Assembly: GCA_005222965.1 (NCBI GenBank)
Contig: NJBG01000001.1
Location: forward strand, 675,533-739,532
Origin: Candidatus Woesearchaeota archaeon B3_Woes
GTDB taxonomy: Archaea; Nanobdellota; Nanobdellia; Woesearchaeales; B3-WOES
Direction of reading: 5' to 3'
DNA: 64,000 nucleotides
Shown: one piece after another, positions 1 through 64,000 of the stretch
Numbering within the stretch: the first letter of the stretch is position 1
How the letters are laid out: the number at the start of each line of letters is the position of its first letter
Translations under genes and position numbers: made by a program
The notes under the pieces: generated by a model
The model's input: the letters and a program-made list of their open reading frames with translations, nothing else
Told to the model about the DNA's origin: nothing
The model's database searches: none

Positions 1-251
1 ATATCATCTTCTGTAAATAAGATGTTGCTTGTTCCAGGGGCATTAGTAATGCCTCCGCCAGGCATTAAAAATATTTTATCTGTCCCCATCTCCTCCCCAA
101 ATTGATTCATATAACTATTAATTCCCTGGCCAAAACTAATCAAAGCAAAGATTGCTGTAATACCAATTAGAATAGATAAAATTGTAAGAAAACTTCTAAG
201 TTTTCTATGCCATAAGTTTGATATTGAATATTTTAAAATGTCTTCTATCAT
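1..251 (-). CDS. ABC transporter permease, MacB/FtsX type (N-terminal part, runs off window)
   Basis: Only the first 83 codons are present; the gene continues beyond position 1. It begins with a short charged segment, a hydrophobic helix (residues about 19-40) and the start of a periplasmic-type domain rich in Gly and Pro. The N-terminus closely parallels that of the next permease upstream (248-1471), so the two are paralogs that could form a heterodimeric permease. The start ATG overlaps the stop of that permease as ATGA, so the pair is translationally coupled. Family assignment rests on the N-terminal pattern and operon context. Confidence 0.8.
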   Translation of the reverse strand, partial: MIEDILKYSISNLWHRKLRSFLTILSILIGITAIFALISFGQGINSYMNQFGEEMGTDKIFLMPGGGITNAPGTSNILFTEDD

Positions 252-1471
252 TTTATATGTCTCAAAGCATCTACTGGATTTAATTTTGAAGCTTGGATAG
301 CTGGAAGTGTTCCAAAAAATGAACCAAGTATAAACGAAAATAAGATAGATCCTATAATAAGTTCAGGAGTGATGTGCGCAGATATAAGGCCGGATCCTAA
401 AAATAATTTACCTACAAACACAAGACCAGTTGCTAATAAAAAACCCAATACAGCGCCAATTACCCCCCCAACTGACCCTAAAAAACCAGATTCAATAAAA
501 AACAACAAAAATACACTTGAATTTCTTGCACCAATTGACTTCATTATGCCTATTTCTTTGGTTCTTTCAACAACAGATGTGTACATAGTGTTCATTATTC
601 CAATACCCCCTACCAACAGAGAGATGCCGGCAATAATATAGATGAATATCTGTATTCCAAGCAATACATTATTCACATTTTCCAGTACAGAGGCAGGACT
701 TTCAACAGAAAAATCTTCTTCACCCTCTTTTACATCTCTTATTTTTCTTAATTTTTTTTCAATATCATTTTGTATTTTTGTAACATCAGCACCCTCATCA
801 AACCTCACCGCCATTATATCATAATCATCCCCTTCTCTATCAACTAATTCCCTGAGATCATCTTCATTTACAAAAACAGCACCATCCAGCTGAATATTTC
901 CTTTTTTTTCTAAAATTCCAATTACTTTAAATTCTATATCCAGCAATTCAACTTTTGATCCAGGTAATATTGGTTTTTCAAATCCATTATCTTCTTCCAT
1001 AAAATTTGCCCCTAAAAAAACAACACCCTTGTCACCATCTTTTAGGAGCCTTCCTTTTTGAGCTTCCATATTCATTAGATGTTCCATTACTTTTCTTTCT
1101 TCTCCATCAGGCATGCTTGCAGCAAACCCAAAACCAACCATATTATTGAAAACCAATTTTCCTGATTCAATAATCCTTCCAGCAGCACCTTCTACTCCTT
1201 GTACGCCTTTTATTGCATTTAATTCCTTATCTGTTAATGGATCTACAACTCCTGTCCCAGGTGGGCCAAAACCTCCTGAAGCAGTTACACTTAAGAGATC
1301 TGTTCCTAAAAACCCAAATTGAGAATTTATTGCGTGTCTTAATCCCTCCCCTAATCCAATCAAAGATACTAATGAAGCTATTCCTATGAATATTCCGATC
1401 ATAGTCAACCATGATCTCAGCTTTCTTTTTTTTAAATTATTAATAGAAAAAATAAAAAAATCTTTTATCAT
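248..1471 (-). CDS. ABC transporter permease, MacB/FtsX type
   Basis: A 407-residue membrane subunit of an ABC exporter. It has one N-terminal transmembrane helix (about 17-40), a large extracytoplasmic MacB_PCD-like domain (about 45-265) and three C-terminal helices forming the FtsX core (about 268-300, 322-355, 370-395). The cytoplasmic segment VERTKEIGIMKSIGA, typical of the FtsX loop, is present. It overlaps the upstream CARDB-type gene by ATGA and a second permease downstream in the same way. The exported substrate cannot be read from the sequence; relatives move peptides, lipoproteins or drugs. Confidence 0.9.
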   Translation of the reverse strand: MIKDFFIFSINNLKKRKLRSWLTMIGIFIGIASLVSLIGLGEGLRHAINSQFGFLGTDLLSVTASGGFGPPGTGVVDPLTDKELNAIKGVQGVEGAAGRIIESGKLVFNNMVGFGFAASMPDGEERKVMEHLMNMEAQKGRLLKDGDKGVVFLGANFMEEDNGFEKPILPGSKVELLDIEFKVIGILEKKGNIQLDGAVFVNEDDLRELVDREGDDYDIMAVRFDEGADVTKIQNDIEKKLRKIRDVKEGEEDFSVESPASVLENVNNVLLGIQIFIYIIAGISLLVGGIGIMNTMYTSVVERTKEIGIMKSIGARNSSVFLLFFIESGFLGSVGGVIGAVLGFLLATGLVFVGKLFLGSGLISAHITPELIIGSILFSFILGSFFGTLPAIQASKLNPVDALRHIK

Positions 1472-2829
1472 CGTTTAAGTTTTTCCTTGACTATTTCTTT
1501 AATTCTAGAAACAATCTTTGGATCTTTTTTGCCTTTCTTCTTCCTTCTATAATACCAAACTCCCCCAGCAATCAATAAGAAGAGTATGAATTTACCAAAA
1601 AAACCATTACTCTCTTTTAAACCATATTTCTTAGCTTCTGAAGAAGAGTATAGTTTCATATTAAGGATTACATCTTTCTTAAAGACCTTATTATTAGCAT
1701 CCCTGTAATCTAATCTTAGAGGAAGTTGAACCATTCTATCTCTTGTTCTTTTTACATAAAGGTTAAAATCTACACTTTCATAGTCGTCAGAATCAATATT
1801 CCCTACATATACAGCAGCTGGCGAAATAATATCATATTTTTCACTCTGCATCAACTCCACATACAAAAACTTAATATCAGACGAACCCTTATTTGTAAAT
1901 TTTAAAGATACAACACCAACTTCACCTGCTGAAACTATCTCAGAACTATCTATTGATGTAACCAAATCTGGCCGTTCTCCTATAATAAGGCTTGTATAAT
2001 AAGTTTTTGTATAATTTGTACCTAACCCATCAGAATATTCTATCACCAAAGGCAATTTATATACTTTTGAGCTTGCATCTGCATCTGCAATAAGCTTAAA
2101 ACTTATATCTTTTGATTCATGTGCACCAATGTTCTCTATAAATTTCTCATTTGTAGAACCAATTGGAGTAAATGGAAGCTCATCTGTGATTACTGAAGTT
2201 GTTGTTGTTGTTTTTGTTAAAATCCCTAAATTAACTCTAACATCTTTTAGCAAAGAATCTGCCATATTCTCTAAGTTAACAGTTAAGGTAATTGTTGACC
2301 CTGGCGTAACCTCTTCTGGATCTGATTCAACAGATTCAACATTTAGTACTGCATCATGGGTCTGAATCCTTACATCAAATTCAACCTGCACCCATGTGAA
2401 ACCACCATCATTAGTATACTTTAATTTTATAGGATTATCCCCTTCCACAGCATCTTTATCAACTCTTAATTTGTAGTACAGCATAAAGGCTTCTTCCCCA
2501 ACCTGGCTCATATGCATCTCTCCTGCTTTCCTTATAGCAGACATCCCTCTGTCTAATGTAAAAGGATATGTAGGAACTAACTCAAACATAACATCATTAG
2601 CATAATCAGCTCCAATATTCTCTACTTTAAACCTCAACTCCACATAACCCCCCGGCTCTGCAGGATCAGGATTCTGATTCACCAAATAATTATCAACTTC
2701 ATTAATATCCCAATTTGCTGTATGTCTTATCTCTATAGAATCCCCTCTTGGCACAATCTCAACACCAGCTACAAAACTGCTAATTAAAACAAAAATTACA
2801 ATTAATATCCCAATTTTTTTTATTTCCAT
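1468..2829 (-). CDS. Membrane-anchored CARDB/COG1361-type surface protein of the ABC operon
   Basis: A 453-residue protein with an N-terminal signal-like helix (about 5-22), several Ig-like beta-sandwich segments of CARDB style (about 40-150, 155-285, 287-395), one C-terminal transmembrane helix (about 412-428) and a basic tail. The bulk should lie outside the cell, held by the C-terminal helix. Such proteins often sit beside MacB-like ABC genes in archaea and may act as an extracellular adaptor for the exporter; that role is inference. It lies between the ATPase (6-nt gap) and the permease (4-nt overlap), so the operon order itself suggests a shared complex. Confidence 0.75.
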   Translation of the reverse strand: MEIKKIGILIVIFVLISSFVAGVEIVPRGDSIEIRHTANWDINEVDNYLVNQNPDPAEPGGYVELRFKVENIGADYANDVMFELVPTYPFTLDRGMSAIRKAGEMHMSQVGEEAFMLYYKLRVDKDAVEGDNPIKLKYTNDGGFTWVQVEFDVRIQTHDAVLNVESVESDPEEVTPGSTITLTVNLENMADSLLKDVRVNLGILTKTTTTTSVITDELPFTPIGSTNEKFIENIGAHESKDISFKLIADADASSKVYKLPLVIEYSDGLGTNYTKTYYTSLIIGERPDLVTSIDSSEIVSAGEVGVVSLKFTNKGSSDIKFLYVELMQSEKYDIISPAAVYVGNIDSDDYESVDFNLYVKRTRDRMVQLPLRLDYRDANNKVFKKDVILNMKLYSSSEAKKYGLKESNGFFGKFILFLLIAGGVWYYRRKKKGKKDPKIVSRIKEIVKEKLKR

Positions 2830-2835
2830 TTTTTA

Positions 2836-3519
2836 TCACCTTTTTCTTTTAACAATCTTACCATCTCTTAAAAACTTAATTCTATGGGCTTTTCCAGCCA
2901 CATTACGATCATGAGTAACCATAATTATTGTTTTACCCTCTTTATTTAAATCAGCTAAAAAATTAATAACACTCAAACCGGTTTTTGTATCAAGATTCCC
3001 AGTAGGCTCATCAGCAAGAATAACTTCAGGATCATTGCATAATGACCTTGCTATAGCAACCCTCTGTTGTTGGCCTCCAGACAACTCTGTTGGCTTATGA
3101 TGAATTCTATCTCCTAATTCCATCATATTAAGTAATTTTTCTGCTTTCTCAATTCTTTTCTTCCTTTCAACATTCTGAAATATCATTGGCAGCATGACAT
3201 TTTCAAGAGCAGAAAGGGTTGGCAGCAAATTAAACTGTTGAAAAATAAATCCAATCTTTTTGCCTCTTATCCCGGCCAAATTTGATTCACTTAAATGAGA
3301 AATATCCTTTCCATCCAAAAATATACGGCCTTTAGTAGGTATATCCAAACAACCAACCATATTCATAGCAGTTGACTTGCCAGAACCAGAAGGACCTTCA
3401 ATTGCAACAAACTCCCCTCTTTTTATATCTAAATTAATTCCCTGCAATGCATTTACCTTGACATCTCCCATCTCATAAATCTTCCACACATTATCAAGTT
3501 TTATTATTATATCTTTCAT
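2836..3519 (-). CDS. ABC transporter ATP-binding protein, LolD/MacB class
   Basis: A 227-residue ATPase with every motif needed for turnover: Walker A GPSGSGKST at 42-50, Q-loop near 94, signature LSGGQQQ at 146-152, Walker B VILADEPTG at 166-174 and the H-loop histidine near 203. Length and motif style match the LolD/MacB ATPase class that partners FtsX-like permeases, two of which follow in the operon. It starts on the stop codon of a small AbrB-like gene (ATGA overlap at 3516-3519), so both are translated from one message. Confidence 0.95.
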   Translation of the reverse strand: MKDIIIKLDNVWKIYEMGDVKVNALQGINLDIKRGEFVAIEGPSGSGKSTAMNMVGCLDIPTKGRIFLDGKDISHLSESNLAGIRGKKIGFIFQQFNLLPTLSALENVMLPMIFQNVERKKRIEKAEKLLNMMELGDRIHHKPTELSGGQQQRVAIARSLCNDPEVILADEPTGNLDTKTGLSVINFLADLNKEGKTIIMVTHDRNVAGKAHRIKFLRDGKIVKRKR

Positions 3520-3674
3520 TTTGATTTTTTGATAATAATCTCTCCTTTGTTATTAATAGAAAATTCTAAACAATCCCCTTTTTTCCAACCCTTAGCCAAA
3601 GTAATCCCCATAGGAACAGTTATCATAAATTGTTTCTTGTTTGGAAACTGTAGAATAGATTTGTTTGAAGACAT
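3516..3674 (-). CDS. Small AbrB/SpoVT-like protein, first gene of the ABC operon
   Basis: A 52-residue protein with the swapped-hairpin pattern of AbrB/MazE DNA-binding domains: a TVPMGI beta strand, a Lys/Gly-rich turn and a final GEIIIKK strand. It is the promoter-proximal gene and overlaps the ATPase start by ATGA, an arrangement that fits an autoregulator of the exporter operon. Regulation is inference; the fold assignment rests on the strand pattern and length. An inverted repeat that could be its operator lies about 75 bp upstream. Confidence 0.7.
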   Translation of the reverse strand: MSSNKSILQFPNKKQFMITVPMGITLAKGWKKGDCLEFSINNKGEIIIKKSK

Positions 3675-3747
3675 TTTATTATATATTTTATTATATATAT
3701 TTTTAATATAATTAATAAAAAAATATATATTTACTAGTATATATACC

Positions 3748-3774
3748 TTTTGGTTTTTCCAAAAAGAATATAAA
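3748..3774. promoter_or_regulatory. Inverted repeat and TATA box in a divergent promoter region
   Basis: TTTTGG (3748-3753) and CCAAAA (3759-3764) form an inverted repeat with a 5-nt centre. It sits just before the TATA box AATATAAA (3767-3774), which is about 26 nt upstream of the ATG at 3796. The whole 3675-3795 spacer is very AT-rich and serves the ABC operon to the left and the paralog pair to the right. The repeat is a reasonable operator for the AbrB-like protein, but nothing here proves binding. Confidence 0.35.
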
Positions 3775-3795
3775 CCATAAAATTTTCACACTAAC

Positions 3796-4383
3796 ATGAG
3801 AAGACACGAACACAAAAGAGAAAAAAAGAAAAGACTCTATATGAGCCTGTTTATAGTTATGATTATGACACTAAGTGTTTTAGGTTATATGATTGGTAGT
3901 GGTTATGAAGACCAAACAAAATTTGAATATAATGATTTTAAATTCAACCAAATAACAAACAGATGGAAAACAAAAATAAATAACTATGATGTTATATTTG
4001 ATTATTCTCCTTTGCAGGTTGAACATATTAATATAACTCCAAATATTATTGAAAGAATAAAAAACAGCCCGCAAATAGACACAACATCAAATATTAACAG
4101 CTCATTCAAAGAAGCAATAGCTCTAGCTCAATACAATCTTGCACAACTTTTAGCACTTAATAACAATTTTTTAAGAGGAGGATTTACAACAGAGAACGAA
4201 TTCAACACATCTATCATAACATGTGAAGGCGCCACACAATATATTCCTGTTTTATTATTTGAAAAATCAAACCAAACAAAAATCTATGAAGAAAATAATT
4301 GTATTATTATTAAAGCAAGATCAGAACAAGATGTTATAGCTCTAAAAGATAGACTAGCATATGGGGTATTTGGAATTATCTAA
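3796..4383 (+). CDS. Membrane-anchored protein of unknown function (paralog A)
   Basis: I do not recognise a named family. The 195-residue protein has a strongly basic N-terminus, one transmembrane helix (about 15-33) and an extracytoplasmic domain. It resembles the next gene product: both share a Trp-Lys then PLxV segment near residues 53-76, an IITC motif and an NNC/DNC-then-Ile/Leu segment near the end, so two conserved cysteines could form a disulfide. Two further Cys pairs seen in the partner are absent here. A TATA box about 26 nt upstream supports the chosen start and leaderless translation. Confidence 0.65.
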   Translation: MRRHEHKREKKKRLYMSLFIVMIMTLSVLGYMIGSGYEDQTKFEYNDFKFNQITNRWKTKINNYDVIFDYSPLQVEHINITPNIIERIKNSPQIDTTSNINSSFKEAIALAQYNLAQLLALNNNFLRGGFTTENEFNTSIITCEGATQYIPVLLFEKSNQTKIYEENNCIIIKARSEQDVIALKDRLAYGVFGII

Positions 4384-4384
4384 A

Positions 4385-5053
4385 ATGGAAAAAGAAGAAC
4401 AAAAAGAAACCAAAAAAAACAAATCATTACTATACTCAATAATCACGATTGTATCATTTGTAGTAATTCTTGGTTTAGTATTAATAGGTATAAAGTTATT
4501 TGGTCCAGACGATATTAACGACATTACAGAAGAAATTATTGAAAAAGGCAATACAGAACACGGATATATGTATAATGGATTTGTATTTATCTACCAAGAC
4601 AATTTATGGCACACAAAATGGCAAAGAGGAGATGTACTATACAATGCACATTTCCATTACGGACCTCTAGATGTAATAGATGTTCCTGTTATAGGGCATT
4701 TAAACACAGAGTTAGACACAACCAAATTCTATGTAACTTTCGATCCTCTAGAAAAAAACATAAGTTTAATCGGACTAGGAGCAGCAGAACTAGGATTAAG
4801 CCTAGTTAAAGTTATGGGAGTAAAAATAACACCAGCATGTTATAGAAATATAACAAAAGGATGCTATAAAAGACCAATAATAACATGTGATAATACAGAT
4901 GAAGGAGTAATATTCATCAAAAGCGATGAAATAACAAAAGTAACACTAAAAGATAACTGTATCACACTCCAGGGTAAAGGGGATAATCTTCTTAAAGCTG
5001 TTGATAAAGTGTTATTTAATTTATATGGAATTGTAGAACACGAACAGGATTAA
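4385..5053 (+). CDS. Membrane-anchored protein of unknown function (paralog B)
   Basis: A 222-residue protein with a charged N-terminus, one transmembrane helix (about 15-37) and an extracytoplasmic domain containing four cysteines (two in an ACYRN..KGCYK stretch, then IITC and DNC). It is a diverged tandem paralog of the preceding gene. I chose the ATG at 4385, one base after the neighbour's TAA, over an in-frame ATG at 4361, because the junction TAA-A-ATG recurs at other operon joints in this window and the upstream option would overlap. No function can be assigned. Confidence 0.7.
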   Translation: MEKEEQKETKKNKSLLYSIITIVSFVVILGLVLIGIKLFGPDDINDITEEIIEKGNTEHGYMYNGFVFIYQDNLWHTKWQRGDVLYNAHFHYGPLDVIDVPVIGHLNTELDTTKFYVTFDPLEKNISLIGLGAAELGLSLVKVMGVKITPACYRNITKGCYKRPIITCDNTDEGVIFIKSDEITKVTLKDNCITLQGKGDNLLKAVDKVLFNLYGIVEHEQD

Positions 5054-5055
5054 AA

Positions 5056-5409
5056 CTAAATCTCTTTTACACCTTGTTTTGTCAAAGCAACCATCCTTAT
5101 TCCTAATCCAAGCTTTAACAAAGCACACAAAACAGCCATATGCTGTTTTCCATCACCAGAAATCATGTTTAAAGCCACTTCTGTATCATTTATCTGACCA
5201 TCTAATTTTGATTTTATCTCTTCAACCAATTCAGAAAGAAATTTATTAGGATTAATCAAAATAATCTTAACATTTTTATTATCAAACAAATCCTTAACCT
5301 TTTTATCAGTTATCAAAAAAACTTTATCCCACTCTTTCCCTTCTATAATCTTAGCTACATGAAGTACTGTTCCTTTTTCATCTCCAAGACAAGCAACCAA
5401 TGAAGTCAT
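5056..5409 (-). CDS. Conserved archaeal protein with a CARF-like Rossmann pattern
   Basis: A 117-residue single-domain protein. The N-terminus reads as a beta strand followed by a Gly-rich turn (SLVACLGDEKGT), then a VFLIT strand. The last third has ALNMISGDGKQHMA followed by a LLKLGLGIR helix/strand. This layout resembles the CARF fold, where an N-x-T-G-G-T-K-like turn binds cyclic oligoadenylate, though the turn here (SGDGK) differs. There is no HEPN or other effector domain and no CRISPR locus nearby, so a role in CRISPR signalling is not supported. It lies 5 bp after the methyltransferase gene and is probably co-transcribed. Confidence 0.55.
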   Translation of the reverse strand: MTSLVACLGDEKGTVLHVAKIIEGKEWDKVFLITDKKVKDLFDNKNVKIILINPNKFLSELVEEIKSKLDGQINDTEVALNMISGDGKQHMAVLCALLKLGLGIRMVALTKQGVKEI

Positions 5410-5414
5410 ATTTT

Positions 5415-6251
5415 CTAAGATTTATGTATTATATAAAAAACTTCGTTTTCCAAATTAAATCTATCAAATTCTAGATTAATCCTATTCAACATTTTTTCTA
5501 TCCATCCCCTATAAGGATATCTCATTCTCCTGCCTGAAATTGTTTTTGTAGAAAAACTAACAATTATATATTTACAATCTAATGATTTAATAATCTCTTC
5601 ACTTAATTTATGCCCTTTTTCTTCTAAAGGGTCAAGAAATTTAAACATAAAACAAACATCAGCTTTAGGAAGTTTTCTAAAAGAATTCTTTAAATTACCA
5701 ACATACACTTTCCCTTTTAATTTAGAATATTGTTTCATTAAAATAAAATATTTATTTAAAAAATCACAATCTTCTCTATCAATATCATAAGCAGAATAAC
5801 TTAACTCATCTAAACCCATATAAGGATAAGATACAGGATTTAATCCACAACCCAAATCTAATATCTTTTTTGGATTTCCAGTTATCTTAAAAATATCTTT
5901 ATACAATTTTTTATAATCTTTTAATCTTTCACTAGAAGAAACAGAACCAGACAAAATCTTATCATGAGTTTTATAATCATCTTTACCTTTAATCTCCTTT
6001 AGAAAAGCTTTTCTTTTATCTTTTGATTTTGTCTGAAAAGAGCCATAAACCAAATGCAATTTAGCTCTGATAGATTTTACAATTCCTTTAAATTTATCAG
6101 ATTTCTCATGATCCAAAAACCTAACAGATTTAGGATTAATTCTGAAATACCTTAAAATCTCTTCTCTAATCAATTCTTTAGAAATAAACCCATACTTCTT
6201 ATTCTTTTTAACAGAACCCACAAGATTTTCTATCTGTTTTTTAGACAACAT
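5415..6251 (-). CDS. FmrO/ArmA-family 16S rRNA methyltransferase homolog
   Basis: A 278-residue SAM-dependent methyltransferase. The SAM-binding motif LDLGCGLNP is at 131-139, an acidic AYDID follows near 154-158, FMFKFLDPLE is at 201-210 and VSFSTKTISGRR at 231-242. The last two blocks are hallmarks of the Arm/Rmt/FmrO group that methylates N7 of G1405 in 16S rRNA and gives aminoglycoside resistance. An N-terminal helical domain of the expected size is present. Whether the archaeal protein modifies the same base is inference. Its promoter and first codons recur about 1.2 kb away beyond the Fic gene. Confidence 0.8.
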   Translation of the reverse strand: MLSKKQIENLVGSVKKNKKYGFISKELIREEILRYFRINPKSVRFLDHEKSDKFKGIVKSIRAKLHLVYGSFQTKSKDKRKAFLKEIKGKDDYKTHDKILSGSVSSSERLKDYKKLYKDIFKITGNPKKILDLGCGLNPVSYPYMGLDELSYSAYDIDREDCDFLNKYFILMKQYSKLKGKVYVGNLKNSFRKLPKADVCFMFKFLDPLEEKGHKLSEEIIKSLDCKYIIVSFSTKTISGRRMRYPYRGWIEKMLNRINLEFDRFNLENEVFYIIHKS

Positions 6252-6292
6252 AATAAAATCTAATACATATTTATTAATAAATCTTCGCTTAA
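6235..6292. repeat. 58-bp direct repeat, copy 1 (spans the methyltransferase start)
   Basis: This segment matches 7414-7471 with one difference in 58 positions. On the minus strand it covers the promoter and the first six codons (MLSKKQ) of the methyltransferase gene. With copy 2 it brackets the Fic gene; the starts of the copies are 1179 bp apart. The pair implies a recent duplication or an insertion by recombination. Confidence 0.95.
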
Positions 6293-6373
6293 TAGTTCAG
6301 GCTGTCCTATAATAAAAAACCTGAGATTAACTCAAAAAATAGTATGAATATATGTGCACAAATAACCGAAAGA

Positions 6374-6381
6374 TTTATATA
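6374..6381 (+). promoter_or_regulatory. TATA box of the Fic gene
   Basis: TTTATATA is centred about 26 nt before the ATG at 6404, the same spacing seen at many first genes here. It therefore selects 6404 over the earlier in-frame ATG at 6344 and predicts an mRNA with little or no leader. Confidence 0.7.
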
Positions 6382-6403
6382 TTGTGTGCCCTCACATATA
6401 TAC

Positions 6404-7333
6404 ATGACTTACATAGAAACTATAAAAAGGAACAAAAAAGAATATTATTACCTCACAAAAAATATAAGGTTAAGCCTAACTAAGTGGAAAAAAATACGTA
6501 TTTTCTTGGGTGATAAAAAACCTTCAAAAGAAAAACTAAAAAAATATGCTCAAGAAATAGAAAAAAAGGCAAAGCCATTTATAAAAAATTATACATATCT
6601 TTCAGAACATGATGCCGAAACTTTACAAGATCTAAAAAAAAGTTATAGCGTATGGCTAAAACAAATTCCAAAAAGTGTTAAGGAAAAGCTTAATGAAGAT
6701 TTTGTAATAAGATTCACTTATCATAGCAACGCTATCGAGGGAAATAGATTGACTTTAAGGCAAACTGCTTTAATTCTAAAGGATAAGGTAATCCCTTCTG
6801 GGATAAGGGCAGAGGATTATAATGAAGCAATAAACGGAAAAGAATGTTTAGATTATGTTAAAAAATATGATGGAAACTTAAACACTAAATTTCTAGAAAA
6901 AGTCAATGGTATTTTAACAAAAAATACTGGTGTTGTATATGGTGGAAGAATAAGATTTTTTGATGTCCAAATTCAAGGATCAACTCATGTTCCGCCACCA
7001 CATATAGAAATAAAAAAGCACATGCTCAATTTTTATAAATGGTATAGTGCAAATAAGAATAGGTTGCATCCTTTTGAGTTAGCTGCATTAGTCCATGCAA
7101 AACTAACATGGATTCATCCTTTCGAGGATGGAAATGGAAGAACCGCTAGAACTATCATGAATTACATTCTAATGAAAAGGGGATTTCCTATGTTCTTTAT
7201 ACCTTTTGAAAAGAGAGAGCAATATTATCAATCACTAGATATAGCAGATAAAGGAAATTATAAAGAATACATTTCTAGAGTGTTAAGATTAATTATAGAT
7301 CAAATAAGGAGTTATGGGCACAACAAAAAGTAG
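6404..7333 (+). CDS. Fic-family protein (AMP-transferase fold), class II type
   Basis: A 309-residue protein. The catalytic motif HPFEDGNGRTAR is complete at 238-249 (His base, Asp/Glu metal ligand, two Arg for phosphate), so the enzyme can be active. The inhibitory helix motif S-x3-E-G (SNAIEG, 108-113) lies before the Fic core, which defines class II, self-inhibited Fic proteins. No antitoxin-like partner is adjacent. Typical activity is AMP transfer from ATP to Tyr/Thr/Ser of a target protein; the target is unknown. The gene sits between 58-bp direct repeats carrying the methyltransferase promoter, so it is probably an insertion. Confidence 0.9.
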   Translation: MTYIETIKRNKKEYYYLTKNIRLSLTKWKKIRIFLGDKKPSKEKLKKYAQEIEKKAKPFIKNYTYLSEHDAETLQDLKKSYSVWLKQIPKSVKEKLNEDFVIRFTYHSNAIEGNRLTLRQTALILKDKVIPSGIRAEDYNEAINGKECLDYVKKYDGNLNTKFLEKVNGILTKNTGVVYGGRIRFFDVQIQGSTHVPPPHIEIKKHMLNFYKWYSANKNRLHPFELAALVHAKLTWIHPFEDGNGRTARTIMNYILMKRGFPMFFIPFEKREQYYQSLDIADKGNYKEYISRVLRLIIDQIRSYGHNKK

Positions 7334-7367
7334 AAAATTCCTTATATTGTGCACATACAAATATACA

Positions 7368-7430
7368 CTAAAGACTTTTATTTTTCCTAACATATAATAA
7401 GAGTGTATCTACTTGTTTTTTAGACAACAT
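7368..7430 (-). pseudogene. 5' remnant of a second methyltransferase gene copy
   Basis: The reading frame begins MLSKKQ like the gene at 6251 and continues with conservative matches (V/I, D/E, then shared Val-Lys/Arg-Lys-Asn-Lys) before a stop after 20 codons. The promoter region above it (7431-7471) is nearly identical to that of the intact gene. The rest of the second copy is missing and the Fic gene occupies its place. The coding part has diverged more than the promoter part, which argues against a simple recent copy error. Confidence 0.6.
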
Positions 7431-7471
7431 ATTAAAATCTAATACATATTTATTAATAAATCTTCGCTTAA
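7414..7471. repeat. 58-bp direct repeat, copy 2
   Basis: Partner of 6235-6292 with a single mismatch. It contains the promoter and first codons of the truncated methyltransferase copy. Immediately beyond it (7473) begins a shorter repeat shared with the end of the TrmB gene, so two separate rearrangement scars abut here. Confidence 0.95.
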
Positions 7472-7472
7472 A

Positions 7473-7530
7473 CTTTATTCCACAAAATCAACATATAATC
7501 AACTAGGTAGTCGCTTTATTCCACAAAATC
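7473..7530. repeat. 17-bp direct repeat pair at the TrmB gene end
   Basis: CTTTATTCCACAAAATC occurs at 7473-7489 and again at 7514-7530. The second copy encodes the ILWNK residues near the end of the TrmB-like protein; the first lies beyond its stop codon. It looks like a short tandem duplication of the gene end, perhaps the joint of the rearrangement that created the 58-bp repeats. Confidence 0.85.
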
Positions 7531-8234
7531 TCAAACTGTTTTCTATATCCCTCAGCTACTGCTTTGTCCTTTATTAGGACACCATATGGATTTTCTGTAA
7601 ATATTGCAATTCCTACGTATTCACCTATAATCACTGTTTCTTGTAATTGCGCATATTCTTTTGAAAGAAATCGTATTTTAGTCAAAGGTTTCTTGTTCAA
7701 TTCATTTCCAAAACCCCTAATAGTTTCATCAAAAACCTGTCTACATGAGATCTTTTTAGATATTCTTTTTACATGTAAATTTTTCCACCAGCTCTCCCCC
7801 ATAACATCATAGGTAACTTCAGAACCACCTCCAAAAGTATTATATTCTTTTCCACCAGAATTTAACAAAGTTGTATAAAGCTGATTTATACCTCTTTTTC
7901 CTTTAAAGACTTCTGCGAAAGATATTGCCTTTGAGATTTGTTGCTTTCTTTTCAGTTCAGGAAGTATTTCATCAAACCTTTTTATTTTATCATTGATGAA
8001 ATCATGAAAATTCTCAGGATTAGTAGCTTGATAGATTTTTTTCTTTCCCTCCAAAATATAACTTATTAACCCTTTGTCTATTATACTATTTAATGCTCGA
8101 TGAACTACTGAATTTTGCAGTCCTGATTTTTCTAAAATTGATCCTGCTGAACTACTTCCTAATTCAAGTAAAGCAAGATATACTTTAATTTCCGCATGTG
8201 TTAATCCCAAATCTTCTAATATTGAAGTGTCCAC
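7503..8234 (-). CDS. TrmB-family transcriptional regulator
   Basis: A 243-residue protein. Residues 1-75 form a winged helix-turn-helix of TrmB type (LGLTHAEIKVYLALLELG, then a recognition helix and an Ile/Gly wing). A coiled-coil linker (about 80-105) leads to a C-terminal domain resembling the shorter TrmB effector-binding or dimer domain, without the long sugar-binding module. It is divergent from the radical SAM gene at 8342, with 107 bp between them; GTTATGTAAC (8314-8323), just after the TATA box of that gene, is a possible operator. The effector is unknown. Confidence 0.8.
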   Translation of the reverse strand: MDTSILEDLGLTHAEIKVYLALLELGSSSAGSILEKSGLQNSVVHRALNSIIDKGLISYILEGKKKIYQATNPENFHDFINDKIKRFDEILPELKRKQQISKAISFAEVFKGKRGINQLYTTLLNSGGKEYNTFGGGSEVTYDVMGESWWKNLHVKRISKKISCRQVFDETIRGFGNELNKKPLTKIRFLSKEYAQLQETVIIGEYVGIAIFTENPYGVLIKDKAVAEGYRKQFEILWNKATT

Positions 8235-8341
8235 ACCCTATTATACACCATCTAATTATTTAAATCTTTCTATTTATACTCCTAAAAGAGAGGATAAAAA
8301 TATAAATACTAGCGTTATGTAACTACTTTTAAGAGATTAAA

Positions 8342-9115
8342 ATGAAAAAAAATACACTAGAAACAAGAGCAAACGGAAATATCACATATAGCTTTGCTAC
8401 TCCTTATGATCCAAAAGCAAATATTTTGTATGTTAATGTTGTTCCTACATATGATTGTATGAATTCATGTAGGTTCTGTAGTAGAACTGATGCAGTAAAA
8501 GGAGAACCAAATATTTATGAACAAAAAGCAGGTGCAAATTTATATCTTCCAACAGCTCCTTCTGTAGAAAAAGTTGTAAATGAAATTGAATCCAAAAGAA
8601 AGAAAGGCATACTTAGAAAAACAAGAGAAATTGCTTTTGTTGGACTTGGTGAACCATTACTCCAGTTTGAATTAGTAAGAGATTCCATAAAAGGTATCAG
8701 AGAAAGAGGTTACAGAGGAAAAATCAGAATCGACACAAACGGTTTAGTGAAATCTTGGTATCATTCTTTTCCATTTGGGTGTCTTGAAATAATCGAAAGA
8801 GATCCTGCGAAAGAATTAAAACAAGTAGGGTTAGATGAAATAAGAATCTCTGTAAATGCAACAACTAAATATGGATATCAAAGACTTTGCAAACCACGGT
8901 ATGATAACGCTTTTCAAAATCTTTGTGGATTTGTCCGTGATTGTATTGGAGAGGGAATTGAAACAAAAGCAAGTTTTGTTACTGATTTTGATGATGAGGA
9001 AATTAAGAGTAAGACTCCTGATGAATACAAAAATTTTGCAATTTCCTTAGGAATAAAACAAAAAAATATAATTCTTAGAAAATATGTTAAACCTATTAAA
9101 CAAAACAACCACTAA
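8342..9115 (+). CDS. Radical SAM protein, TatD-linked-like
   Basis: A 257-residue radical SAM enzyme with the cluster motif C-x3-C-x2-C at Cys39, Cys43 and Cys46, followed by a GLGEPLLQF motif (about 100) of the SAM-binding Gly-Glu type and a RIDTNG strand (about 126). Overall pattern resembles TatD-associated radical SAM proteins, but no TatD gene lies next to it here. There is no extra Cys-rich C-terminal domain for auxiliary clusters. Substrate is unknown. A TATA box (near 8300-8307) precedes the start; control by the divergent TrmB protein is plausible. Confidence 0.8.
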   Translation: MKKNTLETRANGNITYSFATPYDPKANILYVNVVPTYDCMNSCRFCSRTDAVKGEPNIYEQKAGANLYLPTAPSVEKVVNEIESKRKKGILRKTREIAFVGLGEPLLQFELVRDSIKGIRERGYRGKIRIDTNGLVKSWYHSFPFGCLEIIERDPAKELKQVGLDEIRISVNATTKYGYQRLCKPRYDNAFQNLCGFVRDCIGEGIETKASFVTDFDDEEIKSKTPDEYKNFAISLGIKQKNIILRKYVKPIKQNNH

Positions 9116-9190
9116 CAGTTGTTATGTGCAATATGGCTTGGCAAACAACCTTTAGAAATTTATTTAAAGAATAACTATTTTAAATATAGT

Positions 9191-9655
9191 ATGAATACAG
9201 AGGATTTGAAAAAATTAGTAAAAAATATTGTTGAAGAAGCAACAATTCTCAAAAATAAACATATCGACTTTAAAGATATACCTATTAATTATGCTTGCAT
9301 TTTTTCTCAAAGCGAAAAAGAATATCAAGAATTATTGGAAATTTCACGAAAAATTGGAACTATGATTAAAGAAACGCCTTCTGGTTTTCTATTTCATATC
9401 AGTCCTCTGGAGACAATTTCTGGAACTTTGAAATTATTAAAAATCCGTTTCCCTGATTCTACTCGACCAGAACGTGGTGATGCAGATTTTACAATTTCCA
9501 ATTTTTCTAGATTTGAGAAAAAATATCTATCAAAAAAAGGGTTTAAATTAATAAAAAAAGAAAATTTTTACATGATTGAATTGATGGATCCAAAATTCAA
9601 TGTGCGTGCATATTTTTCAAATCCTCCTTTAGATTTACAATTAAATATTAAATAA
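9191..9655 (+). CDS. Hypothetical protein, unrecognised family
   Basis: A 154-residue soluble protein of alternating helices and strands with no Cys pair, signal peptide or membrane helix. I recognise no family. Features visible: an acidic/basic N-terminal helix, a segment PSGFLFHISPLETISGTLKL and an Asp-rich RGDADFTI strand, then a Phe/Tyr-rich end. I used the ATG at 9191, because a TATA-like TTTATTTA lies about 28 nt upstream; the longer frame from 9119 would place that promoter inside the gene and overlaps the spacer after the radical SAM gene. Confidence 0.55.
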   Translation: MNTEDLKKLVKNIVEEATILKNKHIDFKDIPINYACIFSQSEKEYQELLEISRKIGTMIKETPSGFLFHISPLETISGTLKLLKIRFPDSTRPERGDADFTISNFSRFEKKYLSKKGFKLIKKENFYMIELMDPKFNVRAYFSNPPLDLQLNIK

Positions 9656-9666
9656 CAATTTTCTGA

Positions 9667-9688
9667 TTTTCTGAGATTAAACAGAAAA
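9667..9688 (+). terminator. Short hairpin after the 9191-9655 gene
   Basis: TTTTCTG (9667-9673) and CAGAAAA (9682-9688) can form a 7-bp stem with an 8-nt loop directly after the gene. It may end transcription or only mark the boundary; it lies immediately before the TATA box of the next gene. Confidence 0.3.
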
Positions 9689-9719
9689 CAATATAAACTA
9701 TTAACCTCCACTTAACAAT

Positions 9720-10289
9720 ATGTTTATAACACCAAGAGAAGTAATAGATATTATCATTATGACCCTTGCAATAGGGTATATTTTCTCAACAATCATTAAA
9801 AGAGAACCAACACCTGGTTATGATCCTCTAAAATACTATCAAAAAAATCAGTTATGGGAAAATATAAAATTTGGTGCAATGATTGCAGCACCTGCTGTTG
9901 TTTTGCATGAACTAAGCCATAAATTTGTTGCAATGACCTATGGTGCAATAGCAACACTACACGCACCATTAGGTTGGTATCTTATAGTCATTATATTAAG
10001 AATCCTTAATTTCCCATTAGTTTTCTTTGTAGGAGGCTATGTAACACATACCCCTTTACCACCATTTGAATCAGCAATGGTGGCCTTAGCAGGCCCATTA
10101 ATGAATCTAATACTTTATGCAGGATTTACATATGTTGTCAAATACAAAATAATTCCAAAAAAATATTTTAGAATGGCCTTAATATCAGCAAAACTAAACA
10201 TGTTCCTTTTAATTTTTAACATGATTCCAATACCTGGATTTGATGGAAGCCACGTATTCTCAGGTTTGTTAACATATTTCGGATTATAG
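9720..10289 (+). CDS. Site-2-protease family zinc metalloprotease (M50), minimal form
   Basis: A 189-residue integral membrane protein with about five transmembrane helices. The zinc-binding HELSH (HExxH) is at 63-67 within a helix, and the third metal ligand comes from NMIPIPGFDG near the C-terminus, as in M50 peptidases. There are no PDZ or CBS domains, so this is a minimal site-2 protease, likely cleaving membrane-spanning regulators or signal peptides. A TATA box (AATATAAA, about 9689-9696) lies about 27 nt upstream, fitting a leaderless start. Confidence 0.9.
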   Translation: MFITPREVIDIIIMTLAIGYIFSTIIKREPTPGYDPLKYYQKNQLWENIKFGAMIAAPAVVLHELSHKFVAMTYGAIATLHAPLGWYLIVIILRILNFPLVFFVGGYVTHTPLPPFESAMVALAGPLMNLILYAGFTYVVKYKIIPKKYFRMALISAKLNMFLLIFNMIPIPGFDGSHVFSGLLTYFGL

Positions 10290-10337
10290 ATTTTAAACAC
10301 CAATAATCTTTAAATATAATAATTTTTTTTATTAATT

Positions 10338-10388
10338 ATGCACACTTTTAATTCTTTAAAGAAAGTAGAGGAATCGTATTATGGTTAA
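10338..10388 (+). other. Possible 16-codon leader ORF overlapping the pyrG start
   Basis: ATG at 10338 opens a short frame (MHTFNSLKKVEESYYG) that stops just inside pyrG. It lies about 22-26 nt after an AT-rich TATA element near 10312-10320, so transcription could begin at or near its first codon. pyrG itself has a GAGGA ribosome-binding sequence inside this frame. Translation of the short frame would influence pyrG initiation; it may equally be chance. Confidence 0.25.
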
Positions 10389-11997
10389 ATATATCGTCGT
10401 AGCAGGAGGTGTAATGAGTGGTGTTGGCAAGGGTGTTACTACAGCTTCTATTGGCAAAATACTGCAAGAGTATGGATATAAAACAACAGCAATAAAAATA
10501 GACCCTTATATTAATTGTGACGCTGGAACACTAAGACCAACAGAACACGGAGAAGTATGGGTCACAGATGATGGAGGGGAAATTGACCAGGATTTAGGAA
10601 ACTATGAAAGGTTTTTAGATATAGATATTCTCAAAAAAAACAATATTACAACCGGTCAGGTCTATCAGGCAATAATAGAAAAAGAAAGAACAGGAAAATA
10701 CCTAGGGGAAACAGTACAATTTATTCCCCATGTTCCAGAAGAAATAAAGAAAAGAGTAAGAGAAGCTTCTGAAGGATATGATGTTTGTTTAATTGAAATA
10801 GGCGGAACAATAGGAGATTTTGAAAACCTCCCCTTCTTATTTGCAATGAAAAGCCTAGAAAGAGATTTAGGTAAAAATAACTTAATCTACATCTTAATAA
10901 CATATCTTCCTATTATGGGCCATCTAAAAGAAATGAAAACAAAACCAACACAACAAGCTATTAGATTATTAAGCGAAAACGGAATATTTCCTGATTTTAT
11001 TGTTTGTAGAGCTGTAAACCCTTTAGACGATGTTAGGAAAAAGAAAATAGAAACATACGCTAATATAGCTTCAAAATATGTTATCTCAGAACCAGATGTT
11101 AAAACAATATATGAAGTACCTCTTGATTTGGAAAAAGATGATTTAGGCAAAAAAATACTTGAAAAATTAGACCTAACTCCTAAAAAAACACCAGATTTTA
11201 AAGAATGGTCTAAGCTAGTTGATGCTATAAGAAATCCCAAAACAAAAAAGAAAATTGCTATAATTGGCAAGTATGTTGATATTGGAGATTATAATCTAAT
11301 AGATTCTTATTTGTCAATAAACCAGGCATTAATCCATGCCAGCAGTTTATTAGATGTTGGGGTAGATATGGAATGGATTGACAGTAAAAAACTTGAAAAT
11401 GATGAAAAAGAAGTTGAAAACCTGAAAAATTATGATGGAATAATTGTTCCAGGAGGATTTGGAACAAGTGGAACAGAAGGAAAAATAAAAGCAATTGAAT
11501 TTACAAGACTAAACAATATACCTTTCTTAGGATTGTGCTTAGGAATGCAATTTGCAGTAATAGAATTTGCAAGAAACGTTTGTAATCTAGAAGGTGCAAA
11601 TTCAGTAGAGATAAATCCAGACACAAAACATCCTGTTATAGATATGCTAGAAGAACAAAAAGAAATTCTTTATGAAAGCAGATATGGAGCATCTATGAGG
11701 CTTGGATCTTATCCAGCAGAACTAAAAAAAGACACAAAAGTATGGGAATTATATGGAAAAAAAGACAAAATACACGAAAGACACAGGCACAGATATGAAG
11801 TAAATCCAGAATTCATACAACAATTAGAAGAAAAAGGATTAGTATTTTCAGGTGTTTCTCCTGACAGAAAACTAATGGAATTTTTAGAACTACCTGATCA
11901 TAAATTCTTTGTAGCAACACAATCTCATCCTGAATTTAAATCAAGATTCGGAAAATCAGCACCTTTATTCTACGGATTTCTTAACTCCATGTTGTAA
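10381..11997 (+). CDS. pyrG: CTP synthase
   Basis: A 538-residue enzyme making CTP from UTP, ATP and glutamine. The synthetase domain (1-265) begins with VVAGGVMSGVGKGVTTASIG, the P-loop, and contains the DPYINCDAGT and GEVWVTDDGGE segments of the active site. The class I glutamine amidotransferase domain (about 290-538) has the nucleophile elbow GLCLGMQ (Cys near 382) and the catalytic HPE near 518. All motifs look intact. It stands alone, upstream of the inverted-repeat cassette; other pyrimidine genes are at 18814, 33584 and 47156-50587. Confidence 0.98.
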   Translation: MVKYIVVAGGVMSGVGKGVTTASIGKILQEYGYKTTAIKIDPYINCDAGTLRPTEHGEVWVTDDGGEIDQDLGNYERFLDIDILKKNNITTGQVYQAIIEKERTGKYLGETVQFIPHVPEEIKKRVREASEGYDVCLIEIGGTIGDFENLPFLFAMKSLERDLGKNNLIYILITYLPIMGHLKEMKTKPTQQAIRLLSENGIFPDFIVCRAVNPLDDVRKKKIETYANIASKYVISEPDVKTIYEVPLDLEKDDLGKKILEKLDLTPKKTPDFKEWSKLVDAIRNPKTKKKIAIIGKYVDIGDYNLIDSYLSINQALIHASSLLDVGVDMEWIDSKKLENDEKEVENLKNYDGIIVPGGFGTSGTEGKIKAIEFTRLNNIPFLGLCLGMQFAVIEFARNVCNLEGANSVEINPDTKHPVIDMLEEQKEILYESRYGASMRLGSYPAELKKDTKVWELYGKKDKIHERHRHRYEVNPEFIQQLEEKGLVFSGVSPDRKLMEFLELPDHKFFVATQSHPEFKSRFGKSAPLFYGFLNSML

Positions 11998-12022
11998 ACT
12001 TATTGATTACCCCCTTATTAGA

Positions 12023-12052
12023 AGATTATCAATAATAAACTATTGATAATCT
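12023..12052 (+). terminator. Perfect 12-bp hairpin after pyrG
   Basis: AGATTATCAATA (12023-12034) and TATTGATAATCT (12041-12052) are exact complements around a 6-nt loop, 26 nt after the pyrG stop. It could be a 3' processing or termination signal. It also lies only 4 bp outside the first inverted repeat of the cassette, so it may belong to the insertion site instead. Confidence 0.5.
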
Positions 12053-12055
12053 TAT

Positions 12056-12131
12056 GTTAAGTTCAATTGTGTTTAAGTTCCCTCTTCTTTTAGAAAAAGA
12101 AGCAAAATGGGGGAGTTCAGGTACTACGTAC
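12056..12131. repeat. Left terminal inverted-repeat region of the nuclease cassette
   Basis: Three blocks in a row are exactly complementary, in mirrored order, to the right end: GTTAAGTTC (12056-12064) with 15671-15679, TTGTGTTTAAGTTCC (12067-12081) with 15617-15631, and TGGGGGAGTTCAG (12108-12120) with 15563-15575. Between blocks two and three lies a hairpin, CTTCTTTT/AAAAGAAG (12084-12102). Directly after block three is a mini-hairpin GTAC-TAC-GTAC (12121-12131). Further short hairpins follow up to about 12175. No transposase is encoded. Confidence 0.85.
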
Positions 12132-12261
12132 ATGTTGCATTTTACTTCGTAAAATCTATTTATCTAAAAATAGATATTTCAATCAAAATTTTATTCCAAT
12201 AATTGATATGAAGAAGGTATTCCAGTAAAGTTTATTAACAAATAAAATAACCAATTCTATT

Positions 12262-15200
12262 ATGACTACAAATTCAAAAGACGAAATAAAAATGTCACCT
12301 AAAACATTTTATCGTTCAAGAAGACCGCAATATTTTTCAGATTCTAAAGTAACTATAAAAAATGAACTTCCAAGAGAAATTTTAGCTTATGAATTAGAAA
12401 AAATTACTGCAAATCAAAAAGAAAATGAATTTGAAAGTTTATGCAGACGACTGGCTGAAAAATTAATTTGTCCTAACCTAATTCCTCAAGTCGGTCCTAC
12501 AGGAGGCGGAGATGGTAAAACTGATTCTGAAACCTATCCTGTCTCTCCAAATATTTCTGACAGATGGTTTATTCCAGAAAAAGGATGGGATAATAATCAA
12601 AAGTGGGCATTTGCTATAAGTGCAAAAGAAAAATGGAGAGATAAAGTAAAAAGTGATGTTAAAAAAATAGTTGATACCAAAAGAGGATATACTAAAATAT
12701 TTTTTATGACAAATCAACTTGTATCAAGCAAGAAGAAAAAAGATAAACAAGATGAATTAAAAGATGAACATAAAATTGAAGTTATTATTCTTGATAAAGA
12801 ATGGATTTTAGAAAAAGTGTATGGTAATCAATTAATTGATATTGTAATAAATAGTTTAAATTTGACTCAATCTTATTCAAATAAAATAGAAGAAATAGGG
12901 TCTAATGATTCTTTAAGAAAAGAAGAATTAGAAGAAATTGAAAAAAATATTAATAACCCAAAATATTATGAGATTTATGATTTTCAATTAGTTGAAGACT
13001 CAATTAGATCTGCAATTTTATCTAGAGAATTAGAAAAACCAAAAGATGAAATAGAAGGAAAATTTCAAAGAGCTGAACGATTTTGTAAAAAAGTAAATCT
13101 AGATAAACAATGGCTAAGAATTTACTATCAAAAAGCGTGGACTTTTTTTTGGTGGTTCGAAGATTATGAAATGTTTATTGAGAATTATAAACTTTTTAAA
13201 ACATTTTTGAAAGATACAAATCAAATATTAGATGTAGAAAATTATATGAATTTATTTAATCTTCTTAGAGTTTGTTCTTCTAAAGTTGATTTAAAAAAGA
13301 TCGGTATTGATTTTAAAAAAGAGAAAGAAAACTTATTTGTTTTTATTGACAAAATTGAGAAAGATAAAGAAAGACCGAATTCTCAACTTACTGCCAAATC
13401 TTTTAAACTTATTATTGAGCTAACTGATAGTATTACTAGTAAAGGTGATAATTTAGACTTACTGCTTACTGAAATCAAAAATGTGCTAGTAAAAAGTGAA
13501 GATTATATTGAATTTCCATTCGAATCAACAAAAAATATTATTCAAGAAATAGGAAATATTATTTCTGATTTGAAGGAATATGATGAATTAATCGATATTT
13601 TAGTTAATATTTCTGAAAAACGTAACTCTCAAAGAGCAGCAGGTTTAATTTACTTTGAGAGAGGAAGACAATATTTCTTAAACGAAAAATACAACTCTTG
13701 TATTCAATATTTTGGTAAAGCTATTGTTAAATTATCTAAAGAAGAATCAAATGAGGAATTATTATATTTAATTTTTAGAGCTTTAAGTGAGTCATATAAA
13801 AATATGGGGCTAATATGGGCTTCATATAGTAGCAATGTTATGGCAACATATTATTCATTGAAACCATTTTTTAATAAACAAAGATTAACTAAAAATGCAA
13901 TTAATTGTCTTAAAGAAATGTGCTACATTGAATTAAAGATAGGAAGATTACCTTTGCTATTTTCATGGTATGAAGCATATTTTACCCTAGCAAAACAATT
14001 TAATATAAGAAATGAAGAAGATATAAGTTTTGGGGATGACTTAACCATAATAGATGGTTGTTTAGGGGTTAGGTTATTAAATTCAAAATGGAATCGTATT
14101 AAAACACAATCATTATTACCAGATGTATTGGAAAATTTAAATCTGTGGATGTCAAGAAAAGCATTAATATATTTATTAGGATATGAAGACTTGATCTGTA
14201 AGGAAAGTAATGATGACCAATTTGCGAAGGGAGAAAATCTAAATGAGTTTTTTACAAAATGGGCGAACCAACCATTCACCGAAGATATGGTTTATAGTAC
14301 TGAATTTTATAATGGTGAAGATATTACTTTAAAGTCAAAGGTTCTTGGAATTGAATTAGTTATTAATATTAAAAATGATTCAGATTCCATTCTTTATGCA
14401 GAAATGATATTAAGTCATGTTGAATCATTTTTTGCTACTAGTTTAAACAAAATATATCCTAAAAAGGATAAAATTAGTATTAATCTCATATTAGAAGAAA
14501 ATGATAAATCGGTTTCATTCAAATCAAATAATAATGGTAAATATAATTATGAATTTATAATTGATATTTCAAAAATTAACAAATCTAGTGAAAAAAATAC
14601 TTTGCCCGATGAATTAAAATCATTCATTATAGATTTATTTTCTAAGCATTTAATAATTGATAATGTTGAAAAATATTTCAAAGACCTATTTGAGCAAGAA
14701 GAAGTTCAAGAAAGAATTGCTTTTAGCTACAATCATCCTATAATTATTAAAAATATTTTAGGAGAATCACCTAAATTTCATTTGAAAAACTGGACAGAAC
14801 TCAGTAAATTAAAAAAATATGATTTAAAGCGTAAAGAACCAATTATATTTACAAATAAAAACGAAGATTCTTCAACATCTAAAAAAATTAATGACTTAAG
14901 TAATTTACGCCATGATAATCGAAAAATGGTCTCATTTATTAATATAGATTTATGGGATAAAGCTAAATGGGAGGGAGTAGGTTTAGGTTTTCATCCTAAA
15001 TTAGGACCTTTTATTGCAATCTGTTTTCAAGACATAGCAATTGGAAAACAAATATTTAAAGAATTAATTGATAAAATTGGAAAGACAGATACAAATGAGA
15101 AACTTCGTCTCTCTATAATTAGAGGTACAAATAAAAAACATCCTCATTGGTATAAAGTTCATTTAGGAACAAATTTAAATAAATTTGAGTTTAAAGAAAA

Positions 15201-15513
15201 AACATACATAACTGCTTCCAGAATTCACGAGATGAATCCTTATAATGATACAAATATTAAAAATTTTATTGAATTATATAGGGAACATAAAGAATATTAT
15301 TTAATGCCTGGGAAGATGTCGCTAGACAAAAAAGGAGTTGAACCATTTTTCGAATTAGGAATTAAAAAAAAGGAATTAAATATATCCTTTGCTTGGAAGA
15401 TTGATAGAAATAATCCTGATTTGGTAGTAATTCGAGAAGGTGATGAACCTTATATTCCTGATGATGTTAAGGATGCACCCGTAAACGATTTATTAAAAAA
15501 AATCAAAAAATAA
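12262..15513 (+). CDS. Large putative defence protein: PD-(D/E)XK nuclease-like domain plus helical repeats
   Basis: A 1083-residue protein, the only gene of the inverted-repeat cassette. Residues about 45-205 look like a restriction-endonuclease-fold domain: GPTGGGDGKTD at 78-88 supplies the acidic metal site and AISAKEKW at 118-125 the x-K motif, followed by a FFMTNQ strand and an ILDKEWI strand. The pattern recalls Mrr-like domains fused to TPR proteins in bacterial defence islands. Residues about 230-640 are helical and TPR-like (for example RAAGLIYFERGRQYFLNEKY near 455). The C-terminal third is mixed alpha/beta and unrecognised. No ATPase motif is visible. Codon use is more T-ended than in neighbouring genes, and a TATA box about 27 nt upstream fixes the start. 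Confidence 0.7.
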   Translation: MTTNSKDEIKMSPKTFYRSRRPQYFSDSKVTIKNELPREILAYELEKITANQKENEFESLCRRLAEKLICPNLIPQVGPTGGGDGKTDSETYPVSPNISDRWFIPEKGWDNNQKWAFAISAKEKWRDKVKSDVKKIVDTKRGYTKIFFMTNQLVSSKKKKDKQDELKDEHKIEVIILDKEWILEKVYGNQLIDIVINSLNLTQSYSNKIEEIGSNDSLRKEELEEIEKNINNPKYYEIYDFQLVEDSIRSAILSRELEKPKDEIEGKFQRAERFCKKVNLDKQWLRIYYQKAWTFFWWFEDYEMFIENYKLFKTFLKDTNQILDVENYMNLFNLLRVCSSKVDLKKIGIDFKKEKENLFVFIDKIEKDKERPNSQLTAKSFKLIIELTDSITSKGDNLDLLLTEIKNVLVKSEDYIEFPFESTKNIIQEIGNIISDLKEYDELIDILVNISEKRNSQRAAGLIYFERGRQYFLNEKYNSCIQYFGKAIVKLSKEESNEELLYLIFRALSESYKNMGLIWASYSSNVMATYYSLKPFFNKQRLTKNAINCLKEMCYIELKIGRLPLLFSWYEAYFTLAKQFNIRNEEDISFGDDLTIIDGCLGVRLLNSKWNRIKTQSLLPDVLENLNLWMSRKALIYLLGYEDLICKESNDDQFAKGENLNEFFTKWANQPFTEDMVYSTEFYNGEDITLKSKVLGIELVINIKNDSDSILYAEMILSHVESFFATSLNKIYPKKDKISINLILEENDKSVSFKSNNNGKYNYEFIIDISKINKSSEKNTLPDELKSFIIDLFSKHLIIDNVEKYFKDLFEQEEVQERIAFSYNHPIIIKNILGESPKFHLKNWTELSKLKKYDLKRKEPIIFTNKNEDSSTSKKINDLSNLRHDNRKMVSFINIDLWDKAKWEGVGLGFHPKLGPFIAICFQDIAIGKQIFKELIDKIGKTDTNEKLRLSIIRGTNKKHPHWYKVHLGTNLNKFEFKEKTYITASRIHEMNPYNDTNIKNFIELYREHKEYYLMPGKMSLDKKGVEPFFELGIKKKELNISFAWKIDRNNPDLVVIREGDEPYIPDDVKDAPVNDLLKKIKK

Positions 15514-15562
15514 TTCTTTTTTATACTTGTTCTTAATGTGTCGCTTCGCTCTTTTGAAGGAA

Positions 15563-15679
15563 CTGAACTCCCCCAGTGCTACGCACATATAGTCTTGACT
15601 TTGTCAAGAATTTATTGGAACTTAAACACAACTCTGCGGACGCAGTTTTCCCACACTTTGTATTGTAAAAGAACTTAAC
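15563..15679. repeat. Right terminal inverted-repeat region of the nuclease cassette
   Basis: Blocks CTGAACTCCCCCA (15563-15575), GGAACTTAAACACAA (15617-15631) and GAACTTAAC (15671-15679) are exact complements of the left-end blocks. A hairpin TCTTGAC/GTCAAGA (15593-15609) sits between the first two, as at the left end, and GTGC-TAC-GCAC (15576-15586) follows the first block. A CTGCG/CGCAG stem (about 15634-15645) lies between the second and third. Beyond the end, the SecF gene resumes the core genome. Confidence 0.85.
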
Positions 15680-15769
15680 AAGACCCAATGTTAGACAATA
15701 TAACTCCTTCTAATGCAGCAACGCATTAATTACGAAACCTTTATAAAATACTTATTTATTTCAGTTGAT

Positions 15770-17104
15770 ATGGGGGAAGAAGAACAGAAGAAAGAGGAAC
15801 ATGCTGAAGAAGAGAATTCTATTCATGAAACTATTGAAGAACCTAAATCAGAAGAAGATATCTATAAGAAAGAAGACAGAAAAGAAATGGTGGATGATGC
15901 TGAAATAAGTCCTGAAGAAGAAGGATTTATGAAAGGTTATGATAAAGCAGATGAAGAAAAACCAGAAGAAAAAGTTGAAGAACAACCTAAAAAAGAACTA
16001 ATCGAAGAAAAAAAAGAAAAACAAACAAAAAAAGAAAAACATAAAGAAAAAGTAAAAAAAGAAAAAAAAACTCTAAAACAAACAATAAAACACTTATATG
16101 AAAAAAAATACAAAAAATTACTAATCATTCCATTCACTTTACTAATACTTTCTTTAATTCTAATAGGAATTCAAATAGCAACAACTGGAGATTTTATAAG
16201 AAAAGACGTAAGCCTAAGTGGCGGAATAACAATAACAATCCAATCAGATAAAGACGTAAATGTTCTTGATATTAAAGATTATTTAAACAATCAATTCCCT
16301 GATTCAGAGCTATCTGTTAGAGGCCTAAAACAAACAGGAAGACAAATCGGATTAATAATTGAAGGAACAGAAGATATTGAATCAGAACAAATAATTACTT
16401 CTCTAACTTCAAAAATAGGTGAATTAGAAAAAGATCAATACAGCGTTGCTGTAATGGGTTCTAGCCTAGGGGCAAGCTTTTTCAGAGAAACAATCAAAGC
16501 AATATACATTTCATTCCTTTTTATGGGCATTGTTATCTTCTTATATTTTAGCAAAGGAACCAAAATAAAAATAATATCAACATTTCTTACTCTTATTGCA
16601 GCTATGTTAATGTTTGGTGGAAGCCACTCAACACTAAAAAGTGTAATAGCATATCTTATTGGAATAACTCTACTTGTAATTTATTTTAAAAAAAGCATTC
16701 CTAGCTTTGTGGTTATCCTTAATGTTTTCTCAGATGTCATTGTCACACTAGCCATAATAGACTTAATTGGTATGAAACTATCTACAGCAGGAATCGCAGC
16801 ATTCCTAATGATTATTGGTTATTCTGTTGATACTAACATATTATTATCTACTAAACTTCTCAAAAGAAAAGAAGGAACAGTTTTTGAGAGGCTTATTGGT
16901 TCTATGAAAACAGGATTAACAATGACACTAACAACATCAGTAGCAATAATTGTAGCACTTATGTTTACACAATCTAGTGTTATACAGCAAATAATGACCA
17001 TACTATTTATTGGATTGATAGTAGATATGATATATACATGGCTGCAAAATGCAGGAATCCTAAGATTATACTTAGACAAAAAAAACAATGAAACACAAAG
17101 CTAA
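15770..17104 (+). CDS. secF: Protein-export membrane protein SecF
   Basis: A 444-residue subunit of the SecDF complex, which helps proteins move out through the Sec channel. Residues 1-115 are an unusual Lys/Glu-rich cytoplasmic extension, followed by transmembrane helix 1 (about 120-140), an extracytoplasmic domain with LSGGITITI (about 155), and five helices in the second half with the SecF-like D/G motif GYSVDTNILLSTKL (about 350). I chose the ATG at 15770 because TATA box TTATAAAA (15741-15748) is 26 nt upstream; a longer frame from 15713 would contain that box. It overlaps secD by 17 nt. Confidence 0.9.
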   Translation: MGEEEQKKEEHAEEENSIHETIEEPKSEEDIYKKEDRKEMVDDAEISPEEEGFMKGYDKADEEKPEEKVEEQPKKELIEEKKEKQTKKEKHKEKVKKEKKTLKQTIKHLYEKKYKKLLIIPFTLLILSLILIGIQIATTGDFIRKDVSLSGGITITIQSDKDVNVLDIKDYLNNQFPDSELSVRGLKQTGRQIGLIIEGTEDIESEQIITSLTSKIGELEKDQYSVAVMGSSLGASFFRETIKAIYISFLFMGIVIFLYFSKGTKIKIISTFLTLIAAMLMFGGSHSTLKSVIAYLIGITLLVIYFKKSIPSFVVILNVFSDVIVTLAIIDLIGMKLSTAGIAAFLMIIGYSVDTNILLSTKLLKRKEGTVFERLIGSMKTGLTMTLTTSVAIIVALMFTQSSVIQQIMTILFIGLIVDMIYTWLQNAGILRLYLDKKNNETQS

Positions 17105-18812
17105 AAAAATATTCAAGAATTTAAGAGTAATCATAACTTTAGTAGCTATTGTATTAGCAATAGTTGCTATACATCCTTCTACAGCTGATGGGGTCACAAT
17201 AAGAAGTGTTAAAACAAATAGTTCTGCTTCTATAGCAGGGATTGTAAGTCCAAAACCAACAGCTCCCCCAACAAGCAAGGAAAGAATAATATCTATGAAT
17301 AATGTTCCTATTAATGATATTTCAGATTATCATGATTTTGTTAAAGATTTACAACCAAATAGAACAGTTCAGGTAAAAACAAATGTAAAATTTTACAGAC
17401 TAATCACAAAACCAAAACTAAACATAACAATACTCAGTAAATTAGAACCAAAAACAATTCAAGAAACAATTCAGGTTAATGAAACCATCAACGAAACTAT
17501 AACCTTATTAAATAAAAAAATAAACAAAACAATCTGGGTTAACAAAACAACTAGCGAAGTTATTGGCACAGAAGATCTTGGCTTATCTGTTTATAATTCT
17601 CCATCAAATAATATAAGAAAAGGTCTTGACCTACAAGGTGGAACAAGAGTTTTACTAACACCAGAAGAACCAATAGACCAAGACAGTATGGATATTCTAC
17701 TTGAAAATATGAAGTACAGGCTTAACATATTTGGTCTAAGCGATGTTGTTGTTAGAGAATCAACTGATTTATCAGGAAACCAATATATATTGGTTGAAAT
17801 AGCAGGAGCAAACGAAGACGAAGTCAAAGAATTAATGGCCAAACAAGGCAAATTCGAAGCAAAAATATCAAATCAAACAGTGTTTAAAGGTGGACAAGAC
17901 ATAACCTATGTTTGTAAATCAGCAGATTGTTCTGGTATTGACCCAAACAGACCATGTGGTCCTTCAGGCGAAGGATGGGTATGTAGATTTAGTTTCTCAA
18001 TTGCACTAAGTCCAGAAGCTGCAAGAAGACAAGCAGATTTAACATCTAATTTAGAAATTATATCTAATGAAAATAATGATGAATTCTTAAGCGAAAAACT
18101 CCAATTATACCTAGACGATTCTTTAGTTGATGAACTAAATATTGGAGAAGATCTAAAAGGACGAGCTGTAACAGACATTCAAATATCCGGTTCTGGGGCA
18201 GGCAAAACTCAACAAGAAGGAATTTTTAATACTCTTGCAAATATGAAAAGGCTTCAAACAATACTAGTAACAGGAAGTTTACCTGTTAAACTAAACATAG
18301 TAAAAACAGATAACATCTCACCTAGTTTAGGAGAAGAATTCATAAAATCAGCTGTGACAATTGGTTTGTTAGCAATACTATCTGTTTTTATTGTTACAAC
18401 ATTAAGATATAGAAAATTAAAAATTACAATCCCAATCGTATTAACTTCCCTTATAGAAGTAACTCTCTTATTAGGAGTTGCAGCTGTTATTGGATGGAAT
18501 CTAGACTTAGCAGCTATTGCAGGTATTATAATTGCAGTGGGTACTGGTATTGATCACCAAATTGTTATCACAGATGAAACTATAAAAGGAGAACAAGCTA
18601 ATATTTATGATTGGAAAAAGAAAATAAAAAACGCATTCTTTATAATAATGGGTGCCTATTTCACTACAGTTGTTGCAATGCTTCCTCTGATATCTGCAGG
18701 AGCAGGTTTGTTAAAAGGATTTGCAATAACAACAATAATTGGAGTTAGTATAGGTGTATTTATCACAAGGCCAGCATATGCTGCTGTAATTGAAATATTG
18801 CTAAAAGAATAA
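17088..18812 (+). CDS. secD: Protein-export membrane protein SecD with an added PDZ-like segment
   Basis: A 574-residue SecD. One N-terminal helix (about 13-28) is followed by an extracytoplasmic region that starts with a PDZ-like segment (about 38-102, SASIAGI then ERIISMNNVPI) not found in typical bacterial SecD. The SecD core begins at RKGLDLQGGTRVLL (about 180). Five C-terminal helices carry the conserved GTGIDHQIVITDET segment (about 485), the counterpart of the D-x-x-I proton-relay helix. Gene order secF-secD and the 17-nt overlap are usual in archaea. Confidence 0.93.
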   Translation: MKHKAKKIFKNLRVIITLVAIVLAIVAIHPSTADGVTIRSVKTNSSASIAGIVSPKPTAPPTSKERIISMNNVPINDISDYHDFVKDLQPNRTVQVKTNVKFYRLITKPKLNITILSKLEPKTIQETIQVNETINETITLLNKKINKTIWVNKTTSEVIGTEDLGLSVYNSPSNNIRKGLDLQGGTRVLLTPEEPIDQDSMDILLENMKYRLNIFGLSDVVVRESTDLSGNQYILVEIAGANEDEVKELMAKQGKFEAKISNQTVFKGGQDITYVCKSADCSGIDPNRPCGPSGEGWVCRFSFSIALSPEAARRQADLTSNLEIISNENNDEFLSEKLQLYLDDSLVDELNIGEDLKGRAVTDIQISGSGAGKTQQEGIFNTLANMKRLQTILVTGSLPVKLNIVKTDNISPSLGEEFIKSAVTIGLLAILSVFIVTTLRYRKLKITIPIVLTSLIEVTLLLGVAAVIGWNLDLAAIAGIIIAVGTGIDHQIVITDETIKGEQANIYDWKKKIKNAFFIIMGAYFTTVVAMLPLISAGAGLLKGFAITTIIGVSIGVFITRPAYAAVIEILLKE

Positions 18813-18813
18813 A

Positions 18814-19485
18814 ATGAAAACAGTTGTTTTATCATTAGGAGGATCATTAATAGCACCAAAAGGTGTTGATTATTCTTTCTTAAAAAAATTCAGAAAACCA
18901 ATCCTAGATTTTATAAAAAAAGGAAACAGGGTTATAATTGTGTGTGGTGGAGGAAAAACCTGTAGAAAATATATTAATGCAGCTAGCAAAATAACAAAAA
19001 TATCTAATGAAAATCTAGATAGGTTAGGAATCAAAGCTACTGAATTAAATGCAGAGCTTGTCAGAGTTATTTTTGCTAAATATGCATATTATAAAATTGA
19101 ACAGGATTATCATAAGAAAAATCTTAAATTTAAAATACTTCTAAGTTGTGGATATTTACCTGGATCTTCATCCGACTATGATGCAGTTATGTGGGCAAAG
19201 AACTATAATGCAGATTACTTAGTTAATATGACAAATGTAGATTATGTTTATACAAAAGATCCAAAATATAAAGATGCAAAAAAAATAGAAGCACTTGACT
19301 GGAATACTCTACAAAAAATAGTTGGAACTAAATGGAAAGCAGGTTCAAACTTCCCTTTTGACCCTATTGCTACAAAAATAGCAAAAAAAGCCAAACTAAA
19401 ACTAGCGTTTCTAAATGGAAAAAACATAAAAAACTTTGAAAAATTCCTTAATGGAAAAAAGTTCAAAGGAAGCATAATTTCTTAA
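18814..19485 (+). CDS. pyrH: UMP kinase, archaeal type
   Basis: A 223-residue amino acid kinase-fold enzyme that phosphorylates UMP to UDP. Visible motifs: VLSLGGSLI at the N-terminus, VCGGGKTCR (about 45-53) for the phosphate donor, the nucleotide segment SCGYLPGSSSDYDAV (about 110-124) and the TNVDYVYTKDP motif (about 140-150), which is specific to UMP kinases. It begins one base after the secD stop (TAA-A-ATG), so it is probably the third gene of the secFD operon, though functionally it belongs with pyrimidine synthesis. Confidence 0.93.
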   Translation: MKTVVLSLGGSLIAPKGVDYSFLKKFRKPILDFIKKGNRVIIVCGGGKTCRKYINAASKITKISNENLDRLGIKATELNAELVRVIFAKYAYYKIEQDYHKKNLKFKILLSCGYLPGSSSDYDAVMWAKNYNADYLVNMTNVDYVYTKDPKYKDAKKIEALDWNTLQKIVGTKWKAGSNFPFDPIATKIAKKAKLKLAFLNGKNIKNFEKFLNGKKFKGSIIS

Positions 19486-19533
19486 CTACCAATAAGAAAT
19501 ATTTATAAACACTATTTCTATCCTCCTATTTAT

Positions 19534-19608
19534 GGTGGCCATGGTGTAGTCTGGTTAGCACCGGAGATTGTGGATCTTCGAGGGTGGGTTCAAATCCCAC
19601 TGGCCACC
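19534..19608 (+). tRNA. tRNA-His (GTG), with encoded G-1
   Basis: A full cloverleaf forms: acceptor GTGGCCA/TGGCCAC, D-arm, anticodon stem GGAGA/TCTTC with loop TTGTGGA (anticodon 19570-19572) and T-stem GTGGG/CCCAC. The base before position 1 (G at 19534) can pair with discriminator C73, the G-1:C73 identity pair of tRNA-His. CCA is not encoded. No intron. Confidence 0.97.
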
Positions 19609-19670
19609 CTTTCTTATAACTCATTTACTAACGAAACCTTTTTAAACAACTTTTTAATAACAACTATTAT

Positions 19671-19768
19671 GCCTCCATAGCTTAGTAGGTAGAGCGTGCG
19701 ACTGTTAATCGCAAGGTCGGCAGAAACGATATAAAAGTCGTTGTCGAATTCAAGTCTGCCTGGAGGCG
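19671..19768 (+). tRNA. tRNA-Asn (GTT) with a 25-nt intron in the T-arm
   Basis: Acceptor GCCTCCA/TGGAGGC, anticodon stem TGCGA/TCGCA with loop CTGTTAA (anticodon 19704-19706). The T-stem GGCAG/CTGCC is interrupted: removing 19724-19748 restores GGCAG-TTCAAGT-CTGCC, a perfect T-arm. The proposed splice sites sit in two 3-nt bulges (AG^A and AA^T) flanking a 4-bp helix CGGC/GTCG, with an intron hairpin AACGA/TCGTT, which is the bulge-helix-bulge recognised by archaeal splicing endonuclease. Discriminator is G; CCA is not encoded. A T-run follows. Confidence 0.93.
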
Positions 19769-19777
19769 CTTTTTATT

Positions 19778-20560
19778 TTACACATGAGAATCTATAATTT
19801 TTTTACCATCTAATATTGCAATTCTATCTTTTATATTGGTTTTAGGAGGGAGATGACCAAATTTTTTCCAGACTTCTAATTTTGTTAGTTGATTACTATT
19901 TGTAAATCCAATTTCATCCATCCATTTTTTTAGTCCTTTTTTACCATTTATTTGAAAATAATATGATTGATATGCCTTATCTCTCCTTTTTTTCATTCTT
20001 TCTCCATGATGAACTTTAAATCCCATATCCAACAAGAGTTTTATTATTGAATCATTCACTTTTTTATTTGATGTTTGATGATCTATTACAGGGTAATAAT
20101 TAAACTTTTTATGTCTATTTTTAAAAACAAGTGAAAAATCTGTATCGGCCATCCCTCTTAAAAATGCCCTTTTAATAGTCATATTAGCATTTTTAATTAT
20201 GTTAGGGACATCACAATTCTTTTTTGCACCTATTGGTAATTGGCACACACCATTTAAGAAAAAATGTATAGCTTTAGATGAAAATACAATTTGAATTGTA
20301 TTGTGACCTTTACTTAATTTAACTTCTTTATTGAACAATAATTTAACTAATTTGGTAAGATAAGTGTCATACCATTCATACTCATTAACATAGTGACCAT
20401 TGTAACACATTCTATAATCTTGTGGTTTTTTATTTAAATGACCATCTCCTAAATGAATCCCTATGAAATGGGCGAGGTGTTCATCTAATTTTTTAGGAAT
20501 TTTCACACCATTTTTAATATCATTATTATTAAATTTAACTTCAGATAAATTCAAAATCAT
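19778..20560 (-). CDS. Free-standing LAGLIDADG homing endonuclease
   Basis: A 260-residue protein with two LAGLIDADG-type helices, AHFIGIHLGDGHL (about 30-42, metal Asp in GDG) and KRAFLRGMADTDFSL (about 127-141, Asp in ADTD). Two motifs mean a monomeric endonuclease that cuts a long asymmetric DNA site. It is not inside an intron or intein: it starts at its own ATG with GGTGA ribosome-binding sequence and ends 10 bp from tRNA-Asn. It is flanked by tRNA-Asn and tRNA-Ile; the target could be a tRNA gene or intron-free allele. An alternative is a domesticated DNA-binding protein, but both acidic residues remain. Confidence 0.85.
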   Translation of the reverse strand: MILNLSEVKFNNNDIKNGVKIPKKLDEHLAHFIGIHLGDGHLNKKPQDYRMCYNGHYVNEYEWYDTYLTKLVKLLFNKEVKLSKGHNTIQIVFSSKAIHFFLNGVCQLPIGAKKNCDVPNIIKNANMTIKRAFLRGMADTDFSLVFKNRHKKFNYYPVIDHQTSNKKVNDSIIKLLLDMGFKVHHGERMKKRRDKAYQSYYFQINGKKGLKKWMDEIGFTNSNQLTKLEVWKKFGHLPPKTNIKDRIAILDGKKIIDSHV

Positions 20561-20756
20561 TTAAATCACCAAAAAATCTTTATTTTAGTTAATAATATGT
20601 AAATGATATATTATTTAAGTAGTTGACGTGTCCGTGACAAATGGCAAATGAGAATTCATAATTTGGTCATTCCAATATTTTTTATTTAAATAATTTTTAA
20701 ACTGAATTTTGGTAAATTTTATAAATGGTTCTCAAATCTTATTCTATACTTTCATT

Positions 20757-20830
20757 GACCCTGTAGCATAGTCTGGTGGTGCGTTCGACTGATAATCGAA
20801 AGGTCCGGAGTTCAAATCTCCGCAGGGTCA
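20757..20830 (+). tRNA. tRNA-Ile (GAT)
   Basis: Acceptor GACCCTG/CAGGGTC with discriminator A, D-stem GCAT/GTGC, anticodon stem TTCGA/TCGAA with loop CTGATAA (anticodon 20791-20793), and T-stem CGGAG/CTCCG. No intron; CCA not encoded. A TATA element (TTTATAAA, about 20718) lies about 37 nt upstream. Confidence 0.97.
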
Positions 20831-20941
20831 TTCTTAATTTCAAATTCTTAGAAAAATTATGCTCAAAAAATTCATCATAACCACTTCTAGAACTTCTAAA
20901 TAAACCACTATCTATTTAAAGATATTAAATATTTTAATTTA

Positions 20942-22492
20942 ATGAATCAAAAAATAAAAACACCAACAAGCGATTCTACAATTAATCTAGTTCTAGATAC
21001 TCTCGAAAAAAACAAACAAACAATTATTTTTGCTAATACAAAAAGAAGTGCTGAAAAAACAGCAGAAGATATAGCAAATAAAATAAAAAAACAAGATATA
21101 GTATTAAATGAACTATCAGAAGATTTTCTTCATTCACTTTCGAGCCCAACAAAACAATGCGAAAGACTAGCCAAATGTATAAAAAAAGGCGTTGCATTTC
21201 ATCACGCTGGATTAGTTCATAAACAAAAAGAACTTATTGAAGATAATTTTAGAAAAGGAAAAATAAAAATAATTTGCGCAACACCCACTCTAGCATATGG
21301 TTTAGACTTGCCAGCTTTTAGAGTAATCTTAAAAGATTTAAGAAGATATGGCCACAGAGGATTACAATTTATTCCTGTTCTAGAATACCTGCAAATGGCA
21401 GGCAGAGCTGGCCGTCCAAAATTTGATAATCAAGGTGAAGCAATAATAGTCTGTAATTCAGAAGAGCACAAAAAAACAGTAACAGAAAGATACATCAATG
21501 GCTCTCCAGAATCAATTGAATCAAAATTAGCAGTTGAACCAGTACTAAGAACATATCTATTAAGCTTAATAGCAACTAATTTTGTAAACACAAAACAGGA
21601 GATTTTCTCTTTTTTTGAAAAAACTTTTTGGGCACATCAATTTGAAGATATGGAAAAATTAAATTTTATAATTGAAAAAATACTTAACATGTTAATAGAC
21701 TGGAACTTCATAACTACTGAAAATAAAGAAGATTTTCAATCTGCAGATGATTTAGAAACAAACAAATACAAACCAACACTAATTGGCAAAAGAGTAGCTG
21801 AACTCTATGTTGATCCACTAACAGCTCATGAAATAATTAAAGCCCTAGATAAAAAAAATACACAACTTAACTCTTTCTCATTCCTCCATCTAGTATCAGG
21901 AACATTAGAAATGAGACCTTTACTAAGAGTTAGGGTAAAAGAATACGACGATATCCAATCAGAATTACTAAAATTCTCAGATAACCTGCTCAAATCAGAA
22001 CCAAACATATATGATTTTGAATATGATGATCATCTAAACAGCGTTAAAACAGCCCTAATGCTGGAAGAATGGATTAATGAAAAATACGAAGAATATCTAT
22101 TAGAAAAATATGCGATAAGACCAGGCGAATTAAGAGTCAAAATACAAATAGCAGACTGGCTTTTATACACAACAGAAGAACTCTCAAGAATACTAAAACT
22201 GCAGCCAATAATAAAAGAAATCAAAAAACTAAGATTTAGATTAAAACACGGAGCAAAAGAAGAACTTATACCATTGTTAAAACTAAAAAACATAGGAAGA
22301 GTCAGAGCTAGAAAGATGTTTAACAACAGAATAAAAAATATTGCAGATGTAAAAAAAGTAGATTTAACCAAATTAGCACAACTAATTGGAAAAACAACAG
22401 CTTTTAAAATTAAAAAAGAAGTTGGGGAAGAAGTACCAGAAGAAATAAAACCAACAAAAAGAAAAGGCCAATTAAGCCTAAATAAATTCTAA
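20942..22492 (+). CDS. Hel308-family helicase lacking the first RecA domain (split or truncated)
   Basis: A 516-residue protein matching only the last three quarters of Hel308. Present: RecA2 with motif IV ([14 protein letters not shown], 27-40), FHHAGL (86-91), motif V ([12 protein letters not shown], 113-124) and motif VI (QMAGRAGRP, 151-159); a winged helix (about 205-290); the ratchet domain (about 290-430); and a helix-hairpin-helix end ([12 protein letters not shown]). Missing: RecA1 with the Walker A and DExH motifs, so it cannot hydrolyse ATP alone. It has its own TATA box (TATTTAAA, 20913-20920) about 26 nt before the ATG, arguing for a genuine split gene. No RecA1 half lies in the window. 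Confidence 0.9.
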
Positions 22493-24351
22493 CCCTTATT
22501 AATTTTCTTTAAAATTCTTTCCTTACCATTCCAAACTAAAGCATGCTTAAGAACTTCCTCAACTTTTTCCACAGGTATTATCTTTATCTTCTTTAATTTA
22601 TCAGGATCAATTATTATATCTCTTAAATTGCTCTTAGGCACAATAACATTCTTTATTCCAGCTTCTAAAGCAGCTTCAACCTTAGCACTCACTCCTCCAA
22701 TAGGCAGCACATCTCCCCTAACAGATAATGAACCAGTTAACGCAGTGTCTTGTTTTATAGGTATCTTCTTCAAAGCAGAAATAATAGATATTGCTATGGC
22801 AATACTTGCTGAATCTCCTTCAACACCTTCATATGTTTGTAAAAACTGAACATAAATATCATACTTTTCTTTTATATCTTCACCAAAATATTTCTTAATA
22901 ATAGCAGAAACATTTTTTACAGCCTCTTTTGCTATTTCACCCAACTTTCCTGTTGCAATAATCTCTTTTTCTTTTCCTCCAGGTGTTACCTGAGATTCTA
23001 TTGGCAGTATGATTCCAGAATAAGTATCTTCACCCCCCATAACAGCTAATCCATTAACCCTTCCAACCCTCTTACCTTCTGTAACAATAACTTCATACTC
23101 TTTTTTCCTTTCAATATATTTATCAGCAATCTGCTTTTCTAAACTCCTTGAAAGCTTTTTAGCATCTTCTATGTGATTTTTCTGAACAAGCTTTTTATTA
23201 TCTTTAACAGCAACATCACCAGCAGCCCTAACAAGCCCACCTAATTCTCTTAACCTTAATGTTAAATGGCCTTTTCTATTAGCCATCTTTTGAGCTTCTC
23301 TAATTATCTCTTCAACAGCATCTTTACTAAAATGAGGTATTTTTTTATCCTTTTGAACCTCTTGTGCAACAAATACTCGTAATTTCTTTCTATTCTTTTC
23401 ATTATCAGGCATAGTGCTTTCCATATAAACTTCATAACCATATCCCCTTATTCTAGATCTTAAAGCAGGATGCATATGCTTTAGTGTTTCATAATTTCCT
23501 GCAGCAATTAAAATAAATCCACATGGAACAGGTTCTGTTCTGACCATTGCTCCAGCAGATCTCTCAGATTGACCTGTTATAGAAAATTTACCTTCTTGTA
23601 AAGCAGATAACATCTCTTGTTGTGTTGCTGTTTGCAATGTCGCAATCTCATCTATAAATAATACACCCATATGCGCTTTATGGATCATACCAGCTACAAC
23701 TCTTTCGTGTGCAGGAGTACCCAATCCTCCTGATTGGAATGGATCATGAAGTACATCTCCTAGTAAAGCACCAGCATGAGCACCAGTAGCATCAAAAAAA
23801 GGAGATTGTTTTTTATCAAAATTATCAACTATTACTTTAGGAGAGTGTGACTTTCCTTCAGGCATTCTTTTGCTTAAATTAAGATACAAAACAAATATAC
23901 CCAAAAACATCATACCCCCAATAAAAAAAGCAGCAAACATTACATCTGAATTATACTCTTTTCTAACCCACCAAGGAGTTATCATAGATAATACAACCAA
24001 TATAAACAACAAAACAGTTTGATTTTTAACAGAACCAAAATTCTGCATCTTTGATTTACTAACTGTCTCACGCCCTTTACCAGCAGGCAAAGTTCTTATC
24101 AAAGGAGTATTTTCATCATTGGGATTTGGAAACGCAACAATATCAACCAACTTTTCTTTAGGCAATAATTCAGCTAAACCAATTCCTAACATAGATTTAC
24201 CAGTACCTGGCTCACCTATCAAAAGAACATGCCTACGTTGTGCTGCAGCTTTTCTAATTATATTCACAGCACTATCCTGCCCAATAACCTGATCAATAAT
24301 CTTTTTAGGAGTCTTTATCTCAGCTGTTGATTTAAACTTAAATTTAGCCAT
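22489..24351 (-). CDS. lonB: Membrane-bound ATP-dependent protease LonB
   Basis: A 620-residue archaeal LonB. The AAA+ domain has Walker [10 protein letters not shown] (46-54), is interrupted by two transmembrane helices (about 112-155) that hold it in the membrane, and resumes with Walker [11 protein letters not shown]. The protease domain has catalytic Ser514 in [10 protein letters not shown] and Lys557 in GGVSAKVEA. It degrades unfolded or membrane proteins. The 3' end overlaps the convergent Hel308-like gene by 4 nt. Confidence 0.97.
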
Positions 24352-24403
24352 CTTGTTATATAAACTATAAATGTTTAAAAAGCTTTGTGTTAATCATAAG
24401 GTT

Positions 24404-24745
24404 ATGAAAGAAAAAACACTACTTAAAATAGCATTAATAGTATCTCTAATCGGAATATTAATCTTATTATTTATTTCAAGCAAATTAGAAGTTAATGAAA
24501 AAACTATTTCTAATATAGATGAAACAGATATTGGTTCAAGTCTAAAAATAGATGGAGTTATTACAAATATAAGAAAAACCAATACAATCACACTAATTGA
24601 TATTGCTCAACTTGAAGAAATGAAAGTTGTTGTATTTAACAAAGAAATAGAGTTAAATAAAGGAGATTACGTAGAAATCACAGGAAAAATAGAAGAATAT
24701 AAAGGTTCAACAGAACTAATTGCTGATAAAATTATTCTAAAATAA
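24404..24745 (+). CDS. Membrane-anchored OB-fold protein
   Basis: A 113-residue protein with one N-terminal transmembrane helix (about 7-23) and a compact beta-barrel domain (about 40-113) whose strands fit an OB fold of the tRNA_anti/NfeD-like kind (SLKIDGVITNIRKT, then KGDYVEITGKIEEYKG). The membrane anchor suggests it acts at the membrane surface; ligand unknown. The start at 24404 is chosen because TTTAAAAA lies about 27 nt upstream; a longer frame begins at 24371. Confidence 0.65.
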   Translation: MKEKTLLKIALIVSLIGILILLFISSKLEVNEKTISNIDETDIGSSLKIDGVITNIRKTNTITLIDIAQLEEMKVVVFNKEIELNKGDYVEITGKIEEYKGSTELIADKIILK

Positions 24746-24794
24746 AAAGTTTTAAATACACTCTAATCCTAAATAAATAAAAAAGAGGTGTATA

Positions 24795-25187
24795 GTGTTA
24801 CTTCATAGAGAGCCAGTTCCAAAAACAAAACTTACATTTGGTCAGAGATTATCAGATAAAATATCAAAAGTTGGTGGAAGTTGGGGATTTCTAATATTCT
24901 TATCAGCTTTTCTAGCCACTTGGATGATGTTAAATGTAGCTGGTTTTTTTATATGGCATTGGGATCCCTACCCATTTATCCTTCTTAATTTATGTTTATC
25001 GTGTTTAGCAACCTATCAAGCACCAATCATCTTGATGGCCCAAAACAGATCTGCTGAAAGAGATCGTCATCAAGCTGAAAGGGACTATGCTGTAAACAGA
25101 AAAGCAGAAAGGGAAGTAGAAAAGATGCAAAAAGATCTAGATGAGATAAAACAACTAGTAAAACATCAACAAAGAAAATCAAAATAA
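24795..25187 (+). CDS. DUF1003 family membrane protein
   Basis: A 130-residue protein with two transmembrane helices (about 32-52 and 60-80), the WDPYPFILLNL loop between them, the conserved LMAQNR motif at the end of the second helix and a charged coiled-coil tail (about 90-130), all diagnostic of DUF1003. The function of the family is not established. Translation starts at GTG (24795) five bases after a strong GAGGTG ribosome-binding sequence. The next gene begins directly at its stop codon. Confidence 0.85.
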   Translation: MLLHREPVPKTKLTFGQRLSDKISKVGGSWGFLIFLSAFLATWMMLNVAGFFIWHWDPYPFILLNLCLSCLATYQAPIILMAQNRSAERDRHQAERDYAVNRKAEREVEKMQKDLDEIKQLVKHQQRKSK

Positions 25188-26402
25188 ATGTTCATATACA
25201 TCATCTTAGCAACAATTCTAGGAATTCTATGTGGTGTATTCACAGGCCTAATACCTGGTATTCATGTTAACCTAATAAGCCTTTTACTATTAAGCATGTC
25301 TGCTTATTTTCTTCAAATAACCAACCCATTAGTTATATCTGTATTTATAATTGCAATGGCAGTAACACATACTTTTCTAGACTCAATTCCTTCAGTATTT
25401 CTAGGAGCACCAGATGCAGACATGGCCCTAAGCGTTTTGCCAGGACATAAACTTTTACTAGAAGGAAAAGGCTATGAAGCTGTTAGACTAACTGTTATTG
25501 GTTCTTTGTTATCTTTGATAATTGTTTTATCCATTATCCCTTTTATGATACCAATAATTCCAATCATTTATGAATTTATTCAACCACATATGGGTTATAT
25601 CTTAATTTTTGTTGTCTTCTATATGACGATAATCAAAGAAAACACAATAAATCACAAATTATGGGCATTAGTATTATTTTTATTATCAGGAATTTTGGGT
25701 TTAATAACTTTAAACATGCCTAATTTAAAACAACCCTTATTTCCTTTATTATCAGGATTATTTGGAACAAGCGCATTGCTTCTTTCCCTAAATCAAAAAG
25801 TTAAAATTCCAAAACAAAGTGTATCAGAAACAATAGATGTTTCTAAAAAAAATAAGATAAAAGCAATTTCAGCAGCTGTTTTTTCAGGAAGCTTAACAGG
25901 ATTATTTCCTGGATTAGGATCTGCACAAGCAGCCATAATTGGAATGCAATTAGTTGGCGAAATAGGAAATTATGCTTTTATGATTTTAATAGGAGGTATT
26001 AACACAGTAAACTTTGTTTTTAGCCTAGTAACTTTGTACACTCTACAAAAAGCAAGAAACGGAGCAGTTGTAGCTGTTTTAGAAATTATAGAATCAATTG
26101 ATATATTCCAACTAATAACATTATTAGCTGTTGCATTAATTTCAGGAGCAATTGCTGCTTTTTTGGCATTAAAAATATCCAAAGTTTTTGCAAAATATAT
26201 TGTAAAAGTAAATTACAAAATCCTTTGTATATCTATAATTCTTTTTATTGCAATGATATCTTTTATATTTGGACAATTTATAGGATTATTAATTCTAATT
26301 GTATCAACTGCAGTTGGATTAATAGCGCCGTTAATCGGAATTAAAAGAAGCAACGCAATGGGTTGTTTACTTTTACCTGTAATACTATATTTTATTCTTT
26401 AA
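25188..26402 (+). CDS. TctA-like polytopic membrane protein (DUF112-related)
   Basis: A 404-residue protein with about ten transmembrane helices. Two inverted-topology halves each carry the TctA signature of Gly-Pro turns, GVFTGLIPGIHVN (about 17-29) and GSLTGLFPGLGSAQA (about 232-246), plus FLGAPDADMALSVLPGHKLL (about 75-94) as in TctA permeases. Archaeal relatives occur without the TctB and TctC partners of tripartite tricarboxylate transporters, and none is seen here, so the substrate is open. It starts immediately after the DUF1003 stop. Confidence 0.8.
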   Translation: MFIYIILATILGILCGVFTGLIPGIHVNLISLLLLSMSAYFLQITNPLVISVFIIAMAVTHTFLDSIPSVFLGAPDADMALSVLPGHKLLLEGKGYEAVRLTVIGSLLSLIIVLSIIPFMIPIIPIIYEFIQPHMGYILIFVVFYMTIIKENTINHKLWALVLFLLSGILGLITLNMPNLKQPLFPLLSGLFGTSALLLSLNQKVKIPKQSVSETIDVSKKNKIKAISAAVFSGSLTGLFPGLGSAQAAIIGMQLVGEIGNYAFMILIGGINTVNFVFSLVTLYTLQKARNGAVVAVLEIIESIDIFQLITLLAVALISGAIAAFLALKISKVFAKYIVKVNYKILCISIILFIAMISFIFGQFIGLLILIVSTAVGLIAPLIGIKRSNAMGCLLLPVILYFIL

Positions 26403-26529
26403 TATCTTTAATAATAACCTTTTATAAGTAGTAACAAAACCAAAAGATTTAAATACCACCAAATAACTATATTTTAAGATAATTTAAACATATATCAAAT
26501 ATATAATCAATAAAATAAGAGTGTAAAAA

Positions 26530-27342
26530 ATGACTCAATCAGATAAACCAAAAAAAAACTTAGAAGATCTAGCTGAATTAAAACACAGAATTGCGCAAAC
26601 ACCTGAATGGGAAAAAGTACGTAAGGCTCAAGCACATACCACAAGGTTAAAACAATTATTTGAAAGGAGATTATTTTCAAAAAATGGTTCTAAATTTAGG
26701 AAATTTGATTGGTTACAAGATACCTATGATAGAAACATTATCACTCATTTAGATAATGCCGTAACTAATTATAATCAAGCACTGGTTAATCATAGAGCTG
26801 AGCATGGTGTATCACCAATTCCAATCTATCAATTACATGGAGTTCAGGATGAGAAGAATCTTGGATGCCGCATTGAGCACCAATATAATGATGAGAGAGG
26901 TCGTTCTACATTAGCTTGTGTACCACCAAAAGACTTACCTACAACAAGACCAGAAAATAGAAGAAGTATATTCACTAATGAAAGAACTATTGTGGAGGAA
27001 AAAAGGGGTGTTATATCTTTATGTGGGTTTTGTGATACCCCTATACACTATGATTGGAAAGATAGAGAATCTAGTAAACACTTTAGTTATACTTCACCTT
27101 CTTTTAAGGGAATTGGTTCTTATATATTTGTTTGTGGAGAAGAATTATGTACTGATATAGCAATTGTAAATTATATTGAAAGCATTAGTTTTTTTAATGA
27201 AATTAAGGATATATTCAAAAAAGTAATACAAGGAGACCAAACAGATGTCCAATTCAATTATAACACACATCAAGCTTATGAAAGATTATTAGCAAATTGT
27301 ACTGGTGGTAGAAGACTTGATACCAATTCATTAAGTGAATAG
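26530..27342 (+). CDS. Hypothetical protein with a possible zinc ribbon
   Basis: I do not recognise this 270-residue protein. The N-terminal half is helical and strongly charged (about 5-95). The middle has C-x2-C (CGFC, about 166-169) and, about 35 residues later, C-x4-C (CGEELC), which together could bind one zinc ion. The end is helical. No membrane helix or catalytic motif is seen. It stands alone with its own upstream AT-rich promoter region, including a TATAAGTAGTAA element shared with two other spacers. Confidence 0.5.
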   Translation: MTQSDKPKKNLEDLAELKHRIAQTPEWEKVRKAQAHTTRLKQLFERRLFSKNGSKFRKFDWLQDTYDRNIITHLDNAVTNYNQALVNHRAEHGVSPIPIYQLHGVQDEKNLGCRIEHQYNDERGRSTLACVPPKDLPTTRPENRRSIFTNERTIVEEKRGVISLCGFCDTPIHYDWKDRESSKHFSYTSPSFKGIGSYIFVCGEELCTDIAIVNYIESISFFNEIKDIFKKVIQGDQTDVQFNYNTHQAYERLLANCTGGRRLDTNSLSE

Positions 27343-27366
27343 TTTTATAAACAAATAATTCTATTT

Positions 27367-28743
27367 TTATAAAACAATCTTCTCGCCCATACTAGGAATA
27401 TGGGTTTTCATTCCCATCTTCTGAACTTTTTTAGAAAAAGAAATAGTACTTTCCTCATCACCATGAACAACAAAAACCTTTTTTGGTTTAGGTGAAAAAT
27501 GGTTTAGCCAATTAAGTAAGCCATTATAATCAGCATGTCCTGAAAAACTATCAATAGATTCAATTTTTGATTTTACCATTAATTCTGTTCCTAACAATCT
27601 TACACTCTTTTCCCCTTTTTTAATCCAATAACCCAAAGTTCCTTCTACTTGATAACCAACAAACAATAATGTGCTTTTAGAATCCTCAATATTATTTTTT
27701 ATATGATGTTTTATTCTGCCTCCTGTACACATACCAGAACCAGCAATAATTATACATGTTTTTTTAATAGTATTAATCTTTTTTGAATCATCTACTGTTT
27801 TTGAATAAACCAAACCAGGAAAAGTAAATGGATTGTCTCCACTTTTTAAAAGAGCCTTTAACTCCTCATCATAACACTCAGGGTGTTTTTTAAAAACTTC
27901 TGTTGTCTTTATTGCCATAGGAGAATCTATAAAAACATTCATAGGAGGCATAAGTTTCTTTTCAACAAACTCATTTAGATTATACAATAATTCCTGGGCT
28001 CTCTCAATTGCAAAAGAAGGTATCATAAGTTTGCCTCCTCTTTGATGAGTATCTCTAATAACTTCTAAAAATTTATTTTTTCTCTCTTTAATAGGAGAGT
28101 GAAGTCTGTCTCCATATGTTGACTCAATAAATAAATAATCTGCTTTTTTAATAACTTCAGGATTTCTAACAATAGGACTATCAATATGCCCTAAATCTCC
28201 TGAAAACACAATAGTTTTTTCTTCTGCTTCTAATTGAATAAAAGACGCACCAAGTATATGACCAGCATCATAAAATTTTGCAGTTACACTCTCATTAATC
28301 TTAATAGGTTTATCATATTCTACTAATTTAAACAAAGTCATAGCTTTTTTTACATCTTGCTCAGTATAGATTGGTTCTCTAGGTGGTAATCCATCTCTTG
28401 CTCTTCTTCTGTTTTCATGTTCAGTATCATGCAAGGCAATATTAGCAGAATCCATCATCACAATAAAAGCTAAATCTTTTGTAGCAGGAGTTGAATAAAT
28501 TTTACCCTTAAACCCATGTTTGACTAGTTTAGGAATCCTGCCACAATGGTCTAAATGAGCATGAGTTAAAAGCAAAGCCCCGTATTCTTTTGGGATAAAA
28601 CCAAAATCATCATAATTTAGTTTTGTCATTTTCTTAGGACCTTGAAACATTCCACAATCAATAAGAATTTTATCTTTCTTTGTAATTAAACTATAACAAG
28701 AACCAGTAACTGTTTTAGCTGCTCCAAAAAGTCTTATTTCCAT
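27367..28743 (-). CDS. Metallo-beta-lactamase/beta-CASP ribonuclease
   Basis: A 458-residue enzyme. The MBL core provides the zinc ligands: THAHLDHCG (about 59-67), a His in DAGHILGASF (about 160) and SGDLGH (about 181). The beta-CASP insert and end motifs ESTYGDR (about 203), GHADY (about 397) and VHGDEES (about 423) follow. The size fits single-domain archaeal/bacterial beta-CASP nucleases that process or degrade RNA 5' ends; there is no KH extension as in aCPSF1. It is monocistronic, with an Lrp-type gene upstream. Confidence 0.9.
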   Translation of the reverse strand: MEIRLFGAAKTVTGSCYSLITKKDKILIDCGMFQGPKKMTKLNYDDFGFIPKEYGALLLTHAHLDHCGRIPKLVKHGFKGKIYSTPATKDLAFIVMMDSANIALHDTEHENRRRARDGLPPREPIYTEQDVKKAMTLFKLVEYDKPIKINESVTAKFYDAGHILGASFIQLEAEEKTIVFSGDLGHIDSPIVRNPEVIKKADYLFIESTYGDRLHSPIKERKNKFLEVIRDTHQRGGKLMIPSFAIERAQELLYNLNEFVEKKLMPPMNVFIDSPMAIKTTEVFKKHPECYDEELKALLKSGDNPFTFPGLVYSKTVDDSKKINTIKKTCIIIAGSGMCTGGRIKHHIKNNIEDSKSTLLFVGYQVEGTLGYWIKKGEKSVRLLGTELMVKSKIESIDSFSGHADYNGLLNWLNHFSPKPKKVFVVHGDEESTISFSKKVQKMGMKTHIPSMGEKIVL

Positions 28744-28778
28744 AATCCTCTATAATAAATAATATTATATATATCTTT

Positions 28779-29771
28779 CTACTTATCTTCTATTAAAAAT
28801 CTTGGAAAGAAATTCTTTTTATACGCTTGATAAAGAGGAATACCTTCTATTTGTTGTATTAATAATGCAAATTCCTGTCTTATCTTCATCTCTATCTTTC
28901 TTAATTCTCTCTCATTATTTGCCTCTATTTCTATCTCTAAATCCCACTCTCCTAAGGTTTTGACAACTCCAACTACATGAGGATGTATTTTTAGATAATC
29001 AATTAACTCATCCTCTAATTCAGAAGATATATTATGGTATTTTATTGTTAATAGAGTTGAATAATAACCAACATCCCTTAAATTCAACAGAGGCTTAAAC
29101 TTTCTTATAATTTTTCTTTGTTGTAAATTTCTTATCCTGTTTATTATTGTTTTAGGTGTAAGATCAAGTTTTCTTCCAATATCAACAGAGTTCTTTCGTG
29201 CATCTTCAGCCAATTCATTAAGGAGTTGCATATCAACATCATCTACTATTTCTGGTTTTCTATCTCCTCCCACAATTACCTGAGAAATCATCGCTGGATT
29301 TTTGAAAAAATATTTTCTCCCAAAATTTCTTATAACAATAGTTGTTAATACTGTATAATTTTGAATCTGTTCTGGAAATTTTTGCATTATCATTCTTAAA
29401 GTTTTATTGAATTGAGATGGATTTTGAGCCAAAAAAGTGCATATCAGATCATACTTTCCACCACATGAATTTATCCAAGAAGTATGTGGTTCTTTTACTA
29501 AGTAATCAATCAATTCTTCTAGTTTTTTTTCGTTTAAATAACTTACCTTAAAATAAACTCTAAAGTGTAAAATATCCAGCTTTGAATAGTCTATTAGAGT
29601 GTAGAAATTTTGTATAATTCCCCTTTCTTTTAATGAATTTACCGTGTAGCTTATCTGTTGCTGGCTTTTTTTAATGTTTTTTCCAAACCTTGAAAAAGGC
29701 ATTCTAGAGTTTAACTCTAATCTGCTTAAAATAAGCCTTTCAACATTCTTTATTATACTTCTATTGGCCAT
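28779..29771 (-). CDS. Lrp/AsnC-type regulator with duplicated HTH-RAM units
   Basis: A 330-residue protein built from two Lrp-like units in tandem. Each has a helix-turn-helix (about 10-55 and 182-228) followed by a RAM-like beta-alpha domain (about 65-150 and 235-320). The second HTH, NSVDIGRKLDLTPKTIINRI, is canonical. Ordinary Lrp proteins are half this length and dimerise, so the protein may act as a fused dimer. I moved the start to ATG 29771, because the TATA box lies inside the extra 16 codons of the longer TTG-started frame. Confidence 0.8.
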   Translation of the reverse strand: MANRSIIKNVERLILSRLELNSRMPFSRFGKNIKKSQQQISYTVNSLKERGIIQNFYTLIDYSKLDILHFRVYFKVSYLNEKKLEELIDYLVKEPHTSWINSCGGKYDLICTFLAQNPSQFNKTLRMIMQKFPEQIQNYTVLTTIVIRNFGRKYFFKNPAMISQVIVGGDRKPEIVDDVDMQLLNELAEDARKNSVDIGRKLDLTPKTIINRIRNLQQRKIIRKFKPLLNLRDVGYYSTLLTIKYHNISSELEDELIDYLKIHPHVVGVVKTLGEWDLEIEIEANNERELRKIEMKIRQEFALLIQQIEGIPLYQAYKKNFFPRFLIEDK

Positions 29772-29924
29772 TATTTTGTTATATTGTATACATCTTATAT
29801 AAAATTTACGTTTTAACAAAAAAATAACCAGATAAGGTTATATATTTACTACTACTATAGAATTAAGTAGTATAGATACTAAAAATTCACAAAATATTTT
29901 TATTTTCTATAATGAATTTTAAAA

Positions 29925-31145
29925 ATGTCAGAAAAAAATATCGCAATAGTAGTTAATTCAGGAAGAAAATTTGTTAACGATCTAGTTTCAATGCTAACAG
30001 AAGACTTAGAAAGGTTTGATCATTTTGATAATTATGAAATTCATCTTATTATTTCATATGATCCTACATTCTACAACCTTAAACCTACTGATTTTAGGAT
30101 TGAGCAGGAAACAAGTTCAAAATTTGACTCAGTTACATATCTAGGTCCAGAAAGCTATCTTGATTTTTCCTGGGTTAAAACACTTCCAGATGTTACAGAT
30201 GAAGCATTTAGTATTTTATTTGAACCAAGAGGATATTGTTCACAAAAAAATAGAGCAATATTAGATGCTTTATTAAAAGGCGTTGAACATATTTTATTTC
30301 TTGATGATGATGAGTATTTTGTTGCTCCATTTCAAAATGGAGGCATGCTAGACTGGGTTGAACAGGATGTTTTTGGTGCTCATCTTCAACATAACTCTGA
30401 TGCAGATATTACTAATGGTGCACATACAGGATACTTTTCACCAATACCATCAGATATTGAGTATAGTCTTGAGGAAGAAGTAAGAAGAACACTTGGCGAA
30501 ATCTTCTCAATTGGAAATGAAGTTATAGACAGAGAAACATTTATCAACATTAGGAAAAGTATAATATATGGTGACGATGTTTTTCTTAGAAATGGTCATC
30601 ATGAAATACCAGAAAAAAAAGGAGTTCGTACTTTAAGTGGAGGAAATATAACTCTCAATGCTTCATCAATTCGTAGTGGAAAAATTCCACCATATTATAA
30701 TCCTTATGGCGCAAGAGGAGAAGATGCAATCCTTGGGATGCAAATACCAGATCTATCTATTTTGAAAATACCTGTGTATACATTTCATGATCCTTTTCAA
30801 AAATATTGGCAAATAACTCAAAGACAGTATCCTGAAGAAATTGAACCCATTGAAGTAATTCCTGGAACAATTGATCGGTTCTGTAAAGCATGTATTGGCT
30901 GGATTAAATATGCTCCTTTTTTGATTCAATTAACATCACAAGATGAACAGGAGTACAGAGAACGTATTGCAGCAATGGAACAACCATTAAAAGAAATTGG
31001 TTCAGAAATAAATAGACAACTTAACTGGAAAGAATTCGACCAGATGGCACCAATACTTTTAGCATATGACTCAAGATCAAGACAAGATATTCAGGATCTT
31101 AAAATAGCTAAAGGTGCGTGGGCTGAAATTGTTCAACATTGTTAA
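29925..31145 (+). CDS. Putative glycosyltransferase, GT-A fold
   Basis: A 406-residue protein. After a beta strand (NIAIVVNSG) and a helical region, CSQKNRAI and the strand-plus-metal motif ILFLDDDEYF (about 123-132) match the donor-sugar site of GT-A enzymes; a later RGEDAILGM (about 263-271) resembles the acceptor-side E-D motif. No membrane helix is present. It directly abuts a kinase-like gene (stop and ATG adjacent) and shares a divergent promoter region with the Lrp-type gene. Donor and acceptor are unknown. Confidence 0.65.
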   Translation: MSEKNIAIVVNSGRKFVNDLVSMLTEDLERFDHFDNYEIHLIISYDPTFYNLKPTDFRIEQETSSKFDSVTYLGPESYLDFSWVKTLPDVTDEAFSILFEPRGYCSQKNRAILDALLKGVEHILFLDDDEYFVAPFQNGGMLDWVEQDVFGAHLQHNSDADITNGAHTGYFSPIPSDIEYSLEEEVRRTLGEIFSIGNEVIDRETFINIRKSIIYGDDVFLRNGHHEIPEKKGVRTLSGGNITLNASSIRSGKIPPYYNPYGARGEDAILGMQIPDLSILKIPVYTFHDPFQKYWQITQRQYPEEIEPIEVIPGTIDRFCKACIGWIKYAPFLIQLTSQDEQEYRERIAAMEQPLKEIGSEINRQLNWKEFDQMAPILLAYDSRSRQDIQDLKIAKGAWAEIVQHC

Positions 31146-32132
31146 ATGAAAAAAATGGATACACTAACTACAATAACAGACCATCATTCAGATATTGCTG
31201 ACCATCTCTTAAAAACAGATATTGAAGTAGTTCAAACTCCAGAAGGAAATATATTGCGTAAAAGATATCTTCCTGGAAAAGAAAGATTTTTTGGAGCAGA
31301 ATTTGATTTTAATAGAACTGTAGAAGCAACAGGATTCTCTAAAAAACCAAAAATAATAGCAGTAAATGAAGAAGAAAGAGAAATATCTATGGAATATTTT
31401 TCAGGCATAAATTTAGAGGTGGCTCTTACACAAAGCAAAACAATAAATTTTGATAAACTTATTTCTTTAATGCTCGAAGAAACTTTTTATTTAAGAAAAG
31501 CAACGCCTGAAGAAATATCACATTTGAGAGAAATCTCTTCTCAAGTGACATCCAATTTAACAAGAAAGTATAATGGTTCTTTAATCAATAGAGATTACTT
31601 CGCTTCAGTAAGAGGGCTTCTCACAACATCTGATAGATTAGTTAGCCCTCAAAGAAAGGAACAAATTGAAACTATGTTAACTAAAGCAGAAGTAGATCCA
31701 GTTCTTTTAAGATTTGATCCTGAAATGAGTAACTTCTTATCCTGTGAAGATGGAGAAATAAGACCTGTTGATTATTCAATTCCGTGGGTCGCACATCCAA
31801 TTCATAACGTTCTTTATTTTCTTTCTCATTTAGATTTGCCAAGGAAAAAAACCTTCTATAATATGAGAAACAATGCAACAAACCGTTTATATTCTGTAGT
31901 AAGGAATAGATTAAAAGAATTCTTTAATGGAACACAAGATGTTGAATCAACAATCAAGTGCGCTTACTTAGATCTATTTGCAGCAAATTTCATCTTTGAT
32001 GGAGCTCCTGAAATTTCTCCTGACCAAAAAATGAATCCTTCCTATCAAGATAGAGTTAATGCTATAATCCAAATAGTGGATTTAAGTGTGGATGAACTTC
32101 TTCAAGCAAAAATGGAATTTAGAAGACAATAA
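31146..32132 (+). CDS. Protein-kinase-fold protein (APH-like), diverged
   Basis: A 328-residue protein. RKRYLPGKERFFGAEFDF (about 38-55) fits the glycine-poor start and Lys-strand of APH-like kinases, ISMEYFSG (about 79-86) the hinge, LLRFDPEMSNFL (about 187-198) the catalytic H/R-x-D-x4-N loop with His replaced by Arg, and RPVDYS (about 206-211) the metal-binding Asp. The key Asp, Asn and Asp are retained, so phosphoryl transfer is possible. It follows the glycosyltransferase without a gap; a shared sugar or glycan substrate is a reasonable guess. Confidence 0.55.
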   Translation: MKKMDTLTTITDHHSDIADHLLKTDIEVVQTPEGNILRKRYLPGKERFFGAEFDFNRTVEATGFSKKPKIIAVNEEEREISMEYFSGINLEVALTQSKTINFDKLISLMLEETFYLRKATPEEISHLREISSQVTSNLTRKYNGSLINRDYFASVRGLLTTSDRLVSPQRKEQIETMLTKAEVDPVLLRFDPEMSNFLSCEDGEIRPVDYSIPWVAHPIHNVLYFLSHLDLPRKKTFYNMRNNATNRLYSVVRNRLKEFFNGTQDVESTIKCAYLDLFAANFIFDGAPEISPDQKMNPSYQDRVNAIIQIVDLSVDELLQAKMEFRRQ

Positions 32133-32185
32133 TATCCAATAATAAAAAATAAACCTTTATAAAACCACACAATATTCCCTTTAAA

Positions 32186-32638
32186 ATGAAAAGAGCAACT
32201 TATTCAGGAACACATAATTCTACAATGGTATATGGCCATGTACACATCCCTTCTAAAACATTAAATCAAATTCTATCAAGAGAAGGCACAATACCTGATC
32301 ATTTTTTAGGCTTTCCTATAAAAGAAGGAGCTTTCCCTTATATATATCTATTACATCCTGATGATTTAAAAGAAAAAAATGGAGAAATTGTCACATTAAG
32401 AGGTAAAGATATTTCAGATACAATCTATAGAATTGAAGTTAGAGGATACAAAAGATTAGTAATTCCAAAAGAATTAAGAAAATTTGCTGAATTATACAAA
32501 GGAGTATATTTTATAGGTAATCTCGATCATTTTGAAATTTGGAATAGAAAAAACGCAGTCAAAGAAGGAAGAGCAAGTGATATTTTTATCGAAAACCATC
32601 CAAGAGATGTTGAAAGACTTCATGAACGAATTTCATAA
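32186..32638 (+). CDS. MraZ/AbrB-like double-barrel protein
   Basis: A 150-residue protein. The second half, RGYKRLVIPKELRKFAELY followed by FIGNLDHFEIWNRKNA, closely follows the MraZ pattern of a strand, IPxELR helix and xFEIW strand. The first half (GHVHIPSKTLNQIL) is a weaker copy, so the protein probably has the two swapped-hairpin units of MraZ. MraZ controls division and cell wall genes in bacteria; no such cluster is present here, so a DNA-binding role is likely but the targets are unknown. Confidence 0.65.
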   Translation: MKRATYSGTHNSTMVYGHVHIPSKTLNQILSREGTIPDHFLGFPIKEGAFPYIYLLHPDDLKEKNGEIVTLRGKDISDTIYRIEVRGYKRLVIPKELRKFAELYKGVYFIGNLDHFEIWNRKNAVKEGRASDIFIENHPRDVERLHERIS

Positions 32639-32664
32639 TAAACTTCTAAACCCTATATCGAAAG

Positions 32665-32766
32665 CTTTTTAAACCACTTATAATTCCTTCAGTTACCTTA
32701 TGATTTATGAAGGCAAAGCCTGAATGAGGGTATATTCTATGTATATTCCTCGGGGGACAAATAAAA
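32665..32766 (+). promoter_or_regulatory. Promoter and structured leader of the L7Ae operon, with a kink-turn-like element
   Basis: TTTTTAAA (about 32666-32673) is the TATA element, so transcription should begin near 32695. The leader holds a kink-turn-like motif: GA (32709-32710), stem AGGC/GCCT (32711-32714 with 32718-32721) around AAA, then GA (32722-32723), giving tandem G-A pairs beside the stem. A second hairpin GAGG...CCTC (about 32726-32751) ends next to a GGGGG run before the ATG. L7Ae binds kink-turns, so autoregulation is plausible. Confidence 0.5.
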
Positions 32767-33111
32767 ATGGCAGATGAAATTTCAAAAGAAATAGTAGATA
32801 AAATTTATGAGGCAATTGAAGTAGCTAAATCTACAGGAAAAATCAAAAAAGGAACAAACGAAGTTACAAAGGCAATAGAAAAAGGAACAGCAAAAATTGT
32901 TACATATGCAAAAGATGTTAATCCTCCTGAAATAACAATGCACATACCTTTATTATGTGAAGAAAAAGGAATTAGTTGTGCACCTGTTCCAAGCAAAGAA
33001 GAATTAGGAGCTGCTGCTGGAATCGGAGTTTCAACAGTAAGTGTTGCTATAACTGAAGAAGGAGAAGCTACAAAATTAGTCAAAGAAATTAATGAAAAGC
33101 TAAAGAAGTAA
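32767..33111 (+). CDS. rpl7ae: Ribosomal protein L7Ae (eL8)
   Basis: A 114-residue RNA-binding protein that recognises kink-turns in rRNA, box C/D and H/ACA guide RNAs and RNase P RNA. The RNA-contact strand-helix [20 protein letters not shown] (about 19-38) and hydrophobic pocket [10 protein letters not shown] (about 85-94) are intact. It is the first gene of the conserved archaeal cluster L7Ae-S28e-L24e-Ndk and has a structured leader. Confidence 0.97.
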
Positions 33112-33112
33112 A

Positions 33113-33403
33113 ATGGAAAACAAAACAGAAGACAAAAAACCTAGAAAAGGTAAACCAGTAGACGCAAAGAAAAGTTCTGCAGTTCATTTTACTAGAGCAG
33201 TTCCTGCAAGCGTTGAAGAGATTGTAGGAAGAACAGGTACAAGAGGAGAAGCCATCCAAGTAAGGTGTAAAGTCTTAGAAGGCCGTGACCAAAATAAAGT
33301 TTTAAGAAGAAACGTAAAAGGACCTGTAAAAATAGGAGATACATTAATGCTTAGAGAAACCGAAATAGAAGCTCAAAGATTAAATCAAAACAGAGGTCAA
33401 TAA
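33113..33403 (+). CDS. rps28e: Ribosomal protein S28e
   Basis: A 96-residue protein. The S28e OB-fold occupies about 30-96 with [21 protein letters not shown] and the typical end [10 protein letters not shown]. Residues 1-28 are a basic extension beyond the usual length of about 70. It starts one base after the L7Ae stop (TAA-A-ATG). It sits at the small-subunit mRNA channel. Confidence 0.96.
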
Positions 33404-33404
33404 A

Positions 33405-33581
33405 ATGGTAACATGCGGTTATTGCGGCAAGGAAATCAAACCAGGAACAAATAAACTATTTGTTTTTAAAACTGGTAAAACAATTAATTTTTGTTCTAGA
33501 AAATGTGAAAAAAACCAATTAAAATTAAAAAGAACAGCCAGAAATTTTAAATGGACAAAACATTATGAAAAAGGTGCTTAA
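33405..33581 (+). CDS. rpl24e: Ribosomal protein L24e
   Basis: A 58-residue zinc-binding large-subunit protein. C-x2-C (CGYC, 4-7) and C-x3-C (CSRKC, 30-34) give the TRASH-like zinc site, followed by the KRTARNFKWT motif of L24e. The gene starts one base after the S28e stop and ends 2 bp before ndk, in the canonical order. Confidence 0.95.
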   Translation: MVTCGYCGKEIKPGTNKLFVFKTGKTINFCSRKCEKNQLKLKRTARNFKWTKHYEKGA

Positions 33582-33583
33582 AA

Positions 33584-34072
33584 ATGATAGAAAAAACATT
33601 AGTATTAATCAAACCAGATGGCATACAAAGATCATTAGCTGGTAAAATTATAACAAGGTTTGAAGATGCTGGACTAAAAATAATCGGCATGAAAATGGAA
33701 TGGGTTGATGAAAAATTTGCTGAGAAACATTATTTTGATATAAAAAAAAGATACGATAAAAGGATATTTGACAATCTGTCACAATACTTAAGAGAAGGGC
33801 CGGTTATTGCAATGGTTCTCGAAGGAGTAAATGCAGTTTCTACTGTTAGAAAGATTACAGGAAGCACATATCCTAATGAAGCCCAACCAGGAACAATAAG
33901 AGGAGATTTTGCACATATATCTAAAGATTATGCAAACAAACACAAAAAGAAAGTTGGAAATTTAATTCATGCTTCTGCAAATCCTAAAGAAGCTAAATAT
34001 GAAATTAATTTATGGTTCAAAAAACAAGAACTTCACACTTATAAAACAGTTCATGATGTACATGTTCTATAG
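33584..34072 (+). CDS. ndk: Nucleoside diphosphate kinase
   Basis: A 162-residue enzyme equilibrating nucleoside di- and triphosphates. The active site histidine lies in GNLIHASANPKEA (about 124-136), and KPDGIQRSLAG (10-20) and TYPNEAQPGTIRGDFA (about 96-111) are present. It is about 15-20 residues longer than bacterial Ndk at the end. It belongs to the L7Ae ribosomal cluster, as in many archaea. Confidence 0.97.
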   Translation: MIEKTLVLIKPDGIQRSLAGKIITRFEDAGLKIIGMKMEWVDEKFAEKHYFDIKKRYDKRIFDNLSQYLREGPVIAMVLEGVNAVSTVRKITGSTYPNEAQPGTIRGDFAHISKDYANKHKKKVGNLIHASANPKEAKYEINLWFKKQELHTYKTVHDVHVL

Positions 34073-34083
34073 GGGAAAATAAA

Positions 34084-36264
34084 ATGACAGAAAAGATGGT
34101 TGACAGGGTAGTAAAGATTGCTAATAATTATAAAAATATTAGAAATATCGCTATTTGCGCTCATATTGATCATGGAAAAACAACCTTTTCTGATAATCTA
34201 TTAGCAGGAGCTGGTATGATGTCAGAAGAATTAGCTGGAAAAGCATGTCTAATGGATTTCCATGACGATGAACAGGAAAGAGGAATAACAATTGACACAG
34301 CATCTGTTTCTATGGTTCACACATTTAAAGGAGAAGATTATCTAATAAACCTAATGGATACTCCTGGTCACGTTGATTTTGGAGGAGACGTTACAAGGGC
34401 CATGAGAGCAGTTGATGGAGCTGTTGTTTTATGCTGTGCATCAGAAGGAATCATGCCTCAAACAGAAACAGTTCTAAGACAAGCCCTAAAAGAAAGAGTT
34501 AAACCGGTTTTATTCATAAATAAAGTTGATAGACTGATTAAAGAGCTGCAACTAACTCCTGAACAAATGCAGGAAAGATTTATTGGCATAATCAATAATG
34601 TTAACAGATTAATAAATAAGATTGCAGAAGAAGGATATGGCAAAAAATGGCAAACAGAAGTCCAAAACGGAAGTGTTGCTTTTGGTTCTGCCTACCATAA
34701 TTGGGCTCTAAGCATACCTTATATGAAGGAAAAAAATATCACATTTAAAGATATTATAGATGCATATAAAGCAGGCGAAGACAAATACAAAGAATTGGCT
34801 AAAAAAGCACCACTACATGAAGTTATTCTTAACATGGTTATAAATCATTTACCAGATCCTGTTACTGCTCAGAACTACAGGATAGAAAAAATATGGCATG
34901 GAGACATCGAAAGCGAAGATGGACAAGCTTTAAAAAAATGTGATCCAAACGGAAACCTATTTTTCACTACTGTAAAGATTGTTGTTGATCCTCAAGCAGG
35001 AGAAATTTCTACAGGAAGATTGTATGCTGGAACTATAACAAAAGGTACAGAAGTTTATCTTAATAAACTAAAACAAGAAGGAAGAATTCAACAAATATTT
35101 ATTATGAATGGTGCTAAACGTGAAATTGTAGAAAAAATACCGTGTGGTAATATTATAGGTATTAGTGGAATAAAATCATCTGTTGGAGAAACAGTAACAA
35201 TAGGGGAATCCACCCCATTCGAACAAATTACTCATATATTTGATCCTGTTATAAGTAAATCTATAGAAGCAAAAAATCCTGCAGATTTACCTAAGCTTGT
35301 TGAAGTCTTAAAAACAGTTGCAAAAGAAGACCCTACAATACAAATTGAAATAAACGAAGAAACAGGGGAAAACCTTTTACATGGAATGGGTGAACTTCAT
35401 CTAGAGATCATAGAAAATAGAATAAAAACAGAAAAAGGAGTAGAAGTTAAAACATCTCCTCCAATTGTTGTATATAGGGAAGCAATAACAAAAGAAAGTC
35501 CAGAAGCAGAAGGAAAAAGCCCAAATAAACACAACAGATTCTATATTAAAGTTGAACCCCTAGATGATTCAATATATGAAGCAATGAAAAAAGGAGACTT
35601 ACCTAATAATAAAAGACTCAAGAAAAAAGATAATACAATAAGAGAAGTATTAGTAAACTGTGGAATGGATTCAAAAATAGCAGTTAAAGTAAAAGGATTT
35701 TTTAATGGTAATATATTCTTAGATCAAACACGCGGTCAAGTCCATATTGGAGAAGTAATTGAAATGATTCTTGATATGTTTGAAGATGTTATGAAAAAAG
35801 GACCTTTGGCTCGTGAACCTTGTATAAAAGTAAAAGTAAGCCTTATGGATATGAAATTACACGAAGACGCAATTCATAGAGGACCTGCTCAAGTCTATCC
35901 TGCTGTTAGAGAAAGCATAAGAGGAGCTATGATGCAGGCAAGACCAATCGTATATGAACCTTTACAAACTCTTCATATAGAAGGACCAGCAGATAATATG
36001 GGAGATATATCAAAATTAATAGCAAATAAACGTGGTCAGTTATTAGAAATGGACCAAGAAGGAGATTTAGTAGTAGCTAAAGCAAAACTCCCTGTTGGAG
36101 AGATGTTCGGATGGAGTTCTGAATTAAGATCAGCAACATCCGGACGTGGAACATCTTCATTAATTGATCAATCATTTGAAAAACTTCCAGAAGAACTTCA
36201 GGAAAAGATAATAAATAATATAAAAAACAGAAAAGGATTAACAGACGCCCAGGTTGGTGTTTAA
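34084..36264 (+). CDS. fusA: Translation elongation factor 2 (aEF-2)
   Basis: A 726-residue GTPase that drives ribosome translocation. G1 AHIDHGKTT (26-34), switch region RGITID, G3 DTPGHVDF (about 92-99) and G4 NKVD (about 146-149) are complete. Domain IV carries the loop LHEDAIHRGPAQV, retaining the histidine that becomes diphthamide in archaea and eukaryotes. It follows ndk by 11 bp after a GGGGA ribosome-binding sequence. Confidence 0.98.
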   Translation: MTEKMVDRVVKIANNYKNIRNIAICAHIDHGKTTFSDNLLAGAGMMSEELAGKACLMDFHDDEQERGITIDTASVSMVHTFKGEDYLINLMDTPGHVDFGGDVTRAMRAVDGAVVLCCASEGIMPQTETVLRQALKERVKPVLFINKVDRLIKELQLTPEQMQERFIGIINNVNRLINKIAEEGYGKKWQTEVQNGSVAFGSAYHNWALSIPYMKEKNITFKDIIDAYKAGEDKYKELAKKAPLHEVILNMVINHLPDPVTAQNYRIEKIWHGDIESEDGQALKKCDPNGNLFFTTVKIVVDPQAGEISTGRLYAGTITKGTEVYLNKLKQEGRIQQIFIMNGAKREIVEKIPCGNIIGISGIKSSVGETVTIGESTPFEQITHIFDPVISKSIEAKNPADLPKLVEVLKTVAKEDPTIQIEINEETGENLLHGMGELHLEIIENRIKTEKGVEVKTSPPIVVYREAITKESPEAEGKSPNKHNRFYIKVEPLDDSIYEAMKKGDLPNNKRLKKKDNTIREVLVNCGMDSKIAVKVKGFFNGNIFLDQTRGQVHIGEVIEMILDMFEDVMKKGPLAREPCIKVKVSLMDMKLHEDAIHRGPAQVYPAVRESIRGAMMQARPIVYEPLQTLHIEGPADNMGDISKLIANKRGQLLEMDQEGDLVVAKAKLPVGEMFGWSSELRSATSGRGTSSLIDQSFEKLPEELQEKIINNIKNRKGLTDAQVGV

Positions 36265-36279
36265 ATAAAACCACAACCT

Positions 36280-36364
36280 TTTTAAACCAAATCCTTTTCC
36301 TCTGTTTACAAGCCCGAGTTCACGCGCATTTAGGGTGGTAGTGTGATTTCTCGGCAATATTAAA
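36280..36364 (+). promoter_or_regulatory. Promoter and hairpin leader of the S13 operon
   Basis: After TATA-like CTTTTTAAA (about 36279-36287), a leader of roughly 60 nt can fold: CCGAG (36314-36318) with CTCGG (36350-36354), and above an internal loop TCACGC (36320-36325) with GTGTGA (36341-36346), closing a 15-nt G-rich loop. Most first genes here lack leaders, so a structured one before a ribosomal operon suggests feedback control. Confidence 0.5.
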
Positions 36365-36913
36365 ATGGTAGAACAAAAAAACGAAAATAAAAAAGACTTC
36401 AAACATGTCGGAAACAAAGTTTCTGAGAATGCTCAAAAATCGCAAGATGATTTTCGACATTTTGTTAGAATTGCAAATACAGATCTAAATGGAAACCACA
36501 AAATAGAAAGAGCTCTAACAAAAATAAAAGGAGTAGGTTTTCAATTTGCTAATGCAGTCTGTTCAACATTAAAAATAGATCCAAACCAACAAACAGGATA
36601 TCTAAATGATGAAACTATTAAAAGAATACAAGAACTATTAAAAGATCCTCTAAAATTCAATATTCCTCAGTGGCTTTTTAACAGAAGAAAAGATTATGAG
36701 ACAGGAGAAGACAAGCATATATTAACTTCTGATGTTGATTTTATTCAAGATAATGATCTAAAACGTATGAAAAAAATTAAATGTTATAGGGGGGTAAGGC
36801 ACATGAGAGGATTACCTGTCAGAGGCCAAAGAACAAAATCAAACTTTAGAAAAAATAAAGGAAAAGGCAGCCTTGGTGTAAAAAAGAAAAAAGGAAAGTC
36901 CGGAAAAGTATAA
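36365..36913 (+). CDS. rps13: Ribosomal protein S13
   Basis: A 182-residue S13. Core from about 37 (VRIANTDLNGNHKIERALTKIKGVGFQFA) through YRGVRHMRGLPVRGQRTKSNFR near the end, which contacts 16S rRNA and tRNA in the head. The first 35 residues are a charged extension not present in the usual archaeal protein of about 150. First gene of S13-S4-S11-RpoD. Confidence 0.97.
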   Translation: MVEQKNENKKDFKHVGNKVSENAQKSQDDFRHFVRIANTDLNGNHKIERALTKIKGVGFQFANAVCSTLKIDPNQQTGYLNDETIKRIQELLKDPLKFNIPQWLFNRRKDYETGEDKHILTSDVDFIQDNDLKRMKKIKCYRGVRHMRGLPVRGQRTKSNFRKNKGKGSLGVKKKKGKSGKV

Positions 36914-36920
36914 ATAAAAA

Positions 36921-37637
36921 ATGGGAGATCCAAGAAAAGCAAGGAAAAAGTATAAAACACCTAGCCATCCATGGCAAAAGGCCAGATTAGAAGAGGAAAC
37001 AAAGTTAGCAGAAGAATATGGATTGAAAAATAAAGAAGAAATATGGAAGATGGATTCTTTTATAAAAAACTTTACAAACCAAAGTAAAAAATTAGTCACA
37101 CTTGTATCAAAACAAGCTGAAAAAGAAAAATTAAATTTAATCAAAAAACTAAAAACATTAGGCTTATTAAAACAAAACCAAGGTTTTGAAAATATACTTA
37201 ATCTAACTATAAGAGATGTTATGGAAAGAAGATTACAAACCCTTGTTCATAGAAAAGGATTAGCAAAAACAATGAAGCAAGCAAGACAATTAATCATTCA
37301 CTCTCATATAAACATAGGAGATCAGAGAATAACATCCCCTTCTTATCTAATAAATATCGATGAAGAAAAAAAGATAAGCTTTGCTTCAAAAAGCGCTTTC
37401 TCAAGTCCAGATCATCCTGAAAGGGTTATTAAAGAACTTAAAGCAAAAAAGAAAACAGAAGAAAAGGAAGAAAAAAAACCAAAAGCTGAGAAAAAAGAAA
37501 TAAAGAAAGAAACAAAACCAAAAAAAGAGAAAACAGAAGTAAAAGAAGAAAAGAAAGAGTCAAAAAAGAAGAAAAACATATTAAAGAAAAAAAATCAAAA
37601 AAAGACGAACCAAAAGATAAAAAATGAGATCAAATAA
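36921..37637 (+). CDS. rps4: Ribosomal protein S4
   Basis: A 238-residue S4. Residues 1-165 match the archaeal protein, including the S4 RNA-binding domain [20 protein letters not shown] (about 95-114). The remaining 70 residues are an almost pure Lys/Glu tail, which overlaps the next gene by 14 nt. Primary 16S rRNA binder. Confidence 0.96.
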
Positions 37638-38022
37638 TATAAGATGGGGAATTGTACATATTTATTCTAGTTATAATAATACTATTATTCATATTACAGA
37701 TATAACAGGAACAGAAACAATAGCCAGAACATCAGGTGGTCAAGTTGTTAAAGCAGACAGAATGGAAAGTTCACCTACTGCCGCTATGATGGCTGCAAAA
37801 AGAGCAGCTGAAATAGCAATGGATAAAGGAATTTCAGGAATTCATGTTAAAATAAGAGCACCCGGAGGCCATAATGGACCTTCCAACCCAGGACCTGGCG
37901 CTCAGGCAGCTATAAGGGCCTTATCAAGAATGGGTCTTAAGATAGGTATAATAGAAGATGTTACTCCTGTACCTCATGATGGATGCAGAAAAAAAGGAGG
38001 TAAAAGAGGAAGAAGAGTTTAA
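37624..38022 (+). CDS. rps11: Ribosomal protein S11
   Basis: A 132-residue S11 of normal length with [18 protein letters not shown] at the start and the rRNA-contact region [20 protein letters not shown] (about 79-98), ending in the conserved [13 protein letters not shown]. Overlaps the S4 end by 14 nt; rpoD follows one base after the stop. Confidence 0.98.
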
Positions 38023-38023
38023 A

Positions 38024-38821
38024 ATGGAAATAAAATTATTAGAAAAAAATCAAGAAGCAAAAAAAAATTCTTTTATTTTAAAAAAGACTAATGTAACCTT
38101 TGCTAACCTATTAAGAAGATATGCTGTTGAAAAAGTTCCAACAATGGCAATAGAAGATGTTGAAATAAAAGACAACAGCTCTGTTTTATACGACGAAGTA
38201 ATCGCACACCGTCTTGGACTTATTCCACTAACAACAGATATAAAAAGTTATTATATAAATAAAAAATGCAAATGTAAGGGAAAAGGATGCAACAGATGTA
38301 CTCTGAAACTTACACTAAAAGCAGAAGGTCCAGGAATTGTATATGCTTCTGATATCAAAAGCAAAGATCCAAAAGTAAAACCAGTATATCCAAAAACACC
38401 AATTGTAAAATTACTAAAAGATCAAAAAATTGAATTACTCGCAACAGCTATTTTAGGCCAAGGCCAAGATCATGTTAAATTTTCTCCTGGTTTTGCATAC
38501 TATAAATTTAGACCAGAAGTTAAAATAAACAAAAACCCTAAAAATGCCGAAGAAGTAGCTCAAAACTGTCCAGTAGATGTTTTTGATGCTAAAAACAACA
38601 ATCTGACAATAAACAAAGACAATGTAATGAAATGTCACTTTTGTAATCAATGTGTTGAGGTAGCAGATCCTAATAACACAATAGGCATTGAAAAAAGTTC
38701 AGATATAATATTTAATGTTGAAAGCTGGGGCCAATTAAGTTGTAAAGAAACTATTCTGACAGCAATAGATGAATACAACAAAGACCTGGACGAATTTGAA
38801 AAACTCCTCAAAAAATCTTAA
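38024..38821 (+). CDS. rpoD: RNA polymerase subunit D with an Fe-S cluster domain
   Basis: A 265-residue assembly subunit equivalent to bacterial alpha and Rpb3. NVTFANLLRRYAVEKVPTMAIEDVEI (about 23-48) is the dimer domain. A Cys-rich CKCKGKGCNRC (about 84-94) is followed by a ferredoxin-like insert with NCPVDVF and CHFCNQC, four cysteines suited to one [4Fe-4S] cluster. The start at 38024 (TAA-A-ATG) is preferred over a longer frame that overlaps S11 by 65 nt. Confidence 0.96.
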   Translation: MEIKLLEKNQEAKKNSFILKKTNVTFANLLRRYAVEKVPTMAIEDVEIKDNSSVLYDEVIAHRLGLIPLTTDIKSYYINKKCKCKGKGCNRCTLKLTLKAEGPGIVYASDIKSKDPKVKPVYPKTPIVKLLKDQKIELLATAILGQGQDHVKFSPGFAYYKFRPEVKINKNPKNAEEVAQNCPVDVFDAKNNNLTINKDNVMKCHFCNQCVEVADPNNTIGIEKSSDIIFNVESWGQLSCKETILTAIDEYNKDLDEFEKLLKKS

Positions 38822-38834
38822 TCCATAATTTTTT

Positions 38835-38918
38835 GCGGGAGTGGCAGAGCGGTCAAATGCGCAAGGTTGAGGGCCTTGTCCCTTAGTGGGTGCGCGAGTT
38901 CAAACCTCGTCTCCCGCA
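38835..38918 (+). tRNA. tRNA-Leu (GAG)
   Basis: Class II tRNA: acceptor GCGGGAG/CTCCCGC with A73, anticodon stem CAAGG/CCTTG with loop TTGAGGG (anticodon 38869-38871), long variable arm with a CCC/GGG stem, and T-loop TTCAAAC. No intron. It lies within the ribosomal operon between rpoD and L18e, the same place as in many archaea. Confidence 0.96.
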
Positions 38919-38934
38919 TAATCATACTCGAAAA

Positions 38935-39297
38935 ATGAAAAAAACAAAAGCAACAAATGAACATTTGGTAAGCCTAATAAGTGAACTGAAAAAAAAGGCA
39001 ATTGAAACAGATGTAAAACTCTTCAAAAGAATAGCTATTGATCTTGAAAAGCCTACAAGGTCAAAAAGAGCAGTGAATCTAAGCAGAATCAATAGATTTA
39101 CATCAGAAAATGAAATAATTGTTGTTCCTGGAAAAGTTCTAGGAACAGGGGAATTAGATCATCCATTAACAATAGCAGCATATAAATTCTCTTCAAGCGC
39201 TTTAGATAAAATTAATATATCAAAATCAAAAGCAATAACCCTAAAAGATTTAATTAAGGACGAAGTAAAAGGTAAAAAAATCAGAATAATAGGTTAA
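38935..39297 (+). CDS. rpl18e: Ribosomal protein L18e
   Basis: A 120-residue large-subunit protein (eL18) with VNLSRINRFT and the conserved IIVVPGKVLGTGELDHPLTIAAYKFS (about 62-87). I placed the start at 38935, after the tRNA; an upstream in-frame ATG at 38890 lies inside tRNA-Leu. Confidence 0.95.
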   Translation: MKKTKATNEHLVSLISELKKKAIETDVKLFKRIAIDLEKPTRSKRAVNLSRINRFTSENEIIVVPGKVLGTGELDHPLTIAAYKFSSSALDKINISKSKAITLKDLIKDEVKGKKIRIIG

Positions 39298-39298
39298 A

Positions 39299-39712
39299 AT
39301 GATAATAGATGGAAAAAATCTAATAATGGGAAGAGCAGCAGCATTTATAGCTAAACAATCCTTAATGGGAGAAAAAGTAGATGTAGTTAATTGTAATGAA
39401 ATGTTGATTACAGGAAATAAAAGAGAAATTATTGCAAAATATAAAAGAAAAAAATCAATGGGGGTTCCGTCAAAAGGACCTTTTCAACCAAAGAAACCAG
39501 ATATGTTTGTCAGAAAAGTAATAAGAGGCATGCTTCCCTATAAACAATTCAAAGGGAGAGAAGCATTTAAAAGAGTAAGATGTCATATTGGTTTTCCAGA
39601 AACCCTAAAAGGCGAAGCTCAAACAATAAAAAACGCATCAATTAATAAAGTTCCAAATCTAAAATATATTAAAGTAGAAACTGTTTGTAAGGAGTTAGGA
39701 TGGCAAAAATAA
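39299..39712 (+). CDS. rpl13: Ribosomal protein L13
   Basis: A 137-residue L13 with IIDGKNLIMGRAAAFIAKQ at the start, VNCNEMLITGNK, and the FVRKVIRGMLPYK and AFKRVRCHIG segments of the archaeal family. Begins one base after L18e and overlaps S9 by 13 nt. Confidence 0.97.
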   Translation: MIIDGKNLIMGRAAAFIAKQSLMGEKVDVVNCNEMLITGNKREIIAKYKRKKSMGVPSKGPFQPKKPDMFVRKVIRGMLPYKQFKGREAFKRVRCHIGFPETLKGEAQTIKNASINKVPNLKYIKVETVCKELGWQK

Positions 39713-40098
39713 TTCATACAAAAGGAAAGAGAAAAAGAGCAGTAGCAAGAGCTACCCTTAAAGAAGGCAGAGGGATAATAAAGATAAACAGCAAACTCCT
39801 GAATGTTATGGAACCAAAACTAGTTAGAATGAAAATAAGAGAACCTGTAATCTTAGCAGGGGACACAATCAATAAAGTAAACATAAGCGTTAATGTTTTT
39901 GGCGGGGGAATAATGTCCCAAGCAGACGCTGCAAGATTAGCAATAGCAAAATCCTTAGTTCAGTATAATAAAAAATTAGAAAAAACATTTTTAGATTATG
40001 ACAGGCAGCTTCTTGTTGCAGATGTCAGAAGAAAAGAAACACACAAGCCTAATAGCCATGGTAAAGCAAGAGCTAAACGGCAAAAATCTTACAGATAA
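39700..40098 (+). CDS. rps9: Ribosomal protein S9
   Basis: A 132-residue S9 with GKRKRAVARATLKEGRG, the GGGIMSQADAARLAIAKSLV segment, and the C-terminal KARAKRQKSYR tail whose last Arg reaches the P-site tRNA. Overlaps L13 by 13 nt. Confidence 0.98.
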   Translation: MAKIIHTKGKRKRAVARATLKEGRGIIKINSKLLNVMEPKLVRMKIREPVILAGDTINKVNISVNVFGGGIMSQADAARLAIAKSLVQYNKKLEKTFLDYDRQLLVADVRRKETHKPNSHGKARAKRQKSYR

Positions 40099-40107
40099 GG
40101 TGATAAA

Positions 40108-40311
40108 ATGATAATACCAATAAGATGTTGGAGTTGCGGAAAACCAGTTGCCCATTTATGGGAAGAATATCAACAAAGATTAGAAAAAGAAGGCGAAGAA
40201 AACAGAAAAAAAATCCTAGATGATTTAGGATTAGAAAGATATTGCTGCAGAGCAGTCTTCCTAGGCCATGTTGATTTAATAGACACAGTATCTAGATTTA
40301 AGAAATTTTAG
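40108..40311 (+). CDS. rpoN: RNA polymerase subunit N (Rpb10)
   Basis: A 67-residue zinc-bundle subunit: CWSCGKP (C-x2-C) and the adjacent pair YCC (positions 45-46) bind zinc. A ribosome-binding AAGGTGA lies just before the ATG. It ends the operon; the usual next genes (RpoK, enolase, S2) are absent and the convergent hydrogenase operon follows with a 4-nt overlap. Confidence 0.97.
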   Translation: MIIPIRCWSCGKPVAHLWEEYQQRLEKEGEENRKKILDDLGLERYCCRAVFLGHVDLIDTVSRFKKF

Positions 40312-41981
40312 AACATACTCCTTTTTATATAATGAGTATGTAATAATTTTTCAGATTTTCTACTTAAAGGAGCTCCTAAAAATTCATTATATATATCTTT
40401 CACTATTGGATTTTCATGAGATTTTCTAAAAGGTAATTTTCTATCTTCTTTGTAAATTGCCTTCATTCTTTTTTGTATTTTTTCTTCTGAATAAGGCAAT
40501 GGCTGTCCTCCACCACCTATACAACCGCCAGGGCAAGCCATTATTTCAATAAAATGATAATCATTTTTTCTTTCTAATAATTTTCTTGCATTAGCCAGGC
40601 CATTTGCAGCTGCATATTTAATTTTCCCTCCATTTAAACTAATAACACCTTCTTTAATACCACACATACCTCTTAATTGATTAAACTCAACCTTTTTCAG
40701 AGTTTTTCCAGTAGCTAATTCATAAACTGTTCTTAATGCAGCTTCCATTACCCCTCCTGTTGCTCCAAACATAACTCCTGCTCCTGTTGAAATTCCTAAA
40801 GCAGGATCAAACTTTTCATTAGGCAATGATTTAAAATCAATATTAAAATGCTTTATAAGTTTTGAAAATTCTCTTGTTGTTAAAACATAATCAACACCGC
40901 TCTTTAATTCAGGTCTTGTTGATTCAAATTTTTTTGCAGTACAAGGCATAACAGACACAACCACAATATCTTTTGGAGCTATATTTGATTTTTTAGCATA
41001 ATAAGTCTTAGTTAATACTCCTAACATTTCATGAGGGCTTTTACACGAAGACATGTTTTTCAGTAAATCATGATAAAAATGTTCCATAAACTTTATCCAC
41101 GCAGGGCAACATGTTGTTATCATAGGAAAAGGACCCCCTTTGCTTAATCTTCTAATAAATTCTGAAGCTTCTTCCATAATAGTCATATCAGCTCCTAAAT
41201 TTGTATCAAACACTTTATCAAAGCCACATCTTCTTAATGCACTTACCATTTTACCCTTAACCAAAGTTCCGGGTTTCATACCAAACTCTTCTCCTAAAGA
41301 CGCCCTTATAGAAGGTGCTGTCTGAACTACAACATGCTTTTTCTTATCTTTAAGAACCTTTAAAACATCTTGAAGATGTTCTCTTTCACTAATAGCCCCA
41401 ACAGGACATGCTGCAATGCACTGCCCGCATTTTATACAAGCCACATCATGAAGGCCGTGCTCAAAATAAGGAGTAACATGTTCATTATGGCCTCTTCCAG
41501 CAAAATCAATAGCCCATGTTGCTTGGACATCAGCACAAACCTGCACACACCTACCACAATTAACACATAAATTATTATCTCTTATTACAGATGTTCCTAA
41601 CTCAACCTTATATTTCCTCGTAGGGTCAAATCTTATATCTTTTAATCCAACATCCTGCACTATTTTACACAAGTCATGCTCTTTATTTTCTATAAAACAC
41701 TCTTTTGCATGCTCTGATATAAGCAATTCAGCATTAATCATTCTAGCTCTTTTAACCTTTTTAGAATTTGTTACAATCTCCATATCTTTTTCAGGATATT
41801 TTGAACAAGATGTTGATAATTTGCCATTAATCTCAACCAAACAAAGCCTGCACCTAGCTTCTGGTTTAAGATTTTCCTGATAGCATAGAGTAGGAATTTC
41901 TATTCCTCTATCTCTTAAAATATGAAGTAATGTTTTATTTTGATCACATTCAACAACCTTACCATCAATCTTTATCTTCAT
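40308..41981 (-). CDS. hydA: [FeFe]-hydrogenase catalytic subunit HydA
   Basis: A 557-residue group A [FeFe]-hydrogenase that makes or uses H2. In order: an N-terminal [2Fe-2S] domain (Cys33, 44, 47, 59); a region where the usual His-Cys3 cluster should be but only His91, Cys95 and Cys105 are seen; two [4Fe-4S] sites (Cys139/142/145 with 192, and 182/185/188 with 149); and the H-cluster domain with TTCCPAW (289-295), MPCTAKKFE (345-353) and MACPGGCIGGGGQP (481-494). All H-cluster cysteines (292, 347, 483, 487) and the proton-relay Cys291 are present. L1 has Thr in place of the usual Ser of TSCCP. Maturases HydE, HydF and HydG are not in the window. Confidence 0.95.
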   Translation of the reverse strand: MKIKIDGKVVECDQNKTLLHILRDRGIEIPTLCYQENLKPEARCRLCLVEINGKLSTSCSKYPEKDMEIVTNSKKVKRARMINAELLISEHAKECFIENKEHDLCKIVQDVGLKDIRFDPTRKYKVELGTSVIRDNNLCVNCGRCVQVCADVQATWAIDFAGRGHNEHVTPYFEHGLHDVACIKCGQCIAACPVGAISEREHLQDVLKVLKDKKKHVVVQTAPSIRASLGEEFGMKPGTLVKGKMVSALRRCGFDKVFDTNLGADMTIMEEASEFIRRLSKGGPFPMITTCCPAWIKFMEHFYHDLLKNMSSCKSPHEMLGVLTKTYYAKKSNIAPKDIVVVSVMPCTAKKFESTRPELKSGVDYVLTTREFSKLIKHFNIDFKSLPNEKFDPALGISTGAGVMFGATGGVMEAALRTVYELATGKTLKKVEFNQLRGMCGIKEGVISLNGGKIKYAAANGLANARKLLERKNDYHFIEIMACPGGCIGGGGQPLPYSEEKIQKRMKAIYKEDRKLPFRKSHENPIVKDIYNEFLGAPLSRKSEKLLHTHYIKRSMF

Positions 41982-43090
41982 TTGACTTTTGCCTCAAACT
42001 CTTTTCTAAAATATTTTAAAGCAGTAATTAAATGTTGAGTAGACGTTTGACCCAGTCCACAAAAAGAAGTTTCTTTTATCACTTCAGCAAGTTCTTCTAA
42101 AGTATCTAAATCTTTTTTAGTTGCTTCTCCCATTGAAATGTTCTCTAATAAAGCTAATATCCTCATTGTTCCCTCTCTACATGGGGTGCATTTTCCACAG
42201 GATTCAAACTCATAGAATTTTGCAATGTTTGTTGCTACATCAACAATAGATTGTTTTTCATCAACAACAATTACACTACAAGCTCCTAAAACACACTCTT
42301 TTCCACATATATTTTCAGGAGTTAACTTAATATCACAATAAGGAAGACACCCACCAAAACAACCAAAGTAAACAGCTTTTACTTTGTTTTTAGGCCTGCC
42401 CATCTTAATAAGCTCACATAAATTTGTTCCTAGAGGAAGTTCATAAACACCAGGATTAGTAACATTTCCTGATAAACAAAACAACCTCAACATACTGTCC
42501 CAATCCTCAAACATTACAGCTAAAGGAACATTTGCTAATGTCTCAACATTATTAATCACAGTCGGCTTTCCAAACAAACCATCTGTTGTTGGAAAAGGAG
42601 GTTTATCTCTTGGTTGGCCCCTCTTCCCTTCAATTGATTCTATTATTGCTGTTTCATCACCACAAACATAAGAACCAGCACCTAAAATAATTTCAATCTT
42701 AACTTTTGATTTTGTTTTTCTAACAACATTTTTAATTACTTTATTTAATCCTTTTTCTAAATAATCATATTCCCCTCTCAAATAAATAAAAGCCTTCTCT
42801 GCTCCAACAGCAAAAGCAGCAATAAGAATCCCTTCAATAACCAACTCTGGATTATAATTTAAAATAAATTTATCCTTAAATGTTCCAGGCTCTCCTTCAT
42901 CAGCATTACAGATAATATATTTTTCTTTACCAGGAGACTTTAAAGCCATCTCCCATTTTAATCCTGTTAAAAAACTAGCTCCACCCCTACCAGTCAAACC
43001 TTTTTCTTTTATTAACTTAATAACCTTTTTCTGTCCTAACATAACAGATTTTGCATAAGCTTTTTGATCAGTCTTTCTTAAAATTTGCAT
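41978..43090 (-). CDS. hydB: HydB/NuoF-like NAD(P)H- and FMN-binding subunit
   Basis: A 370-residue NuoF-type protein that would exchange electrons between NAD(P)H and the cluster chain. The Gly-rich GLTGRGGASFLTGLKWE (about 31-47) binds NADH, NADEGEPGTFKD (about 62-73) binds FMN, and the [4Fe-4S] site is ESCGKCTPCREGT with a later FCGLGQT. It lacks the N-terminal thioredoxin-like and C-terminal ferredoxin domains of longer bifurcating HydB proteins. Overlaps hydA by 4 nt and hydC by 13 nt. Confidence 0.93.
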   Translation of the reverse strand: MQILRKTDQKAYAKSVMLGQKKVIKLIKEKGLTGRGGASFLTGLKWEMALKSPGKEKYIICNADEGEPGTFKDKFILNYNPELVIEGILIAAFAVGAEKAFIYLRGEYDYLEKGLNKVIKNVVRKTKSKVKIEIILGAGSYVCGDETAIIESIEGKRGQPRDKPPFPTTDGLFGKPTVINNVETLANVPLAVMFEDWDSMLRLFCLSGNVTNPGVYELPLGTNLCELIKMGRPKNKVKAVYFGCFGGCLPYCDIKLTPENICGKECVLGACSVIVVDEKQSIVDVATNIAKFYEFESCGKCTPCREGTMRILALLENISMGEATKKDLDTLEELAEVIKETSFCGLGQTSTQHLITALKYFRKEFEAKVK

Positions 43091-43488
43091 TTATCTAGTA
43101 TTTCCTCTATCTTTTTCTTTGTTAAATTACCATAAACTCTTTCATTTATCTTCATAGCAGGCGCCTGATCACAACAACCAATACAAGAACAAATATGCAG
43201 ACTAAATTTTCCATTCTTTGTTGTTTCACCAGACTTTATCTTCAATTTTTTCTCAAGAAATTTAATCAAATCAATAGAACCATTAACATAACAAGAAGGA
43301 GAATCACAAATTTCAATAATGTATTTCCCTTGTTTTTTTGTATGCAACATTGAATAGAATGTAGCAGTAGCATATATCTTAGCAATAGGAATACTTGTTT
43401 TTTTACTCAACTTCTTCATATCCTTTTCAGAAATATATCTCTTTTTTTTCTGTATATCCTTAAGTAATGGAAGCAACAAGTAATTCAT
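43078..43488 (-). CDS. hydC: HydC/NuoE-like [2Fe-2S] subunit
   Basis: A 136-residue NuoE-type protein. An N-terminal helical bundle with ATATFYSML (about 41-49) precedes the thioredoxin-like domain with cysteines in CDSPSC (about 61-66) and CSCIGC (about 100-105), fitting the C-x4-C and C-x3-C pattern of this cluster. It is the first gene of hydCBA; an AGAGGTGA ribosome-binding sequence precedes the ATG. Confidence 0.92.
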   Translation of the reverse strand: MNYLLLPLLKDIQKKKRYISEKDMKKLSKKTSIPIAKIYATATFYSMLHTKKQGKYIIEICDSPSCYVNGSIDLIKFLEKKLKIKSGETTKNGKFSLHICSCIGCCDQAPAMKINERVYGNLTKKKIEEILDKCKF

Positions 43489-43582
43489 TATTCACCTCTT
43501 TAGTATTTTATTGTAATTTACTCTATTTATAATTTATGTTTTCTCCGATAATTATTTAAATATAAAACATTACAACTAAAAT

Positions 43583-44125
43583 ATGTACGAATTTATTAAC
43601 ATTAAAAGATATGATTATAGTAACAAATACCAAAACATAGAAATGGTTATTTTTTCTATAGCAGGATTTTTCATCCCATTCTTTATAGGACATCCACAAC
43701 TTTTGGTTGGAGCTCTAGTAAACGCCTTCTTAATCTCAGCAGGAATTCATCTTAAAGGTTATAGAATTTGGCCAATAATACTAATGCCTTCTCTAGGTGT
43801 TTTATCAAGAGGAATAATATTCGGGCCATTTACACCTTATCTTCTTTATCTAATTCCATTTATCTGGATAGGAAACTCATTACTAGTTATTACTTTTAAA
43901 TATTTTAAAACACATAAGAAAATGAATTATTGGTTAACACTAGCAATTGGAATTATCCTAAAAGCAGGATTTTTATTTACAATAACTTATTTATTATTCA
44001 AATTAAGCGTATTACCTGTTATATTCTTAACAGCAATGGGAATTCTACAAGTAATAACAGCATTAATTGGTGGCCTACTTGCTTTTGGCTATGAAAAAAT
44101 AAATTATAAACTCTTAACCATATAA
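43583..44125 (+). CDS. Polytopic membrane protein divergent from the hydrogenase operon
   Basis: A 180-residue protein with about six transmembrane helices. Segments FFIGHPQLLVGALVNAFLIS (about 34-53) and PFIWIGNSLLV (about 93-103) are Gly/Pro-marked helices. I do not recognise a defined family with certainty; similar short membrane proteins next to [FeFe]-hydrogenases are sometimes labelled hydrogenase-associated. It lies 94 bp from hydC, head to head, so shared control is likely. A TATA element (about 43555-43565) precedes it. The end overlaps the convergent elp3 by 22 nt. Confidence 0.55.
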   Translation: MYEFINIKRYDYSNKYQNIEMVIFSIAGFFIPFFIGHPQLLVGALVNAFLISAGIHLKGYRIWPIILMPSLGVLSRGIIFGPFTPYLLYLIPFIWIGNSLLVITFKYFKTHKKMNYWLTLAIGIILKAGFLFTITYLLFKLSVLPVIFLTAMGILQVITALIGGLLAFGYEKINYKLLTI

Positions 44126-45789
44126 GGCCCTTCTTTTTTATAACCTAATTTTCTATAATAGTTTCTAACACCTACTCCAGAAATAACAACAACTTTATTT
44201 TTATAATATGTTTTAGCAATATTTTCAGCTTTCTTAACCAATAATCTTCCAACACCTTTATGTTGAACCTCTCCCTTTTTACCAACACCAACCATTGAAC
44301 CATACACATGCAACTCCCTTATTAAAGCAGAATCTTTTGTAATCTCTTTTACTAAACTTTGTGAAGGGAATCTCAATCTGCAAAAACCAACAATATAATC
44401 TTTATATTCAGCAGAAATAAAAAATTCATTACCTTTAGAAGCTTTATAATGTTCTGTCTTTATTTTAATTTTCTTATCATCCATCTTTCCTTTAAACCTT
44501 CCAATCTCTCTACACCTTATACATCTGCATTTTATTTTCTTCTTTTTCAAAACTTCATCAACATACTGTCTTAAATTAGTCCTATCAACACCAGCTTTTG
44601 TCATAAAAGTTGGAATATCTCTCTGAACACGCATCACTCTGACATATTCCGGAATCTTTTTCTTAAATTCTACAATTAAATCAATAGCCTGTTTCGTTGT
44701 TATTGGTTTATACTTGCCTTTTTTCCATAAATTATAGAGTTTGGTTCCTCTTAAAACCATACAAGGATATAATTTTAACATATCTGGTTGAAAATTTCCA
44801 TCTTCAAATAAGATTTTCAGATTTTCTAAATCCTTTTTCTTATTTACACCAGGCAATCCTAACATCATATGATAATTTATCTTAAATCCTAAATCTTTTA
44901 GTATTCTAGTTGATTCAATTGAATCCTCAACACTATGCCCTCTTTTTATTTTCTCCAAAACAGGATTAAAAACACTTTGTACTCCTAATTCAACTCTTGT
45001 GCATCCTAATCTTAACATATCTTTTCCGTGTTTTAGGCCACCATAATCAGGTCTTGTTTCAATTGTTAGACCAACACACCGTATATTTGAACTTTCATTT
45101 AGTTTTTGTTCTTTTTCTAAACTTGTTTTTTGATTTTTTGATTTTAATAACTTAGAAAAGATTCTTTTTCTTCTTTTTTCATCTTCTATATCCCCTGGCA
45201 ACTCAAAAAATCTTTTGAATTTAACAAAATCCAACTCATTCTTTTTAAAGAACAACCTTGAAAAATCATTCATTGCTTTGAAAGCGTACATAACAAAATC
45301 TTCTCTGTATTTTTTATTAAAACTCGGAAAAGTTCCACCCATTACTATTAACTCAACCTTATCAGCTGTATGCCCTTGAACAATATATTGCTCTAATCTG
45401 TTCATAACCTGCAAATAAGGATCATACAAATTTCTTATAGCTCTTCTAGTAGCTGGCTCTTTTCCAGTATAACTCTGAGGAACAGAACCAAAAACACTCT
45501 TAGGTCCACCAGGACACATAAGACATTTCCCATGAGGACATTTCAAAGGCTTAGTCATTATTGCACAGACAGCAACACCAGAAATAGTTCTTGTCTCTTT
45601 ACTCAATAGATATTTTTTTACTATTGCCAAATCTTTCCCCCCAACATTCAATAAAACTTCAATATCATTAGGAATTTTTCTTAACTTATATTTGCTACTT
45701 AAATGAGTCTTAAACCCAGTTATTTTATGTTTATCTGGCTTTTCCTTTCTAATAAAATCCACTATCTCTTTGATATACTCTTTATTCAT
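44104..45789 (-). CDS. elp3: tRNA uridine-34 acetyltransferase Elp3
   Basis: A 561-residue enzyme that starts the 5-carboxymethyl modification of wobble uridine. The radical SAM domain has C-x9-C-x2-C style cysteines in CPHGKCLMCPGG (about 88-99), the conserved PQSYTGKEPATRRAIRN segment, and a GNAT acetyltransferase domain at the C-terminus (about 440-561) with HKGVGRLLVKKAENIA for acetyl-CoA. Its TATA box (TTTATAAA, minus strand, about 45812-45819) lies about 26 nt before the ATG. Confidence 0.96.
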   Translation of the reverse strand: MNKEYIKEIVDFIRKEKPDKHKITGFKTHLSSKYKLRKIPNDIEVLLNVGGKDLAIVKKYLLSKETRTISGVAVCAIMTKPLKCPHGKCLMCPGGPKSVFGSVPQSYTGKEPATRRAIRNLYDPYLQVMNRLEQYIVQGHTADKVELIVMGGTFPSFNKKYREDFVMYAFKAMNDFSRLFFKKNELDFVKFKRFFELPGDIEDEKRRKRIFSKLLKSKNQKTSLEKEQKLNESSNIRCVGLTIETRPDYGGLKHGKDMLRLGCTRVELGVQSVFNPVLEKIKRGHSVEDSIESTRILKDLGFKINYHMMLGLPGVNKKKDLENLKILFEDGNFQPDMLKLYPCMVLRGTKLYNLWKKGKYKPITTKQAIDLIVEFKKKIPEYVRVMRVQRDIPTFMTKAGVDRTNLRQYVDEVLKKKKIKCRCIRCREIGRFKGKMDDKKIKIKTEHYKASKGNEFFISAEYKDYIVGFCRLRFPSQSLVKEITKDSALIRELHVYGSMVGVGKKGEVQHKGVGRLLVKKAENIAKTYYKNKVVVISGVGVRNYYRKLGYKKEGPYMVKSL

Positions 45790-45824
45790 GTTAAAAAGAT
45801 ATTATAGAATGTTTATAAAAGTAA

Positions 45825-45885
45825 TGGCAAATCCAGTGTGAACCTAGCTGGATGCTAGGTCCTCAACTGGATGAGTCTTTCGCCA
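45825..45885. ncRNA. Three-tier hairpin of unknown function
   Basis: Nested complementary blocks form one long stem: TGGC (45825-45828) with GCCA (45882-45885), ATCCAGT (45831-45837) with ACTGGAT (45866-45872), and ACCTAGC (45842-45848) with GCTAGGT (45854-45860) around loop TGGAT. It lies just beyond the stop of the minus-strand AbrB-like gene and upstream of the elp3 promoter. It could be a terminator or 3' element of that gene, or a small RNA from either strand. It does not match a tRNA or riboswitch that I recognise. Confidence 0.45.
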
Positions 45886-45893
45886 AGCGTGAT

Positions 45894-46064
45894 TTATGAT
45901 TTACTCTGTTTAATCTCAATATACCATTTATTTTTTTTAGCGTCATACCTAAACAAAACATCATGTTTTTTGGATTTATCAATAGCAAAAAGTAGAGGCA
46001 TAGGAATAGTAGTTTCAAAACTAGACCCTCTTTTGTATAGTTTTCTCTTGATCTCTGTAGTCAT
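45894..46064 (-). CDS. Small AbrB-like protein
   Basis: A 56-residue protein: RKLYKRGSSFETTIPMPLLF is the first swapped-hairpin half (strand, Thr-Ile-Pro turn) and KKHDVLFRYDAKKNKWYIEI the second, the layout of AbrB/SpoVT antitoxin-like domains. No toxin gene is adjacent, so it may be a free-standing regulator. It is too short for most gene finders. The opposite-strand frame over the same region lacks any recognisable domain. Confidence 0.65.
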   Translation of the reverse strand: MTTEIKRKLYKRGSSFETTIPMPLLFAIDKSKKHDVLFRYDAKKNKWYIEIKQSKS

Positions 46065-46187
46065 TCTATACTTATTTATTTACTTTAATAACTTCTTAGA
46101 AATATACTTATATTTAAATGTTGTTATTGCACAAAACACTAACTTTATATATCTTAAAAAATAAAATAAATCAAAGAGGTGAAATAA

Positions 46188-47159
46188 TTGTATGATGTAA
46201 TAACAGTGGGCTCTGCAACAGTTGATGCTTTTACTAATACAGGTTCTAAACTATTCCAAGGATCTAGATTTAGAAAATATGTAGCTGTACCCTTTGGAAC
46301 AAAAATAGTTATTGATGATCTAAAATTTGATATAGGTGGCGGTGGAACAAATACAGCAGTCGCTCTATCAAGACTAGGATTAAAAGTCTCTTATATAGGC
46401 GCAATTGGTCGTGGAACAAATAGTAAAAGAGTTATAAATCTGCTACAAAAAGAAAATATTGATACTTCTTTTATTCAAAATGATTTTGGAAGAACAGGAT
46501 TTAGTGTTATTCTAGATGCAGTTGGCCATGACAGAACAATCTTAACATTTAAGGGAAATAATGATGACTTAAATTTTAATAAAATTAACAAATCTAAATT
46601 AAAAACAAAATGGTTTTACTTTTCTTCAATGCTTGAAAAGAGTTTTGAAACACAAAAAAAATTAGCAGATTTTGCTGTTAAAAACAAAATAAAGATTGTT
46701 TATAATCCTAGCTCATATCTTGCTAAAAAAGGAGCAAAATATATTCAATATATCCTTAAAAGAACAGATATATTAATTCTAAATAAAGAAGAAGCAGCTT
46801 ATTTAGTTGGAAAAAGAAAACCAAAAATAACTCTAAATAAACTTCTTAAACTAGGACCAAAATTAGTTGTTGTTACAGATGGGAAAAATCCAATCTATGC
46901 AACAGAAGGAAAAGAGATATATTCATTAAAGCCGTCTAGTATTCCTGTTTTAGAATCAACAGGTGCAGGAGATGCCTTTGCCTCAAGCTTTTTAGCAGGC
47001 ATAATAAAAAAACAAGATATTGAATTTGCTCTAAAACTTAGCTTAGTAAATTCACAATCAGTAATAACTCATTATGGTGCAAAAAACAAGTTAATGAAAT
47101 ACAAAGAAGCATTAACTAAAATAAAAAACATGGATGTTAAAAAAGAAAAAATAAATTAA
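46188..47159 (+). CDS. PfkB-family carbohydrate/nucleoside kinase
   Basis: A 323-residue ribokinase-fold enzyme. The N-terminal signature IGGGGTNTAVALSRLG (about 47-62) binds substrate and STGAGDAFASSFLAGI (about 256-271) holds the anion hole and the catalytic Asp. Substrate cannot be read from sequence; sugars, nucleosides or fructose phosphates are possible. Translation starts at TTG (46188), seven bases after a strong GAGGTG ribosome-binding sequence; there is no in-frame ATG nearby. The end meets the convergent pyrDK gene. Confidence 0.9.
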   Translation: MYDVITVGSATVDAFTNTGSKLFQGSRFRKYVAVPFGTKIVIDDLKFDIGGGGTNTAVALSRLGLKVSYIGAIGRGTNSKRVINLLQKENIDTSFIQNDFGRTGFSVILDAVGHDRTILTFKGNNDDLNFNKINKSKLKTKWFYFSSMLEKSFETQKKLADFAVKNKIKIVYNPSSYLAKKGAKYIQYILKRTDILILNKEEAAYLVGKRKPKITLNKLLKLGPKLVVVTDGKNPIYATEGKEIYSLKPSSIPVLESTGAGDAFASSFLAGIIKKQDIEFALKLSLVNSQSVITHYGAKNKLMKYKEALTKIKNMDVKKEKIN

Positions 47160-48826
47160 ATAGCAATCTTTTCTCCAGTTTTACCTCTTGTATATTTTCC
47201 TGGTCTAAATTCAGCAGCACTAAAAACAGGACCATCAACACAAGATCTTTCTCCATTTGGTGTTGAGCATTTACCACAAATTCCAACACCACAGCTTACC
47301 ATCCTTTCTACTAGATGATTTATATAATCAGAAGGAGTATTTCTTCTCTCTATTTCATCAACAAGCTTCATTACAATTTCAGGACCACAATTAAAAAAAT
47401 AAGGTTTTTCAAAATCTCCTTTACTTAATTGTATGTTTAATAAATCTGAAACAAAACCTTGATATCCATACGAACCATCATCTGTTGCAGTATAAACTTC
47501 TCCCATATCAGAAAGATTATCTAAATAAACAAGTTCTTCCTTAGTTTTAGCACCAATTACAAATATTTTTCTTCCTTTATGATGTGTTGCAGCATGATGT
47601 ATAGGTGCAATACCACACCCAGCCCCAACATAAATAACAGTTTTATCATCAGGAAGTCTAAAATCATTACCATAAGGACCTCTAACTCTAACAACACTAT
47701 TTTCTTTTAAACCAAATATCATAGAAGTAGTTTCACCAACCTTTCTAACTACCAATTCAAGACCATCTTCATCATTTGCTACAGAAAAGGGTTTTGTATT
47801 TCTATCACCAACTTTAAGAAAAACATATTGACCAGGACCAGCATCTATATTTTCATTAAATTTTATTAATCTTAATGTTTCACTTAATTCAACAATCTTC
47901 TTAACAGTAAAAGGATGATATTGTTTTGCTTCTTTAGATCTAGTCATTCCTAATGCTAGATTACTACCATTTCTTAAATCAACTTCAAGCTGAAGAAAAT
48001 ATTTTTCTATTTGTTCAGAATTTAGTTCAGCTAAAGAAGTACCTATCCCATAAAAGAAATTCTTATCAATTTCATCTAATTTTCTTATATCAGAAGCACT
48101 ACTTATTCCACCCATAACAATCATTGGAACATCTACAGCTTTTCTTATTCTCCTAATAGTTTTATATGTTGTAGGAAAAATTATAGCACCAGAAAGTCCT
48201 CCAAATCCGTTACTTAATTCCTGATTTGGACCTCCTAAAGTATTTATTCCAGATATAGCATTTGCTCCTGCATCAACAGCAGCCCTTGCTATTTGTTCAA
48301 TATCAGAAACACCAGCATTTAATTTTACAACTAATGGCTTTTTCGTAACTTTTCTAACTTCAGAAACAACAGAATGAACTATTTCAGGATCAGAACCAAT
48401 CAAAATTCCTCCTCTTTCAGCATGTGGGCATGAAACATTTATTTCAATACCATCAACAACATCTCCTAATTCATCAAATTTATGAGCACAATAAGCAAAC
48501 CTTCCTTCATCACTTTCACCTATTTGCGGCATTAAAAAAACATCATCAGGAACAGATTCTTTTAGTTCACAAAAACCTTTTATAGTTTCTTCTAAACCAG
48601 GATTTGTATACCCAACAGCATTCCACCCTGAATCAGGATTTGGTAAAACAAATATATCTTCTGGATTCCCTTCTCTTGATTCAATTGTTGTGCTTTTTCC
48701 AACATAAAAACCAAGCTGCGGAATATTTTGCAACATTAATCTTGCAGTATCAGAATTAGTTGAAATTACTCCTGATGGAAATCCAAAACGCCCTCTTACT
48801 TCTTTTCCTAATAAATTATGCATCAT
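47156..48826 (-). CDS. Fused dihydroorotate dehydrogenase and PyrK-like electron-transfer subunit
   Basis: A 556-residue fusion. Residues 1-285 are a class 1 DHODH barrel (PyrD): the active-site Cys133 is in EINVSCPHAERGG, and FMN contacts include VVKLNAG and MGGISSASDI. Residues 300-556 are PyrK-like: FAD-binding GPGQYVFLKV, NAD-binding YVGAGCGIAPIHHAA, and a [2Fe-2S] site with Cys512, 517, 520 and 529. In most organisms PyrD and PyrK are separate chains of an NAD-linked class 1B enzyme. Third gene of pyrE-pyrF-pyrDK. Confidence 0.92.
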   Translation of the reverse strand: MMHNLLGKEVRGRFGFPSGVISTNSDTARLMLQNIPQLGFYVGKSTTIESREGNPEDIFVLPNPDSGWNAVGYTNPGLEETIKGFCELKESVPDDVFLMPQIGESDEGRFAYCAHKFDELGDVVDGIEINVSCPHAERGGILIGSDPEIVHSVVSEVRKVTKKPLVVKLNAGVSDIEQIARAAVDAGANAISGINTLGGPNQELSNGFGGLSGAIIFPTTYKTIRRIRKAVDVPMIVMGGISSASDIRKLDEIDKNFFYGIGTSLAELNSEQIEKYFLQLEVDLRNGSNLALGMTRSKEAKQYHPFTVKKIVELSETLRLIKFNENIDAGPGQYVFLKVGDRNTKPFSVANDEDGLELVVRKVGETTSMIFGLKENSVVRVRGPYGNDFRLPDDKTVIYVGAGCGIAPIHHAATHHKGRKIFVIGAKTKEELVYLDNLSDMGEVYTATDDGSYGYQGFVSDLLNIQLSKGDFEKPYFFNCGPEIVMKLVDEIERRNTPSDYINHLVERMVSCGVGICGKCSTPNGERSCVDGPVFSAAEFRPGKYTRGKTGEKIAI

Positions 48827-48839
48827 ATGGAATAAAAAA

Positions 48840-49754
48840 TTAAATTGGACCTATTGCTTCATTAAGAGCATTTAATTCTGCAACACAAACCTTTGCATAA
48901 TCATCTGGTGCTGCTTGTTTTTGCTTTGCCCATGGGTGTGTTATTCCACTTGAACTATTAATTCTAGCTAGTCTTAAATCATATTCTGCTTCACGCAAAA
49001 CAGCAACAACTTCATCTGCTTTGCCTCCCTGACCACCCACACCAGGAATCAATAAGGGAATCTGATTTTTATTATAATTAACATCATCATTCATATAAAG
49101 ATTAACTAAAATACCTAACTCTTCAGGAGAAGTTGCACCAATAACAGCTCCAACCCCTGAGTGATCTGTTGCCCATTCTATAATTTTTTCAGCAACATCT
49201 TTATAAAGACGAGACATACTGGCTCTAGTATCCAAACTCTGAAAATCACTTGCTCCTGGATTTGATGTTCTATTTAATATATAAATTCCCTTTCCTTGTT
49301 CATCATTACAATAATCTCCAAAAGGCATTATAGAATCTTTCCCCATATAAGGAGAAACTGTTACAGCATCTGCTTGCCATCCTTCAAAACCCTCTACAGC
49401 ATAATTTGCAGATGATTTAGCAATATCTCCTCTTTTATTATCCAAAATAACAGGAATATCAGGAAAATTCACCCTAATAAATTTCAAAACTCTTGACAAA
49501 GCCATTCTTCCAGGAAAAGCCCCTTGTGCACCTTTATCATGTCTTGAATAAAAACCTTCATTTGGTTTAAATGCTCCTGGAAATACCTTTTGATCTATCA
49601 TCTCTCTAAAAATATTTTCCAAATATCCATCAACATGGTTCACACCATACCTTGAAAATTCTTCAGGCATTGCCTCAATAACAGGATCTAAACCCATACA
49701 AACAATACTTCCTCTTTTTTCAGCAGATTCTACTAATTTGTCTAAATAATTCAT
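48840..49754 (-). CDS. pyrF: Orotidine 5'-phosphate decarboxylase, long type
   Basis: A 304-residue enzyme converting OMP to UMP. The catalytic Asp-Lys-Asp array is in VILDNKRGDIAKS (about 96-108), and VCMGLDP (about 18-24) starts the barrel. The length and the FPGAFKPNEGFYS segment fit the type 2 OMP decarboxylases, which are longer than the usual archaeal enzyme of about 220. Overlaps pyrE by ATGA. Confidence 0.93.
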   Translation of the reverse strand: MNYLDKLVESAEKRGSIVCMGLDPVIEAMPEEFSRYGVNHVDGYLENIFREMIDQKVFPGAFKPNEGFYSRHDKGAQGAFPGRMALSRVLKFIRVNFPDIPVILDNKRGDIAKSSANYAVEGFEGWQADAVTVSPYMGKDSIMPFGDYCNDEQGKGIYILNRTSNPGASDFQSLDTRASMSRLYKDVAEKIIEWATDHSGVGAVIGATSPEELGILVNLYMNDDVNYNKNQIPLLIPGVGGQGGKADEVVAVLREAEYDLRLARINSSSGITHPWAKQKQAAPDDYAKVCVAELNALNEAIGPI

Positions 49755-50587
49755 TTGAATTTCCTCCCCATAATTCTATTGGCTTCATCTATAACTTTTT
49801 GTCGTAATGTTTCCCCATCAGCATAACTATATTTTTTTGGATCTTTTTGATAATCACAAATAAGTTCATGTTCTTCTGGAATCATATCATCTTTAAGCCA
49901 ACCAAGACCATATGTGTTAAATTTAATTAGTGCATGTAAATACATACCCAATTTCTCAGCTTCTTCTGCAGCTCCAACCTCCCTATCCAAAACAACAGCA
50001 ACATGATCTAAACTTACATCCTCAACACCCCTCCTCCTCAATTCATATTCTACTTTAAGTTTAGCAATTGCTTTACTAGCAAAAGTAGTAACCATATCAT
50101 CAGTTATACATATAATATCTCCATTATGAAATCTTCCCTCAACTAATTCTTTGCTACCATACCCATATTCTTCATCCATTAATGAAAGAACACTTTTTGC
50201 ATCTTCAAGATTTGTAGGTTTTGCATATCTTCCAGGAAACGATCTTGTATAAGAATAAGGAATCAATTCACAGCCAGGACCTTGTGCAACAGCCATTGCT
50301 GAAACTAAAGGGATACCAGCCATTTCAATTCCTGTAATTTGAGTTACACCAGGAACCTCATCCCTTACCATATGATTCATAAGAAAAGAAATATCTGATA
50401 CAATCTCTGGGGAAGCTCCAACTGGTCTTAAATTAAAATACCAAGGACTCCATTCACAACTCATTAACAACCACCCTCCTTGTTGATGTCTGGGTTTTTG
50501 TGTATTATACAAAGTTTCAATATACCCTTTACGATATAAATCTTTAAGAACTCTTTGTGCACCTTCTTGTCTTTCTTCTATTTGCAT
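49751..50587 (-). CDS. pyrE: Orotate phosphoribosyltransferase-like protein
   Basis: A 278-residue type I phosphoribosyltransferase that makes OMP from orotate and PRPP. The PRPP loop is IICITDDMVTTFASK (about 153-167) with both acidic residues. The enzyme is longer than typical PyrE (about 180-210), with an added N-terminal winged-helix-like segment and C-terminal helices. First gene of the operon; minus-strand TATA TATTTAAA and a GGGGGA ribosome-binding sequence precede the ATG. Confidence 0.88.
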   Translation of the reverse strand: MQIEERQEGAQRVLKDLYRKGYIETLYNTQKPRHQQGGWLLMSCEWSPWYFNLRPVGASPEIVSDISFLMNHMVRDEVPGVTQITGIEMAGIPLVSAMAVAQGPGCELIPYSYTRSFPGRYAKPTNLEDAKSVLSLMDEEYGYGSKELVEGRFHNGDIICITDDMVTTFASKAIAKLKVEYELRRRGVEDVSLDHVAVVLDREVGAAEEAEKLGMYLHALIKFNTYGLGWLKDDMIPEEHELICDYQKDPKKYSYADGETLRQKVIDEANRIMGRKFK

Positions 50588-50677
50588 TATAAATCCCCCT
50601 TAATGTTAGTATAAGACTTATTCAAGAACTAGTTTAAATACTTTTGTATGGTTTTGTCGTCCTAAACTTGGGACAAC

Positions 50678-50887
50678 TTACTTTTTATCTTCAGAACTTT
50701 TCATCTCAACATAACCACACTTTCCACAATATAATCTATCTTTATGGTTAGCTAAGAACACACCCATACCACATTTTGGGCATGATTTATTTTTTCTTTT
50801 AACAGAATTACCAGAAACTTCATAATTTTCATATCTTTTACTGGTCTTTTTCTTTTTTACTTCCTTGCCTTCTTTCTTATCTGCCAT
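50678..50887 (-). CDS. rps27ae: Ribosomal protein S27ae
   Basis: A 69-residue small-subunit protein: basic N-terminus, then the zinc ribbon [24 protein letters not shown] (two C-x2-C pairs, about 36-58). Last gene of the RpoE-Spt4-S24e-S27ae operon, 2 bp after S24e. Confidence 0.95.
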
Positions 50888-50889
50888 TT

Positions 50890-51285
50890 TTATTTTTTCT
50901 CCTCTTCTTTAGGTTCTTCTTTCTTTTCTTCAGCAGGTTTAGGCTTAACAGCTTCTTCTTTAGGTGCTTCAGGTTTTGCTCCTTCTTTTGGAGCACCCTC
51001 CTTTTTACCTTTTGGTTTTTTATTTACTTCTTCAAGTTCTTTTAACTTTTTCTCATCATCATAAGCATAAGCAAGCACATCAGCAGAAGAAGAACCATAC
51101 TTTGTATAAATATTTTTTACAACAACCAATTTAACATCTTTCCCAATGTTTTTAGCTATCGCTTCTTTAACACTATCACCCGAAGGAGTTGCACTACCTT
51201 CAAACTTTAGTTTACCTTCTACTTTTAATCTAGATAACAATTTCTGTTCTTCTTTATTTGTAATATCTAATTTCAAGAATCTCAC
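50890..51285 (-). CDS. rps24e: Ribosomal protein S24e
   Basis: A 131-residue S24e; the folded part is about 1-90 with [20 protein letters not shown] and [19 protein letters not shown]. The last 40 residues are a Lys/Glu/Pro tail absent from most homologs. Overlaps the spt4 end by 4 nt. Confidence 0.95.
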
Positions 51286-51467
51286 CTTGCTTTTAGAGCA
51301 TACTCTCCCTTAACTTCAATATCTATTTCTTTAGCTATCTTTGATTTATTAGCATCCATTACAGCTATTCTTCCTTGCCAGTTTGTTGAAAACTTATTAC
51401 CTTTACATAAAGGACACTCTGATCCTTGTACAAATACTAAACATTTTTTACAAACTTTTCTTACCAT
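51282..51467 (-). CDS. spt4: Transcription elongation factor Spt4 (RpoE'')
   Basis: A 61-residue zinc protein: C-x2-C (CKKC, 6-9) and CPLC (18-21), then FSTNWQGRIAVMDANKSKIA typical of Spt4. It partners Spt5 for processive elongation; Spt5 is not in the window. Directly follows rpoE without a gap. Confidence 0.95.
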   Translation of the reverse strand: MVRKVCKKCLVFVQGSECPLCKGNKFSTNWQGRIAVMDANKSKIAKEIDIEVKGEYALKAR

Positions 51468-52052
51468 TTACTTTTTCTCCTTTTTAACAGCCTTTTTCTT
51501 CTCTTCTTTAGGTTTAAGATCCTCTTCAATCCACTCTAGTTTCCCTAAAGCAGGCTGTCTCATTGTTAAACCCAGTTTTGGGTTTGATATATCTTTAAAA
51601 CTAACTGCAATTAATCTTGCTTTGCATTTATCACCAACTTTTAATGTTCTTTTGTTCTCTTTACCAACCAAAACTTTATCTTTTGAAAAACTAACAAAAT
51701 CATCCATTGTTTGTGATATATGAATCATACCTTCTATAGGACCTATTGTCATAAATGCACCAAAATCAGCAATATCTTTTATTTTACCCAATACAACTTC
51801 CTGCATTTCAGGCTTAAAAGTAAATAACTCAAACTTTGTTTCATAATAAGATGCACCATCTCCTGGAATTATGATTCCTTCACCAATCTCATTAATCTTA
51901 TAGAGATGTATAACAACACCCAATTCAGGAGTTATATACCCTTCGTACTTATTTTTAATGCACGTTTCAATGGCTTCCTCCCTTGATAAATGAAACAAGG
52001 TTGGAGGAACTCCAATATGATCCTTTACTTCTGTTTTATAGAACATGTCCAT
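51468..52052 (-). CDS. rpoE: RNA polymerase subunit E' (Rpb7)
   Basis: A 194-residue stalk subunit. The N-terminal RNP-like domain is about 1-80 and the S1 RNA-binding domain about 82-170 (VVLGKIKDIADFGAFMTIGPIEGMIH). A Lys-rich end follows. It starts the transcription/ribosome operon and forms the stalk with RpoF. Confidence 0.96.
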   Translation of the reverse strand: MDMFYKTEVKDHIGVPPTLFHLSREEAIETCIKNKYEGYITPELGVVIHLYKINEIGEGIIIPGDGASYYETKFELFTFKPEMQEVVLGKIKDIADFGAFMTIGPIEGMIHISQTMDDFVSFSKDKVLVGKENKRTLKVGDKCKARLIAVSFKDISNPKLGLTMRQPALGKLEWIEEDLKPKEEKKKAVKKEKK

Positions 52053-52071
52053 TAGAGATTTTAATTGCTTT

Positions 52072-52686
52072 TTAAAGGTTTCGGAAAATATCCACTATAA
52101 CATCCTTCTCTTTAGAAACACTGCTTTCAGGATATTTTTTAGATTTTTTTTCTATTAATTTAAGATAATATTGGGCTTTTTCTAAATTATAAACTGATTT
52201 ATGTCTAATAACAATACCGCTTTTACCTATTTTTCCATTAAAAGACTTAATACAAGGCATTACAGACTCATGAATAGGATAAACAAACTTCACATTTTTA
52301 TTTTGAAATAACTTACATATACCCTGAACATATTTTTTATTATTAACAACAGTTTCCTGTACAAACCTATATCCTAAATAATCTCTATTTTTAACCAACT
52401 CTCTGATTTTCTCTAAATCCTTTTTACTAATAATCTCATCAGGATCTAACCACAATATCCACTCTTTTGTTGCCTTTGAAACAGAAAAATTACGAGCCTT
52501 GCTAAAATCATCACACCATTTAAAATCATAAACTTTTGAAGTATATTTCCTAGCTATTTCTTTAGAATTATCACTAGAACCAGTATCAACAACAACAATC
52601 TCATCAACATAATGGTTTAAATCTCTAAGAAATTCATCTAAAACCAATCCTTCATCCTTTACAATCATGCACAAGCTTATAGACAT
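52072..52686 (-). CDS. Family 2 glycosyltransferase, short
   Basis: A 204-residue GT-A enzyme: SISLCMIVKDE (2-12), IVVVDTGSSDNSKEIA (about 30-45) for nucleotide binding, and the metal motif WILWLDPDEII (about 76-86). The catalytic core is complete but short and lacks membrane helices. Relatives of this 'SPASM/WaaE-like' GT2 type add sugars to surface glycans. Between rpoE and a PIN gene; the ATG touches the PIN stop. Confidence 0.85.
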   Translation of the reverse strand: MSISLCMIVKDEGLVLDEFLRDLNHYVDEIVVVDTGSSDNSKEIARKYTSKVYDFKWCDDFSKARNFSVSKATKEWILWLDPDEIISKKDLEKIRELVKNRDYLGYRFVQETVVNNKKYVQGICKLFQNKNVKFVYPIHESVMPCIKSFNGKIGKSGIVIRHKSVYNLEKAQYYLKLIEKKSKKYPESSVSKEKDVIVDIFRNL

Positions 52687-52687
52687 T

Positions 52688-53074
52688 TTATTCCAAAGCC
52701 AAAAACTGCTTTTTCTTTAAAAAAATTATTTTAACACCTTTTTTCTTTAACCTTCTCTTAAGCTCTCTATCAGAAGTAGCTACAACAGTGTCTTTGTCAG
52801 ATTTTTTAACAATTGCATCATCAACATATCTTTTATCACTTTTTATCTTGCCAATTTCCTTTAATTTAATCAACTCTAAACCAATCTTAGCATTCTCTCT
52901 GTCCTTTACTTTACTTTTTTTATCTTCAATTATTTTATTTAACTCATCAATTGTTTTATCAATAATAAAAAATTTATATTGAAAATCAACCAAACATCTG
53001 ATTTCAGTGAATATATCTATCTTAAACTCCCCAGGAATCAACAAAAAGTTAGTATCCAGTATTACTTTTTTCAT
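52688..53074 (-). CDS. PIN-domain nuclease, VapC9/FCF1-like
   Basis: A 128-residue PIN domain. Acidic active-site residues are visible: Asp7 in VILDTNFLLI, Glu near 42 in IDELNKII, Asp near 92 in RYVDDAIV and Asp near 103-108 in DTVVATSDRELK. Archaeal stand-alone PIN proteins of this sort relate to eukaryotic Fcf1/Utp24, which cuts pre-rRNA. No antitoxin gene is adjacent. The start at 53074 avoids a longer frame that reads through tRNA-Ser. Confidence 0.85.
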   Translation of the reverse strand: MKKVILDTNFLLIPGEFKIDIFTEIRCLVDFQYKFFIIDKTIDELNKIIEDKKSKVKDRENAKIGLELIKLKEIGKIKSDKRYVDDAIVKKSDKDTVVATSDRELKRRLKKKGVKIIFLKKKQFLALE

Positions 53075-53112
53075 ATTAACATCAAACAAATAAGACTTTT
53101 TAAATCTATTGA

Positions 53113-53195
53113 CGCCAGGAGCAGGATTTGAACCTGCATATCCAAAGGAAAGGAGGGTTCGAGCCTCCCGCAATACCAAGTTATGCGATCCTGGC
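53113..53195 (-). tRNA. tRNA-Ser (CGA)
   Basis: Class II tRNA on the minus strand: acceptor GCCAGGA/TCCTGGC with G73, anticodon stem GGAGG/CCTCC with loop CTCGAAC (anticodon complement at 53159-53161), variable arm with a TTCC/GGA stem, and T-stem GCAGG/CCTGC. No intron; CCA not encoded. Confidence 0.96.
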
Positions 53196-53305
53196 ACATA
53201 ATCAATAAATATGTTTTTATTTATATACTTAACCAAACAACATAAAAAATAAAGCAAAACTATAAAAACTACTTTATTTTTTACTATTCTGGAATTGTAA
53301 ATTGC

Positions 53306-54376
53306 ATGGGGAATCTAATGAAAAAAGAAAATAAACTCGTAGCTATTGTCGGCCTAACAGGATCAGGTAAAACAATTGCTGCAAACTTCTTTGTAGAAAA
53401 AGGTTACAGATATCTAAGATTTGGACAAACAGTATTAGATGAAGTTAAAAAGAAAACAGGTCTTGTATCAAATCCTCAGTTAGAGCAGGAAATAAGAGAA
53501 CAATTAAGAGAAAAGCATGGAATGGATGCTCTAGCAAAACTAAATAAAAAAAAGATAGACAAACTTCTTAGAAAAGGAAACGTTGTTATTGATAATCTTA
53601 CATCTTGGTCTGAATATAAATTTCTTAGAAAAACATACAATAATTTTAAAGTTATATCAATCCAGGCTTCTCCTGAAATAAGGTATAAAAGATTAGAAGA
53701 GAGAAAAGAGATTGATCAAAAAATGATTAACAGACCTTTTTCAAAACAAGAAACTAAACAAAGAGATTACTCAGAGATTGAAAACACAGAAAAAGCAGGA
53801 CCAATAGCAATTGCAGACACAACACTAACAAATGAAACAACCAAACAAGATTTCCTGAATAAATTAGAAGATCTTTTCTCAAAAAAGAAAAAACAAAGAA
53901 TTGGTTGGGATGATTATTTTATGAAAATGGCTTTTTTAGCAGCAGAGAGAAGCACATGCCTAAGACGCCATGTTGGTGCTGTTATTGTGAAAAATAAAAG
54001 AGTTGTTGCAACAGGATACAATAGCGCTGTTAAAGGAGCAAAACACTGTATGGAAATTGGTTGTTTAAGAGATAAACTCAAAATCCCTTCTGGAACAGAC
54101 AAACATATTTGTAGAGCAATACACGCTGAACAAAACGCGATAATACAAGCAGCATTACATGGAACAAACATAGAAGGTTCAACAATCTACATGACTCACG
54201 ACACCTGTCCTGTATGCGCAAAAATGATAATAAATTCAGGAATAAAAGAAGTAATCAGCTGTAGTCAAAGAAAAGAAAGCGAATTTAAACAATTATTCAA
54301 AGAAACAGGCGTTAAATTTATAAAAATAGAAAAACCAAAAGGAATTGAAGATTTTGGTTATAAAGGCTTAAGATAA
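53306..54376 (+). CDS. P-loop NTPase fused to deoxycytidylate deaminase
   Basis: A 356-residue fusion. Residues 1-195 form a nucleotide-kinase-like domain with Walker A GLTGSGKT (16-23) and an NMP-kinase lid with Arg residues (about 130). Residues 200-356 are a zinc dCMP deaminase: HAEQNAI (His and catalytic Glu, about 273-279) and CPVCAKM (zinc Cys pair, about 298-304), with the CLRDKLKIPSG segment of dCMP deaminases. The layout matches yeast Dcd1 and bacterial AvcD/DcdV antiphage deaminases as well as a plain dTTP-supply enzyme. A second ATG lies four codons in. Confidence 0.88.
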   Translation: MGNLMKKENKLVAIVGLTGSGKTIAANFFVEKGYRYLRFGQTVLDEVKKKTGLVSNPQLEQEIREQLREKHGMDALAKLNKKKIDKLLRKGNVVIDNLTSWSEYKFLRKTYNNFKVISIQASPEIRYKRLEERKEIDQKMINRPFSKQETKQRDYSEIENTEKAGPIAIADTTLTNETTKQDFLNKLEDLFSKKKKQRIGWDDYFMKMAFLAAERSTCLRRHVGAVIVKNKRVVATGYNSAVKGAKHCMEIGCLRDKLKIPSGTDKHICRAIHAEQNAIIQAALHGTNIEGSTIYMTHDTCPVCAKMIINSGIKEVISCSQRKESEFKQLFKETGVKFIKIEKPKGIEDFGYKGLR

Positions 54377-54397
54377 AATAAAAATATTCAGATTAAT

Positions 54398-55111
54398 ATG
54401 GATGTCCAAGAATTAGGAAAATATCAAGAAGTTCAAGGGATAGCAAAAAGTACAATAGATTATTTAAGTGGCTTTATCCAAAAAGAAGTAAGTGAATCAG
54501 ATATTTCTCATGCTGCGAACGAACACATGAAAAGAAAAGGAGCATCTTCCTTTTGGTATCATGGGGTAGGATCCATTATTTTAGTCGGAAAAAGAACAAT
54601 ATTATCTATATCTGGTAGAGAATATGAACCGTCTGATAAAAAAGTTAGTATGGACGACTTAGTTACTGTGGATCTTGGCCCCGAGATAAATTCCTATTGG
54701 GGTGATTTCGCAAGATCATTTGTAATTGCAAATGGAGCAGTTGTTAATACAACAGGACCAGATTATTCAGATAAAGTAAAAGAATTATTTGATGGAATAA
54801 GTATTGAACAAAAATTACATAAAAGATTACAAGAGGTAGCAATCCCTGAAATGACATTTGAAGAATTATACCACATCATGAATGAAGCAATAACACATTT
54901 AGGATTTGTTAATTTAGATTTTAATGGAAATTTAGGACACAGTATTGAAAAAGATAAAGATGAGAGAGAATATCTTGAAAGTGGTTGTAGAACAAGATTA
55001 AGAGACAAATTTTTTACATTCGAACCCCACATCAAAAAAGCAAATGGATTATTTGGATATAAGATGGAAGATATATATTACTTCTTAGATGGAAATTTAC
55101 AAAGAATATAA
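54398..55111 (+). CDS. M24-family metallopeptidase (aminopeptidase P/MetAP fold)
   Basis: A 237-residue pita-bread fold protein. All five metal ligands are visible: Asp in VTVDLGP (about 92), Asp in WGDFARSF (about 103), His in LGHSIEKD (about 186), Glu in FTFEPHIKK (about 213) and Glu in KMEDIYYF (about 228). There is no N-terminal creatinase domain. Xaa-Pro or other N-terminal peptide cleavage is likely; it is not the usual archaeal MetAP. 21 bp after the deaminase gene. Confidence 0.85.
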   Translation: MDVQELGKYQEVQGIAKSTIDYLSGFIQKEVSESDISHAANEHMKRKGASSFWYHGVGSIILVGKRTILSISGREYEPSDKKVSMDDLVTVDLGPEINSYWGDFARSFVIANGAVVNTTGPDYSDKVKELFDGISIEQKLHKRLQEVAIPEMTFEELYHIMNEAITHLGFVNLDFNGNLGHSIEKDKDEREYLESGCRTRLRDKFFTFEPHIKKANGLFGYKMEDIYYFLDGNLQRI

Positions 55112-55136
55112 AGCAATCATAAAAATAAAGAATTAA

Positions 55137-55297
55137 TGCTCCTAAGGGGATTTGAACCCCTGTCTCAGGCTTTTTCTAACAGATTATGCGAGCGTTTAGC
55201 GAGCAAGTGTGGCTTTATGCCGCACCTTGCGTGTCAACCGCGCGTAACCAGTTGTTGCGAGAAGCCTACATGCTTGACCGGACTACACTATAGGAGC
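55137..55297 (-). tRNA. tRNA-Glu (CTC) with an 86-nt intron at 37/38
   Basis: Minus strand: acceptor GCTCCTA/TAGGAGC with A73, anticodon stem TAGGC/GCCTG, loop TTCTCG plus A after splicing (anticodon complement 55259-55261), T-stem AGGGG/CCCCT. The intron is 55172-55257. A strict bulge-helix-bulge forms: TTCT/AGAA central helix, bulges CG^C and AA^A, intron stem AACA/TGTT. The intron itself folds into a long imperfect stem (GCAAG-GTG-x-GGC with its complement). Confidence 0.96.
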
Positions 55298-55346
55298 GCG
55301 TAAATCTTTTGTGCAATGCCAAACCCCATAGAATAATTTATTAAAA

Positions 55347-55460
55347 TCAACAATTGTATTTTGTGTCATCATTGCCATCATGTTTATGCCCACACTTTAA
55401 ACATATATGTATTGTTAAAAAATGTGGATGCATGTGGCTCTCACATTTTGGACATCGCAT
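55347..55460 (-). CDS. Small zinc-ribbon protein
   Basis: A 37-residue protein with C-x2-C (CPKC, 3-6) and C-x2-C-x-H (CLKCGH, 20-25), enough for one zinc site, plus a His-rich middle and acidic end. A minus-strand TATA element (about 55493-55502) and AAAGGT before the ATG support expression. Function unknown; the opposite-strand frame has no recognisable features. Confidence 0.6.
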   Translation of the reverse strand: MRCPKCESHMHPHFLTIHICLKCGHKHDGNDDTKYNC

Positions 55461-55517
55461 AGTAATACCTTTTAATTGTTATCATAATAATCATTTATAT
55501 ACTTTTTGCTTTAGAAA

Positions 55518-56072
55518 TCAGTTTTTAATAAACTCACCAAACTTCCTAAATACCTGTGCTCTTTGGGAAAACTGGTTCTTTTCTTCCAAACTCATGTCTG
55601 ATATTGTTTTGTCCCTTCCTTCTGGAATAAATATTTTATCATAAGGCATAGTTTCTTTATCTTCATTATAAATTTTTGTTGCTATCTTCCCTTTCATAAC
55701 ACCTTCAAATAAATTAGGTTCTTTTCCAGGTTCACAAAAAGCCGCTATTGTTTTAAAATAAGCTTTCCTTGATTCATTTTCTAATAATTTAAAGATTCCT
55801 TTGAAACCTATTGTATTAATAACAAATTTAGGCAAGGCCCCTGGAAAATTATTGTAAGCATCAAAAAATAAACCAGTGTCCTCCAAAATGATTGGTTTAT
55901 TTAATCTATCTGCTAATTTTTTAGCAGCATTTCTTGCTATAATATCAATACTTTCATCATGGTTCTCTTCATATTCTATTTCCAAATGTTCCAATTCAAT
56001 AGGGTAATCTTTTAGAATATCCTTAACCTCTTCAAATTTATGTTTGTTTGTTGTTACAAAATAAACTTTCAT
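55518..56072 (-). CDS. Non-canonical purine NTP pyrophosphatase (RdgB/HAM1)
   Basis: A 184-residue enzyme that hydrolyses ITP, XTP and dITP to keep them out of nucleic acids. VTTNKHKFEEV (6-16) is the signature start, EDTGLFFDA (about 63-71) and the FPGALPKFV turn follow, and RAQVFRKFGEFI closes the fold. Third gene of a Nudix-Ppx-RdgB operon with 4-nt overlaps. Confidence 0.95.
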   Translation of the reverse strand: MKVYFVTTNKHKFEEVKDILKDYPIELEHLEIEYEENHDESIDIIARNAAKKLADRLNKPIILEDTGLFFDAYNNFPGALPKFVINTIGFKGIFKLLENESRKAYFKTIAAFCEPGKEPNLFEGVMKGKIATKIYNEDKETMPYDKIFIPEGRDKTISDMSLEEKNQFSQRAQVFRKFGEFIKN

Positions 56073-56971
56073 TCTATCAAACCATGAACATATTGTATCT
56101 CATCTGGATAAATTATCTTAGAATCTAATCTATCTACAATAGAAGAATAAACCTCTAACCCGATTACAAAATTATTAGCATAACCAGGATCTACTGGATA
56201 ATTAGCAGCTAAATTTTTAACTCCAATATCTTTCAATCCTTCTTTATACTCCTTATACTTTTGAACAGAAAACTTAATTGGATGTTCTTTTACATCACTC
56301 TCTTCAAAATCAGCTCTAGTTAATTCTTTTTGTTTAAGAGTAAATGCCAAAACACCTGTTAAGAATATTGAATCTACTTTTAAATCAGGATGAGAATTAA
56401 AAACAGCATCAACTTGTTTTCTAAGAAATTCTTGAGCATTTCCCCACGCTTCTTTATTATTAAAATCATCTTGTTCATAAGATTCTTTTAAGAATTCTTG
56501 ATTAATTTTATTAACACCTAAAGGCAAAAGAAAATGTTTCATCTCATTATTTTTAAAAACAATTACTTCTGTACTTCCACCTCCAACATTAGCAGCTGCA
56601 AAATCTCCATCAACTAACCCAGCATACGCTTTTCCAAGTAATTTACCTTCTTCTTCATGGGTTATAATTCTAATATCAATATCTGTTTCCTCTTTTAATT
56701 TATCAATAAAATGACTTGAATTTTCTGCTTTTCTTAATGCATCAGTCCCTATAATCTTTGTTGTTGAAACACCCTCTTTATTATTTATATCCAAACAACC
56801 TTTTATATAATCTAAAGCTCTTGTTATCCCTTTTTCATCCAAAAGATTAGTCTTTAATACATCCTCTCCTATCTTAATTGAACTCTCTCTTCTAAAAAAT
56901 ACCTCTTTTTTACCCTCAAAAATATAGTGCTTAATACTTTTTGTACCTATATCTATTATTGATGTCCTCAT
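56069..56971 (-). CDS. Ppx/GppA phosphatase-family protein
   Basis: A 300-residue actin/Hsp70-fold enzyme. Phosphate 1 motif IDIGTKSIKHYIF (6-18; Thr/Lys instead of the usual Ser/Asn), the IIGTDALRKA segment (about 72-81), EEEGKLLGKA with the catalytic Glu (about 105-114) and phosphate 2 ANVGGGSTEV (about 126-135). The C-terminal polyphosphate-binding region is shortened. It likely hydrolyses polyphosphate or (p)ppGpp-like substrates. Confidence 0.85.
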   Translation of the reverse strand: MRTSIIDIGTKSIKHYIFEGKKEVFFRRESSIKIGEDVLKTNLLDEKGITRALDYIKGCLDINNKEGVSTTKIIGTDALRKAENSSHFIDKLKEETDIDIRIITHEEEGKLLGKAYAGLVDGDFAAANVGGGSTEVIVFKNNEMKHFLLPLGVNKINQEFLKESYEQDDFNNKEAWGNAQEFLRKQVDAVFNSHPDLKVDSIFLTGVLAFTLKQKELTRADFEESDVKEHPIKFSVQKYKEYKEGLKDIGVKNLAANYPVDPGYANNFVIGLEVYSSIVDRLDSKIIYPDEIQYVHGLIE

Positions 56972-57471
56972 TTCCCAAACTCTTCTAATCTGTATTCTCC
57001 TTCCTCTTCAGTCATCTTTATTTTATGTAAATCCACTTTACTATCTTTTAACAAGAATTCTTTTATCATTGATAAATCACTCGGAATTATTTTTGTATTT
57101 TTTAATTCATTAATATCAAACCATTGCAACTCTCCTTCTTTTGTAGCCTGTATATTTGTATGTAATGGCTTTAATTTACAAACATATATCATAAGATGAG
57201 CGACCTTATCATCTTTATTATGGATAATTTCAGAAGCAATACCCCTAAACCCTTCAAATTCACAATCTAAATCTGTTTCTTCTTTTATTTCTCTTAAAGC
57301 AGTCTGTTCAGGGTGCTCTCCAAACTCTATTTTACCACCAGGCATACTCCAAAATCCAACATAAGGAGGCGTAACCCTTTTTATCAAAAGAATTTTATTA
57401 TCATTAGTAATCCCACTAATAACTATACTAATAAGCTTATTATAATTTTTTCTTGAAGTTTCTTCCCCCAT
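56968..57471 (-). CDS. Nudix hydrolase
   Basis: A 167-residue pyrophosphohydrolase with a complete Nudix box: GGKIEFGEHPEQTALREIKE then ETDL (about 46-69). Substrate likely an oxidised or activated nucleotide; genes for two other nucleotide house-cleaning enzymes follow with ATGA overlaps. The start at 57471 is chosen because an earlier in-frame ATG at 57534 lies inside tRNA-Ala. Confidence 0.9.
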   Translation of the reverse strand: MGEETSRKNYNKLISIVISGITNDNKILLIKRVTPPYVGFWSMPGGKIEFGEHPEQTALREIKEETDLDCEFEGFRGIASEIIHNKDDKVAHLMIYVCKLKPLHTNIQATKEGELQWFDINELKNTKIIPSDLSMIKEFLLKDSKVDLHKIKMTEEEGEYRLEEFGK

Positions 57472-57478
57472 TTTAAAA

Positions 57479-57564
57479 TGGACCCACCGGGAATTTCGTA
57501 ATATATATCGAACCCGGAATCTCACCCAAGCCAAGGGCGTATTTTACCATTAAACTATGGGCCC
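57479..57564 (-). tRNA. tRNA-Ala (GGC) with a 14-nt intron in the T-loop
   Basis: Minus strand: acceptor GGGCCCA/TGGGTCC contains the G3-U70 pair that marks tRNA-Ala; anticodon stem CGCCC/GGGTG with loop TTGGCTT (anticodon complement 57530-57532). The T-stem CCGGG/CCCGG is intact but the loop is 21 nt. Removing 57493-57506 leaves TTCGATT, a normal T-loop. Helix TTCG/CGAA with bulges AT^A and AT^T forms the splicing motif at exactly these sites. Mature length 72; A73; CCA not encoded. Confidence 0.93.
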
Positions 57565-57653
57565 TGTAATTAAATCAATTACACTATCTTTAAAAACATT
57601 TCTACTTTATCATAAATTATATAAACCTACAATCTTTACTTTTAATTAGAAAA

Positions 57654-58904
57654 ATGGAAAAAATAAACCCGCACGAAAATGCGAAGAACATTATAAAGAA
57701 AGCATCAGAAATAATAAATTTAGAAGAATGGAAAACTAATATTCTATTAAATCCTCAAAGAGAAATAAGTGTTTCATTTCCAGTTAAAATGGATGATGAT
57801 ACAATAAAATTATTTAAAGGTTATAGAGTCCAACACAACAACTCAAGAGGACCATACAAAGGAGGGATAAGATACCATTGGGACGTTGATTTAGATGAAG
57901 TTAGGGCTCTTGCAACATGGATGAGCATCAAATGCGCAGTAGTAGACATTCCTTTAGGCGGCGGAAAAGGGGGTGTTGTTTGTAATCCAAAAGAAATGTC
58001 AGAAAAAGAATTAGAAAGAATGACAAGGGCATTTACAAGAGCAATTGCATATAATATTGGTCCCGATAAAGATATTCCAGCACCAGATGTTTATACAAAT
58101 TCTCAAATTATGGATTGGATGGTAGATGAATATGCTAAAACAACAAAAAAACAACCAAAAGATGTTTTAGGAGTTGTTACAGGTAAATCCTTAGAAAATG
58201 GAGGATCAATCGGAAGAGACACAGCAACAGCAAGAGGTGCTCAATTTGTATTAAGGGAATCTATTGAAAAAGGTTATACATCATTAAAAGAATTAAAAAA
58301 TGCAAGTGTTGTTGTCCAAGGATTCGGAAATGCAGGATTTAACTTTGCAAAACTATTACACGAAGATAAATGTAAAATAATTGCTGTTTCTGATTCAAAA
58401 GGAGGGATCTTTAACAAAGAAGGATTAAACCCAGAAGAAGTTTTAGAATATAAAAAAAGGAATAAAACAGTTATAGGCTTTCCAAACTCAACTGAATTAT
58501 CAAATGAAGAAGTCCTAGAACTAGAATGTGATATTCTAGCACCAAGCGCCTTAGGAAATGTTATAACAAAAGAAAACGCAGACAAACTAAACACAAAAAT
58601 TATAGTTGAATTGGCAAATGGCCCAATTACACAAGAAGCAGATAATACCATCTATAAAAAAAGCATAGTTGTTCTACCAGATATTCTAGCCAATGCAGGA
58701 GGTGTAACTGTTTCATCATATGAATGGCAGCAGAATCTAGTAAATGAAAAATGGGATGCTGAAAAAGTTGATACAATGTTAGAAAAAACAATGAGAACAA
58801 ACGCTTTAACTGTTTTAGAAACAGCAAAAAAACATAATACAAATAACAGAGTTGGAGCCTATATTTTAGCAATAAATAGAATCTCAGAAAAACTTACTTC
58901 TTAG
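57654..58904 (+). CDS. gdhA: Glutamate dehydrogenase
   Basis: A 416-residue enzyme linking glutamate and 2-oxoglutarate plus ammonia. The substrate site has KGGIRYHWDV (about 63-72) and the catalytic Lys in PLGGGKGGVV (about 101-110); the dinucleotide-binding fold has VVVQGFGNAGFNFAKLL (about 218-234). NAD or NADP preference is not certain. A TATA element (TTATATAA, about 57615) precedes the gene; the end overlaps the convergent histone gene by 11 nt. Confidence 0.97.
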   Translation: MEKINPHENAKNIIKKASEIINLEEWKTNILLNPQREISVSFPVKMDDDTIKLFKGYRVQHNNSRGPYKGGIRYHWDVDLDEVRALATWMSIKCAVVDIPLGGGKGGVVCNPKEMSEKELERMTRAFTRAIAYNIGPDKDIPAPDVYTNSQIMDWMVDEYAKTTKKQPKDVLGVVTGKSLENGGSIGRDTATARGAQFVLRESIEKGYTSLKELKNASVVVQGFGNAGFNFAKLLHEDKCKIIAVSDSKGGIFNKEGLNPEEVLEYKKRNKTVIGFPNSTELSNEEVLELECDILAPSALGNVITKENADKLNTKIIVELANGPITQEADNTIYKKSIVVLPDILANAGGVTVSSYEWQQNLVNEKWDAEKVDTMLEKTMRTNALTVLETAKKHNTNNRVGAYILAINRISEKLTS

Positions 58905-59109
58905 CAGCTAGCTTAATATCCCCTTCATGAACAGTTTTTCTTCCAGAATGCTTTGCTATTTCAACAGCTCTTGAAGCTATCTCCAAACTTATATCTTTTA
59001 CAATATCAGACAGAGCATTAACAGCAGATGCAGATACTCTTCTAGCACCAGAATTCATCATAATTCTTGCAACTGTCGCTTTAGGAATTGTACTTGTTTT
59101 TCTTTGCAT
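58894..59109 (-). CDS. Archaeal histone
   Basis: A 71-residue histone-fold protein: IPKATVARIMMNSGARRVSA (8-27) with RVS loop, the central helix, and the SGRKTVHEGDIKLAAKK end including the RKTV/T-loop. Length is near the usual 66-69, so no extra tail. It wraps DNA as dimers and hypernucleosomes. Single copy in the window. Confidence 0.97.
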   Translation of the reverse strand: MQRKTSTIPKATVARIMMNSGARRVSASAVNALSDIVKDISLEIASRAVEIAKHSGRKTVHEGDIKLAAKK

Positions 59110-59144
59110 TTTTCCACCTAATCTAATTTTTATTAAGTATTTAT

Positions 59145-59885
59145 TTAAAGTTTTTGTTTTTCAAAATCAGAAACAGCCTTTTCAAAATCATCCTTCCCAA
59201 AATCAGGCCAAAGTTTCTTTGTAAAATATAAACTTGAATTTTTAGAATCCCATAACAATAATCCAACTGATTTTTGCTTTAATCCATTTTTTATTATCAA
59301 ATCAGGAGGTAAAAAATCCGATGCATAAATATTAGATTTAATATTATCTCTATTTATTGCATCCAAACCAATTTTTTCAGTCTTTGCCTGCATAGCTAAG
59401 ATCTTACAAGCATCAACAATCTCATCCTGACCATTATAATTAATACAAAAATTTACAAAAAAACCATCATAATCTTTAGTTACATCTAAAAGTTTTTTTA
59501 TTGGCTCTACAACTCTGCCAGGCAAATCATACCACTTACCAAAAGTAGAAATCTTTATATGATTTTGTTGAATAAATTCAGATTCAGCCAATTCATTAAA
59601 TAATTCTATCAAAGAATCCACCTTCATAGAAAAATGCTCAAGATTTTTCATATCAGAAGGCAAAACATAGATTGTTAAGATAGGTATTTTAAGCTTTATC
59701 TGAGATCTTATAGTGTTTCTTATAATAAGATTGCATTTTTTATAAGCATCATCAAGACTTTTCTTATTATTTTCAGCCCAGGGTATAACTCCTTCTGTTG
59801 TTATAGCAACATGATGAGCCCTAACTTTAATACCTTCTTTCTCTTCATTTTTTAATAGTTCTGAAAATTTATCAAGTATAGCCAT
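59145..59885 (-). CDS. Diverged cis-prenyltransferase (UppS-like)
   Basis: A 246-residue protein matching undecaprenyl diphosphate synthase in order: HHVAITTEGVIPWAENN (24-40) where canonical enzymes have HVAIIMDGNGRWA, NYNGQDEI for NYGGRxEI, and GLLLWDSKNSSLYFTKKLWPDF (split over about 207-228) at the end. The catalytic D-G-N-G-R-W and the R-x-G-x-E substrate motif are replaced. It may be a separate DPANN type with altered chemistry or a non-catalytic partner, as for eukaryotic NgBR. Fold assignment is firm. Confidence 0.8.
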   Translation of the reverse strand: MAILDKFSELLKNEEKEGIKVRAHHVAITTEGVIPWAENNKKSLDDAYKKCNLIIRNTIRSQIKLKIPILTIYVLPSDMKNLEHFSMKVDSLIELFNELAESEFIQQNHIKISTFGKWYDLPGRVVEPIKKLLDVTKDYDGFFVNFCINYNGQDEIVDACKILAMQAKTEKIGLDAINRDNIKSNIYASDFLPPDLIIKNGLKQKSVGLLLWDSKNSSLYFTKKLWPDFGKDDFEKAVSDFEKQKL

Positions 59886-59987
59886 TTCATTATAAATAAG
59901 TAGTTAAAACTTATAAATATTATGCATTTTGTTAAATATAAGTAGTAAAAACAAATCTTTATAAATATCATTTATTGTTGTAAAATT

Positions 59988-60866
59988 ATGTTGCCAATAA
60001 TCTTAGCATCCATAGCTGTTATTGTTCTAATAATAGCCTCTCTAACAGATATAAAAACAAGAGAGGTTCCTGATTGGATTAATTTCTCAATAATTCCATT
60101 AGGACTGGGTATAAGATTAATATGGTCCTTATCAACAAACGATTATAGCTATATAATAGAAGGATTAGTTGGTTTTAGTGCTTTTTTTATTCTGGCTTTA
60201 CTAATGTTTTATACAGGACAGTGGGGAGGAGGAGACTCAAAAATGCTCATGGGATTAGGAGCATTAATTGGTTTACCATATCAATTCTTGTCATCAAATA
60301 TTAATTGGTTAATAGAACCTCTACCTTCTTTCTTGATAAACACAATAGTAGTTGGATCTATATATGGTTTTGTGTGGAGCATAATTCTTAGTCTTAAAAA
60401 CAGAAAAAAATTCCTAAAAGAAATAAAAAAAACAACTCAATCAATTGCAAAGCTCAGCAAAATAATGATGGTGTTGTTTGTAATCCTCCTTTTTTCAACA
60501 CTATTAATCCAAGATATTGTTATAAAAATTTTAGTAATTTTATTAATAGTCTTTATACATGGCTCATTCTACTTATTTATTTTTATTAAGGCTGTTGAAA
60601 AATCCTGTATGTTAAAATACGTAAAACCAACAGAAGTTACAGAAGGAGATTGGATTGCAAAAAAAATATTTGTAAATAAAAAATATATAGCAGGCCCAAA
60701 AGATTTAGGCATAGAAAAAAAACAATTAAATCAATTGATTAATTATTATAAAAAAGGAAAGATAAAAAAAGTCTTAATCAAAGTCGGAATACCTTTTGTA
60801 CCTAGCTTCTTAATTGCCTATTTATTTACATTATGGATAGGCAATATCCTTTTATTATTTATCTAA
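59988..60866 (+). CDS. Prepilin/prearchaellin peptidase (A24 aspartic protease)
   Basis: A 292-residue membrane protease with about seven transmembrane helices. Catalytic aspartates are in LTDIKTREVPD (about 19-29) and the GxGD-type GGGDSKMLMGLG (about 79-90). It cuts class III signal peptides of archaeal pilins or archaellins. No pilin gene is evident here. Overlaps the convergent HIT gene by 4 nt. Confidence 0.92.
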   Translation: MLPIILASIAVIVLIIASLTDIKTREVPDWINFSIIPLGLGIRLIWSLSTNDYSYIIEGLVGFSAFFILALLMFYTGQWGGGDSKMLMGLGALIGLPYQFLSSNINWLIEPLPSFLINTIVVGSIYGFVWSIILSLKNRKKFLKEIKKTTQSIAKLSKIMMVLFVILLFSTLLIQDIVIKILVILLIVFIHGSFYLFIFIKAVEKSCMLKYVKPTEVTEGDWIAKKIFVNKKYIAGPKDLGIEKKQLNQLINYYKKGKIKKVLIKVGIPFVPSFLIAYLFTLWIGNILLLFI

Positions 60867-61384
60867 GGTATCCTTTTCAAATGCTTAACTAAATAATTCG
60901 AAGAATCTATATGTTCTTCAGTTTTTTCATCAAGATTAACAGGTTCTGCTTTTTTCTCTTCAAAATAACCTACTGTTTTACTTTGGTCTTTTATCTTCAA
61001 TTCTATAGTGGACATATCCTCTTCTGTTAACTGTTTTGGCTGCCACTCTAACTTTATTTTATCATCAGGCATCCTTGGTATTACATTAATCAAAAAATGA
61101 TTATGTTTTTGTCCTGCTGCAACACCATTTTCAACAAATATATTTGTTCCCTGAACCTGCAAAACCTCAAATAGAGAAATAGAAATCTTATTAGCAATCC
61201 AGAATAAATGCCCAACCTCAAAATCAGGTATGTGTTCCATTATAGTATAGTGTTTTTTTGGTATAATCCAAACATGACCGTGAGAAACAGGCTCTGGACA
61301 TAAAACAGCCACAATATCATTATCTTCATAAATCTTTTTTGATTTTCCAGATTTAATTATATCACAAATTTGGCATTCACTCAT
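60863..61384 (-). CDS. HIT-like protein A (catalytic histidines changed)
   Basis: A 173-residue protein. N-terminal C-x2-C (CQIC, 4-7) fits the zinc site of Hint-type proteins, and HVWIIPKKHYTIM is the usual strand-helix. The HxHxHxx triad should lie in GQKHNHFLINVIPR; aligned on the IPR end it reads His-Leu-Asn, so the central nucleophilic His is missing. A C-terminal extension of about 60 residues follows. Second of a tandem HIT pair, 4-nt overlap. Confidence 0.8.
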   Translation of the reverse strand: MSECQICDIIKSGKSKKIYEDNDIVAVLCPEPVSHGHVWIIPKKHYTIMEHIPDFEVGHLFWIANKISISLFEVLQVQGTNIFVENGVAAGQKHNHFLINVIPRMPDDKIKLEWQPKQLTEEDMSTIELKIKDQSKTVGYFEEKKAEPVNLDEKTEEHIDSSNYLVKHLKRIP

Positions 61385-62070
61385 TTTCCACCTGTTACAA
61401 GATTGGCAATATCATCCAAACTTACGCTCTCTTTTTTGGCCTGCTTTTTGGTTTTCTTTGCTTTTGATTTAGAACTTTTCTTAGTTGTTTTTTTCTTAGG
61501 TTTATCCTCAAATTCAGCATCAACAACTTTTGGTTTTTCAACTTCTACTACTTCCTCTTCAGTTTCAATACCAAACTCTTGATTTAATTTAGCAACTAAT
61601 AATCTCCTCAACTCTTCAAGAGCCTCTTCACTACTTTTTTTACCTTTAATATCTAACACAAGACCATCTTTTTCCATCCTTGGAATTATATGAATCATAA
61701 AATGCTGAGCCTTTTGTCCTGCAGCCATACCATTAGCAACAAATATATTTATTCCCTGAGCTTTTAGAGCTTTTAACAAAATAGAAGAAAGCTGTTTTGA
61801 AATCATAAACATGTGTTTAATAATATCCTCAGGAATCAAAGGCATTATAGCATAATGTTCTTTTGGTAACAATAATATATGACCTGGATTAGATGGATTA
61901 ATATCAAGTATTGCTAAACACTTCTCATCATCATAAATCTTTTTAGAATTAACTTTTCCTTCAACAATATGACAAAATACACAATTCTTAGCCTGGAATT
62001 CTTTTAATTCTTCAGGACTCATATTCTTAATTTTTTCCTGCATCTCTTTTGCTTCTTCTTCAGACGGCAT
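61381..62070 (-). CDS. HIT-like protein B with a basic tail (catalytic histidines changed)
   Basis: A 229-residue protein. C-x2-C (CVFC, about 27-30) and GHILLLPKEHYAIM follow the HIT fold. The triad region GQKAQHFMIHIIPR reads His-Met-His, so again the middle His is lost. Residues about 175-215 are Lys/Ser-rich, as in nucleic-acid-associated tails. The ATG at 62070 lies 26 nt after the minus-strand TATA box (62093-62100); the frame also has an ATG at 62079. Confidence 0.82.
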   Translation of the reverse strand: MPSEEEAKEMQEKIKNMSPEELKEFQAKNCVFCHIVEGKVNSKKIYDDEKCLAILDINPSNPGHILLLPKEHYAIMPLIPEDIIKHMFMISKQLSSILLKALKAQGINIFVANGMAAGQKAQHFMIHIIPRMEKDGLVLDIKGKKSSEEALEELRRLLVAKLNQEFGIETEEEVVEVEKPKVVDAEFEDKPKKKTTKKSSKSKAKKTKKQAKKESVSLDDIANLVTGGK

Positions 62071-62150
62071 ATTAACCATAAATTCGTGTATTTATTTAAA
62101 TCTTTTCAAAAATCACAATATTTATAAACAATTAACCCAATATAAAAAGC

Positions 62151-62291
62151 ATGGCAGAAGACATAAGAAAAATAAAATCCTGTCCAGAGTGTGGAAGCAC
62201 AAACATTGCATACAAAGAGAATGAAAATCAGATAATATGCAAAGATTGTGGATTAATATACGAACCCTTGGCAGAAAAAACCAAAAAATGA
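62151..62291 (+). CDS. Small zinc-ribbon protein, TFIIB-ribbon-like
   Basis: A 46-residue protein with CPECGSTNI (11-19) and CKDCGLIYE (31-39), two C-x2-C pairs of the ribbon found at the TFB N-terminus, but with no cyclin repeats. Function unknown. TTTATAAA about 26 nt upstream supports the start; the stop overlaps the next ATG (ATGA). Confidence 0.8.
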   Translation: MAEDIRKIKSCPECGSTNIAYKENENQIICKDCGLIYEPLAEKTKK

Positions 62292-62764
62292 AAAAATATA
62301 TTGCTCTAATTTTAATCATAGCGTTGCTTATTTTAGTTGGATGTAAAAAATCAACCATTACACCAACAGGTACTGTAACACTTGATCCACTAGAAGAAGA
62401 AATTATAGAAGAAGTTGAACCAGAAGAAACAACTATAGAAGAAAATACAACAGAAACAGAACCAAAAGCAACAATACCAGAAGGAACACACATTGTTGCA
62501 ATGCAAATGGCTGGAACAAGCATGGTTTTCTTCCCAAAACAACTAACAATTTCTGTAGGGGATACAATAAGATGGGAAAACAGATTAGATTATCTTAACA
62601 AAACAGCAGAACTAACTGTTTACTCTTATCAAAGTTTATTTAGAGGATCTAAATTAAAGTATGGTGAATATTTTGAACATACTTTCAGAGAAAAAGGAAC
62701 ATTTAGGTATAATGCATTACCATACATAAAAATATTTAAACCTGGAGAAATAATTGTTAGATAG
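62288..62764 (+). CDS. Lipoprotein with a cupredoxin-like fold lacking copper ligands
   Basis: A 158-residue protein. A hydrophobic signal segment ends in a lipobox-like LILVGC (Cys at 19), followed by a Glu/Thr-rich linker and a cupredoxin-like domain (about 72-158): TISVGDTIRWENR and GTFRYNALPYI...GEIIV. Where blue-copper proteins have His, Cys, His and Met the aligned positions lack Cys and His, so copper is unlikely. Probably surface-anchored. Confidence 0.7.
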   Translation: MKKYIALILIIALLILVGCKKSTITPTGTVTLDPLEEEIIEEVEPEETTIEENTTETEPKATIPEGTHIVAMQMAGTSMVFFPKQLTISVGDTIRWENRLDYLNKTAELTVYSYQSLFRGSKLKYGEYFEHTFREKGTFRYNALPYIKIFKPGEIIVR

Positions 62765-62775
62765 AGGTGATATTA

Positions 62776-62976
62776 ATGAAAAAATATAAAAAATCAACAA
62801 AGAAAAAAACATATAGAAAACCTATTATGAAACAACAAGACAAAAAAACAGTAGGATCTTCTTTAAAGTATATTACATTAATATTCTTATTAGCAGGATT
62901 CTTATTTGAAAACAGACCCCTGATGGGAGTAGGATTAATTGTTTTAGTAGTTTTCTTTATGATGGAAAAACACTAA
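62776..62976 (+). CDS. Small basic membrane protein
   Basis: A 66-residue protein with a Lys-rich N-terminus and one or two hydrophobic helices (about 31-62). It starts at ATG 62776, six bases after GAGGTGA; an in-frame GTG at 62767 falls within that ribosome-binding sequence. Follows the lipoprotein gene closely. No function can be assigned. Confidence 0.6.
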   Translation: MKKYKKSTKKKTYRKPIMKQQDKKTVGSSLKYITLIFLLAGFLFENRPLMGVGLIVLVVFFMMEKH

Positions 62977-62979
62977 AAT

Positions 62980-63138
62980 TTATTTTTTTAATTTTGGTAT
63001 TCCTTTGTAAGCAGCTAGGCCAACTAAGATCAATACCATCCAGAAAATCATAATATCTATTTTTCCTAAAACCATTAGAATCAGATTTAAAACAACAATT
63101 ATAACAAAGAATATCGACAGAATCTTAATTGATTTCAT
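62980..63138 (-). CDS. Small two-helix membrane protein
   Basis: A 52-residue protein, convergent with the previous gene, with two predicted transmembrane helices (about 5-23 and 27-43) and a basic end. An AT-rich TATA-like stretch precedes the ATG. The hydrophobic profile and clean frame support it; function unknown. Confidence 0.5.
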   Translation of the reverse strand: MKSIKILSIFFVIIVVLNLILMVLGKIDIMIFWMVLILVGLAAYKGIPKLKK

Positions 63139-63177
63139 TTATTTAAAAAAGAAAATAAAAAAATAAAAAGGTAAAGC

Positions 63178-63480
63178 TTATCGCTTTTTCTTCTTTTTAG
63201 CAGCCTTTTTCTTCTTAACAACTTTTTTCTTAACTGCCTTCTTTTTCTTTCTCTTTCCGCCTCTCACCATTTTTGCGCAAGAGATATCTCCTTGTTTATC
63301 AATGAAATACAAGAATCCAGATTCTTTTTTAACACCAACTTTTGCTACAACTTGGATTTTTGCTTTTCCTTTTTTCTTCCCTCTTGCCATTTTGGCTCTA
63401 GCTACGTTTCCTTTTTTATCAACAAAATATAGGTAGCCAGATTCTTTTTTAACACCAACCTTTTTTACTTTTTGTGCCAT
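63178..63480 (-). CDS. Basic protein with two tandem domains and a Lys-rich tail
   Basis: A 100-residue protein made of two 28-residue repeats 40 residues apart (7-34 and 47-74), each reading KVGVKKESG-F/Y-LYF then D-K-x-G and AKM-x-RG, followed by an almost pure Lys tail (75-100). Each repeat looks like a small beta-sheet (SH3-like or WW-like). Charge suggests nucleic-acid binding, perhaps chromatin or ribosome; this is inference. Minus-strand TATA and a GAGAGG ribosome-binding sequence precede it after a leader of about 60 nt. Confidence 0.75.
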   Translation of the reverse strand: MAQKVKKVGVKKESGYLYFVDKKGNVARAKMARGKKKGKAKIQVVAKVGVKKESGFLYFIDKQGDISCAKMVRGGKRKKKKAVKKKVVKKKKAAKKKKKR

Positions 63481-63600
63481 TTTTTAAACCTCTCTATTTT
63501 TTTAAGACAAAAATTGTCCTATGTCGTCTAAACATAAACTAGTATTTAAAGGTTTCTATTTTTTATCGTCGGAAAAATGATTACTTCTCTGTGACAAAAA

Positions 63601-64000
63601 TCAAATAATAACAAAAACTCTGTCATTCTCCCTCACAACCATCTCAAGCTTTACACCAACAAATCCTTTTTTGATTCCATTTACCCTTTTATGATCTTTT
63701 TGCATTGACTTAATACTTTGCTCAACAACTCCTGTTTTATTCCCCTGAATCATTATATGATCTCCTATTTTTACACCATGAGATTCTATCTTAATTTCAG
63801 CTACCTTAACATTTTTATAAAAATTCTTCACAACCCCTACATAAATCTTCTTTTTTGTTGCTTTACTTCCATAAGTTTTAGACCATTCGTCTATTGGTTT
63901 GCCCATATAAAAACCAGAAGAAAAACCCCTATTGTAAACTGTCTTTAATTTTTCTAATAATTTTTTCTTATCTGCTTTAGGATTATCAATAGCCTCTCTA
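63601..64000 (-). CDS. U32-family peptidase, C-terminal part (runs off window)
   Basis: Open to the right edge of the window. The visible 132 residues contain YNRGFSSGFYMGKPIDEW, the conserved end of the U32 peptidase core, and then a C-terminal beta-barrel of the U32 type (VGVVKNFYKN, GDHIMIQG). The catalytic region lies outside. U32 proteins act as proteases or in tRNA/ubiquinone hydroxylation. Confidence 0.8.
   Translation of the reverse strand, partial: REAIDNPKADKKKLLEKLKTVYNRGFSSGFYMGKPIDEWSKTYGSKATKKKIYVGVVKNFYKNVKVAEIKIESHGVKIGDHIMIQGNKTGVVEQSIKSMQKDHKRVNGIKKGFVGVKLEMVVRENDRVFVII

Follow-up and report, generated by a model that had tools for sequence, protein, structure and literature searches.

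The segment at 12056-15679 of the window (the whole 64,000-nucleotide stretch of woesearchaeal DNA that was analysed) is best explained as a cassette of an integron-like gene-capture system, in which a recombination hairpin has one half at each cassette end and a XerA-like recombinase works in trans. We give this reading a probability of about two in three. It draws on the anatomy of the cassettes, their arrangement in arrays, the pairing of left with right ends and its compensatory changes, the recombinase neighbourhood, and the presence of one cassette in differing array contexts.

The window cassette and its cargo

Three exact inverted-repeat pairs of 9-10, 15 and 13 bp are nested in mirrored order around a single 1083-residue gene, and the coordinates that an earlier note on this DNA had given for them, with the outer pair counted as 9 bp, are right. 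The outer repeat, GTTAAGTTC (12056-12064 and 15671-15679; 10 bp counting the flanking T/A), marks the two boundaries of the cassette, which are formed on the left by an R box of the form GTTAnnnnn followed by AAT and on the right by its exact inverse, the R box GAACTTAAC. The middle repeat, TTGTGTTTAAGTTCC, supplies the arms of stem 2 at 12067-12081, 11 nt from the left boundary, and at 15617-15631, and the inner repeat, TGGGGGAGTTCAG, supplies those of stem 3 (12108-12120 and 15563-15575); these features are all given on the plus strand. Together the repeats make up the top inverted-repeat chain in the 64-kb window (56.6 bits vs. 47.7 for the best of three shuffles), and in a scan anchored on TGTTA..TAACA the cassette scored 51.4, with no shuffled sequence reaching the threshold of 34. 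The ends are asymmetric, a feature seen again in relatives: the gap between blocks 1 and 2 is 2 nt on the left vs. nearly 40 nt on the right, where a conserved structured spacer (15632-15670) contains hairpin a (CTGCGGACGCAG) and hairpin b (beginning TTTTCCCA), the latter imperfect in the window cassette's own copy. A hairpin at the matching place of each end had been described previously; hairpins do lie between the blocks on both sides, but the sides are not symmetric.

Directly before the cassette stands a putative secondary attachment site (12024-12055, plus strand), made up of the perfect inverted repeat AGATTATCAATA-N6-TATTGATAATCT and a few further bases. A reading of this hairpin as a terminator was dropped since an identical hairpin precedes another cassette; the 30-bp inverted-repeat stretch is the same before the first of two tandem cassettes elsewhere in the genome (C1:198003). 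It also resembles the inverted repeats before first cassettes beside recombinase genes. After the right boundary comes a short spacer, AAGACCCAAT (15680-15689), the equivalent of the intercassette spacer of arrays, and then GTTA at 15690. The genes pyrG and secF, separated by the window cassette, abut directly in ten relatives. The empty target would read ...AATCTTAT/GTTAGAC..., and no target duplication was seen by eye at the cassette boundaries.

The cargo gene (12262-15513, plus strand) is the only gene inside the cassette, in agreement with the earlier observation that no transposase is present within it. Its product has a PD-(D/E)XK-type N-terminus, a helical TPR-like middle and an uncharacterised C-terminal third. 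The earlier note had proposed a PD-(D/E)XK-like site and structure prediction as a check on it, and in a fold model of residues 1-240 (mean pLDDT 76.6) the alpha-beta order resembles that of a PD-(D/E)XK core, so the refuting outcome named in the note, a predicted fold lacking such a core, did not arise. Nuclease matches of the model in the PDB were EcoT38I, Avs4, FokI and AspBHI, with E=2e-3 to 3e-2 and none below 1e-3. Among homologs the surroundings of G81-G82-G83-D84 and S120-x-K122 are conserved, with D84 and K122 invariant, and the motif is SxK, versus the (D/E)xK of PD-(D/E)XK nucleases. In its predicted N-terminal fold and motif positions the protein is like Avs4, EcoT38I and other PD-(D/E)XK nucleases, although, unlike in Avs4, no STAND ATPase was recognised.

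Bacterial plasmids (Nostoc, Cohnella, Agrobacterium, Cupriavidus and others) carry full-length homologs with 25-33% identity as solitary "hypothetical" genes, some of them near AbiE, Tn7-like or integrase genes, and such homologs also occur in five viral contigs. Searches of the 1083-aa protein against Pfam, NCBIfam, PADLOC and PDB sequences gave no significant family, the sole match to a profile of seven homologs was a designed protein, and the protein was not found in the 192 other genomes searched. Judged by fold, context and solitary spread, the cargo is probably a solitary nuclease-based defence protein.

Two other features of the window were recorded by eye. A LAGLIDADG-like ORF (19778-20560, minus strand) lies among three tRNA genes at 19535-20830, and a Hel308-like helicase ORF at 20942-22492 appears to comprise the C-terminal half only, with the N-terminal motifs not found upstream; it may be a split gene.

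Cassette arrays and the neighbouring recombinase gene

In the source genome, which is archaeal and 1.02 Mb in size, the 13-mer GTGTTTAAGTTCC is present at only three places, both ends of the window cassette and C1:106218. The third copy belongs to a second element (C1:104141-106284, locus L023). Its left end and that of the window cassette have 26 bp exactly in common, its right end is 82% identical over ~118 bp, and its cargo is two genes unrelated to the window cargo. This element directly adjoins a 276-aa tyrosine recombinase gene (C1:103166-103993), which points away from it and lies 580 kb from the window cassette. At C1:198 kb (L024) two tandem cassettes have the same geometry as the window cassette and different block sequences; they carry an aspartate-semialdehyde-dehydrogenase-like gene (by eye) and an EamA transporter. 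The window feature had earlier been taken for a mobile, self-contained defence or selfish unit moved in trans. A mobile-looking cassette and an enzyme in trans are consistent with our results, but since the likely enzyme is so far away and other cassettes have metabolic cargo, "self-contained defence or selfish unit" fits the cargo only and not the system. At L023:5190-5280 (C1:107.7 kb), a decayed second attI-like site stands 3.6 kb from the first copy, together with a cassette left end that has no right end.

The anatomy of arrays was drawn from 40 array stretches. The left end of a cassette consists of GTTAnnnnn, AAT, stem 2 at offset 11 and stem 3, the right end is the mirror of this, and the signature GTTAnnnnnAAT opens cassettes at other loci too. 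Stem 2 was at the 11-nt offset in 22 cassettes, a type of set picked up via the pairing itself, and a junction scan was run separately to avoid that bias. Cassettes are arranged head to tail with variable intercassette spacers of ~13 nt, typically AGGAATTTCCGAT, at loci L055 (four consecutive cassettes), L057, L024, L134 and L137, and the genes that they carry are varied. The cargo, identified mostly by eye, includes a phosphatase, a PEP-synthase-like enzyme, a Nudix-like protein, a peptidase and transporters, as well as tRNA-ligase-like genes, a DNA methyltransferase with a partner gene, and a Fic-like gene; its orientation relative to the asymmetric ends is mixed (13 vs. 10). On the reverse strand of L062 (4540-7230), a DNA methyltransferase-like gene and a 270-aa partner have the appearance of a restriction-modification pair. 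A non-autonomous DDE transposon (MITE-like) with terminal inverted repeats would share the inverted ends, which start TGTTA, and the absence of an enzyme inside, yet such an element is hardly tenable here: end sequences vary among cassettes of one genome, target duplication is not seen, the arrays are exact with ~13-nt spacers, and the adjoining enzyme is a tyrosine recombinase.

The right end of the window cassette had matches at E<=0.001 in 73 of the 241 genomes of the order, often several per contig. In a phylum-wide sample, 39 of the matching genomes shared the window's order and 6 its class, and classes other than the window's own were absent among the matches. Among named GTDB genomes the right end was found only in Woesearchaeota, Pacearchaeota or records titled archaeon or Nanoarchaeota. 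The matches are not binning noise, as several carriers are near-complete genomes of one or two contigs. A 28-mer from the right end had no match in viral contigs.

At 14 loci, reading upstream from a divergent XerA-like recombinase, one meets the left-end signature of a first cassette after 40-410 bp (mostly 100-240), and in at least seven of these the first cassette comes directly after an inverted repeat, e.g. GTATTAAACGTAATAAAACTACGTTTAATACGT/GTTA. The arrays thus have what defines attI in integrons, a site beside the integrase where the first cassette starts. For G060 and G202, which have both features on the contig, the usual order is not apparent by coordinates alone; the left-end signature is present beside the recombinase of G202. 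In a tree, none of the 15 cassette-adjacent recombinases groups within the supported clade (95/86) that 25 cassette-free XerA-type genes form, and genome G097 encodes one recombinase of either kind. Only two Phage_integrase genes are present in the source genome, at C1:103166 beside the second element and, in very diverged form, at C1:856306; none belonging to the cassette-free XerA-type clade was found there, although a relative of the same family (G001) has one.

The recombinases score best with XerA_Arch. The IntI-specific region near patch III is absent, and integrase_gron (TIGR02249) remained below its cut-off of 265 in all tested recombinases, with scores of 165-218 for full-length ones; its matches mostly fall into two stretches, with ~55 model positions missing between them where both flanks are listed. 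A classical integron with IntI and canonical attC, as reported in Archaea, would also have a divergent recombinase, an attI-like site and an array of varied cassettes. We nevertheless regard it as very unlikely given the missing IntI-specific region and the integrase_gron scores, the position of the site halves, which flank the gene and are not together at its 3' side, and the mixed orientation of the cargo. A canonical attC (R''-L''-VTS-L'-R' at the cassette 3' end) was considered at the junction and dropped for its misfit in polarity and length; the complementary halves are on opposite sides of the gene.

There are also signs that cassettes have moved. One cassette is 93.6% identical over 730 bp in different array neighbourhoods of two genera of one family; the identity stops at or next to the junctions, and the R boxes differ between the two copies. 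Where the same cassette is present in two genera at L059 (reverse strand, 4225-4984) and L134 (7582-8350), the R boxes are mismatched within a copy and roughly match crosswise between copies, as if exchanged during recombination. The window also contains a Fic-like gene (6344-7333), which lies between direct repeats of ~58 bp (6235-6292 and 7414-7471) and is 80% identical at the DNA level over 1021 bp to the attI-proximal cassette cargo in G201 (L070). Two different routes may have carried this gene.

Pairing between the two ends of a cassette

In the separate scan, junctions were located solely by the pattern nnnnnTAAC-spacer-GTTAnnnnnAAT, so that cassettes were not chosen by pairing, and the sample is of modest size (18 consecutive pairs). 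Full pairing of the five variable R-box bases was seen at 8 of the 18 consecutive junctions vs. 4% of different-locus pairs (binomial 2e-7), and a stem 2 match of at least 13 nt was found in 8/18 consecutive pairs vs. 3/300 controls. The 10 consecutive pairs that are not fully paired include some missed junctions and some in which R boxes appear swapped. The repeat sequences differ between cassettes, and inside each cassette left pairs with right. In the right-end spacer, pairing is complete (100%) in hairpin a, which shows two compensatory pairs, and stands at 92% in hairpin b, with 21 compensatory cells vs. 5.1 in shuffled data, a number reached by 0 of 1000 shuffles. Single-strand folding gave the circle junction greater stability than the array junction in 17 of 18 comparisons, with a mean difference of -10.7 kcal/mol (p=2e-4), and for the window cassette the joined ends gave -44.0 vs. 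-16.8 for the array junction. Such a difference in stability suggests that the whole hairpin exists only in the circle.

RNA structure would equally yield long-range pairing with compensatory changes, for example in an RNA-level element in which the 5' and 3' ends of a transcript pair for mRNA protection, processing or circularisation. This explanation is highly improbable, as cargo lies in either orientation to the asymmetric ends (13 vs. 10), the ends travel with differing cargo, and an Rfam search returned tRNAs only and no match for the cassette ends. The main rival is instead a duplex reaction of the Xer/dif-module type, and the transposon and RNA-level readings fit worse than it does. 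A recombinase would then act on the double-stranded core nnnnnTAAC-13-GTTAnnnnn, as in Acinetobacter pdif, and the other stems would be accessory or incidental. The junction, with two inverted arms ~13 nt apart, does resemble dif, the recombinase has its best match in XerA and is without the IntI domain, and the R boxes are symmetric within a cassette. However, stems 2 and 3, like the right-end hairpins, change in sequence yet stay paired, which argues for structure and not sequence-specific duplex binding, and the cassettes stand head to tail by a recombinase and an attI-like site and not between inverted pdif sites. We therefore consider a duplex reaction unlikely, if still the one to be weighed most seriously.

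In the preferred reading, that of an integron-like system with a two-ended hairpin, the XerA-like recombinase (C1:103166-103993) would mostly insert circular cassettes where an inverted-repeat attachment site ends in .../GTTA, and secondary sites, that of the window cassette among them, would be used less frequently. The 580 kb between the window cassette and this gene weigh against the reading, as do the ten junction pairs that fall short of full pairing. The circle would join GAACTTAAC-spacer-GTTAAGTTC. The cassette recombination site would be a single-strand hairpin composed of R box, stem 2, stem 3 and side hairpins, which would be complete only with the ends joined in the circle. Insertion would pull the halves apart and, as a consequence, capture would be favoured over loss. 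Recombinase action on the cassette sites, a single-stranded substrate and a bias in direction are what we infer here.

Known systems and gene gain in DPANN archaea

Integrons are already known from Archaea (Ghaly et al. 2022, PMC9668308). Like them (PMC9668308), the present system has a tyrosine recombinase gene by an attachment site, tandem and mostly one-gene cassettes with varied cargo, sites that depend on how they fold and are little conserved in sequence, GTT/AAC at the R box, and clusters without an integrase. Unlike integrons, it has no IntI-specific domain, its site halves are at the two cassette ends and are split on insertion, its junctions are just ~31 nt long, and its cargo lies in both orientations. 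Since the tests for the IntI domain and for canonical attC both fail, we have not filed it as an integron.

The folded site has a parallel in CTX phage, which integrates by Xer on a folded single strand, with the site forming when two distant inverted segments pair. As there, the cassette site would be made only once distant inverted segments of one strand pair; the difference is that a phage genome is involved there and gene cassettes here, and that CTX is without its own recombinase nearby. Acinetobacter pdif modules, in turn, are bounded by conserved, inversely oriented sites. Such dif/pdif modules (e.g. PMC13141974, PMC6449649) are similar in having a core of two arms about one dif spacing apart and, on our reading, in being moved in trans by a Xer-type recombinase. 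The cassette ends described here differ from them in being cassette-specific, structured, and head to tail beside a recombinase gene. Inversely oriented, conserved 28-bp Xer sites, by which dif modules are recognised, are not what bounds these cassettes, as the outer 9 bp vary by cassette.

In the literature within reach (preprints and most subscription journals lay beyond it), searches on integrons and inverted-repeat elements in Woesearchaeota and DPANN found no description of such a system, returning only the 2022 integron paper (PMC9668308) and unrelated work. Within that literature, the proposed integron-like cassette system of Woesearchaeota is previously undescribed. An IntI domain and canonical attC are both prerequisites for standard integron finders (methods in PMC9668308), and that would account for the system having been overlooked. 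Whether it represents a distinct class of gene capture, derived from Xer recombinases in DPANN independently of integrons and made a one-way ratchet by a two-ended hairpin that insertion destroys, is a more tentative matter, and we place this proposal somewhat below even odds.

DPANN archaea have reduced genomes, and their routes of gene gain are mostly unknown. If our reading is true, one such route would be a cassette platform that is widespread and brings its own recombinase. Xer recombinases lacking an IntI domain could then give rise to integron-like capture, and the cargo of a cassette could stand between the two halves of a recombination hairpin. Since the cassettes carry restriction-modification-like genes, a Fic protein, enzymes, transporters and a nuclease, these arrays are a place to seek new defence genes.

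Follow-up and report, generated by a model that had tools for sequence, protein, structure and literature searches.

The tRNA-Ala(GGC) gene of Candidatus Woesearchaeota archaeon B3_Woes raises the question of whether an oversized T-loop can hide a protein-spliced intron and, if so, which enzyme would remove it. The gene lies in a 64,000-nt stretch of DNA (the window), for which a sequence-only reading had predicted a 14-nt intron in a 21-nt T-loop; the sequence, sliding deletions and orthologues agree with this prediction. The gene has a 7-bp acceptor stem with the G3-U70 pair named in that reading, a D-arm, a 5-bp anticodon stem closing the loop TTGGCTT (anticodon GGC), a CCGGG/CCCGG T-stem and a discriminator A, and the 21-nt T-loop is its single abnormality. 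Without 57493-57506 the T-loop becomes TTCGATT, of 7 nt, as the reading had stated (Table 1). A cut at 58/59 would give the same product as one at 59/60, and the motif rule favours 59/60.

Table 1 The tRNA-Ala(GGC) gene, its parts and its upstream region, in window coordinates.
Feature	Position	Strand	Details	Basis
tRNA-Ala(GGC) gene	57479..57564	-	86 nt unspliced, 72 nt predicted mature	fold, scanner parse, orthologues
5' exon	57507..57564	-	positions 1-59	alignment with intronless orthologues
Predicted intron	57493..57506	-	14 nt, between positions 59 and 60	sliding-deletion test, orthologues
3' exon	57479..57492	-	position 60 to discriminator A73	sequence
Splice helix (4 bp), exon strand	57509..57512	-	TTCG (T54-G57)	RNAfold; covariation at position 57
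Splice helix, intron strand	57495..57498	-	CGAA	RNAfold; GAA kept in orthologues
3-nt bulge, 3' splice site	57492..57494	-	ATT, predicted cut AT|T	structure
10-nt hairpin loop with 5' splice site	57499..57508	-	ATATATATTA, predicted cut AT|A	structure
Anticodon	57530..57532	-	GGC	parse; ARAGORN on shortened gene
TTTAAA, putative TATA-like element	57589..57594	-	25-30 nt upstream of tRNA	read by eye

A parse as tRNA-Pro(UGG) through a shifted anticodon loop was rejected: the shifted stem has mismatches, and the loop ATGGCAT of one orthologue (L113), which fixes U33-GGC, also excludes it. Position 37 is U rather than a purine in most Ala(GGC) orthologue anticodon loops (TTGGCTT, TTGGCTA). Beyond the tRNA 3' end, at window 57471-57478, a gap of only about 7 nt leads to the probable ATG of a NUDIX-like ORF on the same strand.

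The unspliced gene escapes standard detection: ARAGORN did not report it in a scan of the window, nor, with its intron option, when given the unspliced gene itself, and its score with the Rfam tRNA model is 19 bits, where the cut-off is 29. We ran ARAGORN on copies of the gene from which 8-20 nt had been removed, with the deletion starting at each position in turn. This yielded 56 tRNA reports, every one of them tRNA-Ala(GGC). The rescuing deletions are all 11-16 nt long and start at gene offsets 51-63, in the T-arm; across the whole gene, no deletion outside the T-arm restored detection. The anomaly is therefore one T-loop insert and not general decay, and its removal restores a standard tRNA, as for an EndA-spliced archaeal tRNA intron. 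As a control, a strict scanner for tRNAs with T-loop introns found two matches in 1.58 Mb of shuffled sequence. A second intact tRNA-Ala(GGC), which the sequence-only reading had named as counter-evidence, was not found in the genome, in tandem or elsewhere, by searches with the Rfam tRNA model (E<=10), the gene itself and a T-loop-intron-tRNA model. With completeness at 96%, in an assembly of four contigs, the absence of a second copy is likely rather than certain.

At the splice site, a 4-bp exon-intron helix (TTCG/CGAA) is accompanied by the 3-nt bulge ATT. This helix, with cuts predicted at 59/60, bears out the sequence-only reading, which had further placed the cuts in two 3-nt bulges; that placement holds for the 3' site only. 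ATT is the sole closed bulge: at the 5' site, the ATA stretch is separated from CGAA by only 7 nt and so belongs to a hairpin loop of 10 nt. No inner helix closes a second 3-nt bulge (RNAfold gives at most a 2-bp closure), and the canonical hBHBh' form is thus absent: an intron of this length leaves no room for an inner helix, which makes the motif a bulge-helix-loop rather than a complete bulge-helix-bulge. A point against splicing is that the splice helix, taken in isolation, is weak (-8.9 versus -6.6 kcal/mol for the T-stem alone). Compared with canonical bulge-helix-bulge introns at 37/38, the motif shares the 4-bp central helix, a 3-nt bulge and a predicted cut after the second bulge base; it differs in its position at 59/60 and in having no inner helix, hence no closed 5' bulge.

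We are highly confident that this is a functional, single-copy tRNA-Ala(GGC) gene whose 14-nt T-loop insert is a protein-spliced archaeal tRNA intron, cut by EndA and joined by RtcB. In the precursor, the CGAA at the 3' end of the intron would pair with exon T54-T55-C56-G57, and the resulting helix would stack beyond the T-stem across the 3-nt bulge to give the bulge-helix-loop. EndA, the sole splicing endonuclease found, would cut after the second bulge base and at the corresponding position within the hairpin loop, and RtcB would then ligate the exons into the normal 7-nt T-loop TTCGATT. The gene structure, the predicted helix with its covariation, the presence or absence of the insert in relatives and the EndA and RtcB genes are observed; excision, the cut sites, the homotetrameric state of EndA and its ability to cut a bulge-helix-loop we infer.

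Both enzymes are encoded, as for EndA-spliced archaeal tRNA introns: RtcB was found at E 1e-159, and PF01974 (E<=1) matches one EndA gene (G000:C1:502384-502890). A second EndA gene was found neither with PF01974 (E<=1) nor with a profile of eight order members (E<=10). The EndA ORF is a single catalytic gene of 194 aa and not a fusion, close to the roughly 180 aa of the alpha4 type, and its Y130, H140 and K171 are invariant in an eight-row alignment. Its best matches among solved structures are the Nanoarchaeum equitans catalytic subunit and the Methanocaldococcus jannaschii alpha4 EndA. Aligned to Aeropyrum pernix 3p1z_B, it has a 9-residue gap at what we take to be the crenarchaea-specific loop (CSL). 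Like alpha4 enzymes it has no CSL, and 30 aligned orthologues look alike. It has the same length and domain plan as the M. jannaschii enzyme (1a79), with the catalytic Tyr/His/Lys and an acidic stretch near the C-terminus. Unlike 1a79, it carries KPG(E/D)DHA(K/R)W before and around the catalytic His, as do most of the 30 orthologues. The best sequence match is the N. equitans catalytic subunit (3iey_A, 127 bits), with H(A/S)KW common to both; N. equitans has a separate beta subunit, whereas none was found in this genome. Typing the endonuclease, a check proposed in the sequence-only reading, thus points to one single-subunit EndA without CSL, which is presumably a homotetramer.

What such an enzyme is expected to cut is described in the literature. 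T-arm introns exist in archaea, and relaxed motifs are reported to be handled by (alpha-beta)2 and epsilon2 EndAs bearing a CSL or ASL, with alpha4 EndA restricted to canonical motifs (PMC6379350, PMC4033280, PMC8707768, PMC12397907). Bulge-helix-loop cleavage in particular is assigned there to (alpha-beta)2, epsilon2 or homodimeric EndA and not to the homotetramer (PMC8707768, PMC6379350, PMC4033280). By its sequence, then, the EndA found here belongs to a single-subunit type that these papers do not credit with bulge-helix-loop cleavage. The sequence-only reading had held that a relaxed-specificity endonuclease is needed: for the short form this follows from the literature, and it sits awkwardly with a lone EndA of, to judge by sequence, an uncredited type.

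The non-canonical T-arm introns known so far (hBH, HBh' and bulge-helix-loop forms, mostly of Thermoproteales) share with this one the T-loop position, the 4-bp exon-intron helix and the 3-nt bulge at the 3' splice site, a likeness drawn from their published descriptions, and the same EndA/RtcB chemistry is expected. They differ in that the published descriptions tie them to (alpha-beta)2 or epsilon2 EndA with CSL or ASL, whereas here there is one CSL-less EndA gene, in a host outside the Thermoproteota. Among other archaea, N. equitans EndA is described as broad in specificity (PMC12397907); the nanoarchaeon Nst1 is reported to be without a beta subunit, but with just two intron-bearing tRNAs (PMC3655853); and Asgard genomes are reported to have many non-canonical tRNA introns (PMC11291895). 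Our literature searches, in which coverage of subscription journals is poor, turned up no account of T-loop introns for Woesearchaeota or for DPANN archaea.

The intron might instead be removed, but not by EndA alone, if an undetected second subunit, an accessory factor or a host enzyme supplied the relaxed specificity. The papers cited credit relaxed motifs only to loop-bearing, multi-subunit or homodimeric EndAs, the best structural match is a catalytic subunit which works with a beta subunit, and a 96% complete assembly leaves some room for a missing gene. Against this, the EndA gene is single by both profiles, and in 129 of the 134 relatives where EndA matches at all there is just one. Moreover, a partner resembling the N. 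equitans beta chain would be expected to have shown up, since that chain itself matches this EndA by sequence (4.6e-16). We regard a missing partner as unlikely, yet worth taking seriously; whether EndA alone cuts the minimal bulge-helix-loop form is, in our view, close to evenly balanced.

The preferred reading, an intron spliced out by EndA and RtcB, finds comparative evidence in the orthologues of the gene. The 86-nt gene was used to query 145 genomes, most of them from the same order, and gave 30 loci, among which are 19 strictly parsed Ala(GGC) orthologues with G3-U70 (own gene included): 10 with an insert of 14-34 nt and 9 with a 7-nt T-loop, a count that leaves out L116 (long insert, unparsed), L122 (intronless, unparsed) and L133 (inserts elsewhere, misparsed). 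The insert-bearing orthologues carry unrelated inserts at the same place in the T-loop, and GAA stands at the intron strand of the splice helix in 9 of the 10, again counting the own gene. G001, the closest relative and a member of the same family, likewise has an insert of 14 nt; its exons are identical to ours at 62/72 positions and its intron at 7/14. It has compensatory changes at acceptor pairs 6 and 7 and at one T-stem pair, and its splice helix is TTCA/TGAA in place of TTCG/CGAA, a further compensatory change from G57-C to A57-T. The L130 and L133 orthologues both have variable-region inserts, and L133 a D-arm insert as well; the Ala(GGC) gene is therefore interrupted at different places in different relatives.

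Could the insert be retained, with the cell using a tRNA with an expanded T-loop? G001 does keep the 14-nt length, but lengths among the parsed orthologues range over 14-34 nt and 9 of the 19 genes are intronless. The insert also pairs with T54-G57, bases which hold the elbow in mature tRNA, and the cell encodes both EndA and RtcB; we consider retention very improbable. A pseudogene in decay or an error of assembly, as the score under the Rfam cut-off might suggest, is barely credible given that no other Ala(GGC) gene was found, that all stems pair and show compensatory changes relative to G001, and that a similar gene with a 14-nt insert occurs in an independent genome.

For the spliced intron, the pairing at position 57 can be followed across many inserts. 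Fifteen inserts were gathered ahead of any motif model, and in these the combination at position 57 and its partner is A-T in 9, G-C in 2, A-G in 2 and G-A in 2; the 4/15 without a Watson-Crick pair count against the splice-helix reading. Among 66 distinct inserts (13-48 nt) the combinations are A-T 45, G-C 13, A-G 3, G-T 3, G-A 1 and A-A 1, and the three bases next to the partner are GAA in 60, a table biased by shared ancestry and by a search model, containing the 57 pair, that found most of its rows. Fisher tests on the pairing gave 2e-8 and 1e-10, values that take no account of kinship or of the presence of this pair in the search model. RNAfold predicts an inner hairpin in 53 of the 54 inserts of at least 20 nt; most T-loop introns here are therefore ordinary bulge-helix-bulges in an unusual place. 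In the 12 shortest (13-16 nt, the own gene's included) there are 6-9 nt from the ATA-like stretch to the partner strand and no inner helix, so the short T-loop introns, that of tRNA-Ala(GGC) among them, are bulge-helix-loops.

These introns are widespread in the relatives. R2, a 35-position model of a T-arm with intron built from 15 sequences (own gene among them), matches 107 of the 145 relatives at E<=0.01, a tally that may include 27-nt intronless T-arms of the type met in the bacterial control and in G150. We therefore use the figure from the matches listed: 150 rows, all with 12-53-nt inserts, in 78/145 relatives. This runs counter to the sequence-only reading, which had called T-loop introns rare outside some Thermoproteota. 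An independent strict scanner parsed 30 of 40 listed matches, hand-picked down the list, as complete tRNAs, and failed to parse the other 10. Of 371 genomes drawn evenly from the phylum, 193 match, including 45 that belong to other orders within the class. Among 14 named archaeal genomes from other records two match, and the Woesearchaeota record L034 has no match with the T-arm model, a result that speaks neither way. As a control, one of 35 bacterial genomes matches, by a 27-nt intronless T-arm, and none gives a match of intron length; in 359 kb of bacterial loci R2 finds nothing above 15.4 bits, against 38.2 bits for the own gene, which belongs to its training set.

Several other tRNA genes of this genome look interrupted. 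Further T-loop introns were seen in Ala(TGC), which closely follows a 16S-like 3' end, and in Asp(GTC), Val(TAC) and a tRNA-Ser (L101, L102, L106, L200); Ala(TGC) and Asp(GTC) also have anticodon introns, as seemingly does the tRNA-Ser. A tRNA-Pro(TGG) (L199, G000:C1:156900-157500, minus strand) has an anticodon intron and a T-loop intron, and its 5' acceptor strand reads GGG, 29 nt, GCTA; splicing would restore GGGGCTA, so that the acceptor stem may hold a third intron. In the window, tRNA-Asn(GTT) (19671-19768, + strand) has a 25-nt insert at 53/54 (19724-19748), whose CGGC/GTCG and AACGA/TCGTT helices, read by eye, suggest a relaxed motif without an outer helix, and tRNA-Glu(CTC) (55137-55297, - strand) has an anticodon-loop intron of about 86 nt that the whole-genome search caught in part. 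Contig C4 of the assembly (6.3 kb; L001, L005, L008, L010) has four tandem tRNAs, three of them followed directly by CCA, with a bacterial look, and is possibly a contaminant.

What is new is the setting: T-loop introns across an order, some of them minimal, together with a single plain EndA. ARAGORN, and Rfam at its cut-off, miss such genes, and tRNA sets in these genomes can therefore look falsely incomplete. Relaxed activity may be a property of the catalytic subunit in the broader lineage, by analogy with N. equitans EndA, since that enzyme is described as broad in specificity. More generally, we give an even chance to the proposal that T-loop introns form a standing class throughout the order and in sister orders, with the near-invariant TTCR of the tRNA itself supplying one side of the splice site, and that the shortest of them (about 12-17 nt), as bulge-helix-loops, are cut by a lone, single-gene, CSL-less EndA. 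If this is true, intron type would no longer follow from EndA architecture in the way now accepted. In a lineage that combines one plain EndA with many T-loop introns, bulge-helix-loop ones included, a single small protein and a short RNA suffice for a direct test of the architecture rule.
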